From Pseudomonadota bacterium (GTDB lineage Bacteria > Pseudomonadota > Alphaproteobacteria > Sphingomonadales > Sphingomonadaceae), in assembly GCA_021849075.1 (NCBI GenBank), contig JAJZTH010000012.1:26741-90740 (forward strand): 64,000 nt of DNA, given 5' to 3'. Made by a program: the position numbers and the translations under genes. Within the stretch, counting starts at the first letter, position 1; every line of letters starts with the position of its first letter. This document shows, piece after piece, positions 1 to 64,000 of the stretch. Below the pieces are notes generated by a model, which saw only the letters and a program-made list of their open reading frames with translations, was not told the origin of the DNA and ran no database searches.

Positions 1-2
1 CC

Positions 3-296
3 GAACTGCTGGTCGGGCCGACGCCCGCCTGCCGCAACAATACGGACTGGAAATCGGACGATGGCGAATTCATGGCCGGCACCTGGGATTCCACGCCCTA
101 TTATCGCCGGGCGATGCGCTATGGCCATTTCGAACTCATGTATCTGCTCGATGGCAGCGTGACGTTTACCGATGAAATTGGCGCGGAAGCCACCTTCTCG
201 AAGGGCGACATTTTTCTGGTGGAACAGGGCGCCAGTTGCAGCTGGGACAGCCGGGTTCATGTGAAGAAAATCTACTGCATCTATCGCCCGGCCTGA
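3..296 (+). CDS. Cupin-domain protein, C-terminal part (5' truncated by window)
   Basis: The reading frame is already open at base 3 and runs to a TGA, so the ATG at 72 in the ORF track is internal. The visible 97 residues read like the second half of a Cupin_3 (DUF861) domain: a short beta-rich stretch with 'HFELMYLLDGSVTF' followed by 'KGDIFLVEQGASCSWDS'. Proteins of this family are small beta-barrel cytosolic proteins, often beside amino-acid or amine oxidases, but most have no assigned reaction. The upstream neighbours lie outside the window, so the substrate cannot be inferred. A perfect hairpin follows immediately. Confidence 0.7.
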   Translation, partial: ELLVGPTPACRNNTDWKSDDGEFMAGTWDSTPYYRRAMRYGHFELMYLLDGSVTFTDEIGAEATFSKGDIFLVEQGASCSWDSRVHVKKIYCIYRPA

Positions 297-302
297 CGAT
301 CT

Positions 303-332
303 GGCTCCGATCGCGCAGTCGCGATCGGAGCC
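303..332. terminator. Perfect 13-bp hairpin between convergent genes
   Basis: GGCTCCGATCGCG, a 4-nt CAGT loop, then the exact reverse complement. It lies between the convergent cupin and copD genes. There is no T-run on either side, so it is a transcript-end hairpin at best rather than a textbook intrinsic terminator. Confidence 0.5.
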
Positions 333-336
333 GCTG

Positions 337-1203
337 CTACGCCATGGGATCGAGCGTTCCGAGCCAGGCGACCAAAACGAGGATCGCAACGGCGGCGCTG
401 CTTTCCGCCAGCAGCGACAGGCGCAGATGGGCGATGGCGCGTTGCGGCGTCACGCCCGCTTCCAACGCCGGGGTCAGCCACCAGCGGTTCGCCGCCGCCA
501 GTCCCAGCATCAGCCCGAACAACAGCAGTTTGGCGCCGAGCAGCAGGCCGTAACGGCTCTGCAGCAAGGCCGGCAATTGGGCTAACCCAACGATCATCAG
601 CGCGTTGACGGCGCCGGTGATGACGAGGGTGGCGACTATCAGCGTTCCTATCAGCGAAAAACGCGCCAGCATGGTCGCTACCGGCGCTGTATCTGCTCCT
701 GGTCGCAACCGGACGACGGTGTATAGCAGAACCGCCAGCGCGCCGATCCAGCCCGCCGCTGCCCAGATATGCGCAACATCGGCGATGCGGTGGAGCGATC
801 CTGCCGTTTCTTCGGTTGCGCCGGCATGGCCGGTCCAGGCGAGCGTTCCGGCGGCCAGCGCGGCGGGGACAAGCGCCCATTTGCGCCCATGCGGCAGGGC
901 CGTTGCGATGATCGTACTTAGAAGAGCTGCGCCGCGCACCGCCAACACAGACCCGATCGGCGTCATCGTCAGCAATATCCCGATCGTAGGCCAGTCGGGG
1001 GCCGTGATCGGCGTGCCGGTCATGGTCGCTGCGCTTGCCAGCAGCCACAGCGCCGACAAAGCGATGCCACCAGCCGCCAGCCATGCGATCACGCTCCTGC
1101 GCCCCGCCATGCCCATGACCCACCAGAAAAGTGGCAGGCCCATGAGCAGAGCAAGGTCGATCATCAGCGCGAAACGCGCGCCGATCAGCGCCCCCTCGGT
1201 CAT
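337..1203 (-). CDS. copD: CopD family copper resistance membrane protein
   Basis: A 288-residue multi-pass inner-membrane protein; nearly the whole chain is hydrophobic helices (for example 'FALMIDLALLMGLPLFWWVMG' at the N-terminus) separated by short loops, with a conserved-looking 'IADVAHIWAAAGWIGALAVLLY' segment typical of the CopD domain. CopD proteins are thought to pass copper across or into the inner membrane in concert with periplasmic CopC. I start at the ATG at 1203 (MTEGALIGARF); the longer ORF would run into copC. It lies 4 nt downstream of copC in the same direction, so the two form an operon, divergent from the Cnr-type regulatory genes. Confidence 0.85.
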   Translation of the reverse strand: MTEGALIGARFALMIDLALLMGLPLFWWVMGMAGRRSVIAWLAAGGIALSALWLLASAATMTGTPITAPDWPTIGILLTMTPIGSVLAVRGAALLSTIIATALPHGRKWALVPAALAAGTLAWTGHAGATEETAGSLHRIADVAHIWAAAGWIGALAVLLYTVVRLRPGADTAPVATMLARFSLIGTLIVATLVITGAVNALMIVGLAQLPALLQSRYGLLLGAKLLLFGLMLGLAAANRWWLTPALEAGVTPQRAIAHLRLSLLAESSAAVAILVLVAWLGTLDPMA

Positions 1204-1207
1204 CCGC

Positions 1208-1582
1208 TTACTTGACCGTGAAGCTGTAGCCGCCTTCCATCTTGTGCTGGTCTGCGCCGACCACATGCCATTTCAGGTCATAGGTGCCGGCGGGAAGCGC
1301 GCGGGGGAAGGTCAGGGTCATGGTCTTGCCATCAACAGCGGTCTTAAAACCCTTGATCGGCATCGGATCATGATTGGCCATGCCCGGCATGCCGGTCATC
1401 GTCAGGTCCGCGCCACTCAAAGGCGCGAGAAAGGTTTCGGAGAAGGTCAGCGTCATCTTCGTCGGCTTGGCGATGGTCGCGTTGGCGGCCGGAGTGGACG
1501 AAACCAGCTTGGTGTGGGCGCTCGCAACGCCGGGCAGGGTCAGCGCCAAGGCGGCAGCGGCGATCAGGAACTTACGGGTCAT
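1208..1582 (-). CDS. copC: CopC periplasmic copper-binding protein
   Basis: 124 residues from the ATG at 1582 (MTRKFLIAAAALALTLPGVASA), which gives a clean Sec signal peptide cleaved after ASA so that the mature protein begins with His (HTKLVSS); an N-terminal His is a known copper ligand in CopC proteins. The mature domain is the usual short beta-sandwich with 'PAANATIAKPTKMTLTFSE', a Met/His patch 'MTGMPGMANHDPM' and a terminal 'HKMEGGYSFTVK'. It binds copper in the periplasm and probably hands it to CopD, encoded immediately downstream. The ORF-track start at 1615 adds 11 residues before the signal peptide and is unlikely. Confidence 0.9.
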   Translation of the reverse strand: MTRKFLIAAAALALTLPGVASAHTKLVSSTPAANATIAKPTKMTLTFSETFLAPLSGADLTMTGMPGMANHDPMPIKGFKTAVDGKTMTLTFPRALPAGTYDLKWHVVGADQHKMEGGYSFTVK

Positions 1583-1618
1583 GGCACTGTCTCCAACAAG
1601 GGGTGTTAGGGGCATTTA

Positions 1619-1651
1619 CGCATGGACTTGCTCCACCCCTCGACCCATGCG
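1619..1651. promoter_or_regulatory. Interrupted dyad between copC and the Cnr-type operon
   Basis: CGCATGG and CCATGCG, separated by 19 bp, sit in the 144-bp divergent intergenic region. Two CAAGGGGTG words also occur around 1594 and 1670. These could be a regulator or ECF-sigma promoter element for one or both operons, but no consensus could be matched by eye. Confidence 0.3.
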
Positions 1652-1726
1652 CATAATTTTTCCGCCTGATGCCAAGGGGTGGGCGCTTCGCGCGCGTATG
1701 CGGTCATGAGGATGGAGAATGACGTG

Positions 1727-1987
1727 ATGACCGATCTGGACCGAATGCTGGGCGCGGTGCGGGCGATGCCCACCGATGCGCGGCTGGAAATGATGGACGA
1801 TGCCGTGATGGGCGGCGTTGCCAGGAAGCGCGAACAGGTGACGGCGCGGCGCAGCCTGATGCTGGCCGGCCTGTTAGCGATCGGCATCGGCTGGGCAGGC
1901 AGCATCGTGCCGGCCGCGCCTGCACAGGCATCGTCCTTGCCGATCGGCATGTCGGACTATGCGCCCTCGCGCCTGCTTGGCCAATGA
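1727..1987 (+). CDS. CnrY-like membrane anti-sigma factor
   Basis: An 86-residue protein with a polar N-terminal half, one transmembrane segment (about residues 43-60, 'SLMLAGLLAIGIGWAGS') and a short periplasmic tail. Size, topology and position (first gene of a Y-X-H trio, ATGA overlap with the next gene) match CnrY, the roughly 95-residue membrane anti-sigma factor that binds CnrH at its cytoplasmic N-terminus. There is no clear sequence signature, so this rests mainly on context. I chose the ATG at 1727 because GGAGA lies 8 nt upstream; ATGs at 1706 and 1712 have no usable ribosome site. Confidence 0.6.
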   Translation: MTDLDRMLGAVRAMPTDARLEMMDDAVMGGVARKREQVTARRSLMLAGLLAIGIGWAGSIVPAAPAQASSLPIGMSDYAPSRLLGQ

Positions 1988-2421
1988 CCGCGCGCCGCTA
2001 TCTTCTGGTCGCGCTGGTCGCTTTTGCCGCCTCGCTTGCAGCGGTATTGGTTGCGCGCTTCTGGCTCGTCCCCGAACCGCAGGTCGAAAGTGAAGTCCAC
2101 ACGCTGCTGCATCAACGGTTGACGCTCGATGCGGCGCAGGAAAAGCGAATTCATGAACTGGAGGCGGGCTTCGCGCAGCGACGTGCGGCGCTGGAGGCCG
2201 AGATGCGCGCCGACAATCAGCGACTGGCCGACGCTATTGCCGCCGAACATGGCTATGGTCCCAAGGTCGGCGAAGCGGTCGACCGGTCGCATCATGTCAT
2301 GGGGCAGCTTCAGAAGGAAACGCTCCAGCATATCTTTGCGATGCGTGCCGTCCTGCGCGCCGATCAGGCGGCGCAATTCGATGCTGCCGTCGTCAAGGCG
2401 CTGACTCAGCCGGGCCAGTGA
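1984..2421 (+). CDS. CnrX/NccX-type periplasmic metal sensor
   Basis: 145 residues: an N-terminal membrane anchor (residues about 6-28) and a helical periplasmic domain (heavy-metal resistance/CnrX fold). The ligands known for CnrX (H42, H46, E63, H119, M123) are reproduced with identical spacing as H39, H43, E60, H116 and M120: 'VHTLLHQ', 'HELE' and 'QHIFAM'. This is strong evidence for a metal-binding sensor that relays metal status to the adjacent anti-sigma factor. The start codon overlaps the upstream stop (ATGA) and the 3' end overlaps the sigma gene, so the three are translationally coupled. Downstream copA-copB suggests the physiological signal is copper rather than nickel or cobalt. 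Confidence 0.85.
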   Translation: MTARRYLLVALVAFAASLAAVLVARFWLVPEPQVESEVHTLLHQRLTLDAAQEKRIHELEAGFAQRRAALEAEMRADNQRLADAIAAEHGYGPKVGEAVDRSHHVMGQLQKETLQHIFAMRAVLRADQAAQFDAAVVKALTQPGQ

Positions 2422-2975
2422 GCGAAGCCGAAACCGACGATAGCGCACTCGCTGCCCGCGCATTGGCCGGGCAGCAATCGGCTTATGGCGCGCTGATGCG
2501 GCGGCATCGCGAAGCCATCTATCGCATCGTGCGCGGCCATGTCGGCGACGGGCATGAAGCGCTCGATATCACGCAGGAAACATTCATCGCGGCCTTCGCT
2601 GCGCTGGCTCGCTATGATGGCATGCGCCCTTTCCGCGTCTGGATCGCGCGCATTGCGCTCAATAAATGCCGTGACTGGGCGCGCCGCCGCACCGTTCGGC
2701 GCTTCTTTGCCTTCGCCAGACCCGTTGAGGATGCGGCCGAGGTTGCCGATCCTGACTCTACGCCGGAAGAAGCACTGCATTCGCAACGGGAACTGGCCCG
2801 GATCAACGCCGCGATTGCATCCTTGCCCGCCAATCTCAAAGATGTGCTGCTGCTCCGCACGATCGAGCAGATGAGCCAGGCGGAGGTGGCGATGGTGCTG
2901 GGCGTCACCGAAAAGGCGGTCGAAACCCGCCTTTACCGCGCCCGCGCCAAACTCACGGAAATTTTGAGGGATTAG
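2418..2975 (+). CDS. ECF-family RNA polymerase sigma factor (CnrH-like)
   Basis: 185 residues with sigma region 2 ('VGDGHEALDITQETFIAAF', then 'FRVWIARIALNKCRDWARRR') at about 40-95 and region 4 ('LPANLKDVLLLRTIEQMSQ', 'VTEKAVETRLYRARAKL') at about 130-182. It starts with GTG overlapping the stop of the sensor gene (GTGA). In Cnr/Ncc systems the sigma factor is held at the membrane by CnrY until CnrX senses metal, then transcribes the resistance operon and its own genes. Here the first downstream target is copA, 24 nt away, so sigma factor and effector are probably in one transcript. Confidence 0.9.
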   Translation: MSEAETDDSALAARALAGQQSAYGALMRRHREAIYRIVRGHVGDGHEALDITQETFIAAFAALARYDGMRPFRVWIARIALNKCRDWARRRTVRRFFAFARPVEDAAEVADPDSTPEEALHSQRELARINAAIASLPANLKDVLLLRTIEQMSQAEVAMVLGVTEKAVETRLYRARAKLTEILRD

Positions 2976-2999
2976 GCGGTGGCCCGCGTATGAAGGGGC

Positions 3000-4739
3000 A
3001 TGACCAACCTGTTCCTTGATCGCCGCACTCTGTTCAAGAGCGCCGCCGCCCTGACTCTGGCCGGCGCTTTCCCTGCTTGGGCGCGCAGCGGTACTGGTGG
3101 CCTGTACCCGGCGCCCGGCGTCCTTTCGGGGGACAGCATAGCCCTGACTGTTGGAGAAAGTCATTTCGGCACCGGCGGGCGTTCTGCCCATGCCATCACC
3201 ATCAACGGCACTGTTCCCGCGCCGCTCATTCGTCTGAAGGAAGGGCAGAATGTGCGGCTGTCCGTCACCAACAGTCTGAAGGAGGATACGTCGATCCACT
3301 GGCATGGGCTGATTCTACCCTTTCAGATGGATGGCGTGCCGGGCGTCAGCTTCCCGGGCATCCGCCCCGGTGAAACCTTCACTTACGAATTTCCGGTTCG
3401 CCAGTCAGGCACCTATTGGTATCACAGCCATTCGGGCATGCAGGAGGCGATGGGTCATTATGGTCCGATCGTGATCGACCCCGCCGGTTCCGACCCGATC
3501 CAGTCCGACCGCGAGCATGTGATCGTGCTGGCTGACTGGTCGCCAGTCCATCCCCATATGCTGCTCAAGCGCCTCAAGCAGATGGGCGGTTATTACAACA
3601 TGCAGCGCCAGACGTTGGCCGGCCTGGTCGCGGGCAAGGATCAGGGCGTCAAGGACCGGATGGAATGGGGCGCGATGCGCATGGACCCCACCGACATTTC
3701 GGATGTCACCGGTTCGACCTACAGTTTCCTTGTGAATGGCCATGGCACGCCGGAAAACTGGACGGGCCTGTTCGCGCCTGGCGAGCGGGTGCGCCTGCGC
3801 ATCATCAATGCGTCGGCGATGACCAATTTCAACGTCCGCCTGCCGGGCCTGGCGATGACGGTGGTCCAGTGCGATGGCCAGCATGTCCAGCCGGTCGAAA
3901 CGGACGAATTCCAGATCGGCATAGCCGAAACCTATGATGTGATCGTCCAGCCGTCAGAAGCAAAGCCCTATGGCCTGATCGCCGAAGCGATAGACCGTTC
4001 TGGTCTGGTCCGCGCCACCCTTGCACCGCAAATCGGGATGGTCGCGCCGATCCCCGACCTGCGCCAGCGCCCGCTGCTCACCATGAAGGACATGGGCATG
4101 GATATGGCGGGCATGGATATGGGGCAGGGCGGCGTGATCGATCTTAGCCAGCCTGCCAATGAAAGCATGTCCGGCCATAGCATGAAGATGCTGGACCCCT
4201 CCGTCGCCCCCAATGTGCCGATGGGACCTGGAGTCGCCACCCTTTCCGCCATGCCGGCCGATCGCACTGCAGACCGGCCGACGGGTCTGGAGGACGTCGA
4301 TCATCGCGTCCTCACCTATGCCGACCTGCGGGCGCTCGAACCGAATGAGGACACACGCACGCCGACCCGCACGCTCGACATTCACCTGACCGCCAACATG
4401 GAACGCTATATGTGGTCTTTCGACGGGGTGAAGCTGTCGGATGGGGCGGAACGCATAGCCTTCCGCCACATGGAACGGGTGCGCGTGAACCTGATCAACG
4501 ATACGATGATGCCGCATCCCATCCATATCCACGGTCATTTTTTCCAGCTCGTGACCAGTGAAGACGTCGCCAGCAATCCGCGCAAGCATACGGTGAATGT
4601 GCTGCCCGGCGGCAAGGTCAGTTTCGATCTGACGGCCGACGCGATCGGCGACTGGGCCTTCCACTGCCACATGGTGATGCACATGCATGCCGGGATGATG
4701 CGCGTTGTGACGGTCCGTCATGAAGGAGACGCTGCATGA
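3000..4739 (+). CDS. copA: CopA multicopper oxidase
   Basis: 579 residues with an N-terminal twin-arginine signal (DRRTLFKSAAALTLAGAF) and three cupredoxin domains. All copper-site motifs are visible: 'IHWHGL' (about residue 100), 'YWYHSHSG', then near the C-terminus 'HPIHIHGHFF' and 'HCHMVMHMHAGM', supplying type 1, 2 and 3 copper ligands. A Met-rich insert ('MKDMGMDMAGMDMG') near residues 360-375 fits extra Cu(I) binding. CopA oxidises Cu(I) to less toxic Cu(II) in the periplasm. AAGGGG precedes the ATG. It overlaps copB by 4 nt and is probably expressed from the ECF promoter upstream. Confidence 0.95.
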   Translation: MTNLFLDRRTLFKSAAALTLAGAFPAWARSGTGGLYPAPGVLSGDSIALTVGESHFGTGGRSAHAITINGTVPAPLIRLKEGQNVRLSVTNSLKEDTSIHWHGLILPFQMDGVPGVSFPGIRPGETFTYEFPVRQSGTYWYHSHSGMQEAMGHYGPIVIDPAGSDPIQSDREHVIVLADWSPVHPHMLLKRLKQMGGYYNMQRQTLAGLVAGKDQGVKDRMEWGAMRMDPTDISDVTGSTYSFLVNGHGTPENWTGLFAPGERVRLRIINASAMTNFNVRLPGLAMTVVQCDGQHVQPVETDEFQIGIAETYDVIVQPSEAKPYGLIAEAIDRSGLVRATLAPQIGMVAPIPDLRQRPLLTMKDMGMDMAGMDMGQGGVIDLSQPANESMSGHSMKMLDPSVAPNVPMGPGVATLSAMPADRTADRPTGLEDVDHRVLTYADLRALEPNEDTRTPTRTLDIHLTANMERYMWSFDGVKLSDGAERIAFRHMERVRVNLINDTMMPHPIHIHGHFFQLVTSEDVASNPRKHTVNVLPGGKVSFDLTADAIGDWAFHCHMVMHMHAGMMRVVTVRHEGDAA

Positions 4740-5662
4740 CGCGCCTGGTCCTCGCCGCGCTGCTGCTCGCCGGAAGCGCCTTGCCTGCGCAGGCGCAGAC
4801 CATGGACCATAGTCAGATGGATCATGGCGCGCATCAGATGCCGCTGGCGGATGACGCAGCAGTTGCGCAGGAGCCTGCCAATCCGCATGCAGGGCATGGC
4901 GCTCCCGCGGTCGACGCAGCAATTCCCCAAGGCGCGGCCCCGCCCGTGCCGACCGATTATGCCGCCGAAGCCTTTTATCCGCCCGACGTCATGGCCCGCT
5001 CCCGCGCCGCCATGATCAAGGAGAGCGGCGGCATGACCTTTTCCCAGCTGATGATCGACCGGCTGGAATATCGTGCGCAAAAGGGCGGCGATGGCTATCA
5101 TTGGGAAGGCGAAGGCTGGATCGGCGGCGACATTAATCGCCTCGCCATCAAGTCGGAAGGCGAGGGCGAAGTCGGCGGCCGCCTTGAAAGCGCCGAATTG
5201 CAGGCGCTCTACAGTCGCGCGATCGATCCCTGGTGGAATATCGTCGCCGGCGTCCGTCAGGATTTTCGCCCCCAGCCCCAGCGCACTTATGCGACAGTCG
5301 GCATAGAGGGGCTGGCCCCCTATTGGTTCGAAGTGGAGGCACAGGCTTTCCTGTCCGACAAGGGCGACGCCCATTTGCGCGTTGAAGGCACATATGATCA
5401 GCGGATCACCCAGCATCTGATCCTGCAACCGGCCGCTGAAGTGAATTTCGCGGCGCAGGATGTGCCCGACATCGGCGTCGGGTCTGGCCTGTCCAACGTC
5501 GAACTGGGCCTGCGCCTACGCTACGAAATCGTGCATGAATTCGCGCCCTATATCGGCGTCAATTGGGAACGCAGCTTTGGCGATACCGCGCGCTACGCCC
5601 GCGCCGTCGGGGATCAGGCTTCGGCCACCAGTCTGGTCATGGGCATTCGCTTCTGGTTCTGA
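4736..5662 (+). CDS. copB: CopB outer-membrane copper resistance protein
   Basis: 308 residues: signal peptide ending AQAQ, a His/Met-rich segment ('MDHSQMDHGAHQM') typical of copper binding, a Pro/Ala linker, then a beta-barrel C-terminal domain with alternating residues ending in the terminal aromatic 'MGIRFWF' expected for outer-membrane insertion. CopB proteins sequester copper at, or export it across, the outer membrane. The start codon overlaps the copA stop (ATGA). Length and His/Met content agree with the CopB (PcoB) family. Confidence 0.92.
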   Translation: MTRLVLAALLLAGSALPAQAQTMDHSQMDHGAHQMPLADDAAVAQEPANPHAGHGAPAVDAAIPQGAAPPVPTDYAAEAFYPPDVMARSRAAMIKESGGMTFSQLMIDRLEYRAQKGGDGYHWEGEGWIGGDINRLAIKSEGEGEVGGRLESAELQALYSRAIDPWWNIVAGVRQDFRPQPQRTYATVGIEGLAPYWFEVEAQAFLSDKGDAHLRVEGTYDQRITQHLILQPAAEVNFAAQDVPDIGVGSGLSNVELGLRLRYEIVHEFAPYIGVNWERSFGDTARYARAVGDQASATSLVMGIRFWF

Positions 5663-5886
5663 CGCTGGCCGCCGGCAGCATCCCCGCTGAAATTATTATC
5701 GCCTTCAGGACGCTACGGCACGCCGCCATGTCGCAGCATCCCGCTCCAAATCCTGCCTCTTCCGGCTATTCCTGCCCCTAGGAGCGGGCGAAGAAGGCGA
5801 TTATGCATCCTGCATCCGGGCGGGATTCGCGCAGCGAATATCATGCGGGATCACGAAGATATAATGGTGAAGGAGTGCGCGTTTCC
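5663..5886. other. Intergenic, 224 bp, no gene recognised
   Basis: No convincing coding sequence, RNA gene or strong hairpin was seen between copB and the next plus-strand gene. The ORF-track extension of the downstream gene into this interval lacks a ribosome site at its ATG (5803). A promoter for the following gene must lie here, but none was identified by eye. Confidence 0.5.
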
Positions 5887-6825
5887 ATGTCTTTGCTTGA
5901 CCGTTTCAAGGATCGCCTCGTTCTTCCGGCCATCGCGTCTCCCATGTTCATCGTGTCGCAGCCCGATCTGGTGATGGCGCAATGCCGGGCCGGCGTCATC
6001 GGCGCTTTTCCTTCGCTCAATGCACGGCCGTCGGGCGTATTCGAACAATGGCTGCAACGGCTGACGATGGAACTGACGGACGATGATGCCCCCTTCGCGG
6101 TCAACCTTATCGTTCATCGGTCGAATCCGCGGCTTCAGGAGGATCTTGCGCTTTGCTGCAAATATAAGGTGCCGATCGTCATCACCTCGCTTGGCGCGCA
6201 GGTGGAGGTGAATGCGGCGATCCACAGCTATGGCGGTGTGGTGCTGCATGATGTCATCGACAATCGCTTCGCACGCAAGGCCGTGGACAAGGGTGCGGAC
6301 GGGCTGATCGCGGTGGCGGCCGGCGCGGGCGGTCATGCCGGCACCTTGTCGCCCTTTGCCCTGATCCAGGAAATTCGCGACTGGTTCAGCGGTCCGCTGG
6401 CCCTGTCGGGATCGATCGCCAATGGCGGCGCGATCCTGGCGGCGCAGGCGATGGGCGCCGATTTCGCCTATATCGGTTCGGCCTTCATCGCCACGCAGGA
6501 AGCCAATGCGGAGCCAGCCTATAAGCAGATGCTGGTGGACAGCAGCGCCAGCGACATCATCTATTCCAACCTGTTCACTGGCGTACACGGCAATTATCTG
6601 CGCGGATCGATCGAGCGGGCAGGGCTGGACCCTGACAATCTCGCCCTGTCGGACCCGACGAAGATGGATTTTGCCAGCCTGTCCGAAGACAAGAAGGCGT
6701 GGCGCGACATCTGGGGTTGCGGCCAGGGTATCGGCGCGATCGATGCGGTCGTGCCGGCGGCCGACCTGATCGCGCGGTTGAGCCAGGAATATCAGGCTGC
6801 CCGATCGCGGCTGTGCGCCATGTAG
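5887..6825 (+). CDS. Nitronate monooxygenase family (2-nitropropane dioxygenase-like) flavoprotein
   Basis: 312 residues from the ATG at 5887 (MSLLDRFKDRLVLP), preceded by GGTGAAGGAG. It has the NMO TIM-barrel pattern: 'LPAIASPMFIVSQPDLVMA' at the N-terminus, an FMN-phosphate-binding-like 'AGAGGHAGTLSPFAL' (with the catalytic-type His) at about 165-180, and 'ALSGSIANGGAILAAQAMGADFAYIGSAF' near 200-230. Such enzymes oxidise nitronates or reduce enoyl groups with FMN; the substrate here is unknown. It is convergent with ligI across a perfect hairpin and need not belong to the lig regulon. The ORF-track start at 5803 is upstream of the ribosome site. Confidence 0.8.
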   Translation: MSLLDRFKDRLVLPAIASPMFIVSQPDLVMAQCRAGVIGAFPSLNARPSGVFEQWLQRLTMELTDDDAPFAVNLIVHRSNPRLQEDLALCCKYKVPIVITSLGAQVEVNAAIHSYGGVVLHDVIDNRFARKAVDKGADGLIAVAAGAGGHAGTLSPFALIQEIRDWFSGPLALSGSIANGGAILAAQAMGADFAYIGSAFIATQEANAEPAYKQMLVDSSASDIIYSNLFTGVHGNYLRGSIERAGLDPDNLALSDPTKMDFASLSEDKKAWRDIWGCGQGIGAIDAVVPAADLIARLSQEYQAARSRLCAM

Positions 6826-6829
6826 AATG

Positions 6830-6871
6830 GACAGGCAGGGGATAACGCCCATGCGCTATCCCCTGCCTGTC
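6830..6871. terminator. 15-bp inverted repeat between convergent genes
   Basis: GACAGGCAGGGGATA, a 12-nt loop, then the exact reverse complement, between the convergent flavoprotein gene and ligI. It can serve both directions; there is no long T-run. Confidence 0.65.
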
Positions 6872-6873
6872 TA

Positions 6874-8808
<1,935 letters not shown>

Positions 8809-8816
<8 letters not shown>

Positions 8817-9483
8817 ATTTCAGGCCCATTTCTTCCAGACGCGGCCGCATATTGTAAATGTCGAGGCCCAGCTCGCCAGCGGCAAGCCGCACGCGCTTGG
8901 CTTCTTCGGCGGCTTCGCGGGCCTGCGCTTTTTCCAGCACGGAAGCCGCGTCGGCACGCGGCACGATGCACACGCCATCATCGTCGGCAATGATCACGTC
9001 GCCCGGATTGACCAGCGCATTGGCGCAGATGACGGGGATGTTGACGCTGCCCAGCGTATTCTTGACCGTACCCTGCGCGTGAACGGCTTTCGACCAGACG
9101 GGGAAATTCATCTGCGTCAGATCGCGCACGTCGCGCACGCCCGCGTCGATGATGAGGCCGCGGCAGCCGCGCGCCTGCGCCGATGTCGCGAGCAGATCGC
9201 CAAAATAGCCGTCGGTGCACGGGCTGGTGGGGGCGAGGAGGAGGATATCGCCTTCCTTCAACTGCTCGATCGCGACATGGACCATCCAGTTATCGCCGGG
9301 CGCGGCGGAAATCGTGACGGCGCTGCCGGCTATGCGGGCGCCGATATAGATTGGGCGCATATAGGGGGCGAGCAGGCCGGTGCGGCCCTGTGCTTCATGG
9401 ACCGTGGCGACGCCGCATTTGGCGAGACCGTCAATGACGCAGAGGTCCGCCCTTTCGATATTCTGGACGACGACGTTGGACAT
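8809..9483 (-). CDS. ligK: 4-carboxy-4-hydroxy-2-oxoadipate aldolase (LigK)
   Basis: 224 residues of the RraA/HMG-CHA aldolase fold: '[15 protein letters not shown]' near the N-terminus, '[16 protein letters not shown]' and '[18 protein letters not shown]' with metal- and substrate-binding Asp/Arg residues. It cleaves 4-carboxy-4-hydroxy-2-oxoadipate to pyruvate and oxaloacetate, the last step of the 4,5-cleavage pathway. I start at the ATG at 9483 ([11 protein letters not shown]), with AGAAGGAAC upstream; the track start at 9564 overlaps the regulatory region. First gene of the ligK-U-I operon, divergent from ligR. Confidence 0.93.
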
Positions 9484-9568
9484 GGAACCGTTCCTTCTCC
9501 CAAAGTAGACAGCGAAATGGACACTATGGGGGCGATGCTCAAATCCGAACTGGCGCTGGCCCATAAAA

Positions 9569-9586
9569 TTTTGATAATCATCAAAT
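9569..9586. promoter_or_regulatory. Palindrome abutting the ligR start codon
   Basis: TTTGAT-AATC-ATCAAA at 9570-9585 lies directly against the ligR ATG (9587), in the AT-rich part of the 103-bp ligK-ligR intergenic region. It has the dyad and T-N11-A character of LysR-family operators and could serve autoregulation and control of ligK. Confidence 0.5.
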
Positions 9587-10738
9587 ATGCAAGCCGATCA
9601 GTTCAATATCCGCCACCTTGCCGCCATGGCCGCCATTGTCGATCAGGGAAGCGTCAGCCTGGCGGCGCGCGCGGTCAATCTGACCCAACCGGCGGTGACG
9701 CAGGGCATCGCCAAATTGGAGGCGCAGCTGGGCGTGCGGTTGTTCGACCGGCAGCCCGGCGGCATGGCCGCGCTTGAGGCGGCGCTGCGGCTGAAGCCAC
9801 GCATCGATGTGGCGCTGCGGCTGATCGGCAGCAATCGGGTGACGGCGGCGCAGATGCGCGCATTCGTCGCGCTGGCGCGGGCGGGCAGTTATGCTGCTGC
9901 GGCGGCGGCGACGGGCGTGGCGGAACCGTCTTTGCACCGCGCCGTCGGCGATCTGGGACTGGCGGTGGGCAGCCGGCTGGTGGACCGCCGGGGCAGGGGG
10001 GTGATGCTGACGAAGGCAGGCGTCACCCTGGCGCAGCGATTGCGGTTGGCGCTGGCGGAGTTGCGGCAGGGGCTGGAAGATCTGGCCGACCTGAAGGGGG
10101 AAGAGGGCGGCCGCATATTGGTCGGCGCGATGCCGCTGTCGCGCGCACGATTGCTGCCTGACGCTATCGCGCGGTTTCGGGCGGGTTTTTCGCAGGTCGA
10201 CATAGCGGTGCATGAAGGATCGCATGCTGAACTGTCGGGACCGCTGCGCGAGGGGGAAATCGACATGATGATCGGCGCGTTGCGTGATCCGGCACTGGCG
10301 GCCGACCTGACACAAAAGCCTCTGTTCGAGGATCGGCCGACGATATTGGCGCGGCGCGGCCATGTGCTGGAAAGCGGCTGGGATGCGGACGCATTGCGCC
10401 GCTTTCCATGGATTTTGCCGCCTGAAGGCACCCCGCTGCGGCAATTGTGGCGGATGATGTTTGCCGAACTGGGGGGCGACTTGCCTGCCGTGCCGATCGA
10501 GTGCGGATCGGTGATGACGATCCGGCAACTGCTGGTCGGCGGCGATTATCTGACCTTGTTGTCCCATGATCAGCTGGCGCTGGAACTGGAGGCGGGGCTG
10601 CTGACGGACATTGGCCCCGCGCCGGGTGCGATTAGCCGTACCATCGGCCTGACGACTAGGGCGGACTGGCGGCCGACGCGATTGCAGCAACAGTTCATGG
10701 CGGCCGTAGAGGCATCGGCGCAAAACATCACTTCGTAA
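9587..10738 (+). CDS. ligR: LysR-type regulator of the lig genes with two HTH segments (LigR-like)
   Basis: 383 residues, about 80 more than a typical LysR protein. Two successive winged-HTH segments are visible: residues about 6-62 ('[20 protein letters not shown]...[14 protein letters not shown]') and about 84-145 ('[19 protein letters not shown]...[14 protein letters not shown]...[12 protein letters not shown]'), followed by a linker helix and a LysR co-inducer domain from about 165. It is divergent from ligK and upstream of the ligJABC operon, so it is the likely activator of both. The ATG has no Shine-Dalgarno sequence; a palindrome occupies that position, suggesting a leaderless or autoregulated transcript. 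Confidence 0.8.
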
Positions 10739-10760
10739 TTTCTTATGTCGACATGACGGA

Positions 10761-10788
10761 TTCGATTGGATGCGTTCGATAGGATGCG
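10761..10788. repeat. Tandem 14-bp direct repeat upstream of the DUF1932-ligJABC operon
   Basis: TTCGATTGGATGCG is followed immediately by TTCGATAGGATGCG (13 of 14 identical), 15 nt before the ATG of the next gene. The position suggests a regulatory site or a repeat in the 5' untranslated region. It also creates the spurious upstream ATG (10770) used in the ORF track. Confidence 0.6.
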
Positions 10789-10802
10789 CCATCCCTGACG
10801 CC

Positions 10803-11690
10803 ATGGAGCAGGAAGTTGGTCTGATCGGTTTTGGCGAAGCGGGGGCCACCTTCGCACGGGCGGGGGACTGGACTGATGCGGCCCATGTATTTGATATCAG
10901 CACGGATTGTGAAGGTGCATTGCGCGACGCCATGCTCGCTTCCTATGCTGATGCCGGCGTTCGGCCTGCGCACAGGCTGGGCGATGCCCTGAACGGCATG
11001 CCGCTGATTATATCGCTGGTGACGGCGGATCAGGCGCTGTCGGTCGCCCAAATTGCGGCACAATCGATCGCGCCGGGGGCCATCTTCTGCGACATGAACA
11101 GCGTCGCGCCGCAGACCAAGCAGGCGGCGGCGCAGGCGATCGAGGCGGCGGGCGGACATTATGTCGACGTCGCGGTCATGGCCCCGGTCGATCCCGCGCG
11201 CCTCAACGTGCCGTTGCTGTTGAGCGGAGTGCAGGCGGACGAAGCGGAAACGCGGCTGCGGGCGCTGGGCTTCGGCAAGACCCGCGTCGTCGGTGCGGAC
11301 GTTGGCCGGGCCTCGTCGATCAAGATGATCCGGTCGGTGATGGTCAAGGGGATCGAGGCGTTGACCGCCGAATGCGTGCTGGCGGCGCAGGCGGCCGATG
11401 TGCTGGACGAAGTGCTGACCTCCCTCGACGCGAGCGAGAAGGCCCGGCCCTGGGACGCGCGAGCGGATTATAATCTGGACCGTATGCTGGTGCATGGGCT
11501 GCGCCGCGCCGCCGAGATGGAGGAAGTGGTCAAGACGCTGGAGGGGTTGGGCACCGGGGCGGCGCTGACGCGCGGCACGGTGGCGCGCCAGCAGGCGATC
11601 GGTGCGCTGGGCGTGAAGACGCCGCCCGAAGGGTTGAGCGCAAAGATTGGCGTGATCAGTGTCGATGGCGTTCCCGCCCGGGGCGGGTGA
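10803..11690 (+). CDS. NAD(P)-binding beta-hydroxyacid dehydrogenase-like protein (DUF1932 type)
   Basis: 295 residues from the ATG at 10803 (MEQEVGLIGFGEAGATFA). An N-terminal Rossmann motif GFGEAG, the '6-phosphogluconate/hydroxyisobutyrate' pattern 'FCDMNSVAPQTKQAAA' and 'GGHYVDVAVMAPVDPARLNVPLLLSG', and a helical C-terminal DUF1932-like half with 'SIKMIRSVMVKGIEAL' (catalytic-type Lys). The family reduces or oxidises beta-hydroxyacids, but no reaction is assigned to this member. Its place between ligR and ligJ suggests a side step of protocatechuate or gallate metabolism, perhaps handling a keto or hydroxy tricarboxylate. Not part of the textbook LigABCIUJK route. Confidence 0.75.
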   Translation: MEQEVGLIGFGEAGATFARAGDWTDAAHVFDISTDCEGALRDAMLASYADAGVRPAHRLGDALNGMPLIISLVTADQALSVAQIAAQSIAPGAIFCDMNSVAPQTKQAAAQAIEAAGGHYVDVAVMAPVDPARLNVPLLLSGVQADEAETRLRALGFGKTRVVGADVGRASSIKMIRSVMVKGIEALTAECVLAAQAADVLDEVLTSLDASEKARPWDARADYNLDRMLVHGLRRAAEMEEVVKTLEGLGTGAALTRGTVARQQAIGALGVKTPPEGLSAKIGVISVDGVPARGG

Positions 11691-11727
11691 CGAGGTTTAT
11701 GGGTTTGGCGTCGGGCACCTCCGCCTG

Positions 11728-11753
11728 AGATCCCAGCTTTCGCTGGGATGACG
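11728..11753. repeat. Short palindromic dispersed repeat
   Basis: ATCCCAGCTTTCGCTGGGAT (11730-11749), an 8-bp-stem palindrome flanked by GAG and GACG. This word is familiar as a dispersed intergenic repeat in sphingomonads. Here it sits between the DUF1932-type gene and ligJ and could form an mRNA hairpin. Confidence 0.7.
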
Positions 11754-11796
11754 GAAAGGGGGCGGGGCGGTGGGATAAGGTTGGAGATAGAAGCGG

Positions 11797-12818
11797 ATGA
11801 GCCTGATTATCGATTGCCATGGTCACTATACTGTCCTGCCCAAGGGGCATGACGCTTGGCGCGAGGAGCAGAAGGCGGCTTTCAAGGCCGGTACGTCTTG
11901 TCCGCCCTATCCCGAGATCAGCGACGCGGAAATTCGCGAGACGATCGAGGCGAACCAGTTGCGCTTGATCAAGGAACGCGGCGCCGACCTCACCATCTTT
12001 TCTCCGCGCGCATCGGCGATGGCGCCGCATGTCGGTGACGAAGCGGTCGCGAAGGAATGGGCGATCCGCTGCAACGACCTGATCGCGCGCGTCGTGGCGA
12101 TGTTCCCCGAAACCTTCGTTGGCGTGTGCATGCTGCCCCAATCGCCCAAGGCGGACATGAGCAATTCGATCGCGGAGCTGGAGCGCTGCGTCACCGAACT
12201 GGGCTTCATCGGCTGCAACCTCAATCCCGACCCGGGCGGCGGCCATTTCACCCATCCGCCGCTGACCGACCGTTACTGGTATCCCTTCTATGAGAAGATG
12301 GTCGAACTGGATGTGCCGGCGATGATCCATGTGTCGGGCAGTTGCAACCCGGCGATGCACGCGACCGGCGGCTATTATATCGCAGCCGACACGATCGCCT
12401 TCATGCAGTTGCTGGAAGGCGACCTGTTCAAGGATTTTCCGACCCTGCGTTTCATCATCCCGCATGGCGGCGGCGCAGTGCCCTATCATTGGGGCCGGTA
12501 TCGGGGGCTAGCTGACATGCTGAAGAAACCCGACCTGTCGACGCATCTGATGAACAACATCTTTTTCGACACTTGCGTCTATCACCAGCCGGGCGTCGAC
12601 CTGCTGGCCGACGTGATCGAGAACAAGAATATTCTGTTTGGTTCGGAAATGGTCGGCGCGGTGCGCGGCATCGATCCCACCACCGGCTTCTATTTCGATG
12701 ACACCAAACGCTATGTCGATGCGTTGGACATCAGCGCCGTGGAACGCGCCGCGATTTTCGAGGGCAATGCCCGCCGCGTCTTCCCGCGCCTCGACGCCAA
12801 GTTGAAGGAGAGGGGGCT

Positions 12819-12822
<4 letters not shown>
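11797..12822 (+). CDS. ligJ: 4-oxalomesaconate hydratase (LigJ)
   Basis: 341 residues of the amidohydrolase superfamily. N-terminal 'LIIDCHGHYTVLP' (HxH-type metal motif), central 'LNPDPGGGHFTHPPLTDRYWYP', 'IHVSGSCNPAMHATGGYY' and 'FIIPHGGGAVPYHWGR' with further His residues, and a late 'ILFGSEMVGAV'. LigJ adds water to the tautomerised oxalomesaconate to give 4-carboxy-4-hydroxy-2-oxoadipate, the substrate of LigK. It starts the tight ligJ-A-B block; its stop overlaps the GTG of ligA. Confidence 0.93.
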
Positions 12823-14166
<1,344 letters not shown>

Positions 14167-14173
14167 GTTTGTC

Positions 14174-14230
14174 GAGGCGCGCCTTAGCGCGCGCCTCATC
14201 CCACCCCAAGCCCTCTCCTAAAGGGGAGGG
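14174..14230. repeat. Two hairpin-forming repeats in the ligB-ligC gap
   Basis: GAGGCGCGC-CTTAGC-GCGCGCCTC (14174-14197) is followed by CCCTCTCC-TAAA-GGGGAGGG (14211-14230). They lie inside an apparent operon, so they more likely stabilise or process mRNA between ligB and ligC than terminate it. The second resembles dispersed GC-rich repeats of this group. Confidence 0.6.
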
Positions 14231-14250
14231 GCTACAGTACGGAGTTTCCC

Positions 14251-15189
14251 ATGCGTATTGCCCTGGCTGGCGCTGGCGCCTTTGGCGAAAAGCATCTTGA
14301 TGGCCTCAAGAATATCGATGGCGTGACGGTCACGTCGATCATCGGTCGCGAACTGGACGCGACGAAGAAGGTCGCGGAAAAATATGGCATCGGCCATGTC
14401 ACAACTGACCTGGATGAAACGCTGGCGCGCGATGATGTCGACGCGGTGATCCTGTGCACACCCACCCAGATGCATGCGGCGCAGGCGATCGCCTGCATGA
14501 ATGCTGGCAAGCATGTGGAGGTGGAAATTCCACTGGCGGACAGCTGGAAGGATGCGCAGGCGGTGCTCGCCAAGCAGCAGGAAACCGGCCTGACCTGCAT
14601 GGTCGGCCATACCCGCCGCTTCAATCCGTCGCACCAGTTCGTCCATAACCGCATCAAGGCGGGCGAATTCAACATCCAGCAGATGGATGTGCAGACCTAT
14701 TTCTTCCGTCGCAAGAATATCAATGCGAAGGGCGAGCCGCGGTCCTGGACCGACCATCTGCTGTGGCATCACGCCGCGCACACGGTCGACCTGTTCGCCT
14801 ATCAGGCGGGCAAGATCGTGTCGGCGCACGCCATGCAAGGGCCGATCCATCCGGAACTGGGCATCGCCATGGACATGTCGATCCAGTTGAAGAGCGAGAC
14901 GGACGCGATCTGCACCCTGTCGCTTTCGTTCAATAATGACGGGCCGCTGGGCACTTTCTTCCGCTATATCGGTGACAGTGCAACTTATATTGCGCGCTAC
15001 GACGATCTGGTGAACGGCAAGGAAGAGCCGATCGACCTTAGCGGCGTCGCCGTCTCCAACAATGGCATCGAATTGCAGGACCGCGAATTCATCAGCGCTA
15101 TCCGCGAAGGCCGCGATCCCAACAGCAGCGTCGCCAAGGTGTTCGATTGCTACCGTGTACTGGGCGAACTGGAAACACAGCTGGGCTGA
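14251..15189 (+). CDS. ligC: 4-carboxy-2-hydroxymuconate-6-semialdehyde dehydrogenase (LigC)
   Basis: 312 residues of the Gfo/Idh/MocA family: N-terminal nucleotide-binding 'IALAGAGAFGEKHLDGL', 'ILCTPTQMHAAQAIACMNAGKHV' and 'VEIPLADSW', then a beta-sheet C-terminal half with 'LWHHAAHTVDLF'. LigC oxidises the hemiacetal form of the ring-cleavage product with NADP to 2-pyrone-4,6-dicarboxylate, which LigI hydrolyses. Last gene of the plus-strand lig operon, followed by a strong terminator. Confidence 0.94.
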   Translation: MRIALAGAGAFGEKHLDGLKNIDGVTVTSIIGRELDATKKVAEKYGIGHVTTDLDETLARDDVDAVILCTPTQMHAAQAIACMNAGKHVEVEIPLADSWKDAQAVLAKQQETGLTCMVGHTRRFNPSHQFVHNRIKAGEFNIQQMDVQTYFFRRKNINAKGEPRSWTDHLLWHHAAHTVDLFAYQAGKIVSAHAMQGPIHPELGIAMDMSIQLKSETDAICTLSLSFNNDGPLGTFFRYIGDSATYIARYDDLVNGKEEPIDLSGVAVSNNGIELQDREFISAIREGRDPNSSVAKVFDCYRVLGELETQLG

Positions 15190-15217
15190 TGTGACAGCCT
15201 CCCTTCGGGGTCGCGGG

Positions 15218-15253
15218 AAAGGGCGTGGGCGCTATGGCGTCCACGCCCTTTTT
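15218..15253 (+). terminator. Intrinsic terminator after ligC
   Basis: AAAGGGCGTGG, a 12-nt loop, CCACGCCCTTT and a run of five Ts. A clear rho-independent terminator for the lig operon; it is also symmetrical enough to serve the convergent sensor kinase gene. Confidence 0.85.
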
Positions 15254-15257
15254 CATG

Positions 15258-16652
15258 TCAGTCTTCGTCGGCGGCGAAACGGACGCGGATGTGCGTGCCG
15301 GGGCCGTCGGGCAGGATGGCGACGCTCGCGCCCATCCGCGATGCGGCGGACTGGACGATCGCCAGACCCAGGCCGGTGCCATCAGGTCCGCTCTGGCTGT
15401 TGCCACGAAAAAAGCGTTCGAAGACCTTTGCATGATGCTGGGGCGCAATGCCGGGACCATCGTCGCCGACCGTCAACAGGATATGATCCGGCGTGCGTGA
15501 CAGGGTGACGGTCACGCCGCCGCCGGGCCGGTTGTAGCGAATGCCATTGTCGATCAGATTGGCGAGGATTTCGAACACCAGCGTGCGATGCGCCTGCACG
15601 CGATAGGGGTAATCGTCCTGCACATCGAGGTTGAGTTCGACCTCGGCATGGATCGCCTGATTGATCAGGCGGCCGATCACGGCGGCGCTGACTTCCTTCA
15701 GGTCGACCGTCTCCAGCGGCGGCGCGGCGCCGGCTTCCTCGGCCCGCGCCAGCGCCAGCAATTGCGTCACCAGCCGCTCCAGCCGCTGCACGGCGTCGGC
15801 AATCTCGTCCATCGCGGCGATCGATCCGCGTCGGGCGAGTTCGATCTGGACCTTCAGCACGGACAAAGGCGTGCGCATCTGGTGGGAGGCATCGGCGGTG
15901 AAGCGCCGCACACCGCTGGTCGCGCGGTCGAGCTGGGCCAGAAGATGGTCGAACGCGGTCGCCAGCGGCTCCAGCTCATTGGGCAGCGGTCCGGCATCGA
16001 GCGGCGAGAAATCGGGGCGGGTGCCCGAATCGCGCGCCTCCACCGATCGACGCAGGCGCGCCAACGGGCGCAGACTCCACCCCAGCGCCGGGCGCACCAG
16101 CAGGACTGCAAATCCCACAAGAGCGACTTCGCCCAGCAGCAGCGCGATCACCAGTTGGTTCACCAGCGCCTTGCGATTGTCGAGCGTTTCAGCGACCTGT
16201 ACGATGACCGGCTGGCTGATCCGGGGCAGCATGCGCTTCACTTCGGCAATGCGGATGCCCTGATCACGATAGCGGGCGAAGCGGAAGCGGGGCTGGTCGA
16301 CCAGCATCGTCGCGGGATCGGGTGCGGGCAGATCGGCGTATCCGGTCAACAGGGCGCGCCCCACGGCGATGCGATAATAGACATTGTCGCGCTCGCCATT
16401 CTCCAGCATGCCAAAGGCGGCGGGGGGCAGGTCCAGCGTCACTTCGCCGCGCTCAACCTGCACCGTTTCGGCGATCGCGCCCAGCGCGCCGCCCAGCACC
16501 CGGTCGTTGGTGCGGCGCACGACGTCGGCGATCAGCGTCGCGCCGCCAATACCGATGATCGCCGCCGCCCCCAGCAATGGTCCCAGCATTGCCGCCAGCA
16601 GGCGCGTGCGCAGCGCAATGGCGCGCGCCTTGCCCGGCCTGTCAGCCGGCAT
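15258..16652 (-). CDS. Sensor histidine kinase, TctE type
   Basis: 464 residues from the ATG at 16652 (MPADRPGKARAIALRTRLL). TM1 at about 15-38 ('AAMLGPLLGAAAIIGIGGAT'), a periplasmic sensor domain of about 110 residues, TM2 near 150-172, a HAMP-like linker, the H-box 'ASHQMRTPLSVLKVQIELA' and an ATPase domain with 'NLIDNGIRYNRPGG' (N box), 'DDGPGI' and 'GTGLGLAIV'. The layout matches TctE/2CSK_N kinases that sense tricarboxylates. It overlaps the response regulator gene by 11 nt. Divergent transport genes are the likely targets. Confidence 0.88.
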   Translation of the reverse strand: MPADRPGKARAIALRTRLLAAMLGPLLGAAAIIGIGGATLIADVVRRTNDRVLGGALGAIAETVQVERGEVTLDLPPAAFGMLENGERDNVYYRIAVGRALLTGYADLPAPDPATMLVDQPRFRFARYRDQGIRIAEVKRMLPRISQPVIVQVAETLDNRKALVNQLVIALLLGEVALVGFAVLLVRPALGWSLRPLARLRRSVEARDSGTRPDFSPLDAGPLPNELEPLATAFDHLLAQLDRATSGVRRFTADASHQMRTPLSVLKVQIELARRGSIAAMDEIADAVQRLERLVTQLLALARAEEAGAAPPLETVDLKEVSAAVIGRLINQAIHAEVELNLDVQDDYPYRVQAHRTLVFEILANLIDNGIRYNRPGGGVTVTLSRTPDHILLTVGDDGPGIAPQHHAKVFERFFRGNSQSGPDGTGLGLAIVQSAASRMGASVAILPDGPGTHIRVRFAADED

Positions 16653-17295
16653 CGAGCATATAGCCCACGCCCCGCACGGTGCGGATGCCCGGACCATCGG
16701 GCGCCAGCTTGCCGCGCAGGCGCGTGACATGCACTTCGATGGCGTTGCTGCCCACTGGCTCGTCAAAGCCAAAGACTTCGCCGATCAGCAGTTCGCGCGG
16801 CACCACCTGGCCCGCGCGGGTGGCGAGTGATTCCAGCACCGCCAGTTCGCGGCGGCGCAGGTCGAGCGTGCGGCCCGCAACATCGGCCACGCCGGTCGAG
16901 CGGTTGATGGTGAGCGACCCCACGCTGATTTCCGGCGTCGGATCGCCGCCGCGCCGCCGGCCCAGCGCCCGGACCCGCGCCTCCAGCTCTTCGGGATCGA
17001 AGGGTTTGCGCAGATAGTCGTCCGCGCCCAGATCCAGCCCGCGCACCCGATCGTCCAGCGCATCGCGCGCCGTCAGCATCAGCACTGGCACCTTTTCGCC
17101 CCGCCGCCGCAATTCGGCCAGCACAGCGAATCCATCCATGTCGGGCAGGCCGACGTCCAGAATCACCAGCGCATAGGGTTCACTGCCCACCACGGACAGC
17201 GCATCCTCGCCGGTCGCGACATGATCCACCGCATTTCCGCCCGCGCGCAGCAGGGCGGCAATGCTGCGCGCGAGCGCGGCGTCATCCTCGATCAT
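16642..17295 (-). CDS. OmpR-family response regulator, TctD type
   Basis: 217 residues with a receiver domain (acidic pocket 'MIEDD', phospho-Asp in 'LVILDVGLPDMDGF', Lys in 'YLRKPF') and a C-terminal winged helix ('LDLRRRELAVLESLA', 'NAIEVHVTRLRGKL', 'TVRGVGYML'). The first ATG (17295) gives MIEDD; the family normally begins MRILMIEDD, which would require an ATT codon at 17307 or a TTG at 17298, so the real start is uncertain. The 2.2-kb track ORF is an open-frame artefact. A PhoB-like direct-repeat box lies just upstream. Confidence 0.88.
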   Translation of the reverse strand: MIEDDAALARSIAALLRAGGNAVDHVATGEDALSVVGSEPYALVILDVGLPDMDGFAVLAELRRRGEKVPVLMLTARDALDDRVRGLDLGADDYLRKPFDPEELEARVRALGRRRGGDPTPEISVGSLTINRSTGVADVAGRTLDLRRRELAVLESLATRAGQVVPRELLIGEVFGFDEPVGSNAIEVHVTRLRGKLAPDGPGIRTVRGVGYMLDAG

Positions 17296-17320
17296 CAAAA
17301 TCCGAATAGGGCACCTGATG

Positions 17321-17354
17321 CTGAAAGGTTGATGACAGCTTGGCTTCGTAACTG
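17321..17354 (+). promoter_or_regulatory. TctD-type box with putative -10 (copy 1)
   Basis: TGAAAGGTTGATGACAGCTT followed, 9 nt after GACAGC, by TAACTG. Read on the opposite strand the box is CTGTCAT-CAAC-CTTTCAG, two 7-bp half-sites at 11-bp spacing as in OmpR/PhoB-type operators. The same 21-bp word precedes terC (23294-23314) and a close relative precedes the serine hydrolase (28949-28981). It lies between the divergent response regulator and solute-binding protein genes. Confidence 0.7.
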
Positions 17355-17406
17355 AGCCGCACATTCTTATCCGACGACAGAAACGGAAAAGCACAAGGAC
17401 AGGGTG

Positions 17407-18480
17407 ATGCGACGGCTTATTCAGATACTGGCAGCGTTGGCAAGTCTGGCGATACCGGCCGCCACCGCGGTTGCGGAACGGCCGGCCGGTTATCCCCGAT
17501 CTTACGACCAGTTGATTGCGGACGCGCAGGCTGAGCGGCAGGTCATCGTCTACGCCAATGCCGACACATCGGAAATGACGCCGGTCATCATCGCCTTCCA
17601 GCGACGCTACCCCGGCGTGATTGTGCGTTATGCCGATCTTGGCTCCAATGAAATGTATCGCCGCTTCGTGGCGGAAGCGCGGTCGCGCAAGCCTTCCGCC
17701 GATCTCGTCTGGTCGTCGGCGATGGACCAGCAGGTCAAGCTCATCAACGACGGCTATGCGCAGGCTTATGCCAGTCCGGAAAAGCCCGCTTTGCCGCCCT
17801 CGGCAGTGTGGAAGAATATGGGTTTTGGCGTCACCGCCGAACCCATTGCCTATGCCTATAACAAGAAAGCCGTTCCCAACCCGCCGCGCAGCCATGCGGC
17901 GCTGGAGGCGATGCTGCGCAGGGATCGCCGGGCGCTGACCGGCAAGGTCGCAACCTTCGATCCTGTGCGGTCCAACACCGGCTATCTTTATCTGACGCAG
18001 GATTTTGCCATCACCCGCGACACAAGGACGCTGGTGGAGGCGATGGCGGCGACGCGCCCGCATTTGTCCGTCACCACCGAACCGATGCTGCGCGGCGTGG
18101 CCGAGGGCAAATTGTCGATCGCCTATAATGTGATCGGTTCCTACGCCGTGGAACGGGCGCGCCGCGATCCGCGCATCGGCGTGATCTTCCCGCAGGATTA
18201 CACCATCGTCATGTCGCGCATCGCCTTCATCGCGCGTGAGGCGCGGCACCCGGCCGCCGCCAAACTGTTCCTCGATTTTCTGCTGTCGCGTCAGGGCCAG
18301 TCCCTGCTGGCGCAGCATAGCTTGTGGCCGGTGCGCACCGACATTCGCGGCCGCCGGCTTCCCGCCGCGCAGGCGCGGCCGATTCGTGTCGGTCCGCAGC
18401 TTCTCGTCAATCTCGATCGCCTGAAACAGCAGCGCTTCCTGCGCGACTGGAACGCGATTCTCGCCTCTGGAGCCAAATGA
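17407..18480 (+). CDS. Periplasmic solute-binding protein, ABC-type/PgtC-like, without ABC partners
   Basis: 357 residues: signal peptide (MRRLIQILAALASLAIPAATAVA) and an iron/phosphoglycerate-type extracellular solute-binding fold ('RQVIVYANADTSEMTPVIIAFQRRYPGV', 'ADLVWSSAMDQQVKLINDGYA', 'FDPVRSNTGYLYLTQDF'). No ABC permease or ATPase lies nearby; it sits between a TctDE pair and a secondary carrier. In the pgt system of enteric bacteria a similar protein (PgtC) serves signalling rather than transport, so this one may present ligand to the neighbouring kinase. I chose the ATG at 17407 rather than the GTG at 17404. Confidence 0.8.
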   Translation: MRRLIQILAALASLAIPAATAVAERPAGYPRSYDQLIADAQAERQVIVYANADTSEMTPVIIAFQRRYPGVIVRYADLGSNEMYRRFVAEARSRKPSADLVWSSAMDQQVKLINDGYAQAYASPEKPALPPSAVWKNMGFGVTAEPIAYAYNKKAVPNPPRSHAALEAMLRRDRRALTGKVATFDPVRSNTGYLYLTQDFAITRDTRTLVEAMAATRPHLSVTTEPMLRGVAEGKLSIAYNVIGSYAVERARRDPRIGVIFPQDYTIVMSRIAFIAREARHPAAAKLFLDFLLSRQGQSLLAQHSLWPVRTDIRGRRLPAAQARPIRVGPQLLVNLDRLKQQRFLRDWNAILASGAK

Positions 18481-18481
18481 A

Positions 18482-19981
18482 ATGATGTCTTCGTTATTGC
18501 GTGGCGGTTCCGCCGCGCTGGCGCTCATCGCCGCCACACCTGCTCTTGCACAGGCCCCGAGCGCGGAGGAACTGGCCGCTCTCGTCAAGGCGCAGGCGGC
18601 CGAAATCGCCGCACTAAAGGCGCGACTGGACAAGATCGAAGGGCAGGCTGTTGCGCAAAATGCTGCGCCAGCCCCCGCACAACAGCCCGCACAACAAGTC
18701 GCCCAGCAACAGGCTGCGCCGCAGGCGGGCCAGCCGCTCGTCATCGCGCCCTTCGCGCCGCAGATCGTGCCGCCCGGTCCCGCCGATATCGACGTGGCGC
18801 AGGCGCGCGCCGTCGCCGCCAACCCATCGGGCGTGACGACTGAATGGGGCGCGGGGCTGCCCGTATTCCGGTCCGCCGACGGCGTCTTCACCTACAAGCC
18901 GCGCGGCCGCATATTGGTGGACGTCAGTTCGACCATGGGGTCGCGCTATAATGGCCGCAACACCACCACCACCGGCATGCGCGCGCTGCGCCTGGGTCTG
19001 GAAGGCGGCGTCGGCCCGCATTTCTTCTATCAGTTCGAAAGCGACTTTTCCGAAAATGAGGTCGATATCGTTACCGCCTTCATGGGCTGGCGCAACCGGC
19101 TGAGCAGCAAGGTCGACTATGATGTGCGCGCCGGCCATCTGTTCAACGATCGCGCATTCGAAGGCAGCACCGGGTCGGACTCTACGCCCTTTCTGGAGCG
19201 CGGCGTGGTGTCTACAGCAATCATCCCGCAACGCGGCTTTTATGGCATCGGCATCATGGGCCGCATGTTCGGGCCAAACTGGCATGCATCGGTCAGCGTG
19301 ACCGGCGATCGCGTCGATGGCCAGCAGACGACCAATGACAGCCGCACCGCCGCCTTCCGCGCCCATTGGAACCCGATCAAGACCGATAATTCGCTGCTGC
19401 ATGTCGGCGCATGGGGCTTTGATGAGGCGCTGTCTTCAGCGGCCACCACCCTGACCCGTAGTACAGTCATCGGCGGCCGTTTCAACGGTGCGGTGCGCGT
19501 GTCGACCGGCGAATTGCTGGGCGGCAAATCCACCACAGGTTATGGCGTCGAACTGGGCGGCTATACCGGCGGCCTTTGGGTCATGGGCGAGGCCGGTCGC
19601 CGTGTCGCGCGGCTGACCGGCGGCCGCCCCGATTTCGAAAGCAAGGCATGGAGCGTATCGAGCGGCTTCTTCCTGACCGGCGAATTGCCGCCCTATAACC
19701 CGCGGCTTGGCAGCTTTGGACAGCCCAATGTTCTCGATCCGGTGCTGAATGGCGGATCGGGCGCGATCGAACTGACGGCGCGCTACGAAAATCTGGATTA
19801 TACCGACCTCGTCCTTGGCGGCGACGGCTGGGCCGCAACGCTGGGCGTGAACTGGTATCTCAACAGCTTCACCCGCATTCAGCTGAACGGCATTCATTGG
19901 CGCACCAACAACCGCGCCGGAACCTTCACCGGCAGCGATGACGGCCAGACCGTCAGCGCGCGCGTCGGCGTGACCTTCTGA
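18482..19981 (+). CDS. OprP-type (phosphate-selective-like) outer-membrane porin
   Basis: 499 residues: signal peptide ending ALAQA, an N-terminal coiled coil ('EELAALVKAQAAEIAALKARLDKIEG'), a Gln/Ala/Pro-rich spacer, then a beta-barrel ending in 'SARVGVTF' with terminal Phe. It belongs to the porin O/P family, trimeric channels for small anions. Starting 1 nt after the solute-binding gene stop and followed 34 nt later by a CitMHS carrier, it most likely lets a carboxylate through the outer membrane; phosphate selectivity should not be assumed from the family name. Confidence 0.85.
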   Translation: MMSSLLRGGSAALALIAATPALAQAPSAEELAALVKAQAAEIAALKARLDKIEGQAVAQNAAPAPAQQPAQQVAQQQAAPQAGQPLVIAPFAPQIVPPGPADIDVAQARAVAANPSGVTTEWGAGLPVFRSADGVFTYKPRGRILVDVSSTMGSRYNGRNTTTTGMRALRLGLEGGVGPHFFYQFESDFSENEVDIVTAFMGWRNRLSSKVDYDVRAGHLFNDRAFEGSTGSDSTPFLERGVVSTAIIPQRGFYGIGIMGRMFGPNWHASVSVTGDRVDGQQTTNDSRTAAFRAHWNPIKTDNSLLHVGAWGFDEALSSAATTLTRSTVIGGRFNGAVRVSTGELLGGKSTTGYGVELGGYTGGLWVMGEAGRRVARLTGGRPDFESKAWSVSSGFFLTGELPPYNPRLGSFGQPNVLDPVLNGGSGAIELTARYENLDYTDLVLGGDGWAATLGVNWYLNSFTRIQLNGIHWRTNNRAGTFTGSDDGQTVSARVGVTF

Positions 19982-20015
19982 TCTTTCTTCTTTCCGCCTC
20001 TTCAAGGATGCAGCG

Positions 20016-21323
20016 ATGAACCTTGCCCTGCTCGGCTTCCTGATGGTCGCCACCTTCATGACGCTGATCATGACCAAAAAGATGACGCCGCTGGTCGCGC
20101 TGATCGTCATCCCTTCCATTTTCGGCGTGGTCGCCGGTCAGGCCGCCGGTCTTGGCGACATGATGATCGACGGCATCAAGAATCTGGCCCCGACCGGCGT
20201 CATGCTGCTCTTCGCCATCCTGTTCTTCTCGACCATGACAGACACGGGGCTGTTCGATCCGCTCGTTGGCCGGCTGGTGAAGCTGGTGCATGGGGATCCG
20301 CTGCTGATCCTGCTGGGATCGGTGGTGTTGTGCGCGATCGTCAGCCTGGATGGCGATGGGTCCACCACTTACATCATCACCTGCGCCGCATTGCTGCCGC
20401 TCTATAAACGGTTCGACATGAAGCGCATTTACCTCGTCTGCCTGTTGATGGTGACGAGCGGGATCATGAACCTGACGCCTTGGGGCGGGCCGACCGCCCG
20501 TGCGGCGAGCGCGCTGAAGCTGGACCCCGCAACCCTGTTCCTGCCGTTGATCCCCGGCATGATTGCGGGTCTTGCCTTCCTGCTGGGCCTGGCCTTCTGG
20601 TTCGGGATCAAGGAGCGTCGTCGCCTGGGCCATGTTCGGGTCGCAAAGCGTGAGCCGGTCGACATCGCCGACCTTGGCGTGTCGCAATATCCCGAAGCGC
20701 GCCGCCCGCATCTGCGCAAGGTGAATGCGGCGCTGGTCGTTGCGTTGCTGGTTCTGCTGGTCTGGGGCGTTCTGCCGCTGTCGGTGTTGATGATGATCGC
20801 CTTCGCCATTGCGATGATCGTCAACTATCCCGGCGTTGCGCAGCAGAAGGAGCGGATCGCCGCCCATGCCGGCAATGTCCTGTCGGTCGTGTCGCTGATC
20901 TTCGCCGCCGGCATCTTCACCGGCATATTGGGCGGCACCGGCATGGTGGAAGCGATGAGCAAGGAAGTCGTGGGCGTCATTCCGCCAGCGCTTGGACCCT
21001 ATATGGCGCCGATCACGGCCCTGCTCTCCATGCCCTTCACCTTCTTCATCTCCAACGACGCTTTCTATTTCGGCATGCTGCCGATCCTGGCCGAAGCCGG
21101 GTCGCATTATGGCGTCGATCCGATGGCGATTGCCCGCGCCTCGCTGATGGGTCAGCCGGTCCATCTGCTCAGCCCGCTGGTCCCGTCCACCTATTTGCTG
21201 GTCAGCCTGGCCGGCATCGACCTGGCCGATCATCAGCGCTTCACGTTGCTGCCGGCGGCGGCCGTCTGCATCGTCATGACGCTGGTCGGCATGATCGCGC
21301 TGGCATTCCCCCTGGTCGCCTGA
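20016..21323 (+). CDS. CitMHS-family citrate/carboxylate:cation symporter
   Basis: 435 residues with about 11-12 membrane helices. The N-terminus 'LALLGFLMVATFMTLIMTKKMTPLVALI', 'DGDGSTTYIITCAALLPLY' and 'GIMNLTPWGGPTARAA' match CitMHS proteins, which import citrate (often with a divalent metal) in symport with protons. A good AAGGA site precedes the ATG. Encoded after the porin and binding protein and next to TctDE-type regulators, it is the probable inner-membrane step of this uptake operon. Because the lig pathway next door passes through tricarboxylates, the ligand could be one of those rather than citrate. Confidence 0.87.
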   Translation: MNLALLGFLMVATFMTLIMTKKMTPLVALIVIPSIFGVVAGQAAGLGDMMIDGIKNLAPTGVMLLFAILFFSTMTDTGLFDPLVGRLVKLVHGDPLLILLGSVVLCAIVSLDGDGSTTYIITCAALLPLYKRFDMKRIYLVCLLMVTSGIMNLTPWGGPTARAASALKLDPATLFLPLIPGMIAGLAFLLGLAFWFGIKERRRLGHVRVAKREPVDIADLGVSQYPEARRPHLRKVNAALVVALLVLLVWGVLPLSVLMMIAFAIAMIVNYPGVAQQKERIAAHAGNVLSVVSLIFAAGIFTGILGGTGMVEAMSKEVVGVIPPALGPYMAPITALLSMPFTFFISNDAFYFGMLPILAEAGSHYGVDPMAIARASLMGQPVHLLSPLVPSTYLLVSLAGIDLADHQRFTLLPAAAVCIVMTLVGMIALAFPLVA

Positions 21324-21375
21324 CAATGGGGTATCCGATCGCCAGGAAAGTCACGCATATATGAGGAATTAGACC

Positions 21376-22455
21376 ATGATCCGCCCCAACTCCATCGGAT
21401 CATGGTCTGACGCTACAGGCGCGTTTTTACGTTTCCTTGCGGCTCTCGCCGTGGGAGCGGGTGGCGGCGCGCTGTTCCACTGGATCGGCGCACCCCTGCC
21501 ATGGGTGCTGGGGTCGATGGCGGCCTGCGCCATCGCCAGCGTCGCTGGCTTGCCGATACAGGCATCCTCCGCTACGCGCCGCCCGATGGCGGCGGTGATA
21601 GGCGTTGTGCTGGGCAGCAGCTTTGGCCCGCATCTCTTCATGCAGGCGCGCGACTGGATCATCCCGCTCGCCGCCTTGCCTTTTTTCCTCGCCACCGCAG
21701 CGTTGCTGTGCGTCACCTATTTCCGCAAGGTGGCGAAATTCGATCCGGCCACCGCCTATTTTGCCGGCATGCCCGGGGGCATCGCCGAAATGGTGGTGAT
21801 GGGGGCAGAGCGGGGCGCGGATGAACGCGCCATCGGCCTGATCCATGGCGCGCGCATCTTTCTGGTGGTTTTCATCCTGCCCTTCCTGATCCGGCTGGAT
21901 CATCACCCGGTCGCGATTGCCCCGGCCGCAGCGGTGACGGGAGAGGTGGCGGACTGGTCGCTGCTGCTGTGGGCGGGGGGCTGTGTGATAGTCGGGCTGG
22001 CCATCGGCAAGCTCCTGCGCTTGCCAGCCTGGCATCTGGTCGGGCCTCTGGCGGTCAGTGCGGCCGTGCATATGAGCGGCCTTGCCGATTTTCGCATTCC
22101 CGGCTGGGCGCTGGCCGCCGCCCAAGTGGGGCTTGGCGCGACCATTGGCTGTCGCTTTGTGGGGCTGACGCTGAAGGCGTTGCTGCGCACGCTGGCGCTG
22201 GCGGCGGGATCGACCCTGATCCTGCTGGCCGTCACCTTTGCCTGGGCGGCAGGTATCGGCATGGCGACCGGCCTAGATCCGGTGTTGCTGACGCTCGCCT
22301 ATTCGCCTGGTGGTCTGGCCGAAATGAGCATGGTGGCGCTCAGCCTGGCGCTGGAGCCGGGCGTCGTCATCGTCCATCACCTGACCCGGGTGGTGCTGGT
22401 CCTGATTGCGGCGCCGCTGGGCTTCAGGACAATGGCCCGGCAAGACTTCGCCTGA
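21376..22455 (+). CDS. AbrB-family membrane protein (PF05145-like)
   Basis: 359 residues, about 10 membrane helices in two repeated halves: 'ALFHWIGAPLPWVLGSMAACAIA', 'GMPGGIAEMVVMGAE' and, in the second half, 'YSPGGLAEMSMVALSL'. The paired PGG(I/L)AEM motifs mark the AbrB/putative ammonia monooxygenase family, membrane proteins of unresolved role often found with tricarboxylate transport genes. GAGGAAT precedes the ATG. It ends in a strong bidirectional terminator, so it closes the transport operon. Confidence 0.82.
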   Translation: MIRPNSIGSWSDATGAFLRFLAALAVGAGGGALFHWIGAPLPWVLGSMAACAIASVAGLPIQASSATRRPMAAVIGVVLGSSFGPHLFMQARDWIIPLAALPFFLATAALLCVTYFRKVAKFDPATAYFAGMPGGIAEMVVMGAERGADERAIGLIHGARIFLVVFILPFLIRLDHHPVAIAPAAAVTGEVADWSLLLWAGGCVIVGLAIGKLLRLPAWHLVGPLAVSAAVHMSGLADFRIPGWALAAAQVGLGATIGCRFVGLTLKALLRTLALAAGSTLILLAVTFAWAAGIGMATGLDPVLLTLAYSPGGLAEMSMVALSLALEPGVVIVHHLTRVVLVLIAAPLGFRTMARQDFA

Positions 22456-22461
22456 ACAGAA

Positions 22462-22505
22462 AAAGGGGCGGCTGATCCGGTTCGCGCCGGATCAGCCGCC
22501 CCTTT
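22462..22505. terminator. Bidirectional intrinsic terminator
   Basis: AAAGGGGCGGCTGATCCGG, loop TTCGCG, then the exact reverse complement ending in TTT. With A- and T-runs on the two flanks it serves both the AbrB-family gene and the convergent terC. Confidence 0.9.
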
Positions 22506-22515
22506 CTATTCGCGA

Positions 22516-23169
22516 TCAGAACAGGGTCAGCAGGCCCGTCGCCGGATCGATCGTCCCTTCATAGATCATCTTGCCAGCGACATAGAGGATCACCAGCAGG
22601 CCGAAATAGGCGATGATGCGATAGCGTTCGATCACGCGGGCCAGCAGGTTGGCGGCGATGCCCATCAGCGCGACCGACAGGACCAGACCAATCACCAAAA
22701 TGCCGGGATGCTCGCGCGCCGCGCCGGCAACCGCCAGCACATTGTCCAGGCTCATCGATACGTCGGCGATGGCGACGGCCCATGCGGCCTGGGCAAAGCC
22801 CTTTGGCGCGGCCTTGCCGGCAATATCTTCGGCATCTTCCGCTTCGCCGTCGGAGCGCAGTTCGCGCCACATCTTCCATGCGACCCAGACCAGCAGCAGG
22901 CCGCCGGCAAAGACCAGACCCACCAGCTGCATCAGCTGGGTCACGACCAGAGCAAAGGCGATGCGCAGCACCAGTGCGGCGATCACGCCGATTGCGATCA
23001 CCTTGCGTCGCGATGCGGGCGGTAGGCCGGCAGCCAGCGCGCCGACGACGATCGCATTGTCGGCCGCCAGCATGATGTCGATCAGGACGACCTGGCCAAA
23101 GGCGGCGAGGGCGGATGGGGAGCCGAGATTGGAGAAATCGGCGACAATATGGGTCCAGATGTCGTTCAT
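22516..23169 (-). CDS. TerC-family integral membrane protein
   Basis: 217 residues, about seven helices, with the family signatures 'IMLAADNAIVVGALAAGLP' near the N-terminus and 'AIADVSMSLDNVLAVAGAA' in the second half; the paired acidic (A/S)xDN motifs inside helices are thought to bind metal. TerC/YjbE/Alx proteins are linked to manganese export and metal loading of secreted enzymes. ATG at 23169 with GAGAGG just upstream. Its promoter carries the same 21-bp box as the solute-binding operon, which suggests shared control, and its leader is strongly structured. Confidence 0.88.
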   Translation of the reverse strand: MNDIWTHIVADFSNLGSPSALAAFGQVVLIDIMLAADNAIVVGALAAGLPPASRRKVIAIGVIAALVLRIAFALVVTQLMQLVGLVFAGGLLLVWVAWKMWRELRSDGEAEDAEDIAGKAAPKGFAQAAWAVAIADVSMSLDNVLAVAGAAREHPGILVIGLVLSVALMGIAANLLARVIERYRIIAYFGLLVILYVAGKMIYEGTIDPATGLLTLF

Positions 23170-23179
23170 AAATCCTCTC

Positions 23180-23262
23180 GCCGTTCGCGGGGGCGGGTCT
23201 TGGACGCTGGCGTCGCTTCGAACGGCCAGGGGCGCGCAGGCGTCGGGATTCCTGCGGCGTTA
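23180..23262 (-). promoter_or_regulatory. Structured 5' leader of terC
   Basis: On the minus strand the leader holds nested pairing GGCGTTCC...GGAA...CGCC around a GCGGC-TAAC-GCCGC hairpin, then a long-range stem CGAACGGC/GCCGTTCG (23219-23226 with 23180-23187) whose 3' arm ends directly before the GAGAGG ribosome site. TerC-family genes are often under the yybP-ykoY manganese riboswitch; an AAGACC word is present, but the hallmark GGGGAGUA box is not seen, so assignment to that class is not supported. Confidence 0.35.
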
Positions 23263-23280
23263 GCCGCGCGGAACGCCCGC

Positions 23281-23314
23281 CGGTTAGACCGGGAAGCTGT
23301 CATCAACCTTTCAG
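23281..23314 (-). promoter_or_regulatory. TctD-type box with putative -10 (copy 2, terC)
   Basis: On the minus strand TGAAAGGTTGATGACAGCTT is identical to the box at 17322-17341, and TAACCG follows 9 nt after GACAGC. The orientation toward terC is the same as that toward the solute-binding gene in copy 1. Confidence 0.7.
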
Positions 23315-23422
23315 CCGCCCGACCCGACATCCGGCGCATAGATGTGCGGGCGTCGCGACACAAGCGATCAGATGACAGCGAGGGGGGAGGGGGGATCGAA
23401 ACCTACCCTCCCCGGGGCCGGA

Positions 23423-25081
23423 TTATTGGCGCTGGACCGCAGTGGCGTCGCGGGTAGCGCGGAATTCGCTGTCGCTTGACCAGTTGGGCCAGTCATGGCT
23501 GTCGGCGACGCGGCGGCCGACATTGTAAAGCAGTGTCATGTCACCCTGCCAGCTGCTGGTGTCCCAGCTGGCGTCATATTCGTCGGCCGGCTGGTGATAG
23601 CGGTCGCGCGTATAGATGTCGCCCAGTTCCTTGCCGCGCGCCGCGCCGCCATTCACCAGTTCGCGGCCGGGGTTGAAGGAAATGGCGGGCACGCCCCGCT
23701 TGGCCATGGGGAAATGGTCGGAACGGTAAAAGCTGCCCGCTTCCGGCCGCGCGTCGGGCGTGTAGTGGCGGCCGAGCTTTTCGCCCTCCTCCGTCAACGT
23801 GGTGAGCAGATCCAGCTTGGCTGCGCCGGAAATGCTGAAATTGGTCGTTTTCTCGATACCGAGCGGCCCGTCCATATTGACCACAGCTGCCGTCGTCGCG
23901 AGCGGCCGCAGCGGATTGTCGGCATAATATTCGGAGCCAAGCAGGCCCTTTTCCTCCGCCGTCACCGCCAGGAACAGTATGCTGCGTTCGGGCTTCGGCC
24001 CCTTGGCATAGGCGCGGGCCAGTTCCAGCAGGGCGGCGGTGCCCGATGCATTGTCCTTCGCGCCATTATAGATGGTGTCGCCCTTCGCATCCGGCGCGCC
24101 GATGCCCAGATGGTCCCAGTGCGCCGAATAGATGACGGTTTCGTCCGGATATTTGCTGCCCTGCACGAAGCCCGCGACATTGTGCGAGGTGATGATTTCC
24201 GACTTCACCGCATAGTCGGCGCTCATTGTCGCCTTGAGCGGAATCGGCTGGAAATCCTTCTTGCGCGCGGCAGCCTTGGCGGCGTCGAAATCGATGCCCG
24301 ATGCGGCGAACAGCCTGGCGGCCAGATCCTTCTGCACCCATCCTTCCATCTGCGTATGCGCCGCCTTGGGATTGGCGCGGACAATGTCGAACATAGTGTT
24401 GGTGTTGCTGTTCTTGACCGTCGCCCAGCCATAGGAGGCTGGCTCGCTTTCATGCACCACCAGCACGCCAGCCGCGCCCTGCCGTGCGGCCTCTTCATAC
24501 TTGTAGGTCCAGCGGCCATAATAGGTCATCAGCTTGCCGCCGAAATCGCCTTCGCCGCCTTCGAAATCCGGGTCGTTGACCAGCACGACCATGATCTTGC
24601 CCTTCAGGTCCACGCCCTTGAAATCGTCCCAGCCGCGCTCGGGCGCTTTCACGCCATAGCCGACGAACACCAGCGGCAGATTGGTGAACTGCACCGCCGA
24701 CTGGCCGGTTTCGGCTGCGCGCACGGCAATTTCGCTCCCCTGCGTCAGCGTCTGCGCCGTGCCGCCGATCGTCATCGACAAGGTGGGCGTGCCGGTGATG
24801 TTGGACATGCGCAACGGCACATCCTGGAACCATGTGCCCTTCTGTCCCGCAGGCTTCAGGCCGGCCGCCTTCATCCGGGCGGCGATATAATCGATGGTCT
24901 TCACCTCGGCGCGGGTGGCCGGGCCGCGTCCTTCAAATTCGTCGCTTGCCAGCGTTTTGATGTCGTTGCTGATGCGCGCGACGTCGAAAGTCGGGGCCGA
25001 TCCAGCGGCGATGGCCATGGCCGACGTGGAAAGCAGCCCGGCAACCGCCAGGAAGGTCAGGGATTTGATAGGGGGCAACAT
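23423..25081 (-). CDS. M28-family zinc peptidase, secreted, with PA domain
   Basis: 552 residues with a Sec signal peptide (MLPPIKSLTFLAVAGLLSTSAMA). A protease-associated domain ('FVGYGVKAPERGWDDFKGVDLKGKIMVV') spans about residues 130-270; the M28 catalytic part carries 'IYSAHWDHLG' (metal His and Asp), 'GAKDNASGTAALLELARA', 'LAVTAEEKGLLGSEYY' (catalytic Glu pair) and a late 'YRSDHFPMAKRGVPAI'. These are aminopeptidases or related exopeptidases. GAGGAG precedes the ATG. The next gene upstream (CapA-like) is 47 nt away in the same direction, so they may share a transcript. Confidence 0.9.
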   Translation of the reverse strand: MLPPIKSLTFLAVAGLLSTSAMAIAAGSAPTFDVARISNDIKTLASDEFEGRGPATRAEVKTIDYIAARMKAAGLKPAGQKGTWFQDVPLRMSNITGTPTLSMTIGGTAQTLTQGSEIAVRAAETGQSAVQFTNLPLVFVGYGVKAPERGWDDFKGVDLKGKIMVVLVNDPDFEGGEGDFGGKLMTYYGRWTYKYEEAARQGAAGVLVVHESEPASYGWATVKNSNTNTMFDIVRANPKAAHTQMEGWVQKDLAARLFAASGIDFDAAKAAARKKDFQPIPLKATMSADYAVKSEIITSHNVAGFVQGSKYPDETVIYSAHWDHLGIGAPDAKGDTIYNGAKDNASGTAALLELARAYAKGPKPERSILFLAVTAEEKGLLGSEYYADNPLRPLATTAAVVNMDGPLGIEKTTNFSISGAAKLDLLTTLTEEGEKLGRHYTPDARPEAGSFYRSDHFPMAKRGVPAISFNPGRELVNGGAARGKELGDIYTRDRYHQPADEYDASWDTSSWQGDMTLLYNVGRRVADSHDWPNWSSDSEFRATRDATAVQRQ

Positions 25082-25128
25082 GGTCAGGATACTCCTCGGC
25101 CGGCGGGCGGCTGATGGGGAAGGGGGGA

Positions 25129-26547
25129 TCAGTTCGATCCGCTGACGCGGATAATGCCGATCCCGCGCGCGATGTCGATACGGGTTCCAAAAGGTTGCGA
25201 CAGGCGCTGCAACCGGGCAAGGATGCGCGCGCCAACCGTCGCGTCCGCCAGATGCGGCACGCCGCGTCCCGCGCCGGCGGCGTTGACGCCCAGATCGACG
25301 GGATAGAGGCGAATTTCGCTCAGCTTGCCATCCTTATACTGGCTGACTGCGATCACGGTTTCATAGAGGTTGGGATCGCCAAATTCCTTTGCCCCGCGCG
25401 CTTGCAACAGCTCCGGCGCGGTGACGCTGCCTGGCGTGATGCCGAACTGGTCGTACATGTCGGCCGGCAGGTCATCCAGGCTGTTGTTCATCATCGCGAA
25501 GTTGCCGAGCGAATAGAAGATCGGCTTGCCCTTGTAGATTTCGATCCCGCGCAGCTGGTGCGGGCCATGGCCGACATAGACGTCCGCGCCCGCATCGATC
25601 GCCTGATGCGCCAGCGTCGGCGCGAAATTGGCCGGCGTCTGGAAGGCGTTGCCCGGTTCATGATTGTGCAGCGAGAAGACAGTGAAATTGCCATTCTGAT
25701 GGGCTTGACGCACGGCGAGCAGATTGGCGTTCACATCCCTGGCGTTGAGATCATATTCGATCGTCATCGGCGTGGCGGGATTGGCGGTCGCGCGATATTC
25801 GCGGCCCTTCATCTTGACCGGCGCACCCGACTTCGTCCCAGCGAGGCGGGCGATGGTGGCCAGATCGGCATCGGACACCAGACCGATTTCGGTGCTGCGG
25901 ATCGCGTTCGCGCCGCCGCGTCCGGGCACCTGCCCCAGCGGGTCGGAAGCGGGAGACATCGGCGTGAAGCTGGTGGTCGCGGACACCAGTCCGACGCGGC
26001 CATGCGGCCCGTCAAAATAGGCGGGCGCGCGCGCCGCCGTCATGCTGCGTCCAGTGCCGGCATGGACCAGATGGGCGTCGTCCAGCAGGTCTAGCGTGTC
26101 ATACAGCCCCTCGACGCCCCAGTCGGTGGCGTGGTTGTTGGCATGGCCGACAATGTCGACGCCCATCTTGGCGACATCGCCCGGCACGGCGGGATCGGCC
26201 AGCATCCAGGTGCCGCCCGATTCCGCCTGTGGCGATCCCTTGAAGGTCTTGAGGTCGAGGGCAGTCGTTTCGAAATTGCCGAAGGTGACGTCCGCGCCGC
26301 GCAGGATGGCCAGCATGTCAGGCGACTGTTTTTCGATCGTCGCCAGCATCGGCCGCAGATAGATGAGGTCGCCGACTGCCGCGAAGCTGAAGTCTCCGGC
26401 GATCGGTGTGCTCGGTACGGTCGAGGTGGTCAGCTTGCCGCCGCTTTCCTCTTCCTCGGCATGCGCGGGGATGGCGGCCATCAGGGCGATGCTTGCCAGC
26501 GAGAGGGCGCGCACGGAGGCGCGGCGGAACAGAGTGGGCAGGATCAT
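25129..26547 (-). CDS. CapA/YwtB-family metallophosphatase-like protein
   Basis: 472 residues with a signal peptide (ALSLASIALMAAIPAHA). The PGA_cap/CapA pattern is clear: 'FSFAAVGDLIYLRPM', 'VTFGNFETTALD', 'VDIVGHANNHATDWG', 'FSLHNHEPGN' and 'VGHGPHQLRGIEIYKGKPIFYSLGNF', giving the two-metal His/Asp/Asn site of the calcineurin-like fold. Members are linked to poly-gamma-glutamate anchoring, but many, including stand-alone copies like this, have no proven substrate. No capB/capC partners are present. The upstream gene is the second sensor kinase, 87 nt away. Confidence 0.85.
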   Translation of the reverse strand: MILPTLFRRASVRALSLASIALMAAIPAHAEEEESGGKLTTSTVPSTPIAGDFSFAAVGDLIYLRPMLATIEKQSPDMLAILRGADVTFGNFETTALDLKTFKGSPQAESGGTWMLADPAVPGDVAKMGVDIVGHANNHATDWGVEGLYDTLDLLDDAHLVHAGTGRSMTAARAPAYFDGPHGRVGLVSATTSFTPMSPASDPLGQVPGRGGANAIRSTEIGLVSDADLATIARLAGTKSGAPVKMKGREYRATANPATPMTIEYDLNARDVNANLLAVRQAHQNGNFTVFSLHNHEPGNAFQTPANFAPTLAHQAIDAGADVYVGHGPHQLRGIEIYKGKPIFYSLGNFAMMNNSLDDLPADMYDQFGITPGSVTAPELLQARGAKEFGDPNLYETVIAVSQYKDGKLSEIRLYPVDLGVNAAGAGRGVPHLADATVGARILARLQRLSQPFGTRIDIARGIGIIRVSGSN

Positions 26548-26634
26548 CGACTTTCCCCTTGGCTTCGACCGGAATCGGTTTTGCCAAGGGGATAGTCATG
26601 GGGGCTGACAAGAACCTGTCGTGTGGGCTTGCGA

Positions 26635-28131
26635 TCAGCCGGTGGTGGAACGGAAACGGACGATCGCGCACAGCCCCCGGCCCGACCGGCCATCTTCCAG
26701 ACTGATGGTCGCGCCCATCTGTTGCGCGATGGCGCGGGCGATCGGCAGGCCAAGGCCAGTGCCGGCCGGCGCGTTGCGTGCGGGGATACGGTAGAAACGA
26801 TCCCACACCTTGTCGCGCTCGGCCGCCGGGATTCCCGGCCCATCATCATCGATCGCCACGATCACCGCTTCATCGTCGCGGTCGACATGCACAGACACCA
26901 TCCCTCCCGGACGGTTATAGCGAATGGCGTTGTCCAGCAGATTGCCGATCAGTTCGGCCGCCAGCGTCGGCTCGCCGATCGCCATGGCGCGGCCCTCCAC
27001 ATGATTGTCATAGCCGATATCCATGTCCGCCGGCGCCTGCGCCGCACGCTCGCCCGTCACCGTGGCCGCAACATCCGTCAGGTCGAAGGGGCGCAGGCGC
27101 ACGCCGGCCTGATCCTCGCTGCGGGCCAGTGCGATCAACTGGCGCAGCAACTGCTCCAGCGTGTCGATGGCGTGGGGAATATCCTGTAAGGCGGCCTTGC
27201 CCTGCGGCGAGTGCGGGCCATAGCGGTCCAACACGTCAAGCTGCACTCGCGCCACCGCCAGCGGCGTGCGCATCTGGTGCGACGCATTGGCGGTGAATTG
27301 CCGCAGCGAATTGGTCACGCGCTCCAGCCGCGCCATCAGCCCGTTGAATGCCGCGACGAAGGGCTGCATTTCGACCGGGTCCGTTTCGGTCGTGGTCAGG
27401 CGGAAGGTGGGGGATGCTTCGCCGCGCGTACTTTCCACTTGGCGGGTCAGGTCTGCGAGCGGGCGCAGCCCCCATTCGATCGCCCACCAGAAAAGCAAGC
27501 CCGTCACCAGAAGCGCTGCCAGCCCGGCCAAGACCACCTGTTGCAGGAAATTGCGCTCATAATCGGCGCGGTCATCCATATAGTCGGCGATCTGAATGGC
27601 GATGAGCTGGCTGTCTCCGGCGGCGCGGCGAATTTCGGTCGCAATTCGGGCGGGCTTGCTATGCAGCGTGCCGCTGCGCAGATAGGCGGCCTGTATCACC
27701 TGACGCGCGTCCGCCGGGTCCAGATAACCGCGCACCATCGGCGTTTCGCGATAGGCGTTGACGAAGGTCGCAGGCTTGTGTCGGTCGACCACCCCGTCCC
27801 ATGTCGCGCTGTAATCAGCAGGCGGCAGCAATGCGGGGTCGCCGGCCACCAGCGTCTGACCACGATAGACGCTGTAGAGCACGACCGGGCGCGCGCGCCG
27901 CCGCAGCAGATGGATCACCAGCGGCACCAGCCGCTCGCGCTCGGCCGCCGGGCTGTTATAGGCTAGGCTCAGCGTCCGCACCGATCCGATCAGCACCCTA
28001 TCGACGGTGTTCGCTTCGGTATCATGCGTCACCAGCGCAGTAAGGATGCAGAACAACAGCACCAGCGCCGCCAGCGGCATCAAAACGGCGCCGGTCAGCC
28101 GCAGGCGCAGGGAATGGGAGGATTGCCGCAT
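26635..28131 (-). CDS. Sensor histidine kinase, TctE type (second copy)
   Basis: 498 residues: TM1 at about 11-33 ('LTGAVLMPLAALVLLFCILTALV'), periplasmic domain to about 190, TM2 'VVLAGLAALLVTGLLFWWAI', HAMP-like linker, H-box 'NASHQMRTPLAVARVQLDVL', and ATPase motifs 'NLLDNAIRYNRPGG', 'DDDGPGIP' and 'GTGLGLPIA'. Architecture and motifs closely parallel the kinase at 15258-16652, so the two pairs are probably paralogues. It lies 16 nt after its response regulator gene. The divergent serine hydrolase and TonB receptor genes are the likely targets. Confidence 0.88.
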   Translation of the reverse strand: MRQSSHSLRLRLTGAVLMPLAALVLLFCILTALVTHDTEANTVDRVLIGSVRTLSLAYNSPAAERERLVPLVIHLLRRRARPVVLYSVYRGQTLVAGDPALLPPADYSATWDGVVDRHKPATFVNAYRETPMVRGYLDPADARQVIQAAYLRSGTLHSKPARIATEIRRAAGDSQLIAIQIADYMDDRADYERNFLQQVVLAGLAALLVTGLLFWWAIEWGLRPLADLTRQVESTRGEASPTFRLTTTETDPVEMQPFVAAFNGLMARLERVTNSLRQFTANASHQMRTPLAVARVQLDVLDRYGPHSPQGKAALQDIPHAIDTLEQLLRQLIALARSEDQAGVRLRPFDLTDVAATVTGERAAQAPADMDIGYDNHVEGRAMAIGEPTLAAELIGNLLDNAIRYNRPGGMVSVHVDRDDEAVIVAIDDDGPGIPAAERDKVWDRFYRIPARNAPAGTGLGLPIARAIAQQMGATISLEDGRSGRGLCAIVRFRSTTG

Positions 28132-28147
28132 CGTCGTAAATGCGCGC

Positions 28148-28813
28148 TCAGGCCGTTTCGATCATATAGCCAAGCCCGCGTATGGTGCGGATCGCCGGGC
28201 CTGACGGTTGCAGCTTGCGGCGCAGGCGACCGATATAGACTTCCAGCGCATTGGGCGTGACCGCATCGTCGAAATTGAACACTTCGGCCGCCAGCCTTTC
28301 CTTGGCCACGACCTTTCCCGGACGCCCCATCAATGTTTCCAGCACGGCCAGTTCGCGGCGGCGCAGGTCCAGCACGGCGCCGTCCAGATAGACGGTCCGG
28401 CTCGACCGGTCGAACACCAGCTTGCCGATGCGCAGCACCGGATCGGGCGTGCCCTGGCTGCGCCGCACCAGCGCGCGGATGCGCGATTCCAGTTCGCGCG
28501 GGTCGAACGGCTTGGCCATATAATCGTCCGCGCCCCGGTCCAGCCCATCGATCCGGTCGTCCACCATGTCGCGCGCGGTCAGGATCAGGATCGGCGTGGT
28601 CGCGCCGCGCGCGCGCAGCCGGCTCAATATGTCCAGCCCGTCCATGTCAGGCAGGCCCAGGTCCAGCACGATCGCGCAATAGGGTTCCTGATCGGCCAGC
28701 CGCAGCGCATCTTCGCCATTGGTCAGCAGGTCGACGGCAAAGCCGGCAGCCTCCAGCGAGGCGACCATGCCGCGCGCCAGCCGTTCGTCATCTTCCACCA
28801 GCAATAATCGCAT
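28148..28813 (-). CDS. OmpR-family response regulator, TctD type (second copy)
   Basis: 221 residues from the ATG at 28813 (MRLLLVEDDERLARGM). Receiver: 'VEDD', phospho-Asp in 'IVLDLGLPDMDGLD', 'MAKPFD'; DNA-binding: 'LDLRRRELAVLETL', 'NALEVYIGRLRRKL' and 'TIRGLGYMIE'. It is first in its operon and divergent from the serine hydrolase gene. The track ORF start at 28960 lies inside the divergent promoter region. Similar recognition helices in the two TctD-type regulators fit the near-identical operator boxes. Confidence 0.9.
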   Translation of the reverse strand: MRLLLVEDDERLARGMVASLEAAGFAVDLLTNGEDALRLADQEPYCAIVLDLGLPDMDGLDILSRLRARGATTPILILTARDMVDDRIDGLDRGADDYMAKPFDPRELESRIRALVRRSQGTPDPVLRIGKLVFDRSSRTVYLDGAVLDLRRRELAVLETLMGRPGKVVAKERLAAEVFNFDDAVTPNALEVYIGRLRRKLQPSGPAIRTIRGLGYMIETA

Positions 28814-28936
28814 GACCGTCTCCGCGTTGCGGCATCCTTCGCAGGCAACAGGAAATTGCGCCGTGCATGGCGCATCCCGATCCAAAAAGGAAGGCCGGGC
28901 AACGACCGCTTGCCGTTGATTGCGCGTGAATGCCCT

Positions 28937-28992
28937 TTGGCTGGCATGTGTCAGGTTCATGACAGCGACTCTGGGTTAGGCATGCCAGCCAA
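28937..28992. promoter_or_regulatory. TctD-type box (copy 3) inside a 12-bp inverted repeat
   Basis: AGGTTCATGACAGC (28953-28966) differs by one base from the boxes at 17326 and 23296, and TTAGGC follows 9 nt after GACAGC as in the other copies. The whole module is enclosed by TTGGCTGGCATG (28937-28948) and its exact reverse complement (28981-28992). It lies 80-136 nt upstream of the serine hydrolase gene. Confidence 0.65.
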
Positions 28993-29072
28993 CAGATATC
29001 CGCGCCGGTTCCGACGCGGAACGCCATATTGAGCCGCCTGTCCGTAAAGGGGCGGGCGCAGGGGAATCAGAC

Positions 29073-30692
29073 ATGACGATCATACGGCCTTCGCTCGCGG
29101 GGGCGCTCCTGTCCTTGTGCCTTGCCGGCGCTGCCCATGCCGCGCCGGAACCGGCGGATGCAACCAGCCTCGCCCGGCTCGACGCGCTGTTCGCGCGCTG
29201 GAACAGCCAAAGTGCGCCGGGCTGCGCCGTGGCCGTGTCGCGCGATGGACAGGCGATCGCAACACGCGCCTATGGCATGGCCAGTCTGGAGCTGGGCGTC
29301 CCCAACAGCGTCGACAGCATTTTTGAGGCCGGGTCCGATTCCAAGCAGTTCACTGCCGCCGCCACGCTGATGCTGGCGCGCGCGGGCAAGCTGTCGCTGG
29401 ACGATGATATTCGCAAGTTCGTGCCGGAAATGCCCGATTATGGCGCGCCGGTGACGATCAGCCATTTGTTGCACCACACCAGCGGCCTGCGCGACTGGGG
29501 TTCGGTCGCCGCGATCGAAGGCTGGCCGCGCAACAGCCGTACCGCCGACAATCAGGACATGCTGGCCATCGTGTCGCGCCAGAAGGAGCTGAACTTCGCG
29601 CCCGGCAGCCACTATCTCTACAGCAACAGCAACTTCAACCTGCTGGCGATCATCGTCGCAAGAGTCAGCGGCCAGTCGCTGGCGGACTTCACGCAGGACC
29701 ATATCTTCAAGCCGCTGGGCATGACGCATACGCGCTGGCGCGACGATCATGGCGATGTCGTGCCCGGCCGCACCGGCGCTTATGATTATGAAGGCGCCAT
29801 CTATCGCAACGATCAGGTGATCGAGGACGCCTATGGCAATGGCGGCCTGCTGACGACGGTGAGCGATCTGGTGAAGTGGCAGGCGGCGCTGGACGCCGAC
29901 ACTTTCGGCCCCGGCTTCACCGCGCAGATGCAGACGCCCACGAAGCTGAATGACGGCACGCCGATCGCCTATGCGCTGGCGCTGGTGAACCTGGATCATC
30001 ATGGCCAGCAGGAAGTCAGCCATTCAGGGTCGACCGGCGGCTATCGTGCTTGGATGGCGCGTTATCCGCAGCATAAGCTCGCCGTATCGCTGCTGTGCAA
30101 TACCGGTAACGCCGATACGCCCACGCTGGGGCGCGCCGCCGCCGACATTTTCCTCCCTGCCTACAAGGCGAAGCCCTATGCGCCCAAGGGCGCGCTGCCC
30201 ACCGGCGTCTATGCCGATGGCATGACTGGCTTTCCGGTGCGCTTCGACAGCGATGACAAGGGCAATCTGCGCGCCAACGGCACGGTGCTGACGCCGATCG
30301 GCCCGGGCCGCTGGGCGCAGCGCGAGGATATTTTCGTATTCGGCAAGGGCGGTCTGACGCTGGAACATCGTGAAGGGGAGACGATCGCCTATCGCAAGGT
30401 CGACGCCGTCACCGCCTTCGATCCCAAGCCTTATGTCGGACGTTTTTGCGGCGTCGACACCTTCGCTTGCCTCAGCTTCCGGCAGGATGGCGACCGGCTG
30501 ATCTACAGCGGGCCGCGCTGGTACAATCAGCCGCTCAAACCCGCTTATTCCGATGTTTTCACCGGAGAAGCGATGCCGCAATCCTCGCGCATCACGGTCA
30601 AGTTTGAACGCGACGCCAGCGGCGCGGTTACGGGCCTGCGCTTTGGCGAAGGCCGCGCCTACGACGTCGCCTTCCGCCGCGTCGCCGACTGA
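29073..30692 (+). CDS. Serine beta-lactamase-like hydrolase, exported
   Basis: 539 residues: signal peptide (LLSLCLAGAAHA), then a class C beta-lactamase/DD-peptidase-like domain. The catalytic SxxK is S88-D-S-K91, the YxN is Y183-S-N185 and the third motif reads HSGSTGG near residue 316. A C-terminal extension of about 170 residues is beta-rich (lipocalin-like in many homologues). Such proteins include esterases, D-aminopeptidases and peptidoglycan enzymes; the substrate is not predictable. A TonB receptor gene follows 73 nt downstream, so it may process a peptide or ester that the receptor imports. Confidence 0.87.
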   Translation: MTIIRPSLAGALLSLCLAGAAHAAPEPADATSLARLDALFARWNSQSAPGCAVAVSRDGQAIATRAYGMASLELGVPNSVDSIFEAGSDSKQFTAAATLMLARAGKLSLDDDIRKFVPEMPDYGAPVTISHLLHHTSGLRDWGSVAAIEGWPRNSRTADNQDMLAIVSRQKELNFAPGSHYLYSNSNFNLLAIIVARVSGQSLADFTQDHIFKPLGMTHTRWRDDHGDVVPGRTGAYDYEGAIYRNDQVIEDAYGNGGLLTTVSDLVKWQAALDADTFGPGFTAQMQTPTKLNDGTPIAYALALVNLDHHGQQEVSHSGSTGGYRAWMARYPQHKLAVSLLCNTGNADTPTLGRAAADIFLPAYKAKPYAPKGALPTGVYADGMTGFPVRFDSDDKGNLRANGTVLTPIGPGRWAQREDIFVFGKGGLTLEHREGETIAYRKVDAVTAFDPKPYVGRFCGVDTFACLSFRQDGDRLIYSGPRWYNQPLKPAYSDVFTGEAMPQSSRITVKFERDASGAVTGLRFGEGRAYDVAFRRVAD

Positions 30693-30765
30693 ATTTCACG
30701 CATCACACAAGAGCCGCTCGGGTCGCGGCCACAACAAAGCCAAGAGCATCAAAAGGGGACTATCC

Positions 30766-33465
30766 ATGTACAAGAATGAAGACGGGCTACGCCGCCTCCT
30801 GATGGCCGGCAGCGCGGGGGCCGCTTTGGTTCTCTCGCTCGCCTCGGCGCCCATCGCCATGGCGCAGGACAGCGCCGCCGCTGCGGATGAAGACGCCGCA
30901 CCCGCCATCGTCGTTACCGGATCGCGCATCGACCGCAAGGGCTTCGAAGCGCCGACGCCGACCACCGTCATCGGCGAAACCGAACTGCGTCAGGGCGCCC
31001 GTCCCAGCATCGCGCAGGTTCTGAACGATCTGCCGCAGTTCCGCGCGACCCAGTCGCCAGCCAGCACGGTCGCAAACACCAACTCCTCCTCGTCGGCGAT
31101 GGACCTTCGCGGCCTGGGCGTCACGCGCACGCTGACCCTGCTCAACAACCGCCGCTTCACCGGCGCGACCGACCTCAACACCGTGCCGCAGGGTCTGGTG
31201 AAGCGCGTTGAAGTCGTCACCGGTGGCGCATCGGCCGCCTGGGGTTCGGGCGCGATCGGCGGCGTGGTCAACATCATCCTGGACGACGAATTGGAAGGTC
31301 TGACGATCGGCGCGCAGAACGGCGTATCGTCGCGCGGCGACGGCTATCGCTACGGCTTCGACGGCACCTTCGGCACGAAGTTTGCCGATGGTCGTGGCCA
31401 CTTCATGATCGGCGCCGAATATCAGAAGGATGAAGGCATTCTTGACCGCAATTCGCGCAAGAATGTCGGCAGCGCGAACATTTTCACGCCGGCTGGCACC
31501 GATGCCAGGCCGATCCTGGTTCGTGACGTCAACGCCTCCAACACCAGCCTGGGCGGCCTGATCACGGCGGGCACGCTGCGCGGCCAGACTTTCAACAGTG
31601 ACGGTACGCTGCGCCCGTTCCAATATGGCAGCATGGTCAGCGGCACGACCATGGTCGGCGGCGAAGGCGTCGCCACCAACGACGAATATTCGCTGACCAA
31701 TCCCTATCAGCGCGTCAACAGCTATGCCCGCGCCAGCTTCGAGGTTGGCGACGCCACTTTCTGGGCGGACGGCAGCTACAGTCGCATCTGGGCCAAATAT
31801 CCCTTCTACGCGGAAAGCGGCACTTACACCCTGTCGGCCAGCAACCCCTATCTGTCGGACACGATCCGCAGCCAGCTGGCCGCCGCCGGTGAAAGCAGCG
31901 TGCGCGTCGGCCGCGTGTTCGAGGATTATGGCTATCGCACCTTTGGCTATTATCGCCAGAATGTGGAAGGTTCGGTCGGTGTCGACGGCAGCTTCGCCGA
32001 CGGCAAGTGGCGCTATTCGGCTTATTACAGCCATGGCGAAAACCGCAACATGCAGAGCTATGACAACCAGATCACCGGCACGAACCTGACCAATGCGCTG
32101 GATGCGGTGCGGGATTCGAGCGGCAACATCGTCTGCCGCGTCGCGCTGACCGATCCGACCACGGCCTGCCGTCCGCTCAACATCCTGGGCACCGGCACCG
32201 CCAGCCAGGGCGCGATCGACTATGTGTTCGGCAACACCGCGCGCGTCGTCTACACGACCAAGATGGACAGCGCCGGCGCCAGCTTGCGCGGCGATCTGTT
32301 CGAAACCTGGGCCGGTCCCGTTTCGGTCGCCGTCGGCGCCGAAGCGCGCTGGGAAGAACAAGTCACCAACAGCCTGGACGCCACTTCGGCAGCCCGCGGT
32401 TTCAGCCGCTTCAACTTCTCGCCGCTCGACGGCGGGTTCAACGTGCAGGAAGGCTTCGGCGAAGTCGCGATCCCGCTGCTGGATCAGCCCTTCAGCAAGC
32501 TCGACGTCAACGGCGCGGCCCGCTACAGCCGGTACAGCACCAGCGGCGGCATCTGGTCGTGGAAACTGGGTCTGACCGATCGCATCTTCGACAATCTGCT
32601 GATCCGCGTGTCGCGTTCGCGTGACATTCGCTCGGGCAGCCTGGCGGAACTCTACACCACCACCACGACCAGCTTCACGACCATCGTGGAAGCCGACGAG
32701 AATAATGTTCAGCGGACCTATTCGATCACCCGCTATGGCGGCGGCAACGCGAACCTGAAGCCGGAAATTGGCAGCACGCTGACGCTGGGCGCGGTGTTCA
32801 CGCCGACCTTCCTGCCGGGCTTCAACCTGTCGGTCGACTATTACAACATCAAGCTGAAGGACGCGATTACCTCGCTCGGCGCGCAGGATGTCGTCAGCGG
32901 CTGCGCCGGCGGCAACGCCAATCTGTGCAGCCAGATCGTGCGTGACAGCGCCGGTGCGCCCACGACCATCTACACCACCTATATCAACCTGGCCGAATAT
33001 CGGACCAAGGGCGTAGACATGGAAGCCAGCTACACCCTGCCGCTGAACAAGGTCAGCAGCGTTCTGGGCGGCACGATGCGCTTCCGTGGTCTGGCGACCT
33101 ATGTGCCCAAGGTGATCATTGACGGCGTGAACCGCGCCGGCGATGTGGGCGACAATGTCAGCTATGGCACGCCGCACTGGCGCGCGACCGGATCGGTCAA
33201 CTACACCAATCAGGATGTGTCGATCGACGCCCGCGTCCGCTATGTCGGCGGCGGCAAGTTCAACCATCAGCTGGATATCGTGAACAATGACATCGCATCG
33301 CGCGTCTATGTCGACCTGGGCGGTCAGGTGAATATCGACAAGTTCACCCTGTTCGCCAACGTCAACAATCTGTTCGATCGCGATCCGCCGCTGACCACCT
33401 ATGGCGCGATCCACTATGACACGATCGGTCGTTACATGACCGTCGGAGCGAAGGTTCGCTTCTGA
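30766..33465 (+). CDS. TonB-dependent outer-membrane receptor
   Basis: 899 residues from the ATG at 30766 (MYKNEDGLRRLLMAG), with AAAAGGGGA upstream. Signal peptide ending AMAQ, TonB-box-like 'PAIVVTGSRID', a plug domain ('RPSIAQVLNDLPQFRATQS', 'VKRVEVVTGGASAAWGSGAIGGVVNII') and a 22-strand-type barrel ending 'YMTVGAKVRF'. This clade, without an iron-specific signature, is expanded in sphingomonads and often takes up peptides, glycans or aromatics. The track start at 30553 is inside the preceding gene. A strong terminator follows. Confidence 0.92.
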   Translation: MYKNEDGLRRLLMAGSAGAALVLSLASAPIAMAQDSAAAADEDAAPAIVVTGSRIDRKGFEAPTPTTVIGETELRQGARPSIAQVLNDLPQFRATQSPASTVANTNSSSSAMDLRGLGVTRTLTLLNNRRFTGATDLNTVPQGLVKRVEVVTGGASAAWGSGAIGGVVNIILDDELEGLTIGAQNGVSSRGDGYRYGFDGTFGTKFADGRGHFMIGAEYQKDEGILDRNSRKNVGSANIFTPAGTDARPILVRDVNASNTSLGGLITAGTLRGQTFNSDGTLRPFQYGSMVSGTTMVGGEGVATNDEYSLTNPYQRVNSYARASFEVGDATFWADGSYSRIWAKYPFYAESGTYTLSASNPYLSDTIRSQLAAAGESSVRVGRVFEDYGYRTFGYYRQNVEGSVGVDGSFADGKWRYSAYYSHGENRNMQSYDNQITGTNLTNALDAVRDSSGNIVCRVALTDPTTACRPLNILGTGTASQGAIDYVFGNTARVVYTTKMDSAGASLRGDLFETWAGPVSVAVGAEARWEEQVTNSLDATSAARGFSRFNFSPLDGGFNVQEGFGEVAIPLLDQPFSKLDVNGAARYSRYSTSGGIWSWKLGLTDRIFDNLLIRVSRSRDIRSGSLAELYTTTTTSFTTIVEADENNVQRTYSITRYGGGNANLKPEIGSTLTLGAVFTPTFLPGFNLSVDYYNIKLKDAITSLGAQDVVSGCAGGNANLCSQIVRDSAGAPTTIYTTYINLAEYRTKGVDMEASYTLPLNKVSSVLGGTMRFRGLATYVPKVIIDGVNRAGDVGDNVSYGTPHWRATGSVNYTNQDVSIDARVRYVGGGKFNHQLDIVNNDIASRVYVDLGGQVNIDKFTLFANVNNLFDRDPPLTTYGAIHYDTIGRYMTVGAKVRF

Positions 33466-33489
33466 TTATCCCGGCCTTGGCCTGAACGG

Positions 33490-33524
33490 GGGCGGCGCGT
33501 CGGCCGGACGCGCCGCCCTTTTTT
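33490..33524 (+). terminator. Intrinsic terminator after the TonB receptor gene
   Basis: GGGCGGCGCGTC, loop GGCCG, GACGCGCCGCCC and six Ts. A textbook rho-independent terminator separating the receptor gene from rutB. Confidence 0.93.
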
Positions 33525-33588
33525 CAGGGGCTTGCATCCTGCCTGCGGTTCGGGGAAGCTATGCCCCTGCACAGGGAGAAGCGCCTTC

Positions 33589-34331
<743 letters not shown>

Positions 34332-34332
<1 letters not shown>

Positions 34333-34712
34333 TGCCGTTTGAACCGATCAACCCGCCGCAATTCCCGAGGCCGATCGCGCCCTATTCGGCCGGGGCGAAG
34401 GCGGGGAGCACCGTCTATGTCTCCGGCGTGCTGGCCTTGGGGGAGGGCGGCACGGTGTTGCATGTGGGCGATGCCGCCGCCCAGACCCGCCATGTGCTGG
34501 ACGTGATCAAGGTGACTCTGGAAGCTGCCGGTGCCAGTCTGGAGGATGTGGCGATGAACCATATCTTCCTCAAGGATTTGGCCGATTATGCCGCGTTCAA
34601 CGCCGTTTATGCGGACTATTTTCCCGGCGCGAAGCCTGCCCGCTACTGCATCCGCGCCGATCTGGTAAAGCCCGACTGTCTGGTGGAAATCGCATCGGTG
34701 GCGCATATCTGA
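34332..34712 (+). CDS. rutC: Rid/YjgF-family aminoacrylate protein (RutC)
   Basis: 126 residues of the YjgF/YER057c/UK114 fold: '[19 protein letters not shown]', '[19 protein letters not shown]' and '[22 protein letters not shown]', with the conserved Arg in PARYCIR that binds carboxylates. In the Rut pathway RutC speeds conversion of the aminoacrylate intermediate. The gene overlaps rutB and rutD by one base each (TGATG). Confidence 0.92.
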
Positions 34713-35512
34713 TGCAGACGGCAGGCATCTATTATGAAGAGCTGGGTACACCGGCAGGCGCGCCCCTGCTCTTTTCCGCCGGTCTTGGCGGGTCGGGCAA
34801 TTACTGGCGCATCAACATCGATCAGAGCGACCAAGGGCTTGATCTCACAGAGGAGCATCGCATCCTCCTCTACGACCATCGGGGCACGGGGCGCAGCGAC
34901 CGGGCCTTGCCCCAGCATGTGAGTGTCGACGACATGGCCGATGACATGTTGGCCGTGATGGATGCCGCCGGCGTCGCCAAGGCAAATCTGGTTGGTCATG
35001 CGGCGGGGGCTGTCGCCGCCTTGTCGATGGCCGTCCGATACCCTGATCGGGTTCAGGCGCTGTTTCTGGTCAATGGCTGGTCTCGCGCCGATCCCCATTT
35101 CCTGCGCTGCTTCGACGCGCGTCTGGCCTTGCTGCGCGACAGCGGGCCGCGCGCCTATGTGCGCGCCCAGCCGCTTTTTCTCTACCCGCCCGACTGGATT
35201 TCCGATCATGCAGATCAGCTGGCGGCGGATGATGAGATGCATCTGGCCCATTTTGCCGGCGCGGACATCTACGAAAAACGGATTGCGGCGCTGGCCGCAT
35301 TCGACATCGACGACAGGTTGGGCGAGATATCCGTGCCGACGCTGGTCATAACCTCAACGGACGACATGCTCGTCCCGCCAAAATGCGGGCGTCACCTCGC
35401 CGCGCATATTCCCGGCGCGCAGCTTGTGGAAATGTCGTGGGGCGGCCATGCCTGCAACGTCACCGACCCCGAAACCTTCAACCGCATCGTCCTCGACTTT
35501 CTCAGGAGTTAG
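34712..35512 (+). CDS. rutD: Aminoacrylate hydrolase (RutD)
   Basis: 266 residues of the alpha/beta hydrolase fold. At the nucleophile elbow it reads 'LVGHAAGAVAALSMA', so the usual GxSxG serine is absent, as in other RutD proteins. Other landmarks are 'LLYDHRGTGRSDRAL', 'VPTLVITSTDDMLVPP' and 'WGGHACNVTDPETFN' with the late His. RutD speeds hydrolysis of aminoacrylate to malonic semialdehyde and ammonium. Overlaps rutC by 1 nt; rutA follows after 6 nt. Confidence 0.9.
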   Translation: MQTAGIYYEELGTPAGAPLLFSAGLGGSGNYWRINIDQSDQGLDLTEEHRILLYDHRGTGRSDRALPQHVSVDDMADDMLAVMDAAGVAKANLVGHAAGAVAALSMAVRYPDRVQALFLVNGWSRADPHFLRCFDARLALLRDSGPRAYVRAQPLFLYPPDWISDHADQLAADDEMHLAHFAGADIYEKRIAALAAFDIDDRLGEISVPTLVITSTDDMLVPPKCGRHLAAHIPGAQLVEMSWGGHACNVTDPETFNRIVLDFLRS

Positions 35513-35518
35513 CAATCC

Positions 35519-36592
35519 ATGCAGGTCGGCGTCTTCATCCCCATCAATAATAATGGCTGGCTGATTTCGGAAAATGCGCCGCAATATAAACCCAGCTTCG
35601 ACCTCAATAAGGAGGTGGCGCTGCGGGCGGAAAAACATGGGTTCGATTTCCTGCTGTCGATGATCAAGCTGCGCGGCTTTGGCGGGAAGACGGAGTTCTG
35701 GGAATATGGGCTGGAAAGCTTCACGCTGATGGCGGGCCTTGCCGCCGTGACAGAGAAGATCAAGATTTTCGCCACCTGTCCGACGCTGATCATTCCACCC
35801 GCCTTTGCCGCCCGCATGTGCAACACGATCGATTCGATCAGCCATGGCCGCTTCGGCCTCAACCTGATCACTGGCTGGCAGCCGCCCGAATATACGCAGA
35901 TGGGCCTGTGGCCGGGCGAGGAGCATTTCCGCAACCGCTATGCGATGCTGGACGAATATGCCGCGATCCTGCGCGAATTGTGGGAAAGCGGAACCTCCGA
36001 TTTCAAAGGTCAATATTATAGCATGGATGATTGCCGCGTCTGGCCGCAGCCGACCGGCGACATGAAGATCATCTGCGCGGGATCATCCGACGCCGGCCTC
36101 GCCTTTTCGGCCAAATGGGCGGACTACGCCTTTTGCCTGGGCAAGGGCGTCAACACGCCCACCGCTTTTTCTTTCAACAATGACCGGCTGGCGGCCGCTA
36201 CGGCGAAGACGGGGCGCGACGTGCAGGTCTTCGTCCTCGTCATGGTGATCGCCGCCGAAACGGACGAGGCGGCGATGGCGAAATGGAAAAGCTATAATGA
36301 CGGCGTGGACCTGGACGCTATCGCCTGGCTGGCGGAGCAGGGCGCGAAGGATCAGGTCAACGCCGACACCAATGTCCGCCAGCTCGCTGCGCCCGAAGGC
36401 GCGGTAAACATCAATATGGGCACATTGGTCGGCAGCTATGCCAGCATCGCGCGGATGCTGGATGAGATGGCGCAAGTGCCCAATACTGGCGGCGTGCTGC
36501 TAACCTTCGACGATTTTCTGGAAGGCGTCGACGCCTTCGGCACGCATATCCAGCCATTGATGAAGAGCCGCACCCACATCGACGCAGGCTGA
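35519..36592 (+). CDS. rutA: Pyrimidine monooxygenase (RutA)
   Basis: 357 residues of the bacterial luciferase-like flavin monooxygenase family. '[22 protein letters not shown]' and '[42 protein letters not shown]' are diagnostic of RutA, which opens the uracil ring with FMNH2 and O2. RutA is usually first in rut operons; here it is last. No flavin reductase (RutF), RutE or RutG is encoded nearby, so reduced flavin and uracil import must come from elsewhere in the genome. Confidence 0.93.
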
Positions 36593-36616
36593 TGCAGCCT
36601 GAGCCGGCGCGTCGCC

Positions 36617-37630
36617 TCAATGGGTGGCGAGCCAGGCGTCGACCTTGGCGACATGCGCTTGCGCCACCTCTTCGGGCAGGAAGGCGCCGGTGAAGCTATT
36701 GCGGGCAAGCTGCGCCAGCGCGGTTTTGTCCAGCCCGCGCGCCTGCGCGATGGCGCGATAATTGTCGGCGACATAGCCGCCAAAATAGGCCGGATCGTCG
36801 GAATTGACCGTGGCCTTCAGGCCCAGCGCCAGCATCCGGTCGATCGGATGATCCTCGATCCGGTCGATCACGCACAGCTTCAGGTTGGACAGCGGACAGA
36901 CGGTCAGCGTCATGCCCGACCGGACCAGTCGATCGATCAGCGCCGCATCCTCCAGCGCGCGATTGCCATGGTCGATCCGGTCGGCCTTCAGCAGGTCGAG
37001 CGCCTGGATGACATAGTCGGGCGGACCCTCTTCCCCGGCATGGGCGACCAACCGCAACCCCTTTGCGGCAGCAGTTGCGAAGACGCGGGCGAATTTCTCA
37101 GGCGGATGGCCCAGTTCCGATGAATCAAGGCCCACCGCCGCGATCCGGTCCAGCCAGGGTTCGGCCATGGTCAGCGTTTCGAACGCGGCCTCTTCGCTCA
37201 GATGGCGCAGAAAGCTCAGGATCAGGCTGCTGCTGATGCCATGCCGGGCCTCAGCCTCCGCCATGGCCGACAACAGTCCCTCGATTACCTCTGCAAAGGG
37301 GATGCCGCGATCGGTATGGGTCTGGGGATCGAACATGATTTCGGCATGGATCACGCCGTCGGCTGCGGCGCGGTCGAAATAGGCGGCGGCGAGGTCATGG
37401 AAATCCGCGCGCGTCCGCAGCACATCCGCCCCGGCATAATAAATGTCGAGGAAATCCTGCAAATTGCTGAAGGCATAGGCGGCCCGCACATCCTCGACAG
37501 AGGCATAGGGGATGGCCACATCATTGCGCCGCGCCAGCGCGAACATCAGTTCAGGTTCCAGGCTGCCTTCAATATGCAGATGCAGTTCGGCCTTGGGCAG
37601 GCCGGTGATGAAATCGTCAAGATCGGTCAT
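36617..37630 (-). CDS. Adenine deaminase, type 2 (adenosine-deaminase fold)
   Basis: 337 residues of the adenosine/AMP deaminase superfamily: 'LPKAELHLHIEGSLEPELMF' (HxH metal site), 'LVAHAGEEGP' (catalytic His and Glu), 'DHGNRALED' and 'VNSDDPAYFGGYV' (metal Asp). 'FLDIYYAGADVL' and the SDDPAYFGGY ending fit the adenine-specific type-2 branch better than adenosine deaminases, so the reaction is probably adenine to hypoxanthine. It is convergent with rutA (24 nt apart), giving a small nucleobase-catabolism island. ATG at 37630 is preferred to the adjacent GTG at 37633. Confidence 0.8.
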   Translation of the reverse strand: MTDLDDFITGLPKAELHLHIEGSLEPELMFALARRNDVAIPYASVEDVRAAYAFSNLQDFLDIYYAGADVLRTRADFHDLAAAYFDRAAADGVIHAEIMFDPQTHTDRGIPFAEVIEGLLSAMAEAEARHGISSSLILSFLRHLSEEAAFETLTMAEPWLDRIAAVGLDSSELGHPPEKFARVFATAAAKGLRLVAHAGEEGPPDYVIQALDLLKADRIDHGNRALEDAALIDRLVRSGMTLTVCPLSNLKLCVIDRIEDHPIDRMLALGLKATVNSDDPAYFGGYVADNYRAIAQARGLDKTALAQLARNSFTGAFLPEEVAQAHVAKVDAWLATH

Positions 37631-37726
37631 CACCCCTGTTTAGAACGCGACCCCGGCAGCGGCAAATGCAATATTGGCGATGCCCGGTTGCCGGGATGTG
37701 CGCAGTTGCCGGGGGCGGCTCAAGGG

Positions 37727-38860
37727 TCAGGCTCCGGCGAACCGCGCGATATTATATGGCTCCATCGGAATGTCCGTGCCGCCCTTCGCGATGATTTCCG
37801 CCATCGTCTCACCCACGCCCGGCCCGATCTGGAAGCCGGAACCGGAAAAGCCGAAGGCATAATGAAGACCGCTGGTCGTCGCGCTTGGCCCCATCACCGG
37901 CTGGCTGTCGGGCATATAGCCTTCTATCCCGGACCAGACGCGGATGATGTTGAGCCTGCCCAGTTGCGGGGCCAGCCGGCGGATCTGCTTCAGCTGGCTC
38001 AGCGTATTTTGCGGCAGCACATAGGCGCGATAGTCTTCGGGATAGGATGGACCGCGCGTACTGCCCCCCAGCACGATATTGCCGCGCGCGACTTGTCGGA
38101 AATAGACCGTCTCTTCCTCCAGCGGCGTCATCACGCCGACGGCGGGGGGGATCGCATAAGGCACCGGCTCGGTCACGCTCATATTGGGGCCACGCGGCAC
38201 GATCGGCACCGGTTCGCCGAACTGGCTGGACAACGTATTGCCCCATGCGCCCGCCGTCACCAGCAGGATCGGCGCGCGAAAGGTCCGCCCGTCCGCTGCG
38301 GTCACGACGAAGTCTTCGCCGACCTTTTGCGCATCGATGATCTTCGTATTTTCGTGGATCACCGCGCCCAGCTTCTGCGCCGCGCGGGCGAAGGCCGGGG
38401 CGGCGAGGCGCGGATTGGCATGGCCGTCAGTCGGCGAATAGGAACCTGCCAGCACATCCGGTCCGAAGAAGGGAAATTTGTCCCGCAGCGCATTGCCGCT
38501 CAACAGTTCCAGGTCCAGCCCTTCCAGCCGCGCCTTGTCTGCATAATCCTCCATCGCGCCGACCAGTTCGGGCCGTTCGCGATAGCAGACGCGGATATGC
38601 CCCGACTGGAGATATTCAACATCCGCGCCCAGCAATTCGCGCGACTTGCGCCAGATGGCGATGGCGCGGTTGGCGAGCGGCAGTTGATGGATGGCGCGGC
38701 CCTGCCGACGGACATTGCCGAAATTGGTGCCGCTTGCCTGCCGCCCGATCAGGTCGGTTTCCAGCAATGTGACCGACAGGCCATGGCCGCGCAGGAACAG
38801 GGCTGCGGATGATCCCATCAGCCCCCCGCCAACGATGATGACGTCGCTCGCCCCGCTCAT
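37727..38860 (-). CDS. FAD-dependent amino-acid/opine oxidase, DadA-like beta subunit
   Basis: 377 residues from the ATG at 38860 (MSGASDVIIVGGGLMGSSAA). D-amino-acid-oxidase-like (DAO) fold: N-terminal FAD motif GGGLMG, 'ETDLIGRQASGTNFGNVRRQGR', and the C-terminal 'GFSGSGFQIGPGVGETMAEII'. Its neighbours, an alpha flavoprotein and a small 2Fe-2S protein with overlapping ends, make a three-subunit enzyme like opine oxidase, HcnABC or D-hydroxyproline dehydrogenase; the beta subunit is the one expected to oxidise the secondary amine. Overlaps alpha by 4 nt; last gene of the long minus-strand operon. Confidence 0.85.
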   Translation of the reverse strand: MSGASDVIIVGGGLMGSSAALFLRGHGLSVTLLETDLIGRQASGTNFGNVRRQGRAIHQLPLANRAIAIWRKSRELLGADVEYLQSGHIRVCYRERPELVGAMEDYADKARLEGLDLELLSGNALRDKFPFFGPDVLAGSYSPTDGHANPRLAAPAFARAAQKLGAVIHENTKIIDAQKVGEDFVVTAADGRTFRAPILLVTAGAWGNTLSSQFGEPVPIVPRGPNMSVTEPVPYAIPPAVGVMTPLEEETVYFRQVARGNIVLGGSTRGPSYPEDYRAYVLPQNTLSQLKQIRRLAPQLGRLNIIRVWSGIEGYMPDSQPVMGPSATTSGLHYAFGFSGSGFQIGPGVGETMAEIIAKGGTDIPMEPYNIARFAGA

Positions 38861-40230
38861 TCTTCGTCTCCGATCGCGATCGTCAATGGCTTGACTGGCG
38901 CCTGTCCGCGCAGGCGGCCGACCTGCTCGACCGGGATGCCGGCTTCGGCTGCGATCAGCTCCGCGGCGGCGAGGCCACAATAACGCCCCTGGCATCGGCC
39001 CATGCCGACCCGGCTGAACGCCTTGGCCCGGTTCGCCTCCTTCGCGCCCGTCTCGCGCATCACGCTGCGCAGATCGCCCGCCGTCACGCCTTCACAGCGG
39101 CACAGGATGGCGTCGTCGGGCAAGGCGGCGGCCTGATCGACCGGCCATGGGAAAGCCTTGGCAAGGCCGCGCGCGAATTTCGCATAGGTCGCGACTGCGC
39201 CGCGCAGGCTGGCCATTGCGCCCTTGTCCACCGGCAGGCCCAGATCGGTCAGCGCCGCCAGCGCCGCCAGCTTCCCGCTCGCCTCGGCCGACCGCGCGCC
39301 CAATATCTTCGCGCCGTCCCCGGCCAGATAGACGCCTGCAACGCTTGCGCGCCCGTCGCCATCGCGTTCGGGCAGCCATTGCCGCGTCCCGACGTCGAAG
39401 GCAAAGGCGCAGCGGGCCAGATCGGCCAACTGCGTCTCGGGCCGCAGATGATAGCCCATCGCCACCGCATCGCAGGCGATCTGCCGTTCCTTGCCGCCGC
39501 CATCGCGATAGCGGATGCCGCTGACGCCGGTATCGGCATCGCCGATAATCTCCAGCGGCGTCACGCCATGGTGAACCAGCACGCCGGCGCGCTTGAGCGC
39601 CCGCGTCAGCTTCACGCCGTTCCACAACACCGACGGCACGGCCATCAGGTCCGGCATCGCTTTCACCCGCGCCGAGAAAGGCGATGTGTCGAGCACCGCC
39701 GCCACCTGTGCGCCCGCCTCCACATATTGGCTGGCGACCAGATAGAGCAATGGTCCCGATCCCATGAAGATCACGCGATGCCCGATCGACACCGCCTGGC
39801 TTTTCAGCGCCACCTGCGACCCGCCCAGACTATAGGCGCCTGCGAAATGCCAGCCCTTGACCGGCATCAGCCGATCGGTCGCCCCGGTGCACAAGAGCAG
39901 CGCATCGAACGGCAAGGCTTCCTGCGCTGCGCCGTTGGCGGTCCACACATGTCGATCGGCGATGTTCCAGACCAAAGTTTCGGGCCGATAGTCGATGCGG
40001 CCCTTGATCGCGTCGAACGCACCATGCACCGCCTGCGCCCGGCCCGCTTCGGTGCCGTAGAGCTTGCCATAGGGGCGGGTGAAATGATCGGGCTGACGGC
40101 GATAGATTTGCCCACCGTCGCGCCGCCCTTCGTCGATGACGGTCGGCCGCAGCCCCGCTGCAACACAGGCTTCTGCCGCGCGCGTGCCGGCAGGCCCCGC
40201 GCCGACGATGATTATCCGTGGTTCGGCCAT
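38857..40230 (-). CDS. FAD/NAD-binding alpha subunit of opine-oxidase-type dehydrogenase
   Basis: 457 residues from the ATG at 40230 (MAEPRIIIVGAGPAGTRAAE). It has a glutathione-reductase-like N-terminal FAD motif GAGPAG, a second nucleotide site near residue 150 ('RVIFMGSGPLLYLVASQYV'), and a C-terminal BFD-like iron-sulfur region with 'ILCRCEGVTAGDL' and 'GMGRCQGRYCGLAAAEL' giving four Cys. This matches OoxA/NoxA/HcnB subunits, which take electrons from the beta subunit. It overlaps the gamma gene by 19 nt. Confidence 0.86.
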   Translation of the reverse strand: MAEPRIIIVGAGPAGTRAAEACVAAGLRPTVIDEGRRDGGQIYRRQPDHFTRPYGKLYGTEAGRAQAVHGAFDAIKGRIDYRPETLVWNIADRHVWTANGAAQEALPFDALLLCTGATDRLMPVKGWHFAGAYSLGGSQVALKSQAVSIGHRVIFMGSGPLLYLVASQYVEAGAQVAAVLDTSPFSARVKAMPDLMAVPSVLWNGVKLTRALKRAGVLVHHGVTPLEIIGDADTGVSGIRYRDGGGKERQIACDAVAMGYHLRPETQLADLARCAFAFDVGTRQWLPERDGDGRASVAGVYLAGDGAKILGARSAEASGKLAALAALTDLGLPVDKGAMASLRGAVATYAKFARGLAKAFPWPVDQAAALPDDAILCRCEGVTAGDLRSVMRETGAKEANRAKAFSRVGMGRCQGRYCGLAAAELIAAEAGIPVEQVGRLRGQAPVKPLTIAIGDEE

Positions 40231-40517
40231 GACGCCCCCGGCTGGCTGGTGAGGATGCGCTGGCCCGGTGCGGCCAGGGTTGAGCAGGCGCGCAGGCGGT
40301 CGCCTTTTTCGGTCCAGACCCAGCAATCCTGGCAGGCCCCCATCAGGCAGAAGCCAGCGCGTTTTTCCGGTCCGAACTCGCTCTGGCGCAGCGTTCCGCC
40401 ATTGGCGAGCAGCGCCACCATCAGCGTATCGCCCTCCAGCGCCGCGACGGGCTGTCCATCGACATGCAGGGTCACGGGCGGGCGATCGGTTTCGCCCAGG
40501 CGAACGAACCGGCTCAT
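40212..40517 (-). CDS. Small 2Fe-2S subunit (HcnA/opine oxidase gamma-like)
   Basis: 101 residues from the ATG at 40517 ([21 protein letters not shown]). A plant-type ferredoxin-like domain with the cluster pattern 'GFCLMGACQDCWV' followed by 'LRACSTLA', four cysteines in all. It is the electron-transfer partner of the alpha and beta subunits just downstream. The start codon overlaps the stop of the ABC ATPase gene (ATGA), tying import and oxidation into one operon. The track ORF beginning at 40658 overlaps the ATPase and is not real upstream of 40517. Confidence 0.88.
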   Translation of the reverse strand: MSRFVRLGETDRPPVTLHVDGQPVAALEGDTLMVALLANGGTLRQSEFGPEKRAGFCLMGACQDCWVWTEKGDRLRACSTLAAPGQRILTSQPGASWPNHG

Positions 40518-42334
40518 GACGGGATCAAGCTTTCGTCTCCATGGTGGCACAATATATGGCTGCTCATTCCGTCGGCCTTTCCCAGCGGATGGCGCGGCGG
40601 CGGCGTGACGTTGCACAGGCCATCCACGCGCGCGGCGCAACGTGGCAGAAAGCGGCAAAGGTCGGGATGCTCGCCGCTCGCGCCGATCAGCGGCGGCTTG
40701 CGCCCGGCGTGGCTTTCCTCCAGCCAGCCCGCCCGCATTTCCGGCACCGATCCGATCAGCAGGTCGGTATAGGGGTGGAAAGGCGCGGACTGGAAAGCGG
40801 CGCGCGGTCCCATTTCGACCATCGTGCCCGAATAGAGGACGAGGATATCGTCGCAGATCGCCCGTACGGTCGAAATGTCGTGGCTGATGAACATGGTCGC
40901 GATGCCCAATTCACGGCGCAGATCCGCCATCAGGTCCAGGATCGCCGCGCCGACCACCGTGTCGAGCGCCGACGTCACCTCGTCGCACAGGATCAGTTGC
41001 GGATCGGCGGCGAGCGCCCGGGCCAAATTGACGCGCTGCTTCTGCCCGCCCGAAAGCCCGCCGATATTGCGGTCAATGAGGCTCACCGGCAGGCGAATGA
41101 GGTCCATCAGCTCCAGCACACGCATATGCGCGGCATTGCCCTTCAGCCCGGCGTAAAAGGCCAGCGGCCGCTCCAATATCTGCCCCACGCTATGCGCCGG
41201 ATTGAGCGCCGTGTCGGCATTCTGGAACACCAGTTGCACCCGACGGAATTGTTCGCGGCTGCGCCCCTTCAGGCCCGGCGGCAACGGCTCGCCGTCCAGC
41301 AGCACCTGTCCGGTCGCCGGCGGCAGCAGCCCGGCGATGACCCGCGCGATGGTCGATTTGCCCGACCCGCTCTCGCCGATCACGCCCAAAGTCCCGCCGC
41401 GCTCGATCGTCAGATTGATGTCGCGCAGCACCGGCACGCGCGGTAGGCCATCCTTGCCGATCCTGCCATAGCCCGCCGTCACGCCACGGATCTCCAGCAG
41501 AGGCGCGGCCGGCACATCGATCCGCATCGGCGCCGGCCGGATCGCCGGGCGCGCGGCGGCCATCAGTGTCTTCGTATAATCGCCTGCCGGCCGGTGCAGC
41601 ACCTGATCGGCGGCGCCCGCCTCCCGGATGCGGCCTTGTTGCAGCACGACGATCTGGTCCGCCATCTGCGCCACCACGGCCAGATCGTGCGAGACATAGA
41701 TGGCGGTCGCTCCGCGCTCCAGCACCACCGCCTTGAACGCGCGCAGCACTTCGATCTGGGTGGTGACGTCCAGCGCCGTCGTCGGTTCGTCCAAAATAAC
41801 CAGTTCAGGATCGGTGATCAGCGCCATCGCCGCCATCAGCCGCTGTAACTGTCCGCCCGACAGCTGGTGTGGGTAGCGGCTTCCGATCGTGTCGGGAAAG
41901 GGCAGGGCCAGCGCGCGGAACAGCTCCACCGCCTTCGCCTCCGCCTTGTCGCGCAGCATCAGGTCATGGATCAGCGCCGGTTCGACCACCTGATCCATGA
42001 TCGTGCGCGACGGGTTAAAGGCCGATGCGGCGCTCTGCGCGATATAGGCGATGCGGTTGCCGCGCAGTTGGGCCAGAGCCTTGGCATCCAGCTGCGTGAT
42101 GTCGGCGTCGCCCACCCGGATCGATCCGCCGGCAATGGTTGCGCCCGGCCGGGCATGGCCCAGCAGCGTCAGCGCGATTGTCGTCTTGCCCGACCCGGAT
42201 TCCCCGATCAGCGCCAGCACTTCGCCGCGCTTCAGCGCAAAATCGATGTCGCTGACGATCGGGAATGCCTCGCCCCGCGCGTTACGCGCGGTGACGCGCA
42301 GGTCTTTCACCTCGACATGGAAAGCCTGTGTCAT
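40514..42334 (-). CDS. Fused dipeptide/nickel-type ABC ATPase (DppD-DppF fusion)
   Basis: 606 residues holding two complete ATPase domains. First: Walker A 'GESGSGKTT' (about residue 41), signature 'LSGGQLQRL', Walker B 'LVILDEP'. Second: 'GESGSGKST' (about 320), signature 'LSGGQKQRV', '[12 protein letters not shown]'. It ends with the oligopeptide-transporter C-terminal extension '[13 protein letters not shown]' plus a cysteine-bearing tail ('[15 protein letters not shown]'). These energise import of peptides, nickel complexes or opines. Overlaps the DppC-like gene and the 2Fe-2S gene by 4 nt each. Confidence 0.92.
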
Positions 42335-43170
42335 TTGCGCTTCCCCCGGCCCGTCCCGGATACCCCGATTGCATCGATCAAAAGGTTCACGCCCACCGTC
42401 AGCGTGGCGATGGCGATGGCCGGCGCAAGAATGGCGAGCGCCCCTTCGCCCAGCCCTGAAATATTCTCGCGCACCAGCGATCCCAGATCGGCATCAGGCG
42501 GCTGAACGCCCAGCCCCAGGAAGGACAGGCCCGACAGCAGCAGCACGATGAACACGAAGCGCAGGCCGAAATCGGCGAGCAGCGGATGGATCATGTTGGG
42601 CAATATTTCGGCGATGGCGATGTGGAGCCGGCCTTCGCCTCGCGCTCTGGCAACCTGCACATAGTCCATCTGGGTCAGATTCACCGCCAGCGCGCGGGCG
42701 ATGCGATAATTGCCGGGAACATAGGTGATTGCCGCGATCAGCAGCAGCAATGGCAGCGACGATCCGAACGCCGCCACCAGCACCAGCGAGAAAATCTTGG
42801 ACGGGATGGAAATCAGCATGTCCATGAAGCGCGACAGCGGTTCGTCCACTTTCGCCCCCCCCACGGCCGCCGTCAGCGCCAGCGCCGTGCCGGTCGCGCT
42901 CGCCAGGAATGCGGCGGCGGCGGCCAGCGCCACCGTATAGCGCGCGCCCCACAGCAGTCGGCTCAATACGTCGCGGCCCAGATAGTCGCTGCCCAGCCAG
43001 TGCGCACTGGACGATCCGTCAAATACGTCATAGGCCACGAATGCGCCCACCGGATAGGGGGCCAGCATCGGTCCAACCAGCGCGGCGACCAGCCAGAACA
43101 GCACCAGCGCCAGCCCAACCTTGCCCGACAGCGGCAGGGCCTTCGCCCCCTTTATCGACCGCGCCATCAT
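42331..43170 (-). CDS. DppC-like ABC permease
   Basis: 279 residues (ATG at 43170 or 43167; the first overlaps the upstream stop as ATGA). About six membrane helices, N-terminal OppC-type region 'GLALVLFWLVAALVGPMLAPYP', 'HWLGSDYLGRDVLSRLLWGARYT' (typical of the C-permease) and the EAA loop 'VQVARARGEGRLHIAIAEILPN'. One of two inner-membrane permeases of the importer. The long upstream extension in the track ORF overlaps DppB and is spurious. Confidence 0.92.
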   Translation of the reverse strand: MMARSIKGAKALPLSGKVGLALVLFWLVAALVGPMLAPYPVGAFVAYDVFDGSSSAHWLGSDYLGRDVLSRLLWGARYTVALAAAAAFLASATGTALALTAAVGGAKVDEPLSRFMDMLISIPSKIFSLVLVAAFGSSLPLLLLIAAITYVPGNYRIARALAVNLTQMDYVQVARARGEGRLHIAIAEILPNMIHPLLADFGLRFVFIVLLLSGLSFLGLGVQPPDADLGSLVRENISGLGEGALAILAPAIAIATLTVGVNLLIDAIGVSGTGRGKRK

Positions 43171-44147
43171 TGTGCGCGCAGCCGGGGGTTGGCCAGGATC
43201 GCGGTGACATCGGCGATCAGCATCAGGATCAGATAGGCTGCGCAGAATATCATTGCGCATGCCTGGAGCAGCGGCATGTCGCGGCTGGTGACGGCATTGA
43301 CCATCAGGCTGGCGAGTCCCGGATAGTTGAAGATGGTTTCCACGATCACTGCCCCGCCCAGCAGATAAGAGAGGGAAAGGGCCATGGCGTTGACGATCGG
43401 CGCGATCGCATTGGGCATGATGTGCTTCAGCACGACCTGTACTGGCGCGACGCCCTTCAGCACCGCCATTTCGACATAGGGCCGGTCCATCTGGTCGATT
43501 ACCGCCGCGCGGGTCATCCGCGCCATCTGCGCGATGACGACGATGCTCAGGCACAGGATCGGCATCGCCGCCCCGCGCAGATAATCGCCCCAGCTCATTT
43601 CGTCGGAAACGAGCGCAATCGAGGGCAGCCAGCGCAGCTTGACGGAGAAGATCAGCACCGCGATCGTCGCGACCAGAAATTCGGGCACCGCCACCATCGA
43701 CAAGGTCGTGATATTGAGCGCGCGGTCGATCCGCCCGCCCCGGTTCATGGCGGAGCCGATGCCGATCGCCAGCGCCACCGGCACCGCGACCAGCGCCGTC
43801 AGCGCGGCCAGCAACAGGCTGTTGGGCAGACGGCTGGAGATCACTTCGGAAACCGGCATGTTGGCGACCAGCGACTGGCCAGGATCGCCACTCACCATAC
43901 CGCCGAGCCAGCTAATGTACCGCACCGGCGCCGGCCTATCGAGGCCCATTTCATGGCGCAGCGCCGCCACTTGCTCCACCGTCGCGCTCTGGCCCAACGC
44001 CTCCTGCGCAGCGTCACCCGGCAGCAGCTGCGCGATGACGAAGATAGTCACCGACACCAGCAGCAACGTCAGCAGCGATGACGCCAGCCGCTTGCCGATC
44101 AGGACGAAAGCGGCCTTCGCGCCGCTGGAGGTCGAAGCGCCCGCCAT
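43167..44147 (-). CDS. DppB-like ABC permease
   Basis: 326 residues from the ATG at 44147 (MAGASTSSGAKAAFVLIGKRL), which forms TGATG with the stop of the binding-protein gene. N-terminal 'LLTLLLVSVTIFVIAQLLPGDAA' is the standard B-permease signature ('LLPGD'), followed by helices and the EAA loop 'PYVEMAVLKGVAPVQVVLKHIMPN'. It forms the translocation pore with the DppC-like protein. Confidence 0.92.
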   Translation of the reverse strand: MAGASTSSGAKAAFVLIGKRLASSLLTLLLVSVTIFVIAQLLPGDAAQEALGQSATVEQVAALRHEMGLDRPAPVRYISWLGGMVSGDPGQSLVANMPVSEVISSRLPNSLLLAALTALVAVPVALAIGIGSAMNRGGRIDRALNITTLSMVAVPEFLVATIAVLIFSVKLRWLPSIALVSDEMSWGDYLRGAAMPILCLSIVVIAQMARMTRAAVIDQMDRPYVEMAVLKGVAPVQVVLKHIMPNAIAPIVNAMALSLSYLLGGAVIVETIFNYPGLASLMVNAVTSRDMPLLQACAMIFCAAYLILMLIADVTAILANPRLRAQ

Positions 44148-45688
44148 CAGCCTTCCCACCACACATGTTCGGCAAACTGATAGCCCATCAGCCCGCCCAG
44201 CGACACCGGGCGCAATCCTTTTAGCCGCCGGTCATAGCCGTCGATCAGGCTGATGAAGACCGGGATGCCGACCCCGCAATGATGATGAACCAGCCCCTGC
44301 ATCTCGCCATAAAGCTGTTTGCGCCGCGCTTGATCGGCTTCGCCCCGCGCCTCCAGCAACAGCCTGTCGAAACGCGGATTTTTCCATCCGCTCTCATTCC
44401 AGGCCGCGTCGGACTTGTAGAACAGGCTGAACAACAGGTCGGCGGTCGGGCGCGGATTGGTGTTGCCGAAACCCAGCGGGTGCTTCATCCAGTGGGTCGA
44501 CCAGTAACCGTCCGCCGGCACGCGATTGACCGCCAGATTGAGGCCCACGCGCGACCCATATTCCTGCAGGATCGACGCCATGTCGACCGACCCGTCCGCC
44601 GCCGGAGAGGCGTAGACGGGCAGGCGCACGCCCGACAGGCCGGCGCGTTGCAGATGCCAGCGCGCCTTGTCCAGATCGAGGCTGGTCTGCGGCAGGTCCG
44701 ATCGATAATAGGGGTGGAAGGGCGGGATCGGCTGGTCGTTGGCGATCGTCGCATAACCGCGATAGAGGGCCCGCTTGATCAGCGGCCGGTCGATCAGATA
44801 TTTCATCGCGGCGACGAAATGGGCGTTGCCGGTCGGCAACTGGTCCTGCCGCATGATGAGGTTGGTGTAGAGGCCCGACGGCGTTTCAAGCAATCCATGG
44901 CCGCGCGACGCCATGATCCGTTTTGTGGACCGCGGATTGACCGCGATCACCAGCTGGACGTCGCCCGACAGCAGCGCATTGACCCGGCTGACCTCGTCGG
45001 GAATGCCGATCAGCTCAATCTCGTCCAGCCATGCCTTGCCCGATTTCCAGTAATTGGGGTTGCGTCGCACCAGTGTCCGCACGCCTGGCCGGAACTGGCT
45101 CACCATATAGGGGCCGGTGCCGTTGGCGGTACGGAAATCCTTCGTGCCCGCGCGCAGGATCAGGAAATGGGACTGGGCGAGGATGGCGGGCAAATCGGCA
45201 TTGGGACCGGTCAGGCGGATGACGACATCCTGTTTGCCCGTTGCCCTGACCTCGGCAAATTGCTCGGCGATGGTGGCCAGCTTTGATCCGACGGCCGGAT
45301 CCTTGTGCCGCAGCAGCGACCAGACCACATCCTGCGCGGTCAAGCTGGCGCCGTCATGGAAGGTCACGCCCTTGCGCAGCCTGATATGCCAGATCGTCTG
45401 GTCGTTGCTGACGATCCGTTCGGCCAGCGCCGGCCGCGCGATCAGGTCGCCGCCCATCTCGGTCAGGCCGTTATAGACCATATAATGGCGCACATAGTCG
45501 GTCGACAGCGCACCCTTGGCGGGATCGAGCGTGTCGGCGGTGGAGCTGGACAGGCTGGCGACGCGGATGCGTCCGCCCCGGCGCGGCTTGCTGGCGGCCA
45601 TCGCGCCGTCCGGCAGCAGCAGCCCTGCACCAAGGCCCAGCCCTGCGCCGATCAGCCCGCGCCGTGAAAGGGCAGAAATATCGTCCAT
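44147..45688 (-). CDS. Periplasmic solute-binding protein, Opp/Dpp/Ni family (SBP_bac_5)
   Basis: 513 residues from the ATG at 45688 (MDDISALSRRGLIGAGLGLGAGLLL), whose SRRGLIG is a plausible Tat signal. SBP_bac_5 landmarks: 'DTLDPAKGALSTDYVRHYMVYNGLTEMGGDL', 'HIRLRKGVTFHDGASLTAQDVVWSL' and 'FRTANGTGPYMVSQF'. Ligands of this family include peptides, nickel chelates and opines. Start overlaps the stop of the PuuB-like gene (TGATG), so the oxidase and transporter are translationally coupled. No Cys for lipid attachment is seen. Confidence 0.9.
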   Translation of the reverse strand: MDDISALSRRGLIGAGLGLGAGLLLPDGAMAASKPRRGGRIRVASLSSSTADTLDPAKGALSTDYVRHYMVYNGLTEMGGDLIARPALAERIVSNDQTIWHIRLRKGVTFHDGASLTAQDVVWSLLRHKDPAVGSKLATIAEQFAEVRATGKQDVVIRLTGPNADLPAILAQSHFLILRAGTKDFRTANGTGPYMVSQFRPGVRTLVRRNPNYWKSGKAWLDEIELIGIPDEVSRVNALLSGDVQLVIAVNPRSTKRIMASRGHGLLETPSGLYTNLIMRQDQLPTGNAHFVAAMKYLIDRPLIKRALYRGYATIANDQPIPPFHPYYRSDLPQTSLDLDKARWHLQRAGLSGVRLPVYASPAADGSVDMASILQEYGSRVGLNLAVNRVPADGYWSTHWMKHPLGFGNTNPRPTADLLFSLFYKSDAAWNESGWKNPRFDRLLLEARGEADQARRKQLYGEMQGLVHHHCGVGIPVFISLIDGYDRRLKGLRPVSLGGLMGYQFAEHVWWEG

Positions 45689-46971
45689 CAATGGATCAGG
45701 TCCTGCCATTTATACCACAGGCCGACCAGCGGCAGGAACCATGGCTTGCCGAAATGGCCCGGCACGCTGGGCCAGTCGAGGTCGCGCCAGGGATTTGCTG
45801 CGGGATCGCCCTGCATCACCCGCGCCATCATCTGCCCCATATAGGTCGCCATCTGCACGCCATGGCCACTATAGCCCATGGAATAGAAAATGCCGTCTTG
45901 CTCGCCCGCGCGCGGCAGGCGATCGGCGGTCAGGTCCACCATCCCGCCCCAGACATGGCTGACGCCCACGCCTCTCAATGCGGGGAAGATGTCGCCCATG
46001 ACGTCCTTCAATATATGCCCGCTCTTCAGGTCCGATCGCGGATCGCTGATCGCAAAGCGCGCGCGACCACCAAAGATCAGCCGATTGTCGGGCGCCAGGC
46101 GGAAATAATTGCCGATATTCTTGCTGGTCACATAGTTGCGCCGGTTGGGCAGCAATGTGTCGATCAGCGCATCTTCCAGCGGATCGGTGGCGATGATGAA
46201 GCTGCCGACCGACACGATCCGGCGACGGAAAAAGCCGAAGGGCGCGGCGGCAGGCGCGCCGCCGGTCGCGACCAGAATGCGCGATGCAGTGACCGATCCC
46301 CTGGACGTCGTCACTTTCCAGCCGCCCGCTTGCCTATCCATGCCGGTCACTTCGGCCTGTTCGAAAATCTGCGCGCCCGCCCGCGCCGCCGCTTCCGCCA
46401 ATCCCACGCCAAAGCGGGCAGGGTGTAGTTGCGCGCTGGTCGTCTGGATAAGCGCACCGTGAAAGGCGTCCGATCCGACTTCCTCGGCGATGCGTTCTGG
46501 CGGCACCAGTCGGACATTCTCGTCCACTTCCGCCGCCAACAGGTCATGCGCGCGGACCAGCTTGTCATAATGGGCGGGCTTGGCGGCCAGCTTCACCCGG
46601 CCGCAGCGGCGGAAGGCGCAATCGATGCTTTCCGCCGCCACGATCCGTTCGACCATATCGACCGCGTCGCAATGGACGCGGTAATAGGCTTTGGCGACAT
46701 CCTTGCCGAAGCGGGCGGATAGCGCGCCATAATCATGGGCCGTGCCATTATTGCACTGGCCCCCATTGCGTCCCGAAGCCTCTCCGGCCACTCGTCCCTT
46801 TTCCAGCAGCGTCACGGAAACGCCCTGCTTCGCCAACGCGAGCGCCGCCGACAGGCCGGTGAAGCCGCCGCCGATGATGGCGACGTCCACCTTGCCTTCG
46901 ACCGCGCCCTGCGCGCCGCCGGCAAAGGCGGGGGCGCTGGCCAGCCAGTAGGATAGGGAAGGGGCCGTCAT
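45688..46971 (-). CDS. FAD-dependent amine oxidase, gamma-glutamylputrescine-oxidase-like (PuuB family)
   Basis: 427 residues from the ATG at 46971 (MTAPSLSYWLASAPAFAGG). 'APSLSYW' at the N-terminus, FAD motif 'VAIIGGGFTGLSAALALAKQG', 'SGRNGGQCNNGTAHDY' and the C-terminal 'YSMGYSGHGVQMATYMGQMMARVMQG' match PuuB/OrdL DAO-fold oxidases, which oxidise secondary or gamma-glutamylated amines with O2. It is distinct from the beta subunit at 37727. Placed between a HAD hydrolase and the binding-protein gene, it probably acts on the imported compound or its amine product. Confidence 0.88.
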   Translation of the reverse strand: MTAPSLSYWLASAPAFAGGAQGAVEGKVDVAIIGGGFTGLSAALALAKQGVSVTLLEKGRVAGEASGRNGGQCNNGTAHDYGALSARFGKDVAKAYYRVHCDAVDMVERIVAAESIDCAFRRCGRVKLAAKPAHYDKLVRAHDLLAAEVDENVRLVPPERIAEEVGSDAFHGALIQTTSAQLHPARFGVGLAEAAARAGAQIFEQAEVTGMDRQAGGWKVTTSRGSVTASRILVATGGAPAAAPFGFFRRRIVSVGSFIIATDPLEDALIDTLLPNRRNYVTSKNIGNYFRLAPDNRLIFGGRARFAISDPRSDLKSGHILKDVMGDIFPALRGVGVSHVWGGMVDLTADRLPRAGEQDGIFYSMGYSGHGVQMATYMGQMMARVMQGDPAANPWRDLDWPSVPGHFGKPWFLPLVGLWYKWQDLIH

Positions 46972-46978
46972 GGCGCTC

Positions 46979-47647
46979 TTACAGCCCCACCACCGCCGGC
47001 AGGCAGCCGATATGGGGGATTTCAACATCGCGATAGAAGGGGTTGGACGGCTCATGGCCCCGGCCCACGAACACGCGGCAACCGAAATGCAGGTCGGTGG
47101 CCGTATTCTGGTCGTACCGGAAGCTGGAGGAAACGTGCATCATCTCCTCGGGCTTGGCGCCCAGCTGATCGAACATATACTCGAACGCCTGCATCCGCGG
47201 CTTATAGGCTTGCGCCATCTGTGCGGTATAGACCGCGTGGAAGGGCGCGCCCAGCATGCCGACATTGTGATGGATCTGGTCGTTCATCGCGTTGGACAGG
47301 ATGACGAGCGGGATCTTGTCGCCGATCTTGGAAAGGCCGCCGGGCACATCGTCATGCGGTCCCCAGGTCGGAACGGCGGCATAGACGGCATCGGCATCCG
47401 CCTCATTATAGGCGACGCCCCATTTCTGGCAGGTGCGGCGCAGCGAATTGCGGATGATTTCCTGATAGGGTTCCCAATCGCCCATCACCTGGTCGAAACG
47501 ATAGGCGCTCCAATCCTTGCAGAAGGCGGGCAAGTCCTCAGCTGCGACGCGATCGGCCATGAAGGCGGTCGCCATTTCGGTCATGCGGAAACGGGTCAGC
47601 GTGCCATAGCAGTCGAAGCTGATATATTTGGGCCGGAAATTGGGCAT
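46979..47647 (-). CDS. HAD-superfamily hydrolase, haloacid dehalogenase type II-like
   Basis: 222 residues. HAD motif I 'YISFDCYGTLTRF' (Asp nucleophile), motif II 'LVILSNAMNDQ', and later 'AYKPRMQAFEYMFDQLGAKPEEMMHVSSSFRYDQNTATDLHFGCRVFVGR' as motifs III and IV. The pattern fits L-2-haloacid dehalogenase-like proteins, but in an amine-oxidation operon a phosphatase or C-X hydrolase role on another substrate is equally possible. First gene of the operon: a 19-bp dyad lies 48 nt upstream, and 7 nt separate it from the PuuB-like gene. Confidence 0.82.
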   Translation of the reverse strand: MPNFRPKYISFDCYGTLTRFRMTEMATAFMADRVAAEDLPAFCKDWSAYRFDQVMGDWEPYQEIIRNSLRRTCQKWGVAYNEADADAVYAAVPTWGPHDDVPGGLSKIGDKIPLVILSNAMNDQIHHNVGMLGAPFHAVYTAQMAQAYKPRMQAFEYMFDQLGAKPEEMMHVSSSFRYDQNTATDLHFGCRVFVGRGHEPSNPFYRDVEIPHIGCLPAVVGL

Positions 47648-47885
47648 CGGCGGAGCGTCCTTTGCAGAGTCTACAGGTGGCTTGGGAAGCCGTTTGACGG
47701 GTATATTACGACATGGCGTGGCCGGAACATGCGCCCGATATCTTCGGGTCGGGGGGCAGATTCACGGCTTTATCGCGATCCTTTCGGCATAGTTTGCCGC
47801 GCCCTTTGGCAACCGGCAATCGGGCCGTCGATATCGGATGCAAAGCAGCGGTCCCGCCCCGGCCACGGCATGGAATGTTGCTGCT
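47648..47885. other. Intergenic, 238 bp, promoter region of the HAD-ABC-oxidase operon
   Basis: No coding sequence recognised. Besides the 19-bp dyad it contains CGATATCG (about 47829-47836) and CCCGA-TATCT-TCGGG near 47738-47752. The ORF-track plus-strand extension through here is a shadow. Confidence 0.6.
47695..47713. promoter_or_regulatory. 19-bp dyad operator (copy 1, before the HAD-led operon)
   Basis: TGACGGGTATATTACGACA. It matches 16 of 19 bases of the dyad upstream of the TonB receptor gene at 51202-51220. The two halves (TGACG / CG-CA) and AT-rich centre look like a dimeric repressor site; on the minus strand it includes TAATAT, so it may overlap a -10 element. Confidence 0.6.
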
Positions 47886-48812
47886 TTAATAGCCCCGATT
47901 CCGTGCGACTTCGCCGTCCAGCGGCGCGCCTGCCTGATGCCGGCGGATATTGGCGATCAGGGCGCGTGCGGCGCTGTCCGCGCGGGTCATGCTGGCGATG
48001 TGGGGCGTGATGACGATGCGCGGATGCGTCCAGAAGGGATGATCGGCAGGCAACGGTTCTGGGTCGGTCACATCCAGAAACGCGCCGGACAGATGCTCTT
48101 CATCAAGCAGCGACAGCAGATCATGCTCCACCAGATGGCCACCCCGTCCGACATTGATCAGCCCTGCGCCGCGCGGCAGGCGGGACAGGGTTTTCCGGCA
48201 CAAAATGCCGCGTGTCTCCTCGGTCAGCGGCAGCAGACAGATCAGTATGTCGCACGCCGCCAGAAAATCGGGCAGCGCCGCTTCGCCGGCATGGCATGTC
48301 ACGCCCTCGATCGCGCGGAGCGTTCGGCTCCACCCCGATAGCGCGAAGCCGAACGGGGGCAGCGCCTGCAACACCGCCTGCCCCAGATTGCCCAGCCCCA
48401 TGACGCCGATCCGTCGTTCGCCAGCCGGCGTCAGCTTGATTGGAGACCAGCGGGCTTCTTGCTGCGCCACGCGATAATCGATCAGATTGCGGTGCAGCGC
48501 CAGCGTAGCCATTGTCGCATATTCGACCATGCCGGCCGCGATGCCGGGCTCGATCATGCGCACGACCCGCACATGCGGCGGTAACGCGCTCAGATCGAAC
48601 TGGTCGATGCCCGCGCCGATCGAAAACAGAATTTCCAGATTGGGCAGGCTGGCGATCAGGTCGGCCGACGGCGCCCAGGCCGCCAGATAGCGGATGGCGG
48701 CGGGATCATGGCCGTCGGCCGGATCGACAAAGGCGATATCGCTTGCTTCCTCGCCAAAAATCTCCCGCCAGATGCGGCCACGGGTCGGATCGGATGTGTA
48801 GAGCAGGGTCAT
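47886..48812 (-). CDS. D-2-hydroxyacid dehydrogenase, glyoxylate/hydroxypyruvate reductase A-like
   Basis: 308 residues. Rossmann motif 'RIGVMGLGNLGQAVLQAL', catalytic Arg in 'INVGRGGHLVEHDLL', Glu in 'DVTDPEPLP' and His in 'VITPHIASMTRAD'. The family reduces glyoxylate, hydroxypyruvate or other 2-oxoacids with NAD(P)H. In this setting it may reduce the 2-oxoacid released when an opine or N-substituted amino acid is oxidised. It lies 100 nt downstream of the TonB receptor gene, beyond a terminator, so it may have its own promoter or depend on read-through. Confidence 0.87.
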   Translation of the reverse strand: MTLLYTSDPTRGRIWREIFGEEASDIAFVDPADGHDPAAIRYLAAWAPSADLIASLPNLEILFSIGAGIDQFDLSALPPHVRVVRMIEPGIAAGMVEYATMATLALHRNLIDYRVAQQEARWSPIKLTPAGERRIGVMGLGNLGQAVLQALPPFGFALSGWSRTLRAIEGVTCHAGEAALPDFLAACDILICLLPLTEETRGILCRKTLSRLPRGAGLINVGRGGHLVEHDLLSLLDEEHLSGAFLDVTDPEPLPADHPFWTHPRIVITPHIASMTRADSAARALIANIRRHQAGAPLDGEVARNRGY

Positions 48813-48824
48813 GCCGGCGCCTTT

Positions 48825-48879
48825 GTAAAAGAAAAGGCCGCCCGTGTCCCCGAGCTTGGAGGGAGGGACACGGACGGCC
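48825..48879 (-). terminator. Intrinsic terminator after the siderophore-type TonB receptor gene
   Basis: Stem GGCCG-C-CCGTGTCCC / GGGACACGG-A-CGGCC (48836-48879) with one mismatch and a 14-nt loop; on the minus strand it is followed by TTTTCTTTTAC. Good intrinsic terminator for the receptor transcript. Confidence 0.85.
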
Positions 48880-48911
48880 GGTCGGGGCGGGCATGCCCCG
48901 AATGGTTAGGA

Positions 48912-51044
48912 TCAGAAGTCGAAGCTGGCCCGGACCGTGAACTGGCGCGGCGTGCCCGGCTGGATCCACAGCGCCGAATAGGAGCTGGCGTAATATTTCT
49001 TGTTGAACAGGTTGTTCACGTCGGCCGACAGCTTGATCTGGTCGGTGATATTGAACGATCCCAGCACCTTGGCGATGGTATAGTTGGGCAGATAGAAGTC
49101 CGCCGCCGTCTGCCCCAGGCGCTTGCTGACATGGGTCACGCCCGCGCCCAGCATCGCTTCATGATTGCCGATCGAAAAATTCTTGAACAGCAGGGCGTTG
49201 CCCTGATGCTTGGGAATGTTGATCAACGGATCATTCTTGCTGACCCCGGCAGTGGCATAGTCGTCGGCCCAACCCGCGTCGGTGTAGGCATAGGTCACGA
49301 ACAGTTCGAACCCGGCGGGCAGCTTGGCGTTGACGTCGAACTCCACGCCCTGGCTCTTCGCTTCGCCGACCGCCACCGACAGGCCGCTCAGCAGATCGGC
49401 GGTCAGGACGTTGCTCTTTTTCATCTTGTACAGCGACAGGGTGCTGGTCAGCTTGCCATCCGGCGTCACGAACTTCGCACCGACTTCATAGCTTTTGCTG
49501 ACTTCGGGAGCGAAGGGATTATTGTTGACGTCGACGCCGCTGTTCGGCCGGAACCCCTTGCCATAGCTGGCGTAGAAGGACAGGCTGCTGGTCGGTTCGA
49601 ACACCAGTCCCGCCATCGGGCTGAACTTGGTGTAGGATGCAGGATTGGTCGTCCCCAGGCGATTGTCGATATTCTGGCTGAAATCGTCATACCGACCACC
49701 GAAGCGCACCTTGAACTGCTCTGTAATCTCGATCTGGTCCTGCGCATAAACGCCCCAGGCTTTCTGGATTTCCGTCGCATTTTGAATCACGCTGGTCGGC
49801 GCTGGCGCAGCGATCGTGTAATCGGGGTTGAAGATGTCGATCGAATAGGACTGGTCTGCAGCCGTCGGGCGATAGCGCAGCTGATAGGTATCGATCTTGA
49901 AACGGTCCCAATCCCCGCCGATGCGGATATTGTGGACGATCGATCCGGTTTCCAGCTTACCGCTGATTTCGCCGCGGAACACCATATGGGTGGTGCTATA
50001 GTCGCGGAAACGGCGCTGGCGCGACAGGGTGCGCCCGTCATTGTCCAGCATCTGCCGGCCCATCGCCAGTTCAGGGTCGCTGGAATAGCCTTCAAAGGTC
50101 GTCTTCTTGTATCCGGCGCCCAGCATCAGCGTCCAGTCGTCGCTGAAGTCGTGCTGATATTGCGCCTGATGCCCCAGCACGCCGATCCGGATCGGGCCGT
50201 CATTGGGGTTGCTCAGGAAGCGCGAATTGGGAATGGCCCCCAGATTATAGCTGGTCGTGCCGTCGGCGTTGACGGTCGGGATCGCCACCACGCCGCGATC
50301 GAACGGCACCTTCTGTTTCACATATTCCAGTTCGTAGGTGAAGATGTCCTTGTCCGACAGCTTCGCCAGGAAGGACGGCGTCAGCGTATATTTCTGCGTC
50401 TCCACCGTGTCGCGGAAGCTGTCGCCCTGTTCCGCCGAACCGTTGATGCGCACGGCGATGCTGTCGCTCAGCGGCAGATTATAGTCGCCCTCGACGCGAT
50501 AGGTTTCCCAGCTGCCACCTGCGACCGAGAAGCTGCCGCCCTGCTTGAAGGTCGGCTTCTTGGTCACGATGTTGATCGTGCCGCCCGGTTCGCCGCGCCC
50601 GAACAAAGCGGAGTTCGGCCCCTTGAGCACTTCGATCCGTTCGACGTTGGATGCGTCGCGCGGGCCGCCATAGCCACGGCCGCCGTTAAAGCCGTTGACC
50701 AGGAAGCCGCTCGGGAAATTTTCGTCGCCGGCAAAGCCGCGGATCGCGAAACTGTCCCACAGGCCGCCGAAATTATTCTGCTTCGACACGCCGCTCGCCA
50801 GTTCCAGTGCGGTGTCGAGCCGGGTGATGTTCAGATCGTCCAGCAGCTTGCCTTCCAGAAACTGGACCGCCTGCGGAATTTCACGGACGGGCGTGTCGCC
50901 AAAATATTGGCGCTTCAGGCCGGTGACGACGATTTCGCTATCCGTCGTTTCGGCGGCAGGCTCCTGCGCCTGCGCGGTGGAGGACAAGGCGATGGCGGCT
51001 GTGCTGGCGATGAAAGCCAGGCGTAGGGCGGATGATGATCGCAT
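48912..51044 (-). CDS. TonB-dependent siderophore-type receptor
   Basis: 710 residues from the ATG at 51044 (MRSSSALRLAFIASTAAIALS), signal peptide ending AQAQ. TonB-box-like 'SEIVVTGLKRQYFG', plug domain with 'IPQAVQFLEGKLLDDLNITRLDTALELASGV', 'DSFAIRGFAGDENFPSGFLVNGF' and 'NVERIEVLKGPNSALFGRGEPGGTINIVTKKP', all typical of the FhuA/FpvA (siderophore) class; the barrel ends 'RQFTVRASFDF'. It would import a chelate or similarly sized ligand. The shared 19-bp dyad links it to the ABC-oxidase operon downstream. Confidence 0.92.
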   Translation of the reverse strand: MRSSSALRLAFIASTAAIALSSTAQAQEPAAETTDSEIVVTGLKRQYFGDTPVREIPQAVQFLEGKLLDDLNITRLDTALELASGVSKQNNFGGLWDSFAIRGFAGDENFPSGFLVNGFNGGRGYGGPRDASNVERIEVLKGPNSALFGRGEPGGTINIVTKKPTFKQGGSFSVAGGSWETYRVEGDYNLPLSDSIAVRINGSAEQGDSFRDTVETQKYTLTPSFLAKLSDKDIFTYELEYVKQKVPFDRGVVAIPTVNADGTTSYNLGAIPNSRFLSNPNDGPIRIGVLGHQAQYQHDFSDDWTLMLGAGYKKTTFEGYSSDPELAMGRQMLDNDGRTLSRQRRFRDYSTTHMVFRGEISGKLETGSIVHNIRIGGDWDRFKIDTYQLRYRPTAADQSYSIDIFNPDYTIAAPAPTSVIQNATEIQKAWGVYAQDQIEITEQFKVRFGGRYDDFSQNIDNRLGTTNPASYTKFSPMAGLVFEPTSSLSFYASYGKGFRPNSGVDVNNNPFAPEVSKSYEVGAKFVTPDGKLTSTLSLYKMKKSNVLTADLLSGLSVAVGEAKSQGVEFDVNAKLPAGFELFVTYAYTDAGWADDYATAGVSKNDPLINIPKHQGNALLFKNFSIGNHEAMLGAGVTHVSKRLGQTAADFYLPNYTIAKVLGSFNITDQIKLSADVNNLFNKKYYASSYSALWIQPGTPRQFTVRASFDF

Positions 51045-51201
51045 ATTGCTGTAACCCCTTCTGAAATCGCTGTTCCCTAATGTCCTGCGAAACGGGGGGA
51101 CCGGCTGGTCTTCTCTTTTTTCCCGCGCGGACTTTGTCCTGTCGTCGGGGCCGATCCTCGGGTGATTTGCCACCTCTTCTTGGTTTCGAGGCTAGGTTGA
51201 G

Positions 51202-51220
51202 TGACGGAAATATTACGTCA
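51202..51220. promoter_or_regulatory. 19-bp dyad operator (copy 2, before the TonB receptor gene)
   Basis: TGACGGAAATATTACGTCA, with TGACG and CGTCA as perfect inverted arms around a 9-bp AT-rich centre. It matches 16 of 19 bases of the site at 47695-47713. It lies 158 nt upstream of the receptor ATG. Confidence 0.6.
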
Positions 51221-51317
51221 AACTTGGCTCATGGAACGGCGCAAAATTGTGAATCCGGCCTCGTTACGGCAGGAAAATGCTGTGGTGATTATTGCGTGAA
51301 CAGGGGCGGAAACCCCC

Positions 51318-51350
51318 GGAAAATGGCCGCCTTCCGCAAGGAAGGCGGCC
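51318..51350 (-). terminator. Intrinsic terminator after the DUF1624-type gene
   Basis: GGCCGCCTTCC-GCAA-GGAAGGCGGCC (51325-51350), an 11-bp perfect stem; on the minus strand it runs into ATTTTCC. It ends the transcript of the gene at 51375-52586. Confidence 0.75.
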
Positions 51351-51374
51351 CAAGTCGACCCTAACGCAGGACCG

Positions 51375-52586
51375 TCAGAGATATTTGAGCCACCATATGT
51401 CCTTGCGGCGCTGTTTAAGCTGCGCGAACCAGCGGGTCGGAAAGTAGAGGACGGGGATCAGGATGAAGACCCAGATCCATACCCAGCGCAGCTGATCGAC
51501 TCCGAACACCGTGCCTTTGGTCGGGCCGTACATCAGCAGTGCGACATTATAGATGGCTTTCAGCACATAGAGATGCAGGATATAATAGAACATTGGCGCG
51601 CCGCCCAGCATGGCCAGCGTCGGCATCGCCTTGCTGCTCTCGAAGCGTTCGAACAGGGCCAGCAACAGGCAGCCCGTGCCGATGGTGGGCATCAGGAACA
51701 GCAGCGATGGCGGATATTTGGTCAGCGCCAGAAAGCTCATCACCGTGCGCAGCGGCGTTTCCGCCACGAACCAGGGCTTGTCGCCATAGATGTTCAGCCA
51801 GCGAAGGACGACGAAGCCGGCGATCAGGCCAAGGCCCAACAGCGCCAGCCGGCGAATACGCGGCGCGGGATCGCTGCCGCGCGCGAACCAGGGGCCACAG
51901 GCATAGCCCAGCAGGATGACGCCGATCCATGGCAGGATCGGATAGGTGGTCTTGACCGCGATACCGCCAAAATCGATCAGCGACCGCTGATGCAGCACTG
52001 CCCACAGCGCGTAGCCCGGCTGGTCGGCCGTCAGCCGGACCGGATCGAGCAGATTGTGCAGGCACACGATGGCAAGACCCACGGCAAATTGCGCCGGGCG
52101 CGGCAGATGCAGCAGCGCAGCCAACGCAATCATGCTGAAGCCGATCGCCCAGATCACCTGCAACCAGATTGCCGTCGGCGGAAAGGCGGGCGCCTGTGTC
52201 GGCCATGCATAGCCGACCACGGTGAATTCCAGGAAGATCAGGAACAGGCCGCGTTTCAGCAGGAATTCCGATACCTGCCCCTTTGTATGCGACTGGCCAT
52301 AAAGCCAGGCCGACAGGCCGGTCAGCGCCACGAAGGTCGGCGCGCAAAAAGTGGAGAGAAGGCGGGTGAAGAACAGGCCGGGGTCGGTTGTGTTCGCATC
52401 GACCGGGTCCGTGACTTGCAAATGCAGGAACCATGTCTCACGGACATGGTCGACCAGCATGAACAGCATGACCAAACCACGCAGCGCGTCGATGGCGATC
52501 AGCCGCGTCCGCGCCTTTGCGGCATCGATCGCAGATGTGGAGGCCCGAAGACCGATGGGGGGCGCCTGGCCCGCAATGCTGTTCAT
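51375..52586 (-). CDS. DUF1624/heparan-alpha-glucosaminide N-acetyltransferase-like membrane protein
   Basis: 403 residues from the ATG at 52586 (MNSIAGQAPPIGL), with AAGG 5 nt upstream. About 10 membrane helices; the N-terminal 'RLIAIDALRGLVMLFMLVDHVRETWF' is the hallmark of the DUF1624/HGSNAT-like acyltransferase group (R..D..RG...L...DH). Related proteins transfer acyl groups across the membrane, but this subfamily's substrate is unknown. It has its own terminator and probably its own operator (ATGATA-CTTTA-TATCAT, 40 nt upstream), so it may not belong to the receptor operon downstream. Confidence 0.8.
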   Translation of the reverse strand: MNSIAGQAPPIGLRASTSAIDAAKARTRLIAIDALRGLVMLFMLVDHVRETWFLHLQVTDPVDANTTDPGLFFTRLLSTFCAPTFVALTGLSAWLYGQSHTKGQVSEFLLKRGLFLIFLEFTVVGYAWPTQAPAFPPTAIWLQVIWAIGFSMIALAALLHLPRPAQFAVGLAIVCLHNLLDPVRLTADQPGYALWAVLHQRSLIDFGGIAVKTTYPILPWIGVILLGYACGPWFARGSDPAPRIRRLALLGLGLIAGFVVLRWLNIYGDKPWFVAETPLRTVMSFLALTKYPPSLLFLMPTIGTGCLLLALFERFESSKAMPTLAMLGGAPMFYYILHLYVLKAIYNVALLMYGPTKGTVFGVDQLRWVWIWVFILIPVLYFPTRWFAQLKQRRKDIWWLKYL

Positions 52587-52625
52587 AACCTTGATCCCTG
52601 TCCCCGCAACGCCTTCCGGCCGCAT

Positions 52626-52642
52626 ATGATACTTTATATCAT
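52626..52642. promoter_or_regulatory. 6-5-6 dyad upstream of the DUF1624-type gene
   Basis: ATGATA-CTTTA-TATCAT, a perfect inverted repeat 40 nt before the ATG at 52586. Position and AT-richness in high-GC DNA suggest an operator overlapping the promoter. Confidence 0.45.
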
Positions 52643-52778
52643 TTGTGGCAAGAGAGCGCAGCGTGTTTGTCAGCGATGCCCCATTCTCGATCGATGCTGC
52701 TATCACCTGAAGATCGAAGCTATGGCTCGCGCACGACCAAATGTTCCGAATTTATGAACGCGCAGAGCGGAAAATGTC

Positions 52779-52818
52779 AAAAAGAGAGGGGCGACGAAGC
52801 GCAATGCTTCGCCCGCCC
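52779..52818 (-). terminator. Probable terminator downstream of the LysR gene and ALDH remnant
   Basis: On the minus strand an imperfect stem with a CGAAGC/GCTTCG core ends in CTCTCTTTTTGAC. It closes transcription from the LysR gene through the aldehyde dehydrogenase scrap. Confidence 0.6.
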
Positions 52819-52831
52819 TTTCCCGCGCGAT

Positions 52832-52954
52832 TTATGAGTCGAGCGTCAACCGTCTTCCCGCGCCGCGATGTTGGATGTGTGTCTGGGCATAGTCCAGCAG
52901 ACTCGCCTCGCCCGGTCCACCGCCCAGCCTTGATTGCTTGACCCCGCGGAAAGG
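52832..52954 (-). pseudogene. C-terminal remnant of an aldehyde dehydrogenase
   Basis: On the minus strand about 40 in-frame codons, starting PFRGVKQSRLGGGPGEASLL and ending LTLDS before a TAA. This resembles the C-terminus of NAD-dependent aldehyde dehydrogenases (PFGG.KQSG.G....EGL..Y.QT). No catalytic domain is present upstream; the LysR gene begins 92 nt further on. A reading-frame break just before PFRG is also visible. It appears to be debris of a deleted gene. The short length keeps confidence moderate. Confidence 0.45.
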
Positions 52955-53046
52955 GCGGCGCCTCTACTGGGCGATGCGCCCAAAGCGATGGATGCGGGCG
53001 GCAACAGCCGCTTCCTGGAACGCACCCGGCCCAATGGCGATGCGGA

Positions 53047-53934
53047 TCAGGTTGATTGGGCCAATGCGGCAGGCAGTCGCTGGCGCAAAAGGTCCAGCAA
53101 TCCACTGATCTTCGGCAGCAAATGGCGACGCTGGGGATAGACGGCCCAGATCGGTTCTTCATCCGGCCGGAAATCGGCCAGCACTTCCTGCAACGCGCCC
53201 GACGCCAGATGCGCCAGCACATAGAATTCGGGCAATTGGCATATGCCCATGTCCGCCAGCGCCGCCTCCGTCACCGCGCTGCCGCTGTTGCAGCGCCAGC
53301 GTCCTTTGGGCCGGATCGTTTCGTCCCGTCCACCGCGCCTGAACCGCCAGAGCGGTGTCGTCCCGGCCAGACATTCATGATCCGCCAGATCGGCGGGCTT
53401 TATCGGCACGCCATGCTTGGCCAGATAATCGGGCGAGGCGCAGCTATAGAGGCGGCGCGAAGCGATGCGCGTGCCGATCAGCCGTGATTCCGCCAACTGG
53501 CCGGTGCGGATGGCGAGGTCATAGCCTTCGCCGATCAGGTCGACGACCCGGTTGGTCAGGTCGATCGTCACCCGCAATTTCGCATGCTGCGCAGCATAAA
53601 GCTGTACGATCGGCGCGATGAACCGCTCGCCCATCGCCGTGGAGCATGTGATGCGAATGTCGCCCTGCGGCTCGCCGCCCTCGCTGATCATCGCGATCGC
53701 CTCGTCCCGCTCCGCCACGATGCGACTGCAATGATCGAAGAACAGCCGTCCCGTATCGGTTAGTCGAACGGTGCGTGTGGTCCGGTGGAACAGGGGCGCC
53801 TGCACCCGCGCTTCCAATGCCGCGATCGCCCGGCTCATATGGGTGGTGGATACGCCCAGCGCCTCCGCGCCGGCCTTGAAACTGCCGGCGGCCGCGACTG
53901 CGACAAATTCGTCTATCCCTTCCCAGCGGCGCAA
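53047..53934 (-). CDS. LysR-type regulator divergent from adhC-fghA
   Basis: 295 residues if started at the TTG at 53934 (LRRWEGIDEFVAVAAAGSF); no ATG or GTG is available near the HTH, and relatives commonly begin M-R/D-RWEGIDEF. HTH region 'GSFKAGAEALGVSTTHMSRAIAALEARV', then 'FHRTTRTVRLTDTG' and a LysR effector domain. Plausibly it controls the divergent formaldehyde genes 166 nt away. The 709-residue track ORF extends backward through adhC on the opposite strand and is an artefact. Confidence 0.82.
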   Translation of the reverse strand: MRRWEGIDEFVAVAAAGSFKAGAEALGVSTTHMSRAIAALEARVQAPLFHRTTRTVRLTDTGRLFFDHCSRIVAERDEAIAMISEGGEPQGDIRITCSTAMGERFIAPIVQLYAAQHAKLRVTIDLTNRVVDLIGEGYDLAIRTGQLAESRLIGTRIASRRLYSCASPDYLAKHGVPIKPADLADHECLAGTTPLWRFRRGGRDETIRPKGRWRCNSGSAVTEAALADMGICQLPEFYVLAHLASGALQEVLADFRPDEEPIWAVYPQRRHLLPKISGLLDLLRQRLPAALAQST

Positions 53935-54016
53935 TGATTGTCCCGTCAGTGTAATAATGAATTTCCTATATGCTTTCTTATCGCGCCGGTGGGATATTGC
54001 TAGAGCGGGTTCATAA

Positions 54017-54062
54017 CGGCGGAAACAGCCGCCCGGTCTTGCGGCCGGGCGGCTGTTTCCGC
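54017..54062. promoter_or_regulatory. Perfect 19-bp inverted repeat upstream of adhC
   Basis: GGCGGAAACAGCCGCCCGG, an 8-nt loop (TCTTGCGG), then the exact reverse complement, ending 37 nt before the adhC ATG. No gene is transcribed into it from the left, so it is either an operator/cruciform or a 5'-UTR hairpin of the adhC mRNA, not an ordinary gene-end terminator. Confidence 0.6.
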
Positions 54063-54099
54063 CATATCCGATCATCCTTGTCCTTTCGGGAGTAGCCCC

Positions 54100-55212
54100 A
54101 TGAAGACCCGCGCCGCCGTCGCCTTCGCAGCGAAGAAGCCCCTCGAAATCGTGGAACTGGATCTGGAAGGCCCCAAGGCTGGCGAAGTGCTGGTGGAAAT
54201 CATGGCGACCGGCATCTGCCATACCGACGCCTATACGCTCGACGGCTTCGACAGCGAAGGCATTTTCCCGTCCGTACTGGGCCATGAAGGCGCAGGCATT
54301 GTGCGCGAAGTCGGCGCGGGCGTTACCTCGGTCAAGCCGGGCGACCATGTCATCCCGCTCTACACCCCCGAATGCCGCCAGTGCAAAAGCTGCCTCAGCG
54401 GTAAGACCAACCTCTGTACGGCGATCCGCGCGACACAGGGCAAGGGGCTGATGCCCGATGGCACGACCCGCTTCAGCTATAAGGGGCAGCCGATCTTCCA
54501 TTATATGGGCTGCTCCACCTTCTCCAACTTCACTGTCCTGCCCGACATTGCGGTGGCGAAAATCCGGGAGGACGCGCCCTTCCAGTCGAGCTGCTATATC
54601 GGCTGCGGCGTGACGACGGGCGTGGGCGCGGTCATCAACACGGCGAAGGTGCAGGTCGGCGACAATGTCGTCGTCTTTGGCCTTGGCGGCATTGGTCTCA
54701 ACGTCATTCAGGGCGCGCGCCTTGCCGGCGCCAACAAGATCATCGGCGTCGACATCAATCCCGATCGCGAAGAATGGGGCCGCAAGTTCGGCATGACCGA
54801 CTTCCTCAATTCGAAGGGCCTGTCGCGTGAGGACACGGTCGCGAAAATCGTGGAGATGACCGATGGGGGTGCTGACTATACGTTCGACGCGACCGGCAAT
54901 ACCGAAGTGATGCGTACCGCGCTCGAAGCCTGCCATCGCGGCTGGGGCACGTCGATCATCATCGGCGTGGCTGAAGCCGGCAAGACCATCGAGACGCGCC
55001 CCTTCCAACTCGTCACCGGGCGCAACTGGCGCGGCACGGCCTTCGGCGGGGCCAAGGGGCGGACCGATGTGCCAAAGATCGTCGACATGTACATGACCGG
55101 CAAGATCGAGATCGATCCGATGATCACCCATGTCATGGGGCTGGAGGAGATCAACACCGCCTTCGACCTGATGCATGCGGGTAAGAGCATTCGTTCGGTC
55201 GTCGTCTTCTGA
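54100..55212 (+). CDS. adhC: S-(hydroxymethyl)glutathione dehydrogenase (class III alcohol dehydrogenase)
   Basis: 370 residues. Catalytic zinc motif '[14 protein letters not shown]' and '[12 protein letters not shown]', structural zinc cysteines '[15 protein letters not shown]', NAD motif '[15 protein letters not shown]' and the class III '[20 protein letters not shown]'. It oxidises the formaldehyde-glutathione adduct to S-formylglutathione. The stop overlaps fghA by 1 nt (TGATG). In an organism that demethylates methoxylated aromatics, this is the obvious sink for formaldehyde. Confidence 0.96.
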
Positions 55213-56075
55213 TGGAGACGGTCAGCACCAATCGCGCCTATGGCGGGTTGCAGGGCGTGTACCGGCATGCCTCTACCGCCACCGGCACGGACATGACCTT
55301 TTCCGTCTATGTTCCGTCGCATGCGGAAGGCGCGCGGCTGCCGGTGGTCTGGTATCTGTCGGGGCTGACCTGCACCCACGCCAATGTCACCGAAAAGGGC
55401 GAGTTTCGTGCGCTGTGTGCGGAACTCGGGCTGATCTTCGTGGCGCCCGATACGTCGCCGCGTGGCCCGGACCTGCATGGAAACGCCGTGGCGGACGATC
55501 CCGACGGCGCCTATGATTTCGGCCTTGGCGCGGGCTTTTATGTCGATGCGACACAGGCCCCGTTTGCCTCCAATTACCGCATGTGGACCTATGTTACGGA
55601 AGAACTGCCCGCGCTGATCGCGGCGGAATTTCCTGCCGACATGGATCGCCAGTCGATCATGGGGCATAGCATGGGCGGCCATGGCGCGCTGACCATTGGC
55701 CTCAGCTTTCCCGATCGGTTCAAGGCGGTGTCCGCCTTCGCACCGATCGTCGCGCCCTCGCAGGTGCCCTGGGGGCAAAAGGCGCTGGGCGGCTATCTGG
55801 GCGATGACAAGGCGGCATGGCGCAAGCATGACGCCGTCGCCCTGATCGAGGATGGCGCGCGGGTGCCGGCGCTGCTGGTGGATCAGGGCGCAGCCGACAC
55901 GTTTCTGGAAAAGGAACTGCGCCCTGATCTGCTGCACGCCGCCTGCGATGCAGCCGGCATCCCGCTGACGCTCATGCTGCGCGATGGCTATGATCACAGC
56001 TACTATTTCATCTCGACCTTCATGGCCGATCATCTGCGCTGGCACGCCGATCGCCTGAAGGCGGGGGGCTTATGA
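55212..56075 (+). CDS. fghA: S-formylglutathione hydrolase
   Basis: 287 residues of the esterase D family: 'PVVWYLSGLTCTHANVTEKGEF' (oxyanion region), nucleophile elbow 'SIMGHSMGGHGALT' (Ser), Asp in 'LLVDQGAADTFL' and the late His in 'RDGYDHSYYFISTF'. It releases formate and glutathione from S-formylglutathione made by AdhC. It starts with ATG overlapping the adhC stop codon. No strong terminator was seen after it. Confidence 0.96.
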   Translation: METVSTNRAYGGLQGVYRHASTATGTDMTFSVYVPSHAEGARLPVVWYLSGLTCTHANVTEKGEFRALCAELGLIFVAPDTSPRGPDLHGNAVADDPDGAYDFGLGAGFYVDATQAPFASNYRMWTYVTEELPALIAAEFPADMDRQSIMGHSMGGHGALTIGLSFPDRFKAVSAFAPIVAPSQVPWGQKALGGYLGDDKAAWRKHDAVALIEDGARVPALLVDQGAADTFLEKELRPDLLHAACDAAGIPLTLMLRDGYDHSYYFISTFMADHLRWHADRLKAGGL

Positions 56076-56201
56076 CGTGTTTCCACCCATTACGGATAGG
56101 GTCACGCAACACCCGCCACATTCCTAAAGTCCTTCCAATGTAGGATTTTGTCTGATCTATCCTTTTGAATGGATCGGCATCCCCGCGCATCCCGGCTTTC
56201 C

Positions 56202-56322
56202 GTCGCCAAATCGTCGCTTTTCCGGCGCGTTGCGGTCGCGCAACTGTCGCGTGGGTGGCGCATTGCTGTGACCCACATGGCGCGTGATTGTCGCTTCGTC
56301 GGCGCGTTCCTGTCGCTTGACC
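56202..56322. repeat. Eleven 11-bp units in exact register, G(T/G)CGC-N6
   Basis: Units start at 56202, 56213, 56224, 56235, 56246, 56257, 56268, 56279, 56290, 56301 and 56312. Ten of eleven begin GTCGC or GGCGC (for example GTCGCGCAACT, GTCGCGTGGGT, GGCGCATTGCT); the odd one is GTGACCCACAT. An 11-bp period is about one helical turn and not a multiple of three, so this looks like a protein-binding array rather than coding sequence. Confidence 0.75.
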
Positions 56323-56378
56323 TGTGTCATTGGCGCAAATTACCCGACGACGTCGTGAACTTCGGCCTGTCGCGTCGC

Positions 56379-56404
56379 CGCGACATATATTGCCATATGT
56401 CGCG
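56379..56404. promoter_or_regulatory. 26-bp dyad upstream of the B12 riboswitch
   Basis: CGCGACATAT, 6 bp (ATTGCC), ATATGTCGCG: perfect 10-bp arms. It lies about 115 bp before the riboswitch, near where the cob operon promoter must be, and immediately after the phased array, whose GTCGC core it also contains. Confidence 0.65.
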
Positions 56405-56520
56405 CACGAAGGAAGACGCTGTCTCGTTGGTTTGCAGGCGCAGCGACGTGCTCGATTGCGACAAGGGCACACACCATGTCCTCAAGCGCCTTGATCGCCT
56501 CTGCCAAGTCCGATAGGGCG

Positions 56521-56716
56521 GGCCCTGCGTCCGGTTCCCCGCAAGGGGATCAAAAGGGAACGGGGTTCAAGACCCCGGCTGCCCCTGCAACTGTGAGCGG
56601 CGAGCCAGCGAGGCACAAGCCATTGGGATGCATGTCCCGAGAAGGCGCTTCGCCCCGGCATTGACCCGCGAGCCAGGAGACCTGCCGGCCGCGGTCGTTC
56701 TTCGACCGGACAGGGT
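56521..56716 (+). promoter_or_regulatory. Adenosylcobalamin (B12) riboswitch
   Basis: Canonical elements in order: GGTTCCCC...GGGGATCAAAAGGGAAC, the GCCCCTGCAACTGTGA core, and the B12 box AGCCAGGAGACCTGCC (56671-56686). Outer strands CCCTG..TCC and GGACAGGG can close P1. It precedes the cobalamin operon by 187 nt; that stretch contains a CGGTCC-TGTCAC-GGACCG hairpin (56826-56843) that may be part of the expression platform. Binding of adenosylcobalamin should lower expression of the genes downstream. Confidence 0.95.
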
Positions 56717-56903
56717 GTGCCGGGCGAACGGGGTCATCCCTCGCGCAACGACAAGCCGACCGTGCGGGAGCGCGGCGGGGATATCGTGTGCCTGAGGCGC
56801 ATGGCATCGTCGTTTCGTCGCCGCGCGGTCCTGTCACGGACCGGGGATCATGATGCGCGCGTCATTTATATGTCGATTTTCCAGCCAGAGGGCGGCCTGA
56901 GCC

Positions 56904-57311
56904 ATGTTGCGGCCGGTCGAGGATGTGCCTGCGGTGGTGGTGTGCAACAGCTGTCGTTATTCGCCAGATGCGCGCGAAGATGAAGAAGGTGTGCGCGGCG
57001 GCGCGCGGCTGGTGGAGGCATTGCGGCGGGTGAAGGCTCAATCGCCCCGTTATGATGGCGTCGCAGTGCAGGACATGCCCTGTCTGTTCGCCTGTTCGGA
57101 ACATTGCACCGTGCATCTGCGTGCGCCCGGCAAGGTCGGTTATGTGTTGGGGCGTTTCACCCCCGACGAGGCGGCGGCGCGCGCGATCCTGGACTATGCC
57201 GCCCATCATGCGAATAGCGAACATGGCCGCGTGCCCTTTGCCGACTGGCCGCAGGGGGTGAAGGGCCATTTCATCGTCCGCACTCCCCCGCCCGGTTTCG
57301 TCGCGACATGA
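56904..57311 (+). CDS. DUF1636 cysteine-containing protein of cobalamin clusters
   Basis: 135 residues. An N-terminal 'VVVCNSCRYSPDA' (CxxC), 'DMPCLFACSEHCTVHLRAPGKVGYVLGRF' (three more Cys) and 'GRVPFADWPQGVKGHFIVRTPPPGF' match DUF1636 metal-binding, thioredoxin-like-ferredoxin proteins. Members recur next to cobalamin genes under B12 riboswitches, but their role is not established; cobalt or Fe-S binding is a guess from the cysteines. First gene after the riboswitch; its end overlaps cobT (ATGA). Confidence 0.82.
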   Translation: MLRPVEDVPAVVVCNSCRYSPDAREDEEGVRGGARLVEALRRVKAQSPRYDGVAVQDMPCLFACSEHCTVHLRAPGKVGYVLGRFTPDEAAARAILDYAAHHANSEHGRVPFADWPQGVKGHFIVRTPPPGFVAT

Positions 57312-58321
57312 GCCGCTTTCCAACCGTCGCCGCGTTCGAAGCGGCGCTGGCGTCGTTACCCGGTCCCGATCAGGCGGCGCGCGATGCCGCCGCCGTGCGG
57401 CAGGCGCAACTGACAAAGCCGGCCGGATCGCTGGGCCGTTTGGAGGACATCGCGCTGTTCATGGCCGGATGGCAGGGGCGGGAGCGGCCGCGGATCGACC
57501 ATGGTCTGGCGTTGATCTTCGCCGGCAATCATGGCGTGACCCGGCATGGCGTCAGTGCTTTTCCCGCCGAAGTGACGGCGCAGATGGTGGCCAATTTCGC
57601 CGCCGGCGGCGCGGCAATCAATGCGCTGGCGGGCGCGACGGGGCTGGACCTGCGCGTGGTGCCGATCGATCTCGACCGGCCGACGGCGGATTTCACGATC
57701 GAACCGGCGATGAGCGAGGCGGAGTGTCTGGCGGCGATTAATGCGGGGGCCGATGCGGTTGATCCCTCGCTGGACCTGTTGCTGCTGGGCGAAATGGGGA
57801 TCGGCAATACCACGGCCGCGGCGGCGCTGTGCCTGCGCAGCTTTGGCGGCACGGCGCAGGACTGGGTGGGCGCGGGCACTGGCGTTGGGGCGCATGGCCA
57901 GATGGTCAAGCGGCAGGTGCTCGACCTTGCCATGGCCTGCCATGCCGGCTTGCCCAAAACGCCGTTTGAAACGCTGCGCTGCGTAGGTGGGCGCGAAATT
58001 GCGGCGATGGCGGGCGCGATGCTGGCGGCGCGGCATCACCATATTCCTGTGGTGCTGGATGGTTTCGTCTGCGCCGCGGCGCTTGCCGCGCTGGCGGCCG
58101 GCGTGCCGGAGATTTGCGAGCATGTCATTGCCGGCCATCGTTCGGCCGAGGCGGCGCACGGGCGGCTTCTCACGCGGCTGGTGCTGACCCCGTTGCTCGA
58201 CCTTGGCATGCGGCTGGGGGAGGCTAGCGGCGGGGCCGTGGCCGTGGCGGTGATGCGGTCCGCGCTGGCGATGCATGATCAAATGGCGACCTTTGCCGAT
58301 GCAGGCGTGTCGGCCGGCTGA
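57308..58321 (+). CDS. cobT: Nicotinate-nucleotide:dimethylbenzimidazole phosphoribosyltransferase (CobT)
   Basis: 337 residues with family landmarks 'LTKPAGSLGRLEDIALFMAGWQG', 'IFAGNHGVTRHGVSAFPAEVTAQMVANF', 'LLLGEMGIGNTTAAAALC', 'GAGTGVGAHG' and 'GREIAAMAGAMLAARHHHIPVVLDGFV'. CobT activates the lower-ligand base to alpha-ribazole phosphate. Coupled by 4-nt overlap to DUF1636 and 1-nt overlap to cobC. Confidence 0.96.
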   Translation: MSRFPTVAAFEAALASLPGPDQAARDAAAVRQAQLTKPAGSLGRLEDIALFMAGWQGRERPRIDHGLALIFAGNHGVTRHGVSAFPAEVTAQMVANFAAGGAAINALAGATGLDLRVVPIDLDRPTADFTIEPAMSEAECLAAINAGADAVDPSLDLLLLGEMGIGNTTAAAALCLRSFGGTAQDWVGAGTGVGAHGQMVKRQVLDLAMACHAGLPKTPFETLRCVGGREIAAMAGAMLAARHHHIPVVLDGFVCAAALAALAAGVPEICEHVIAGHRSAEAAHGRLLTRLVLTPLLDLGMRLGEASGGAVAVAVMRSALAMHDQMATFADAGVSAG

Positions 58322-58890
58322 TGCAGGGCGTGTTGCTCCACCTGATGCGGCATGGCGCGCCGGCGCAAACGGGACGCTTGCTGGGGCATGGCGATTGGCC
58401 TTCCACTGAAGCAGGCATCGCCGCCTGTCGGGTGCAGGCAAAGGTGCTTGAGATGGCGGCGATCCATTCTTCCGACCTGGCCCGCGCGGCGCTGGCGGCG
58501 GAGGCGATCGCGCAGGATCGCGGCCTTACGCTCCGAACAGATGCGCGATGGCGGGAACTGGATTTTGGGGCGTGGGACGGCGCTGACCCCGCGCAACTGG
58601 ATGCCACGGCGCTGGCCCGGTTCCACGACGATCCAGACGCTTGCCCGCCTCCCGGTGGCGAGCGCTGGTCTGTACTTGTGGATCGGGTCAGCGCGGCGCT
58701 TGCCGATTTGTCGGCGGAACCCACTCTGATCGTCACCCATGGCGGGGCGATGCGCGCGGCGCTGGCCAGTCTGTGCGGCTTCGACCAGCGCCAGATATGG
58801 GCGATCGACCTGCCCTATGCCGCCTGTCTCACCCTACGCCTGTGGCCGGGGGAACCGCGCTGGGGTCAGATTGTCGGACTGACGGCATGA
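58321..58890 (+). CDS. cobC: Alpha-ribazole phosphatase, histidine phosphatase family (CobC)
   Basis: 189 residues of the phosphoglycerate-mutase-like family: catalytic 'LMRHGAPAQTGRLLGHGDWP' (RHG), 'SDLARAALAAEAIA', 'WRELDFGAWDG' and 'LIVTHGGAMRAAL' (second His). It removes the 5'-phosphate of alpha-ribazole(-phosphate) before or after nucleotide-loop assembly. The start shares a base with the cobT stop and the end overlaps cobS by 4 nt. Confidence 0.9.
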   Translation: MQGVLLHLMRHGAPAQTGRLLGHGDWPSTEAGIAACRVQAKVLEMAAIHSSDLARAALAAEAIAQDRGLTLRTDARWRELDFGAWDGADPAQLDATALARFHDDPDACPPPGGERWSVLVDRVSAALADLSAEPTLIVTHGGAMRAALASLCGFDQRQIWAIDLPYAACLTLRLWPGEPRWGQIVGLTA

Positions 58891-59603
58891 GGCGGCTGGT
58901 GTTGGCGATCCAGTTTCTCACGCGCCTACCGATGCCGCGCGTTATTGCGGATGATCGGGATTTCGCGGCGTCGATCCGTTGGTTTCCGTCGGCGGGCCTG
59001 GCTGTGGGCGCTCTGGTCTGCGGGGCAGGGTGGATCGGTGTGCAGTTGGATGTCTGGACCGGCGCGCTGCTGGCGTTGATCGGCTGGCTATGGGTGACGG
59101 GCGCGCTGCATCTCGATGGCCTGGCCGATCTGGCCGATGCATCCGGGGCGGTGCACAAGGGGCCGGATCGGCTACGCGCGGTGCTGGCCGATCCGCATGT
59201 CGGTGCGATGGGCGCGACGGCGGTGGCGGTGCAGGTGGCGGCGAAGCTGGTGTTGCTGCATGGCCTGCTGGAACAGCGGGCATGGGTGGCCCTGATCCTT
59301 ATTCCCTTTGCCGCACGGATCGGGCCTTTGGCGTGGAGTCGCTGCTTGCCGCCACTGCATGATGGGCTGGGTGCGCGCTTTCGACATGCGGTGCGGCCGA
59401 TCGATCTGCTTTTCTGGGCGGTGTTGCTGCTGGCGGCCAGTTGGTTTGCGCCTGCGCTGCTGGTTGCGCCTTTGCTGATCCTATTATGGGCATGGAAGCT
59501 GCGCCGGTTGATGGGTGGGATTTCCGGTGACGGGCATGGCGCGGGGATCGAACTGGTGGAAAGCGGGCTGCTGCTGGCGACGCTGATTGCGGGGCGGTTT
59601 TGA
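58887..59603 (+). CDS. cobS: Adenosylcobinamide-GDP ribazoletransferase (cobalamin synthase, CobS)
   Basis: 238 residues, membrane protein. 'LAIQFLTRLPMPR' at the N-terminus and 'GALHLDGLADLADA' (acidic metal-binding motif) followed by 'RLRAVLADPHVGAMGATAVAVQV' are diagnostic. It joins adenosylcobinamide-GDP to alpha-ribazole. ATG at 58887 overlaps the cobC stop (ATGA); the track start at 58641 lies inside cobC. Its stop overlaps the TTG start of cobD. Confidence 0.95.
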   Translation: MRRLVLAIQFLTRLPMPRVIADDRDFAASIRWFPSAGLAVGALVCGAGWIGVQLDVWTGALLALIGWLWVTGALHLDGLADLADASGAVHKGPDRLRAVLADPHVGAMGATAVAVQVAAKLVLLHGLLEQRAWVALILIPFAARIGPLAWSRCLPPLHDGLGARFRHAVRPIDLLFWAVLLLAASWFAPALLVAPLLILLWAWKLRRLMGGISGDGHGAGIELVESGLLLATLIAGRF

Positions 59604-60586
59604 CCAATCCATGGACCTATCATGGTGGCCGGCTTGATGCGGCGCGGCGTCATTTTGGCGGCGGCGATGCGGACTGGATCGACCTGTCGACTGGGATCAA
59701 TCCCAATCCCTGGCCGATCGAGGGTGCTGGGGCTATCGATTGGGCCAGTCTGCCCGATGAGGCGGCGCTGGCCGATCTGGAGGCGCGCGCCGGTCGCTAT
59801 TTCGGGGTGGATGCGGGCCATGTCTGCGCGCTGCCGGGAACGGAGATTGGCTTGCGCATGCTTGCCGACATGTTGCCCGGCGCGGTTCGCTATGCCACTC
59901 CCTGTTATCGCACCCATGGCGACATCTATCCGGAGGGGCGGGCCTTCTCGCTTGATGCCGCCGCGGGTGGGGAAGGTGAGATACTGCTGTTCGCCAATCC
60001 CAATAATCCTGACGGTCGCCTGCTGACACCCAGGCAGATCGACAGGATGCTGGCGAGGGTCGAGGCGTCGGATGGCTGGCTGGTGATCGATGAAGCCTTT
60101 GCCGATGTCCATCCAGGTTTCAGTCTGGCAGATAGGATCGGGGACGGGCGTCGGCTGCTGATCTTCCGATCCTTTGGCAAATTTTTTGGTCTTGCCGGGG
60201 CGCGGCTCGGCTTCCTGTTGGGACCGGGCGACATTGTTGCGCGCTACCGTGCGCGGCTGGGCAGCTGGCCGGTGTCGGCAGCGGCGCTGGCAATCGGGCG
60301 GGCTGCCTATGCCGATGCGGCGTGGATCGACGCGACTCGTGGGATGCTGGATATGCAGGCAATGGCGCTGGATGCCGTGTTGCAGCGCCATGGTTTAACG
60401 CCGATCGGGGCCTGCCCATTGTTCCGGCTGGTCGCATGCGCTGATGCGGCCGCCCTGTTCGATCGGCTGGCGCGGGCGGCGATTCTGACCCGGCCTTTTA
60501 CCGATCAGCCGCACTGGTTGCGTTTCGGCTTGCCCGGTGACGCTGCGGCGCTGGATATGCTCGACCGGGCGCTGGCCGATGGTTGA
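59600..60586 (+). CDS. cobD: L-threonine-O-3-phosphate decarboxylase (CobD), class I aminotransferase fold
   Basis: 328 residues starting with TTG (TTGA overlap with the cobS stop): 'TYHGGRLDAARRHFG' and 'WIDLSTGINPNPWP' are the family N-terminus. PLP features: 'LFANPNNPDGRLL', 'WLVIDEAFADVHPG' and the Schiff-base Lys in 'LIFRSFGKFFGLAGARLGF'. It makes aminopropanol phosphate for the nucleotide loop. In Pseudomonas-style naming this gene is cobC. Overlaps cbiB by 8 nt. Confidence 0.92.
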   Translation: MTNPWTYHGGRLDAARRHFGGGDADWIDLSTGINPNPWPIEGAGAIDWASLPDEAALADLEARAGRYFGVDAGHVCALPGTEIGLRMLADMLPGAVRYATPCYRTHGDIYPEGRAFSLDAAAGGEGEILLFANPNNPDGRLLTPRQIDRMLARVEASDGWLVIDEAFADVHPGFSLADRIGDGRRLLIFRSFGKFFGLAGARLGFLLGPGDIVARYRARLGSWPVSAAALAIGRAAYADAAWIDATRGMLDMQAMALDAVLQRHGLTPIGACPLFRLVACADAAALFDRLARAAILTRPFTDQPHWLRFGLPGDAAALDMLDRALADG

Positions 60587-61520
60587 GCCGGTCGCCCTGC
60601 TGGCGATGGCACTGGAGGCGCCGGTCGGCTGGCCCGACGCGGTGCAACGCCGGATCGGGCATCCGGTCGGGCTGTTCGCCGCGATCATTGGTGCGTACGA
60701 GCGACGCTGGAACCAGACTGATGGATCGGCCGCTGCGCGCCGGGCGAGCGGCATCGGCTGCGTACTGATCCTGCTATGTATAACGATAGGTGGCGGGTTG
60801 CTGTTGGAATGGGCGGCAAAGCTGCTGCTGGGGCAGTGGAGCTGGATCATGGTCGCGCTGCTGGCTATGCCCGGCATGGCGGCGGGTAGCTTGCATCGTC
60901 ATGTCCGCGCCGTGGCGATCCCCCTGCGCGCTGGCGATCTGGAACAAGCGCGCGCAGCGGTCGGCATGATCGTGGGGCGGGATACCGCGCAGCTTGATCG
61001 GGCCGGGGTGGCGCGCGCGGCGATCGAAAGTCTGGCGGAAAGTTTCTGCGATGGCGTGGCGGCGCCGCTTTTCTGGTTGCTGCTTGGCGGATTGCCGGGC
61101 CTGTGGGCCTATAAGGCGATCAATACCGCCGACAGCCTGATCGGGCACAGGGAGCCGCGCTGGCGCGCCTTTGGCTGGGCGGCGGCGCGGCTGGATGATG
61201 GGCTGAACCTGATTCCGGCTCGGTTGGCGGGGCTGCTGCTGTGTCTGGCGGCTGGGCGGGGCTGGCGCATCCTATGGCGCGATGCGCGGTGCCATGCTTC
61301 CCCCAATGCGGGTTGGCCGGAGGCGGCGATGGCCGGCGCGCTCGACCTGTCGCTGGCCGGGCCGATCGCCTATGACGGCGTGCCTCAGGAAAAGGACTGG
61401 ATTGGATCGGGCCGTCGGGATTTGGACGGGCAGGATATCGATAGGGCGCTGCGCCTTTATCGCCGGGCCTGTCTGCTGCTGGCGGTGGTGGCAGGGGGAG
61501 GGGCCTGGGCATGGCGATGA
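60579..61520 (+). CDS. cbiB: Adenosylcobinamide-phosphate synthase (CbiB/CobD-type)
   Basis: 313 residues from the ATG at 60579 (MVEPVALLAMALEAPVGWPD), with 4-5 membrane helices. Landmarks 'HPVGLFAAIIGAYERRWN', 'AVGMIVGRDTAQLDRAGVARAAIESLAESFCDGVAAPLFW', 'NTADSLIGH' and 'HASPNAGWPEAAMAGAL'. It attaches aminopropanol (or its phosphate) to adenosylcobyric acid. Overlaps cobD by 8 nt and cobU by 10 nt. Confidence 0.95.
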   Translation: MVEPVALLAMALEAPVGWPDAVQRRIGHPVGLFAAIIGAYERRWNQTDGSAAARRASGIGCVLILLCITIGGGLLLEWAAKLLLGQWSWIMVALLAMPGMAAGSLHRHVRAVAIPLRAGDLEQARAAVGMIVGRDTAQLDRAGVARAAIESLAESFCDGVAAPLFWLLLGGLPGLWAYKAINTADSLIGHREPRWRAFGWAAARLDDGLNLIPARLAGLLLCLAAGRGWRILWRDARCHASPNAGWPEAAMAGALDLSLAGPIAYDGVPQEKDWIGSGRRDLDGQDIDRALRLYRRACLLLAVVAGGGAWAWR

Positions 61521-62023
61521 AACATCTACTGGTGCTGGGCGGCGCGCGATCGGGTAAGAGCCGCCATGCGCAGAGGCGCGCGGAGGCGATGCCCGGCGAC
61601 CTTATTTACGTCGCGACGGCGCAGGCGCTGGATGCGGAAATGGCCGACCGGATCGACCGCCACCGTGCAGATCGCGGCCCGCGTTGGCGCACGGTTGATG
61701 CCCCGTTCGATCTGGCGGGGGTCGTGACGGCGCAGGCCCGGCCCGACCAGACGCTATTGATCGACTGCCTTACGCTGTGGGCGTCCAACTTGTTGCTAGC
61801 CGAACGCGATTTTAACGAGGCGCTGGCGGCGTTGGTCGATGCGCTCGATCACGCGCAGGGGCCGGTCATTCTGGTCGCTAATGAAGTCGGCTTGGGCATC
61901 GTGCCTGACAATGCGCTGGCGCGGCGCTTCCGCGATATGGCGGGGATGATCAATCAAGCGGTTGCTGCTCATTGCGCGGAGGTTGTCTTTGTCGCGGCCG
62001 GCCTGCCACTGCGATTGAAATAG
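61511..62023 (+). CDS. cobU: Adenosylcobinamide kinase/adenosylcobinamide-phosphate guanylyltransferase (CobU)
   Basis: 170 residues. P-loop 'LVLGGARSGKSRHAQRRAE', 'YVATAQALDAEMADRIDRHRADRGPRWRTVDAPFD' (with the guanylylated His in the RHRADR region), 'LLIDCLTLWASNLL' and 'LVANEVGLGIVPDNALARRFRD'. It phosphorylates and guanylylates cobinamide. Last recognised gene of the riboswitch-led operon; corrin-ring genes are absent, so this locus completes or salvages cobamides. Confidence 0.96.
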   Translation: MAMKHLLVLGGARSGKSRHAQRRAEAMPGDLIYVATAQALDAEMADRIDRHRADRGPRWRTVDAPFDLAGVVTAQARPDQTLLIDCLTLWASNLLLAERDFNEALAALVDALDHAQGPVILVANEVGLGIVPDNALARRFRDMAGMINQAVAAHCAEVVFVAAGLPLRLK

Positions 62024-62026
62024 GCT

Positions 62027-62038
62027 GAACTCGACTCA
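62027..62038. repeat. 12-bp inverted-repeat arm, left copy
   Basis: GAACTCGACTCA, the exact reverse complement of TGAGTCGAGTTC at 63718-63729. A nearer inverted copy, ATGAGTCGAG (62071-62080), pairs with CTCGACTCAT (62030-62039) across 31 bp. Confidence 0.6.
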
Positions 62039-62129
62039 TTCCCTTGGCAAGTACAATAGCGATTGTTGCTATGAGTCGAGATGAGAGAGGATGTTGGCGG
62101 CCACATGGACAAGTTGGAGGTTGTGGCTT

Positions 62130-62470
62130 TCACGGGACATGGACGGACTGAACCTCAAGCCGTGCATCTGATGTGTCGGGCAATCTGGCGTGAAGAGTAA
62201 GATCGCTGACTTGGTTGTCATCGGTCGTCAGATCGACAAGGAACAGCGAATAGCCATTCATCCAGCGATAGACAGAGCGTTCCCAGGTGGCGATGTTTAA
62301 TGCGGACAGCGTCGCGCGATATGCGTTTACATTGCTTCCGCTGTTGCGGGCCTGATCGGTTGCACGCGGTCGATAGGGTGATCGGAGAGGTGTAAGTCGC
62401 CTATCAGGAAGGCATCGACAATTTGCTCGAATGGCTCGCGCCAATCCAGTGGCACTTCATACTCTTCAAC
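62130..62470 (-). pseudogene. Frameshifted DUF7668-like gene
   Basis: Two minus-strand frames together make one plausible domain: 'VPLDWREPFEQIVDAFLIGD...PIRPATAEA' in one frame (stop at 62327) and 'NVNAYRATLSALNIATWERSVYRWMNGY...FLVDLTTDDNQVSDLTLHAR...VQSVHVP' in the next. The order and motifs (TW..SV..WM, VDL.....SDL.LH, V..V.VP) look like the small DUF7668 proteins of unknown function. The frame changes between about 62327 and 62345, consistent with a single-base indel; a sequencing error cannot be excluded. No good ATG start is evident (GTG at 62455 is possible). Confidence 0.6.
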
Positions 62471-62565
62471 ATCCCGCCCCGGCCTTGACCTGCCCGGCGC
62501 ATTCCGGGAAGGCGGTAATCCATGTCCGACAGGATAAGGATTTTCGCCGCTTGGAACCGACCACC

Positions 62566-63699
62566 ATGATGTCGAAGTCATCCCCCGGCTTATTGGCCGC
62601 CACCCGGATCGCTTTCGTGGTTCCCGGCTATGCGATATCGGCCTGGGCGCCGCTGATCCCGCATGTGCAGGCGCAAATTGGTCTCAATCCCGGGCAATTG
62701 GGACTTGCCCTGTTGGCATTGGGCGCCGGGTCGATGACGACGATGCCCATGGCGGGCGGGCTGGTCGGGAAACTGGGATGCCGACGGCTCTTCGCTGGAT
62801 CGGGTTATGTCATTGCACTGATCCTCCCCCTGCTGGCGCTTGCGCGATCGGCCATGATTCTGGCTTTAGCCTTGTTCGTCCTCGGTCTGGCGATCGGGTT
62901 GTTCAGTTGCGCGCGCAACCTGCATGGGATTCATACCGAACAGACTTTGGGACGACGGTTGATGTCCGGCTTTCATGGCTTCTACAGTATGGGGTGCATA
63001 TTGGGTGCCGGCACGATGAGCGTGCTGATGGGATCGGGTGTGTCGCCGGCCATCGCGATCCTGCTGGTTGCGATCGCCGTGATGATCGGCGTGACGGTGT
63101 CGACGCCGCGTATCACGGATGAGCGCAACGCCAGCGGACCGGCCCATGCCTGGCCGCGCGGCGTGGTGCTGGGGATCGGCCTGCTGTGTTTCGTCATCTT
63201 CATGGCGGAGGGATCGGTACTGGACTGGAGCGCGCTGTTGCTGTCGGATCATTTCCACCTCGATGCGGCGCGGGCGGGCCTTGGCTACGTGGCCTTTGCC
63301 ATGATGATGACGGTCGGCCGTCTGAGTGGCGATGCGCTGGTTCGGCGCTTTGGCGACCGGATCATTCTGGGCCTTGGGCCGGTGATCGCTGCCTTTGGCT
63401 TCGGCATCGCCATCCTGCCGCTGCACTGGACGCTGGCGGTTGCCGGCTTTGCGCTGGTGGGGGCGGGATTGGCCAATGTCGTGCCGCTGCTTTACAGCGC
63501 CGTCGGCCGACAGACCATCATGCCGCAAAATCTCGCGCTCGCTGCTGCCGGATCGATCGGCTTTGCCGGGGTGCTGACTGGACCCGCCGCAATCGGCTTC
63601 ATTGCTCAATGGACCAGCCTCGCAACCGCCTTTGCCATTCTGGCCGGTCTGGTCCTGCTGGTTGCCCTTCAAGCGCCTCGAACGACCTCTAGGGCATAA
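62566..63699 (+). CDS. MFS transporter
   Basis: 377 residues from the ATG at 62566 (MMSKSSPGLLAATRIAFVVPGYAISAWAP), with about 12 membrane helices. The N-terminal 'AISAWAPLIPHVQAQIGLNPGQLGLALLALGAGSMTTMPMAGGL' and central 'HGFYSMGCILGAGTMSVLMG' resemble the YbjJ/FucP-like branch of MFS proteins, often of unknown substrate. The long N-terminal extension in the track covers the end of the pseudogene on the other strand and is unlikely. It is bracketed by 12-bp inverted repeats. Confidence 0.85.
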   Translation: MMSKSSPGLLAATRIAFVVPGYAISAWAPLIPHVQAQIGLNPGQLGLALLALGAGSMTTMPMAGGLVGKLGCRRLFAGSGYVIALILPLLALARSAMILALALFVLGLAIGLFSCARNLHGIHTEQTLGRRLMSGFHGFYSMGCILGAGTMSVLMGSGVSPAIAILLVAIAVMIGVTVSTPRITDERNASGPAHAWPRGVVLGIGLLCFVIFMAEGSVLDWSALLLSDHFHLDAARAGLGYVAFAMMMTVGRLSGDALVRRFGDRIILGLGPVIAAFGFGIAILPLHWTLAVAGFALVGAGLANVVPLLYSAVGRQTIMPQNLALAAAGSIGFAGVLTGPAAIGFIAQWTSLATAFAILAGLVLLVALQAPRTTSRA

Positions 63700-63717
63700 G
63701 GCCATCGCCTGCTTGAG

Positions 63718-63729
63718 TGAGTCGAGTTC
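63718..63729. repeat. 12-bp inverted-repeat arm, right copy
   Basis: TGAGTCGAGTTC, the exact reverse complement of the left arm at 62027-62038. Together they bound a 1.7-kb segment containing the DUF7668-like pseudogene and the MFS gene. Confidence 0.6.
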
Positions 63730-63902
63730 TATGTTTGGCGCGTTGATTCTTGAATTTGTTGAGAAAACAGGTGGTTGATTCGGTGTTTTGGGGGTTTTTG
63801 GGTGGATTGTGGTTTGGTGATGGGGGCGTTCTGCCTTGTGGAGATGTTTGTTAGAATGTTGTAATTATTGCACTTTTCCGTAAAATTCACGAAAGTTTCA
63901 AA
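63730..63902. other. AT-rich intergenic DNA upstream of an rRNA-type promoter
   Basis: G/T-rich then A/T-rich sequence, unlike the rest of the window. The 78-residue minus-strand track ORF (63729-63965) has low-complexity, Lys/Asn/Thr-rich content unlike its neighbours and is not accepted as a gene. The last 40 bp (TTTCCGTAAAATTCACGAAAGTTTC) look like an UP-element for the promoter that follows. Confidence 0.5.
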
Positions 63903-64000
63903 AAAGCATTTGACGGAATCAGCAGCCCCGCCTAGAGGGCTTTTCACCGGACGGGGCGCTGCCAAACGGGAGCGCTTCTACCGGTCGCCAACATAGACGG
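63903..64000 (+). promoter_or_regulatory. Probable rRNA operon promoter and leader start
   Basis: TTGACG (63910-63915), a 17-bp spacer and TAGAGG (63933-63938), preceded by an A-rich UP-like region and followed by GGCTTTTCACCGGACGGGGCGCT. The TTGACG/TAGAGG pair and this downstream text are as I expect upstream of 16S genes in sphingomonads. No rRNA sequence is inside the window; the operon would begin to the right. Confidence 0.6.

Follow-up and report, generated by a model that had tools for sequence, protein, structure and literature searches.

Few families of bacterial regulators are as abundant as the LysR-type proteins, which are usually assumed to carry one helix-turn-helix (HTH) domain per chain. 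One member of this family, LigR of N. aromaticivorans, has been placed by DAP-seq, EMSA and footprints at the ligK and DUF-gene promoters, and the footprints of the ligand-free protein cover about 30 bp, in which the box A motif described below is contained (PMC12710314). As far as this source reports, the LigR proteins of SYK-6 and N. aromaticivorans are the only ones known to be activated by protocatechuate (PCA) or gallate, and for the SYK-6 protein it cites work in which either ligand extends the footprint downstream (PMC12710314). For GalR of Pseudomonas putida KT2440, the effector has been identified as 4-oxalomesaconate (PMC9942251). LigR itself is already known; the tandem HTH that we describe here is visible to any domain search, yet it is not discussed in PMC12710314, the main text of which mentions neither an HTH nor a domain for LigR. 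In the open-access literature that was searched, we found no prior description of LysR proteins with tandem HTHs.

In the window, that is, the whole stretch of 64,000 nucleotides that was analysed, ligI, ligU and ligK are encoded on the minus strand and are followed on the plus strand by the regulator gene and by a DUF1932-like gene, ligJ, ligA, ligB and ligC (Table 1). The order ligIUK / ligR / DUF-ligJABC is kept in most of 80 named related loci, and due to its location in this conserved locus the tandem-HTH regulator is, by sequence comparison, LigR. The TT-N-GC-N6-TTAT box of LigR is also found at both flanking promoters, although each of the window boxes departs from GC at one position (TC and GT). 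Locus and motif bear out an earlier note on this DNA, which had described the protein as a LigR-like regulator. In another locus of the same kind, G176, which codes for a tandem-HTH LigR (two HTHs according to Pfam) with 51% identity to the window protein, the sites TTAGCAGCAGCTTAT and TTCGCCTGACCTTAT, one on each side of ligR, match the published box exactly. We think it probable that the window protein, as a LysR-type activator, switches on the protocatechuate/gallate 4,5-cleavage operons to either side of its gene. Most relatives have no match to codons 1-27 of the ligK open reading frame as listed (9484-9564, minus strand). The start of ligK is likely the ATG at about 9483, which would give a ligK-ligR gap of 103 bp; this gap contains box A and box B.

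Table 1. Features of the ligR locus (positions in the window)
Feature	Position	Strand	Evidence
ligK (CHA aldolase), divergent target operon with ligU and ligI	8809..9564	-	locus comparison; homologue annotated aldolase/fldZ
box B, ligK promoter, TTCGGATTTG	9540..9549	-	phylogenetic footprint
box A, ligK promoter, TTATCAAAATTTTAT, T-N11-A type	9563..9577	-	footprint, 70/70 loci; published motif (PMC12710314)
ligR, tandem-HTH LysR-type regulator, 383 aa	9587..10738	+	ORF, Pfam, AF2, locus comparison
HTH1, winged HTH, residues 8-62; recognition helix 34-48 with Q34-P-A-x-T38-Q39	9608..9772	+	Pfam, AF2, orthologues
short helix between HTH1 and HTH2, residues 64-80	9776..9826	+	AF2
HTH2, winged HTH, residues 86-145; recognition helix 113-127 with H117-R118	9842..10021	+	Pfam, AF2, orthologues
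linker (dimerisation-type) helix, residues 143-169	10013..10093	+	AF2
LysR_substrate effector-binding domain, residues 171-376	10097..10714	+	Pfam, 110.9 bits
box A, DUF-ligJABC promoter, TTCGTAATTTCTTAT, includes ligR stop codon	10732..10746	+	65/68 loci
box B, DUF-ligJABC promoter, ATTCGATTGG, tandem repeat copy one	10760..10769	+	phylogenetic footprint
downstream target operon: DUF1932-like gene, ligJ, ligA, ligB, ligC	10770..15189	+	ORFs, locus comparison

The translated ligR product matches the Pfam profile HTH_1 (PF00126, cut-off 26.6 bits) twice and LysR_substrate once, all above the gathering scores. HTH1 scored 67.5 bits when residues 1-83 were scanned alone, and HTH2, at residues about 88-145 in the Pfam match, scored 53 bits when residues 84-175 were scanned alone. 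Two complete winged HTHs are also predicted in an AlphaFold2 (AF2) monomer model based on 29 orthologues (pLDDT 93.3, pTM 0.88), with helices 8-20, 23-29 and 34-48 and a wing at 53-62 in HTH1, and helices 87-99, 102-109 and 113-127 and a wing at 132-141 in HTH2, which are followed by the short helix and the linker helix, respectively. Profile search and model thus agree with the two tandem winged-HTH segments of the earlier note, whose boundaries, 6-62 and 84-145, were correct within a few residues; the four HTH units per dimer that it had counted follow from two LysR HTHs per chain. The opposite outcome that it had considered, a single HTH with residues 84-145 forming part of the linker or the effector domain, is not what the profile search finds. 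In NCBIfam and PDB searches, residues 84-383 by themselves align as a complete ordinary LysR protein, which argues that residues 84-145 are neither effector domain nor linker, that HTH2 is part of the standard LysR chain, and that HTH1 and the short helix were added ahead of it. Judged by its sequence traits, LigR is a variant of the LysR family and not a non-member: it has an N-terminal LysR HTH, a LysR_substrate domain after a linker helix, and a T-N11-A operator with a divergent target operon, box A being located inside the ligK-ligR gap, whereas the usual single HTH and length of about 300 residues are replaced by two HTHs and 383 residues. Among the matches listed by Foldseek, the nearest solved folds are full-length LysR chains with a single HTH only. 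An AraC/XylS-type double-HTH regulator was also considered and rejected, as the Pfam search gave no AraC match and hence no AraC-type HTH pair in LigR.

The host genome (3.67 Mb, 66 contigs) contains 33 HTH_1 matches, and ligR is the only gene with two of them. Similarly, 13 genomes of the class contain 146 HTH_1 matches, and only LigR and G678:C122, a lig-linked protein of 433 amino acids that is itself a member of the LigR clade, have two in one frame. The tandem HTH in LigR is thus more than chance. When the effector domain, which is blind to the HTHs, was used as query, all matches of at least 87 bits were tandem proteins and all matches of 82 bits or less had a single HTH. In trees of the effector domain, from which the distant LysR proteins of the host genome were left out due to their long branches, the tandem proteins were separated from the seven nearest single-HTH proteins with a branch support of 100/99, and of 99/99 once GalR-type proteins were included. 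Two N-terminal winged HTHs were present in every LigR/GalR clade member that was examined, and Pfam confirmed them in the proteins of P. oryzihabitans, Pantoea, Burkholderia and G176. These comparisons indicate that the tandem HTH marks one LysR clade (LigR/GalR), which spans Alpha-, Beta- and Gammaproteobacteria. For 18 of the 20 distant tandem proteins, one or more homologues of ligK, ligU, ligI, ligJ, ligB or ligC are encoded nearby, and matches over nearly the whole query were found in plasmid records of Rhizobium, Agrobacterium, Azospirillum, Burkholderia, Variovorax, Vibrio, Pseudomonas and Pantoea. As only the top candidates per genome were scored in the genome searches, the prevalence of tandem LigR proteins is a lower bound.

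Some members of this clade are encoded away from lig genes. The plasmid genes L221:5986-7236 (Rhizobium pRL12) and L222:5878-7254 (Agrobacterium pAt), whose LigR-like products match nearly the whole query, adjoin amidohydrolase/transporter genes and not annotated lig clusters. Full-length tandem-HTH LigR-like proteins with 52-54% identity are encoded in L093, L112 and L116 (Sphingomonas ursincola, Blastomonas) with no lig genes within 5 kb, and G066 has one LigR-like copy without nearby lig genes in addition to a lig-linked one. It is possible that these copies are paralogues with another target.

Both HTHs are kept in all 28 other aligned Sphingomonadales orthologues, and dN/dS values (NG86) among close relatives in Sphingobium and Sphingomonas are 0.18 for HTH1, 0.24 for HTH2 and 0.22 for the effector domain; purifying selection acts on both HTHs. 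The recognition helices are marked by residues that are invariant in 29 orthologues, namely Q34, A36, T38, Q39 and E45 in HTH1 and H117 and R118 in HTH2. Across the wider LigR branch, the recognition pair is T-Q in 26 of 31 HTH1s and H/Y-R in 27 of 31 HTH2s, and we take these pairs to occupy the position of the DNA-contacting residues S33-R34 in BenM/CbnR. Neither T-Q nor H-R is present among the 28 other HTHs read in the host genome. GalR-type proteins have the pairs T-R and S-A in place of T-Q and H-R, and HTH2 is degenerate in some clade members (14.5-42 bits); in L145, L146 and L148 it is down to 14.5-30 bits while HTH1 holds 58-84 bits. Due to these differences, HTH1 appears to be the more constant DNA reader. 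In the genes L145:1383-2757 and L146:1368-2772 (both minus strand), the recognition pairs are SH and WH and HTH2 scores 29.7 and 14.5 bits, respectively; going by their sequences, these two are natural cases of HTH2 decay. A different irregularity is seen in L048:5001-5117 (Sphingobium sp. Ant17), where the LigR match does not begin until residue 40 and the sequence before it is one base out of frame; this frameshift in HTH1 would reflect a sequencing error or else damage to the gene copy.

HTH1 is closer than HTH2 to single-domain relatives (37% versus 30% identity). The two HTHs are 29% identical within one protein and likewise 29% between different proteins, and since the likeness within a protein is no higher than that between proteins, a recent internal duplication was rejected and the event behind the tandem HTH is old. 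A tree of single HTHs (60 columns) did not resolve whether HTH1 originated by duplication within the protein or by fusion.

In an alignment of 70 ligK-ligR gaps and 68 gaps downstream of ligR, both gaps have one architecture, consisting of box A (15 bp), a spacer of 13-14 bp and box B (about 10 bp); outside the two boxes there is little conservation. Box A is the published LigR motif, and box B of the ligK promoter is probably the ABS/-35 region. The operator of the downstream operon starts within the last ligR codons, a layout that is retained in the closest relatives. Box A is also significant in most of the distant LigR-branch members, although a significant site was missing in two of those searched and was found on one side only in some distant tandem members. 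As box A was the search target in these distant members and box B was not used in the choice of sites, box B provides the only independent signal, and it is conserved, with an information content of 5.15 bits versus a shuffled maximum of 1.64. The full unit of box A, gap and box B is about 39 bp long, which is the size of an ordinary LysR RBS and ABS pair. On this comparison, the doubled HTHs did not lengthen the operator. The earlier note had suggested that LigR could read composite sites, namely a palindrome at 9570 and a tandem repeat at 10761. The palindrome (9570-9585) and the repeat copies (10761 and 10775) do exist in the window, but only part of each is conserved: box A overlaps the left half of the palindrome only, the outer arm is lost beyond the closest Sphingobium relatives, and the first repeat copy, which is box B, is conserved while the second is not. 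Save for these overlaps, both were rejected as conserved sites, and each promoter instead has its own two-box operator.

We propose that both HTHs of LigR contact DNA. The HTH1 pair of a dimer would most likely be chiefly responsible for base-specific contacts in the box A dyad, and the HTH2 pair, located on the canonical linker (dimer) helix, would add weaker flanking contacts, which steady ligand-free LigR on an operator of ordinary size. An effector, either an aromatic acid or 4-oxalomesaconate, would shift the complex to box B at the -35 region or extend it that far, and the engagement of box B would switch transcription on, as with ordinary LysR proteins. On this view, the second HTH would make binding at one operator stronger or more precise and would not join two promoters. 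We favour this explanation as a whole, with reasonable but by no means full confidence. The ligand-dependent extension of the SYK-6 footprint, as cited, and the effector of GalR fit the proposed extension to box B, whereas the degenerate HTH2 of some members and the different recognition residues of GalR-type proteins would speak against the roles assigned to the two HTHs.

Three other explanations for the second HTH can be considered, which we list in falling likelihood. DNA binding might fall to one HTH, with the other serving as a structural spacer or for dimerisation, which we regard as a possible but rather doubtful reading. One HTH pair could be structural because the operator is not longer than a normal LysR operator, and HTH2 would be the likelier candidate since it is more divergent, HTH1 being nearer to single-domain relatives, and has decayed in L145, L146 and L148. 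Yet HTH2 retains a complete winged HTH in the AF2 model, its potentially base-facing pair H117-R118 is invariant, and the purifying selection on it is comparable to that on the remaining protein. It is unlikely that a single dimer with four HTHs covers the whole operator, with one pair on box A and the other on box B, and so replaces the LysR tetramer, which ordinary LysR proteins need to engage the regulatory and activation sites. Two conserved boxes at a fixed distance, at both promoters and across the LigR branch, and the different conserved residues of the two recognition helices would suit such a dimer; on the other hand, box B resembles a single asymmetric half-site over the -35 region, and the ligand-free footprint is only about 30 bp and, in the work cited for SYK-6, is extended by ligand, which fits an ordinary dimer/tetramer movement. 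The related idea that LigR/GalR proteins form a distinct LysR class, in which one four-HTH dimer with two specificities could engage both sites, is likewise rather unlikely.

The explanation put forward in the earlier note, that four HTHs per dimer could allow LigR to bridge the ligK and ligJABC promoters (taken here as DNA looping), is very improbable. Two LigR operators do flank ligR at a distance of about 1.17 kb in nearly all Sphingomonadales loci compared, but each promoter holds a complete operator of its own with box A and box B, the palindrome arm and the second repeat copy are not conserved, and some distant tandem members have a significant site on one side only; nothing in the sequences asks for looping. 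Finally, although 383 residues are unusual for a LysR protein, chance or an artefact, be it a misplaced start codon, fusion with a fragment of a neighbouring gene or faulty assembly, can be dismissed as a source of the N-terminal HTH, as the same architecture recurs at over 100 loci in independently assembled genomes and across Alpha-, Beta- and Gammaproteobacteria, and HTH1 has the lowest dN/dS in the protein.

Taken together, LigR is predicted to control the breakdown of lignin-derived aromatic acids with two DNA-reading domains in place of the usual one. A two-HTH clade among regulators relevant for lignin valorisation offers a test case, supplied by nature, for the way in which operator and activation mechanism depend on how many DNA-reading domains a protein has and on what these recognise. 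Biosensors and promoter designs based on LigR or GalR rest on a protein whose DNA contacts are assumed and have not been mapped, and mutational or chimera work on these proteins must take both HTHs into account.

Among the known systems, LigR of N. aromaticivorans (SARO_RS14285) and of Sphingobium SYK-6 are the closest: both occupy the same slot between ligK-(ligU)-ligI and DUF/ligJABC, with the same TT-N-GC-N6-TTAT box at both promoters (PMC12710314). FldY from the fld clusters of Sphingobium, a name taken from annotation alone, is an annotated orthologue of 383 amino acids with 80% identity and the same gene order. PcaQ (TIGR02424), TsaR and CbnR align over their full length with HTH2, linker and effector domain of LigR, but differ from it in having one HTH and about 300 amino acids; an identity of LigR as PcaQ was rejected, as it scores 207.7 bits with the TIGR02424 model, below the equivalog cut-off of 303.8. 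For GalR of P. putida KT2440 (PMC9942251), the equivalent gal cluster regulator that we compared is that of P. oryzihabitans. This protein of 412 amino acids, encoded divergently from galB, shares the tandem-HTH architecture of the window LigR and differs from it in both recognition pairs, and it groups with LigR and not with the single-HTH relatives.
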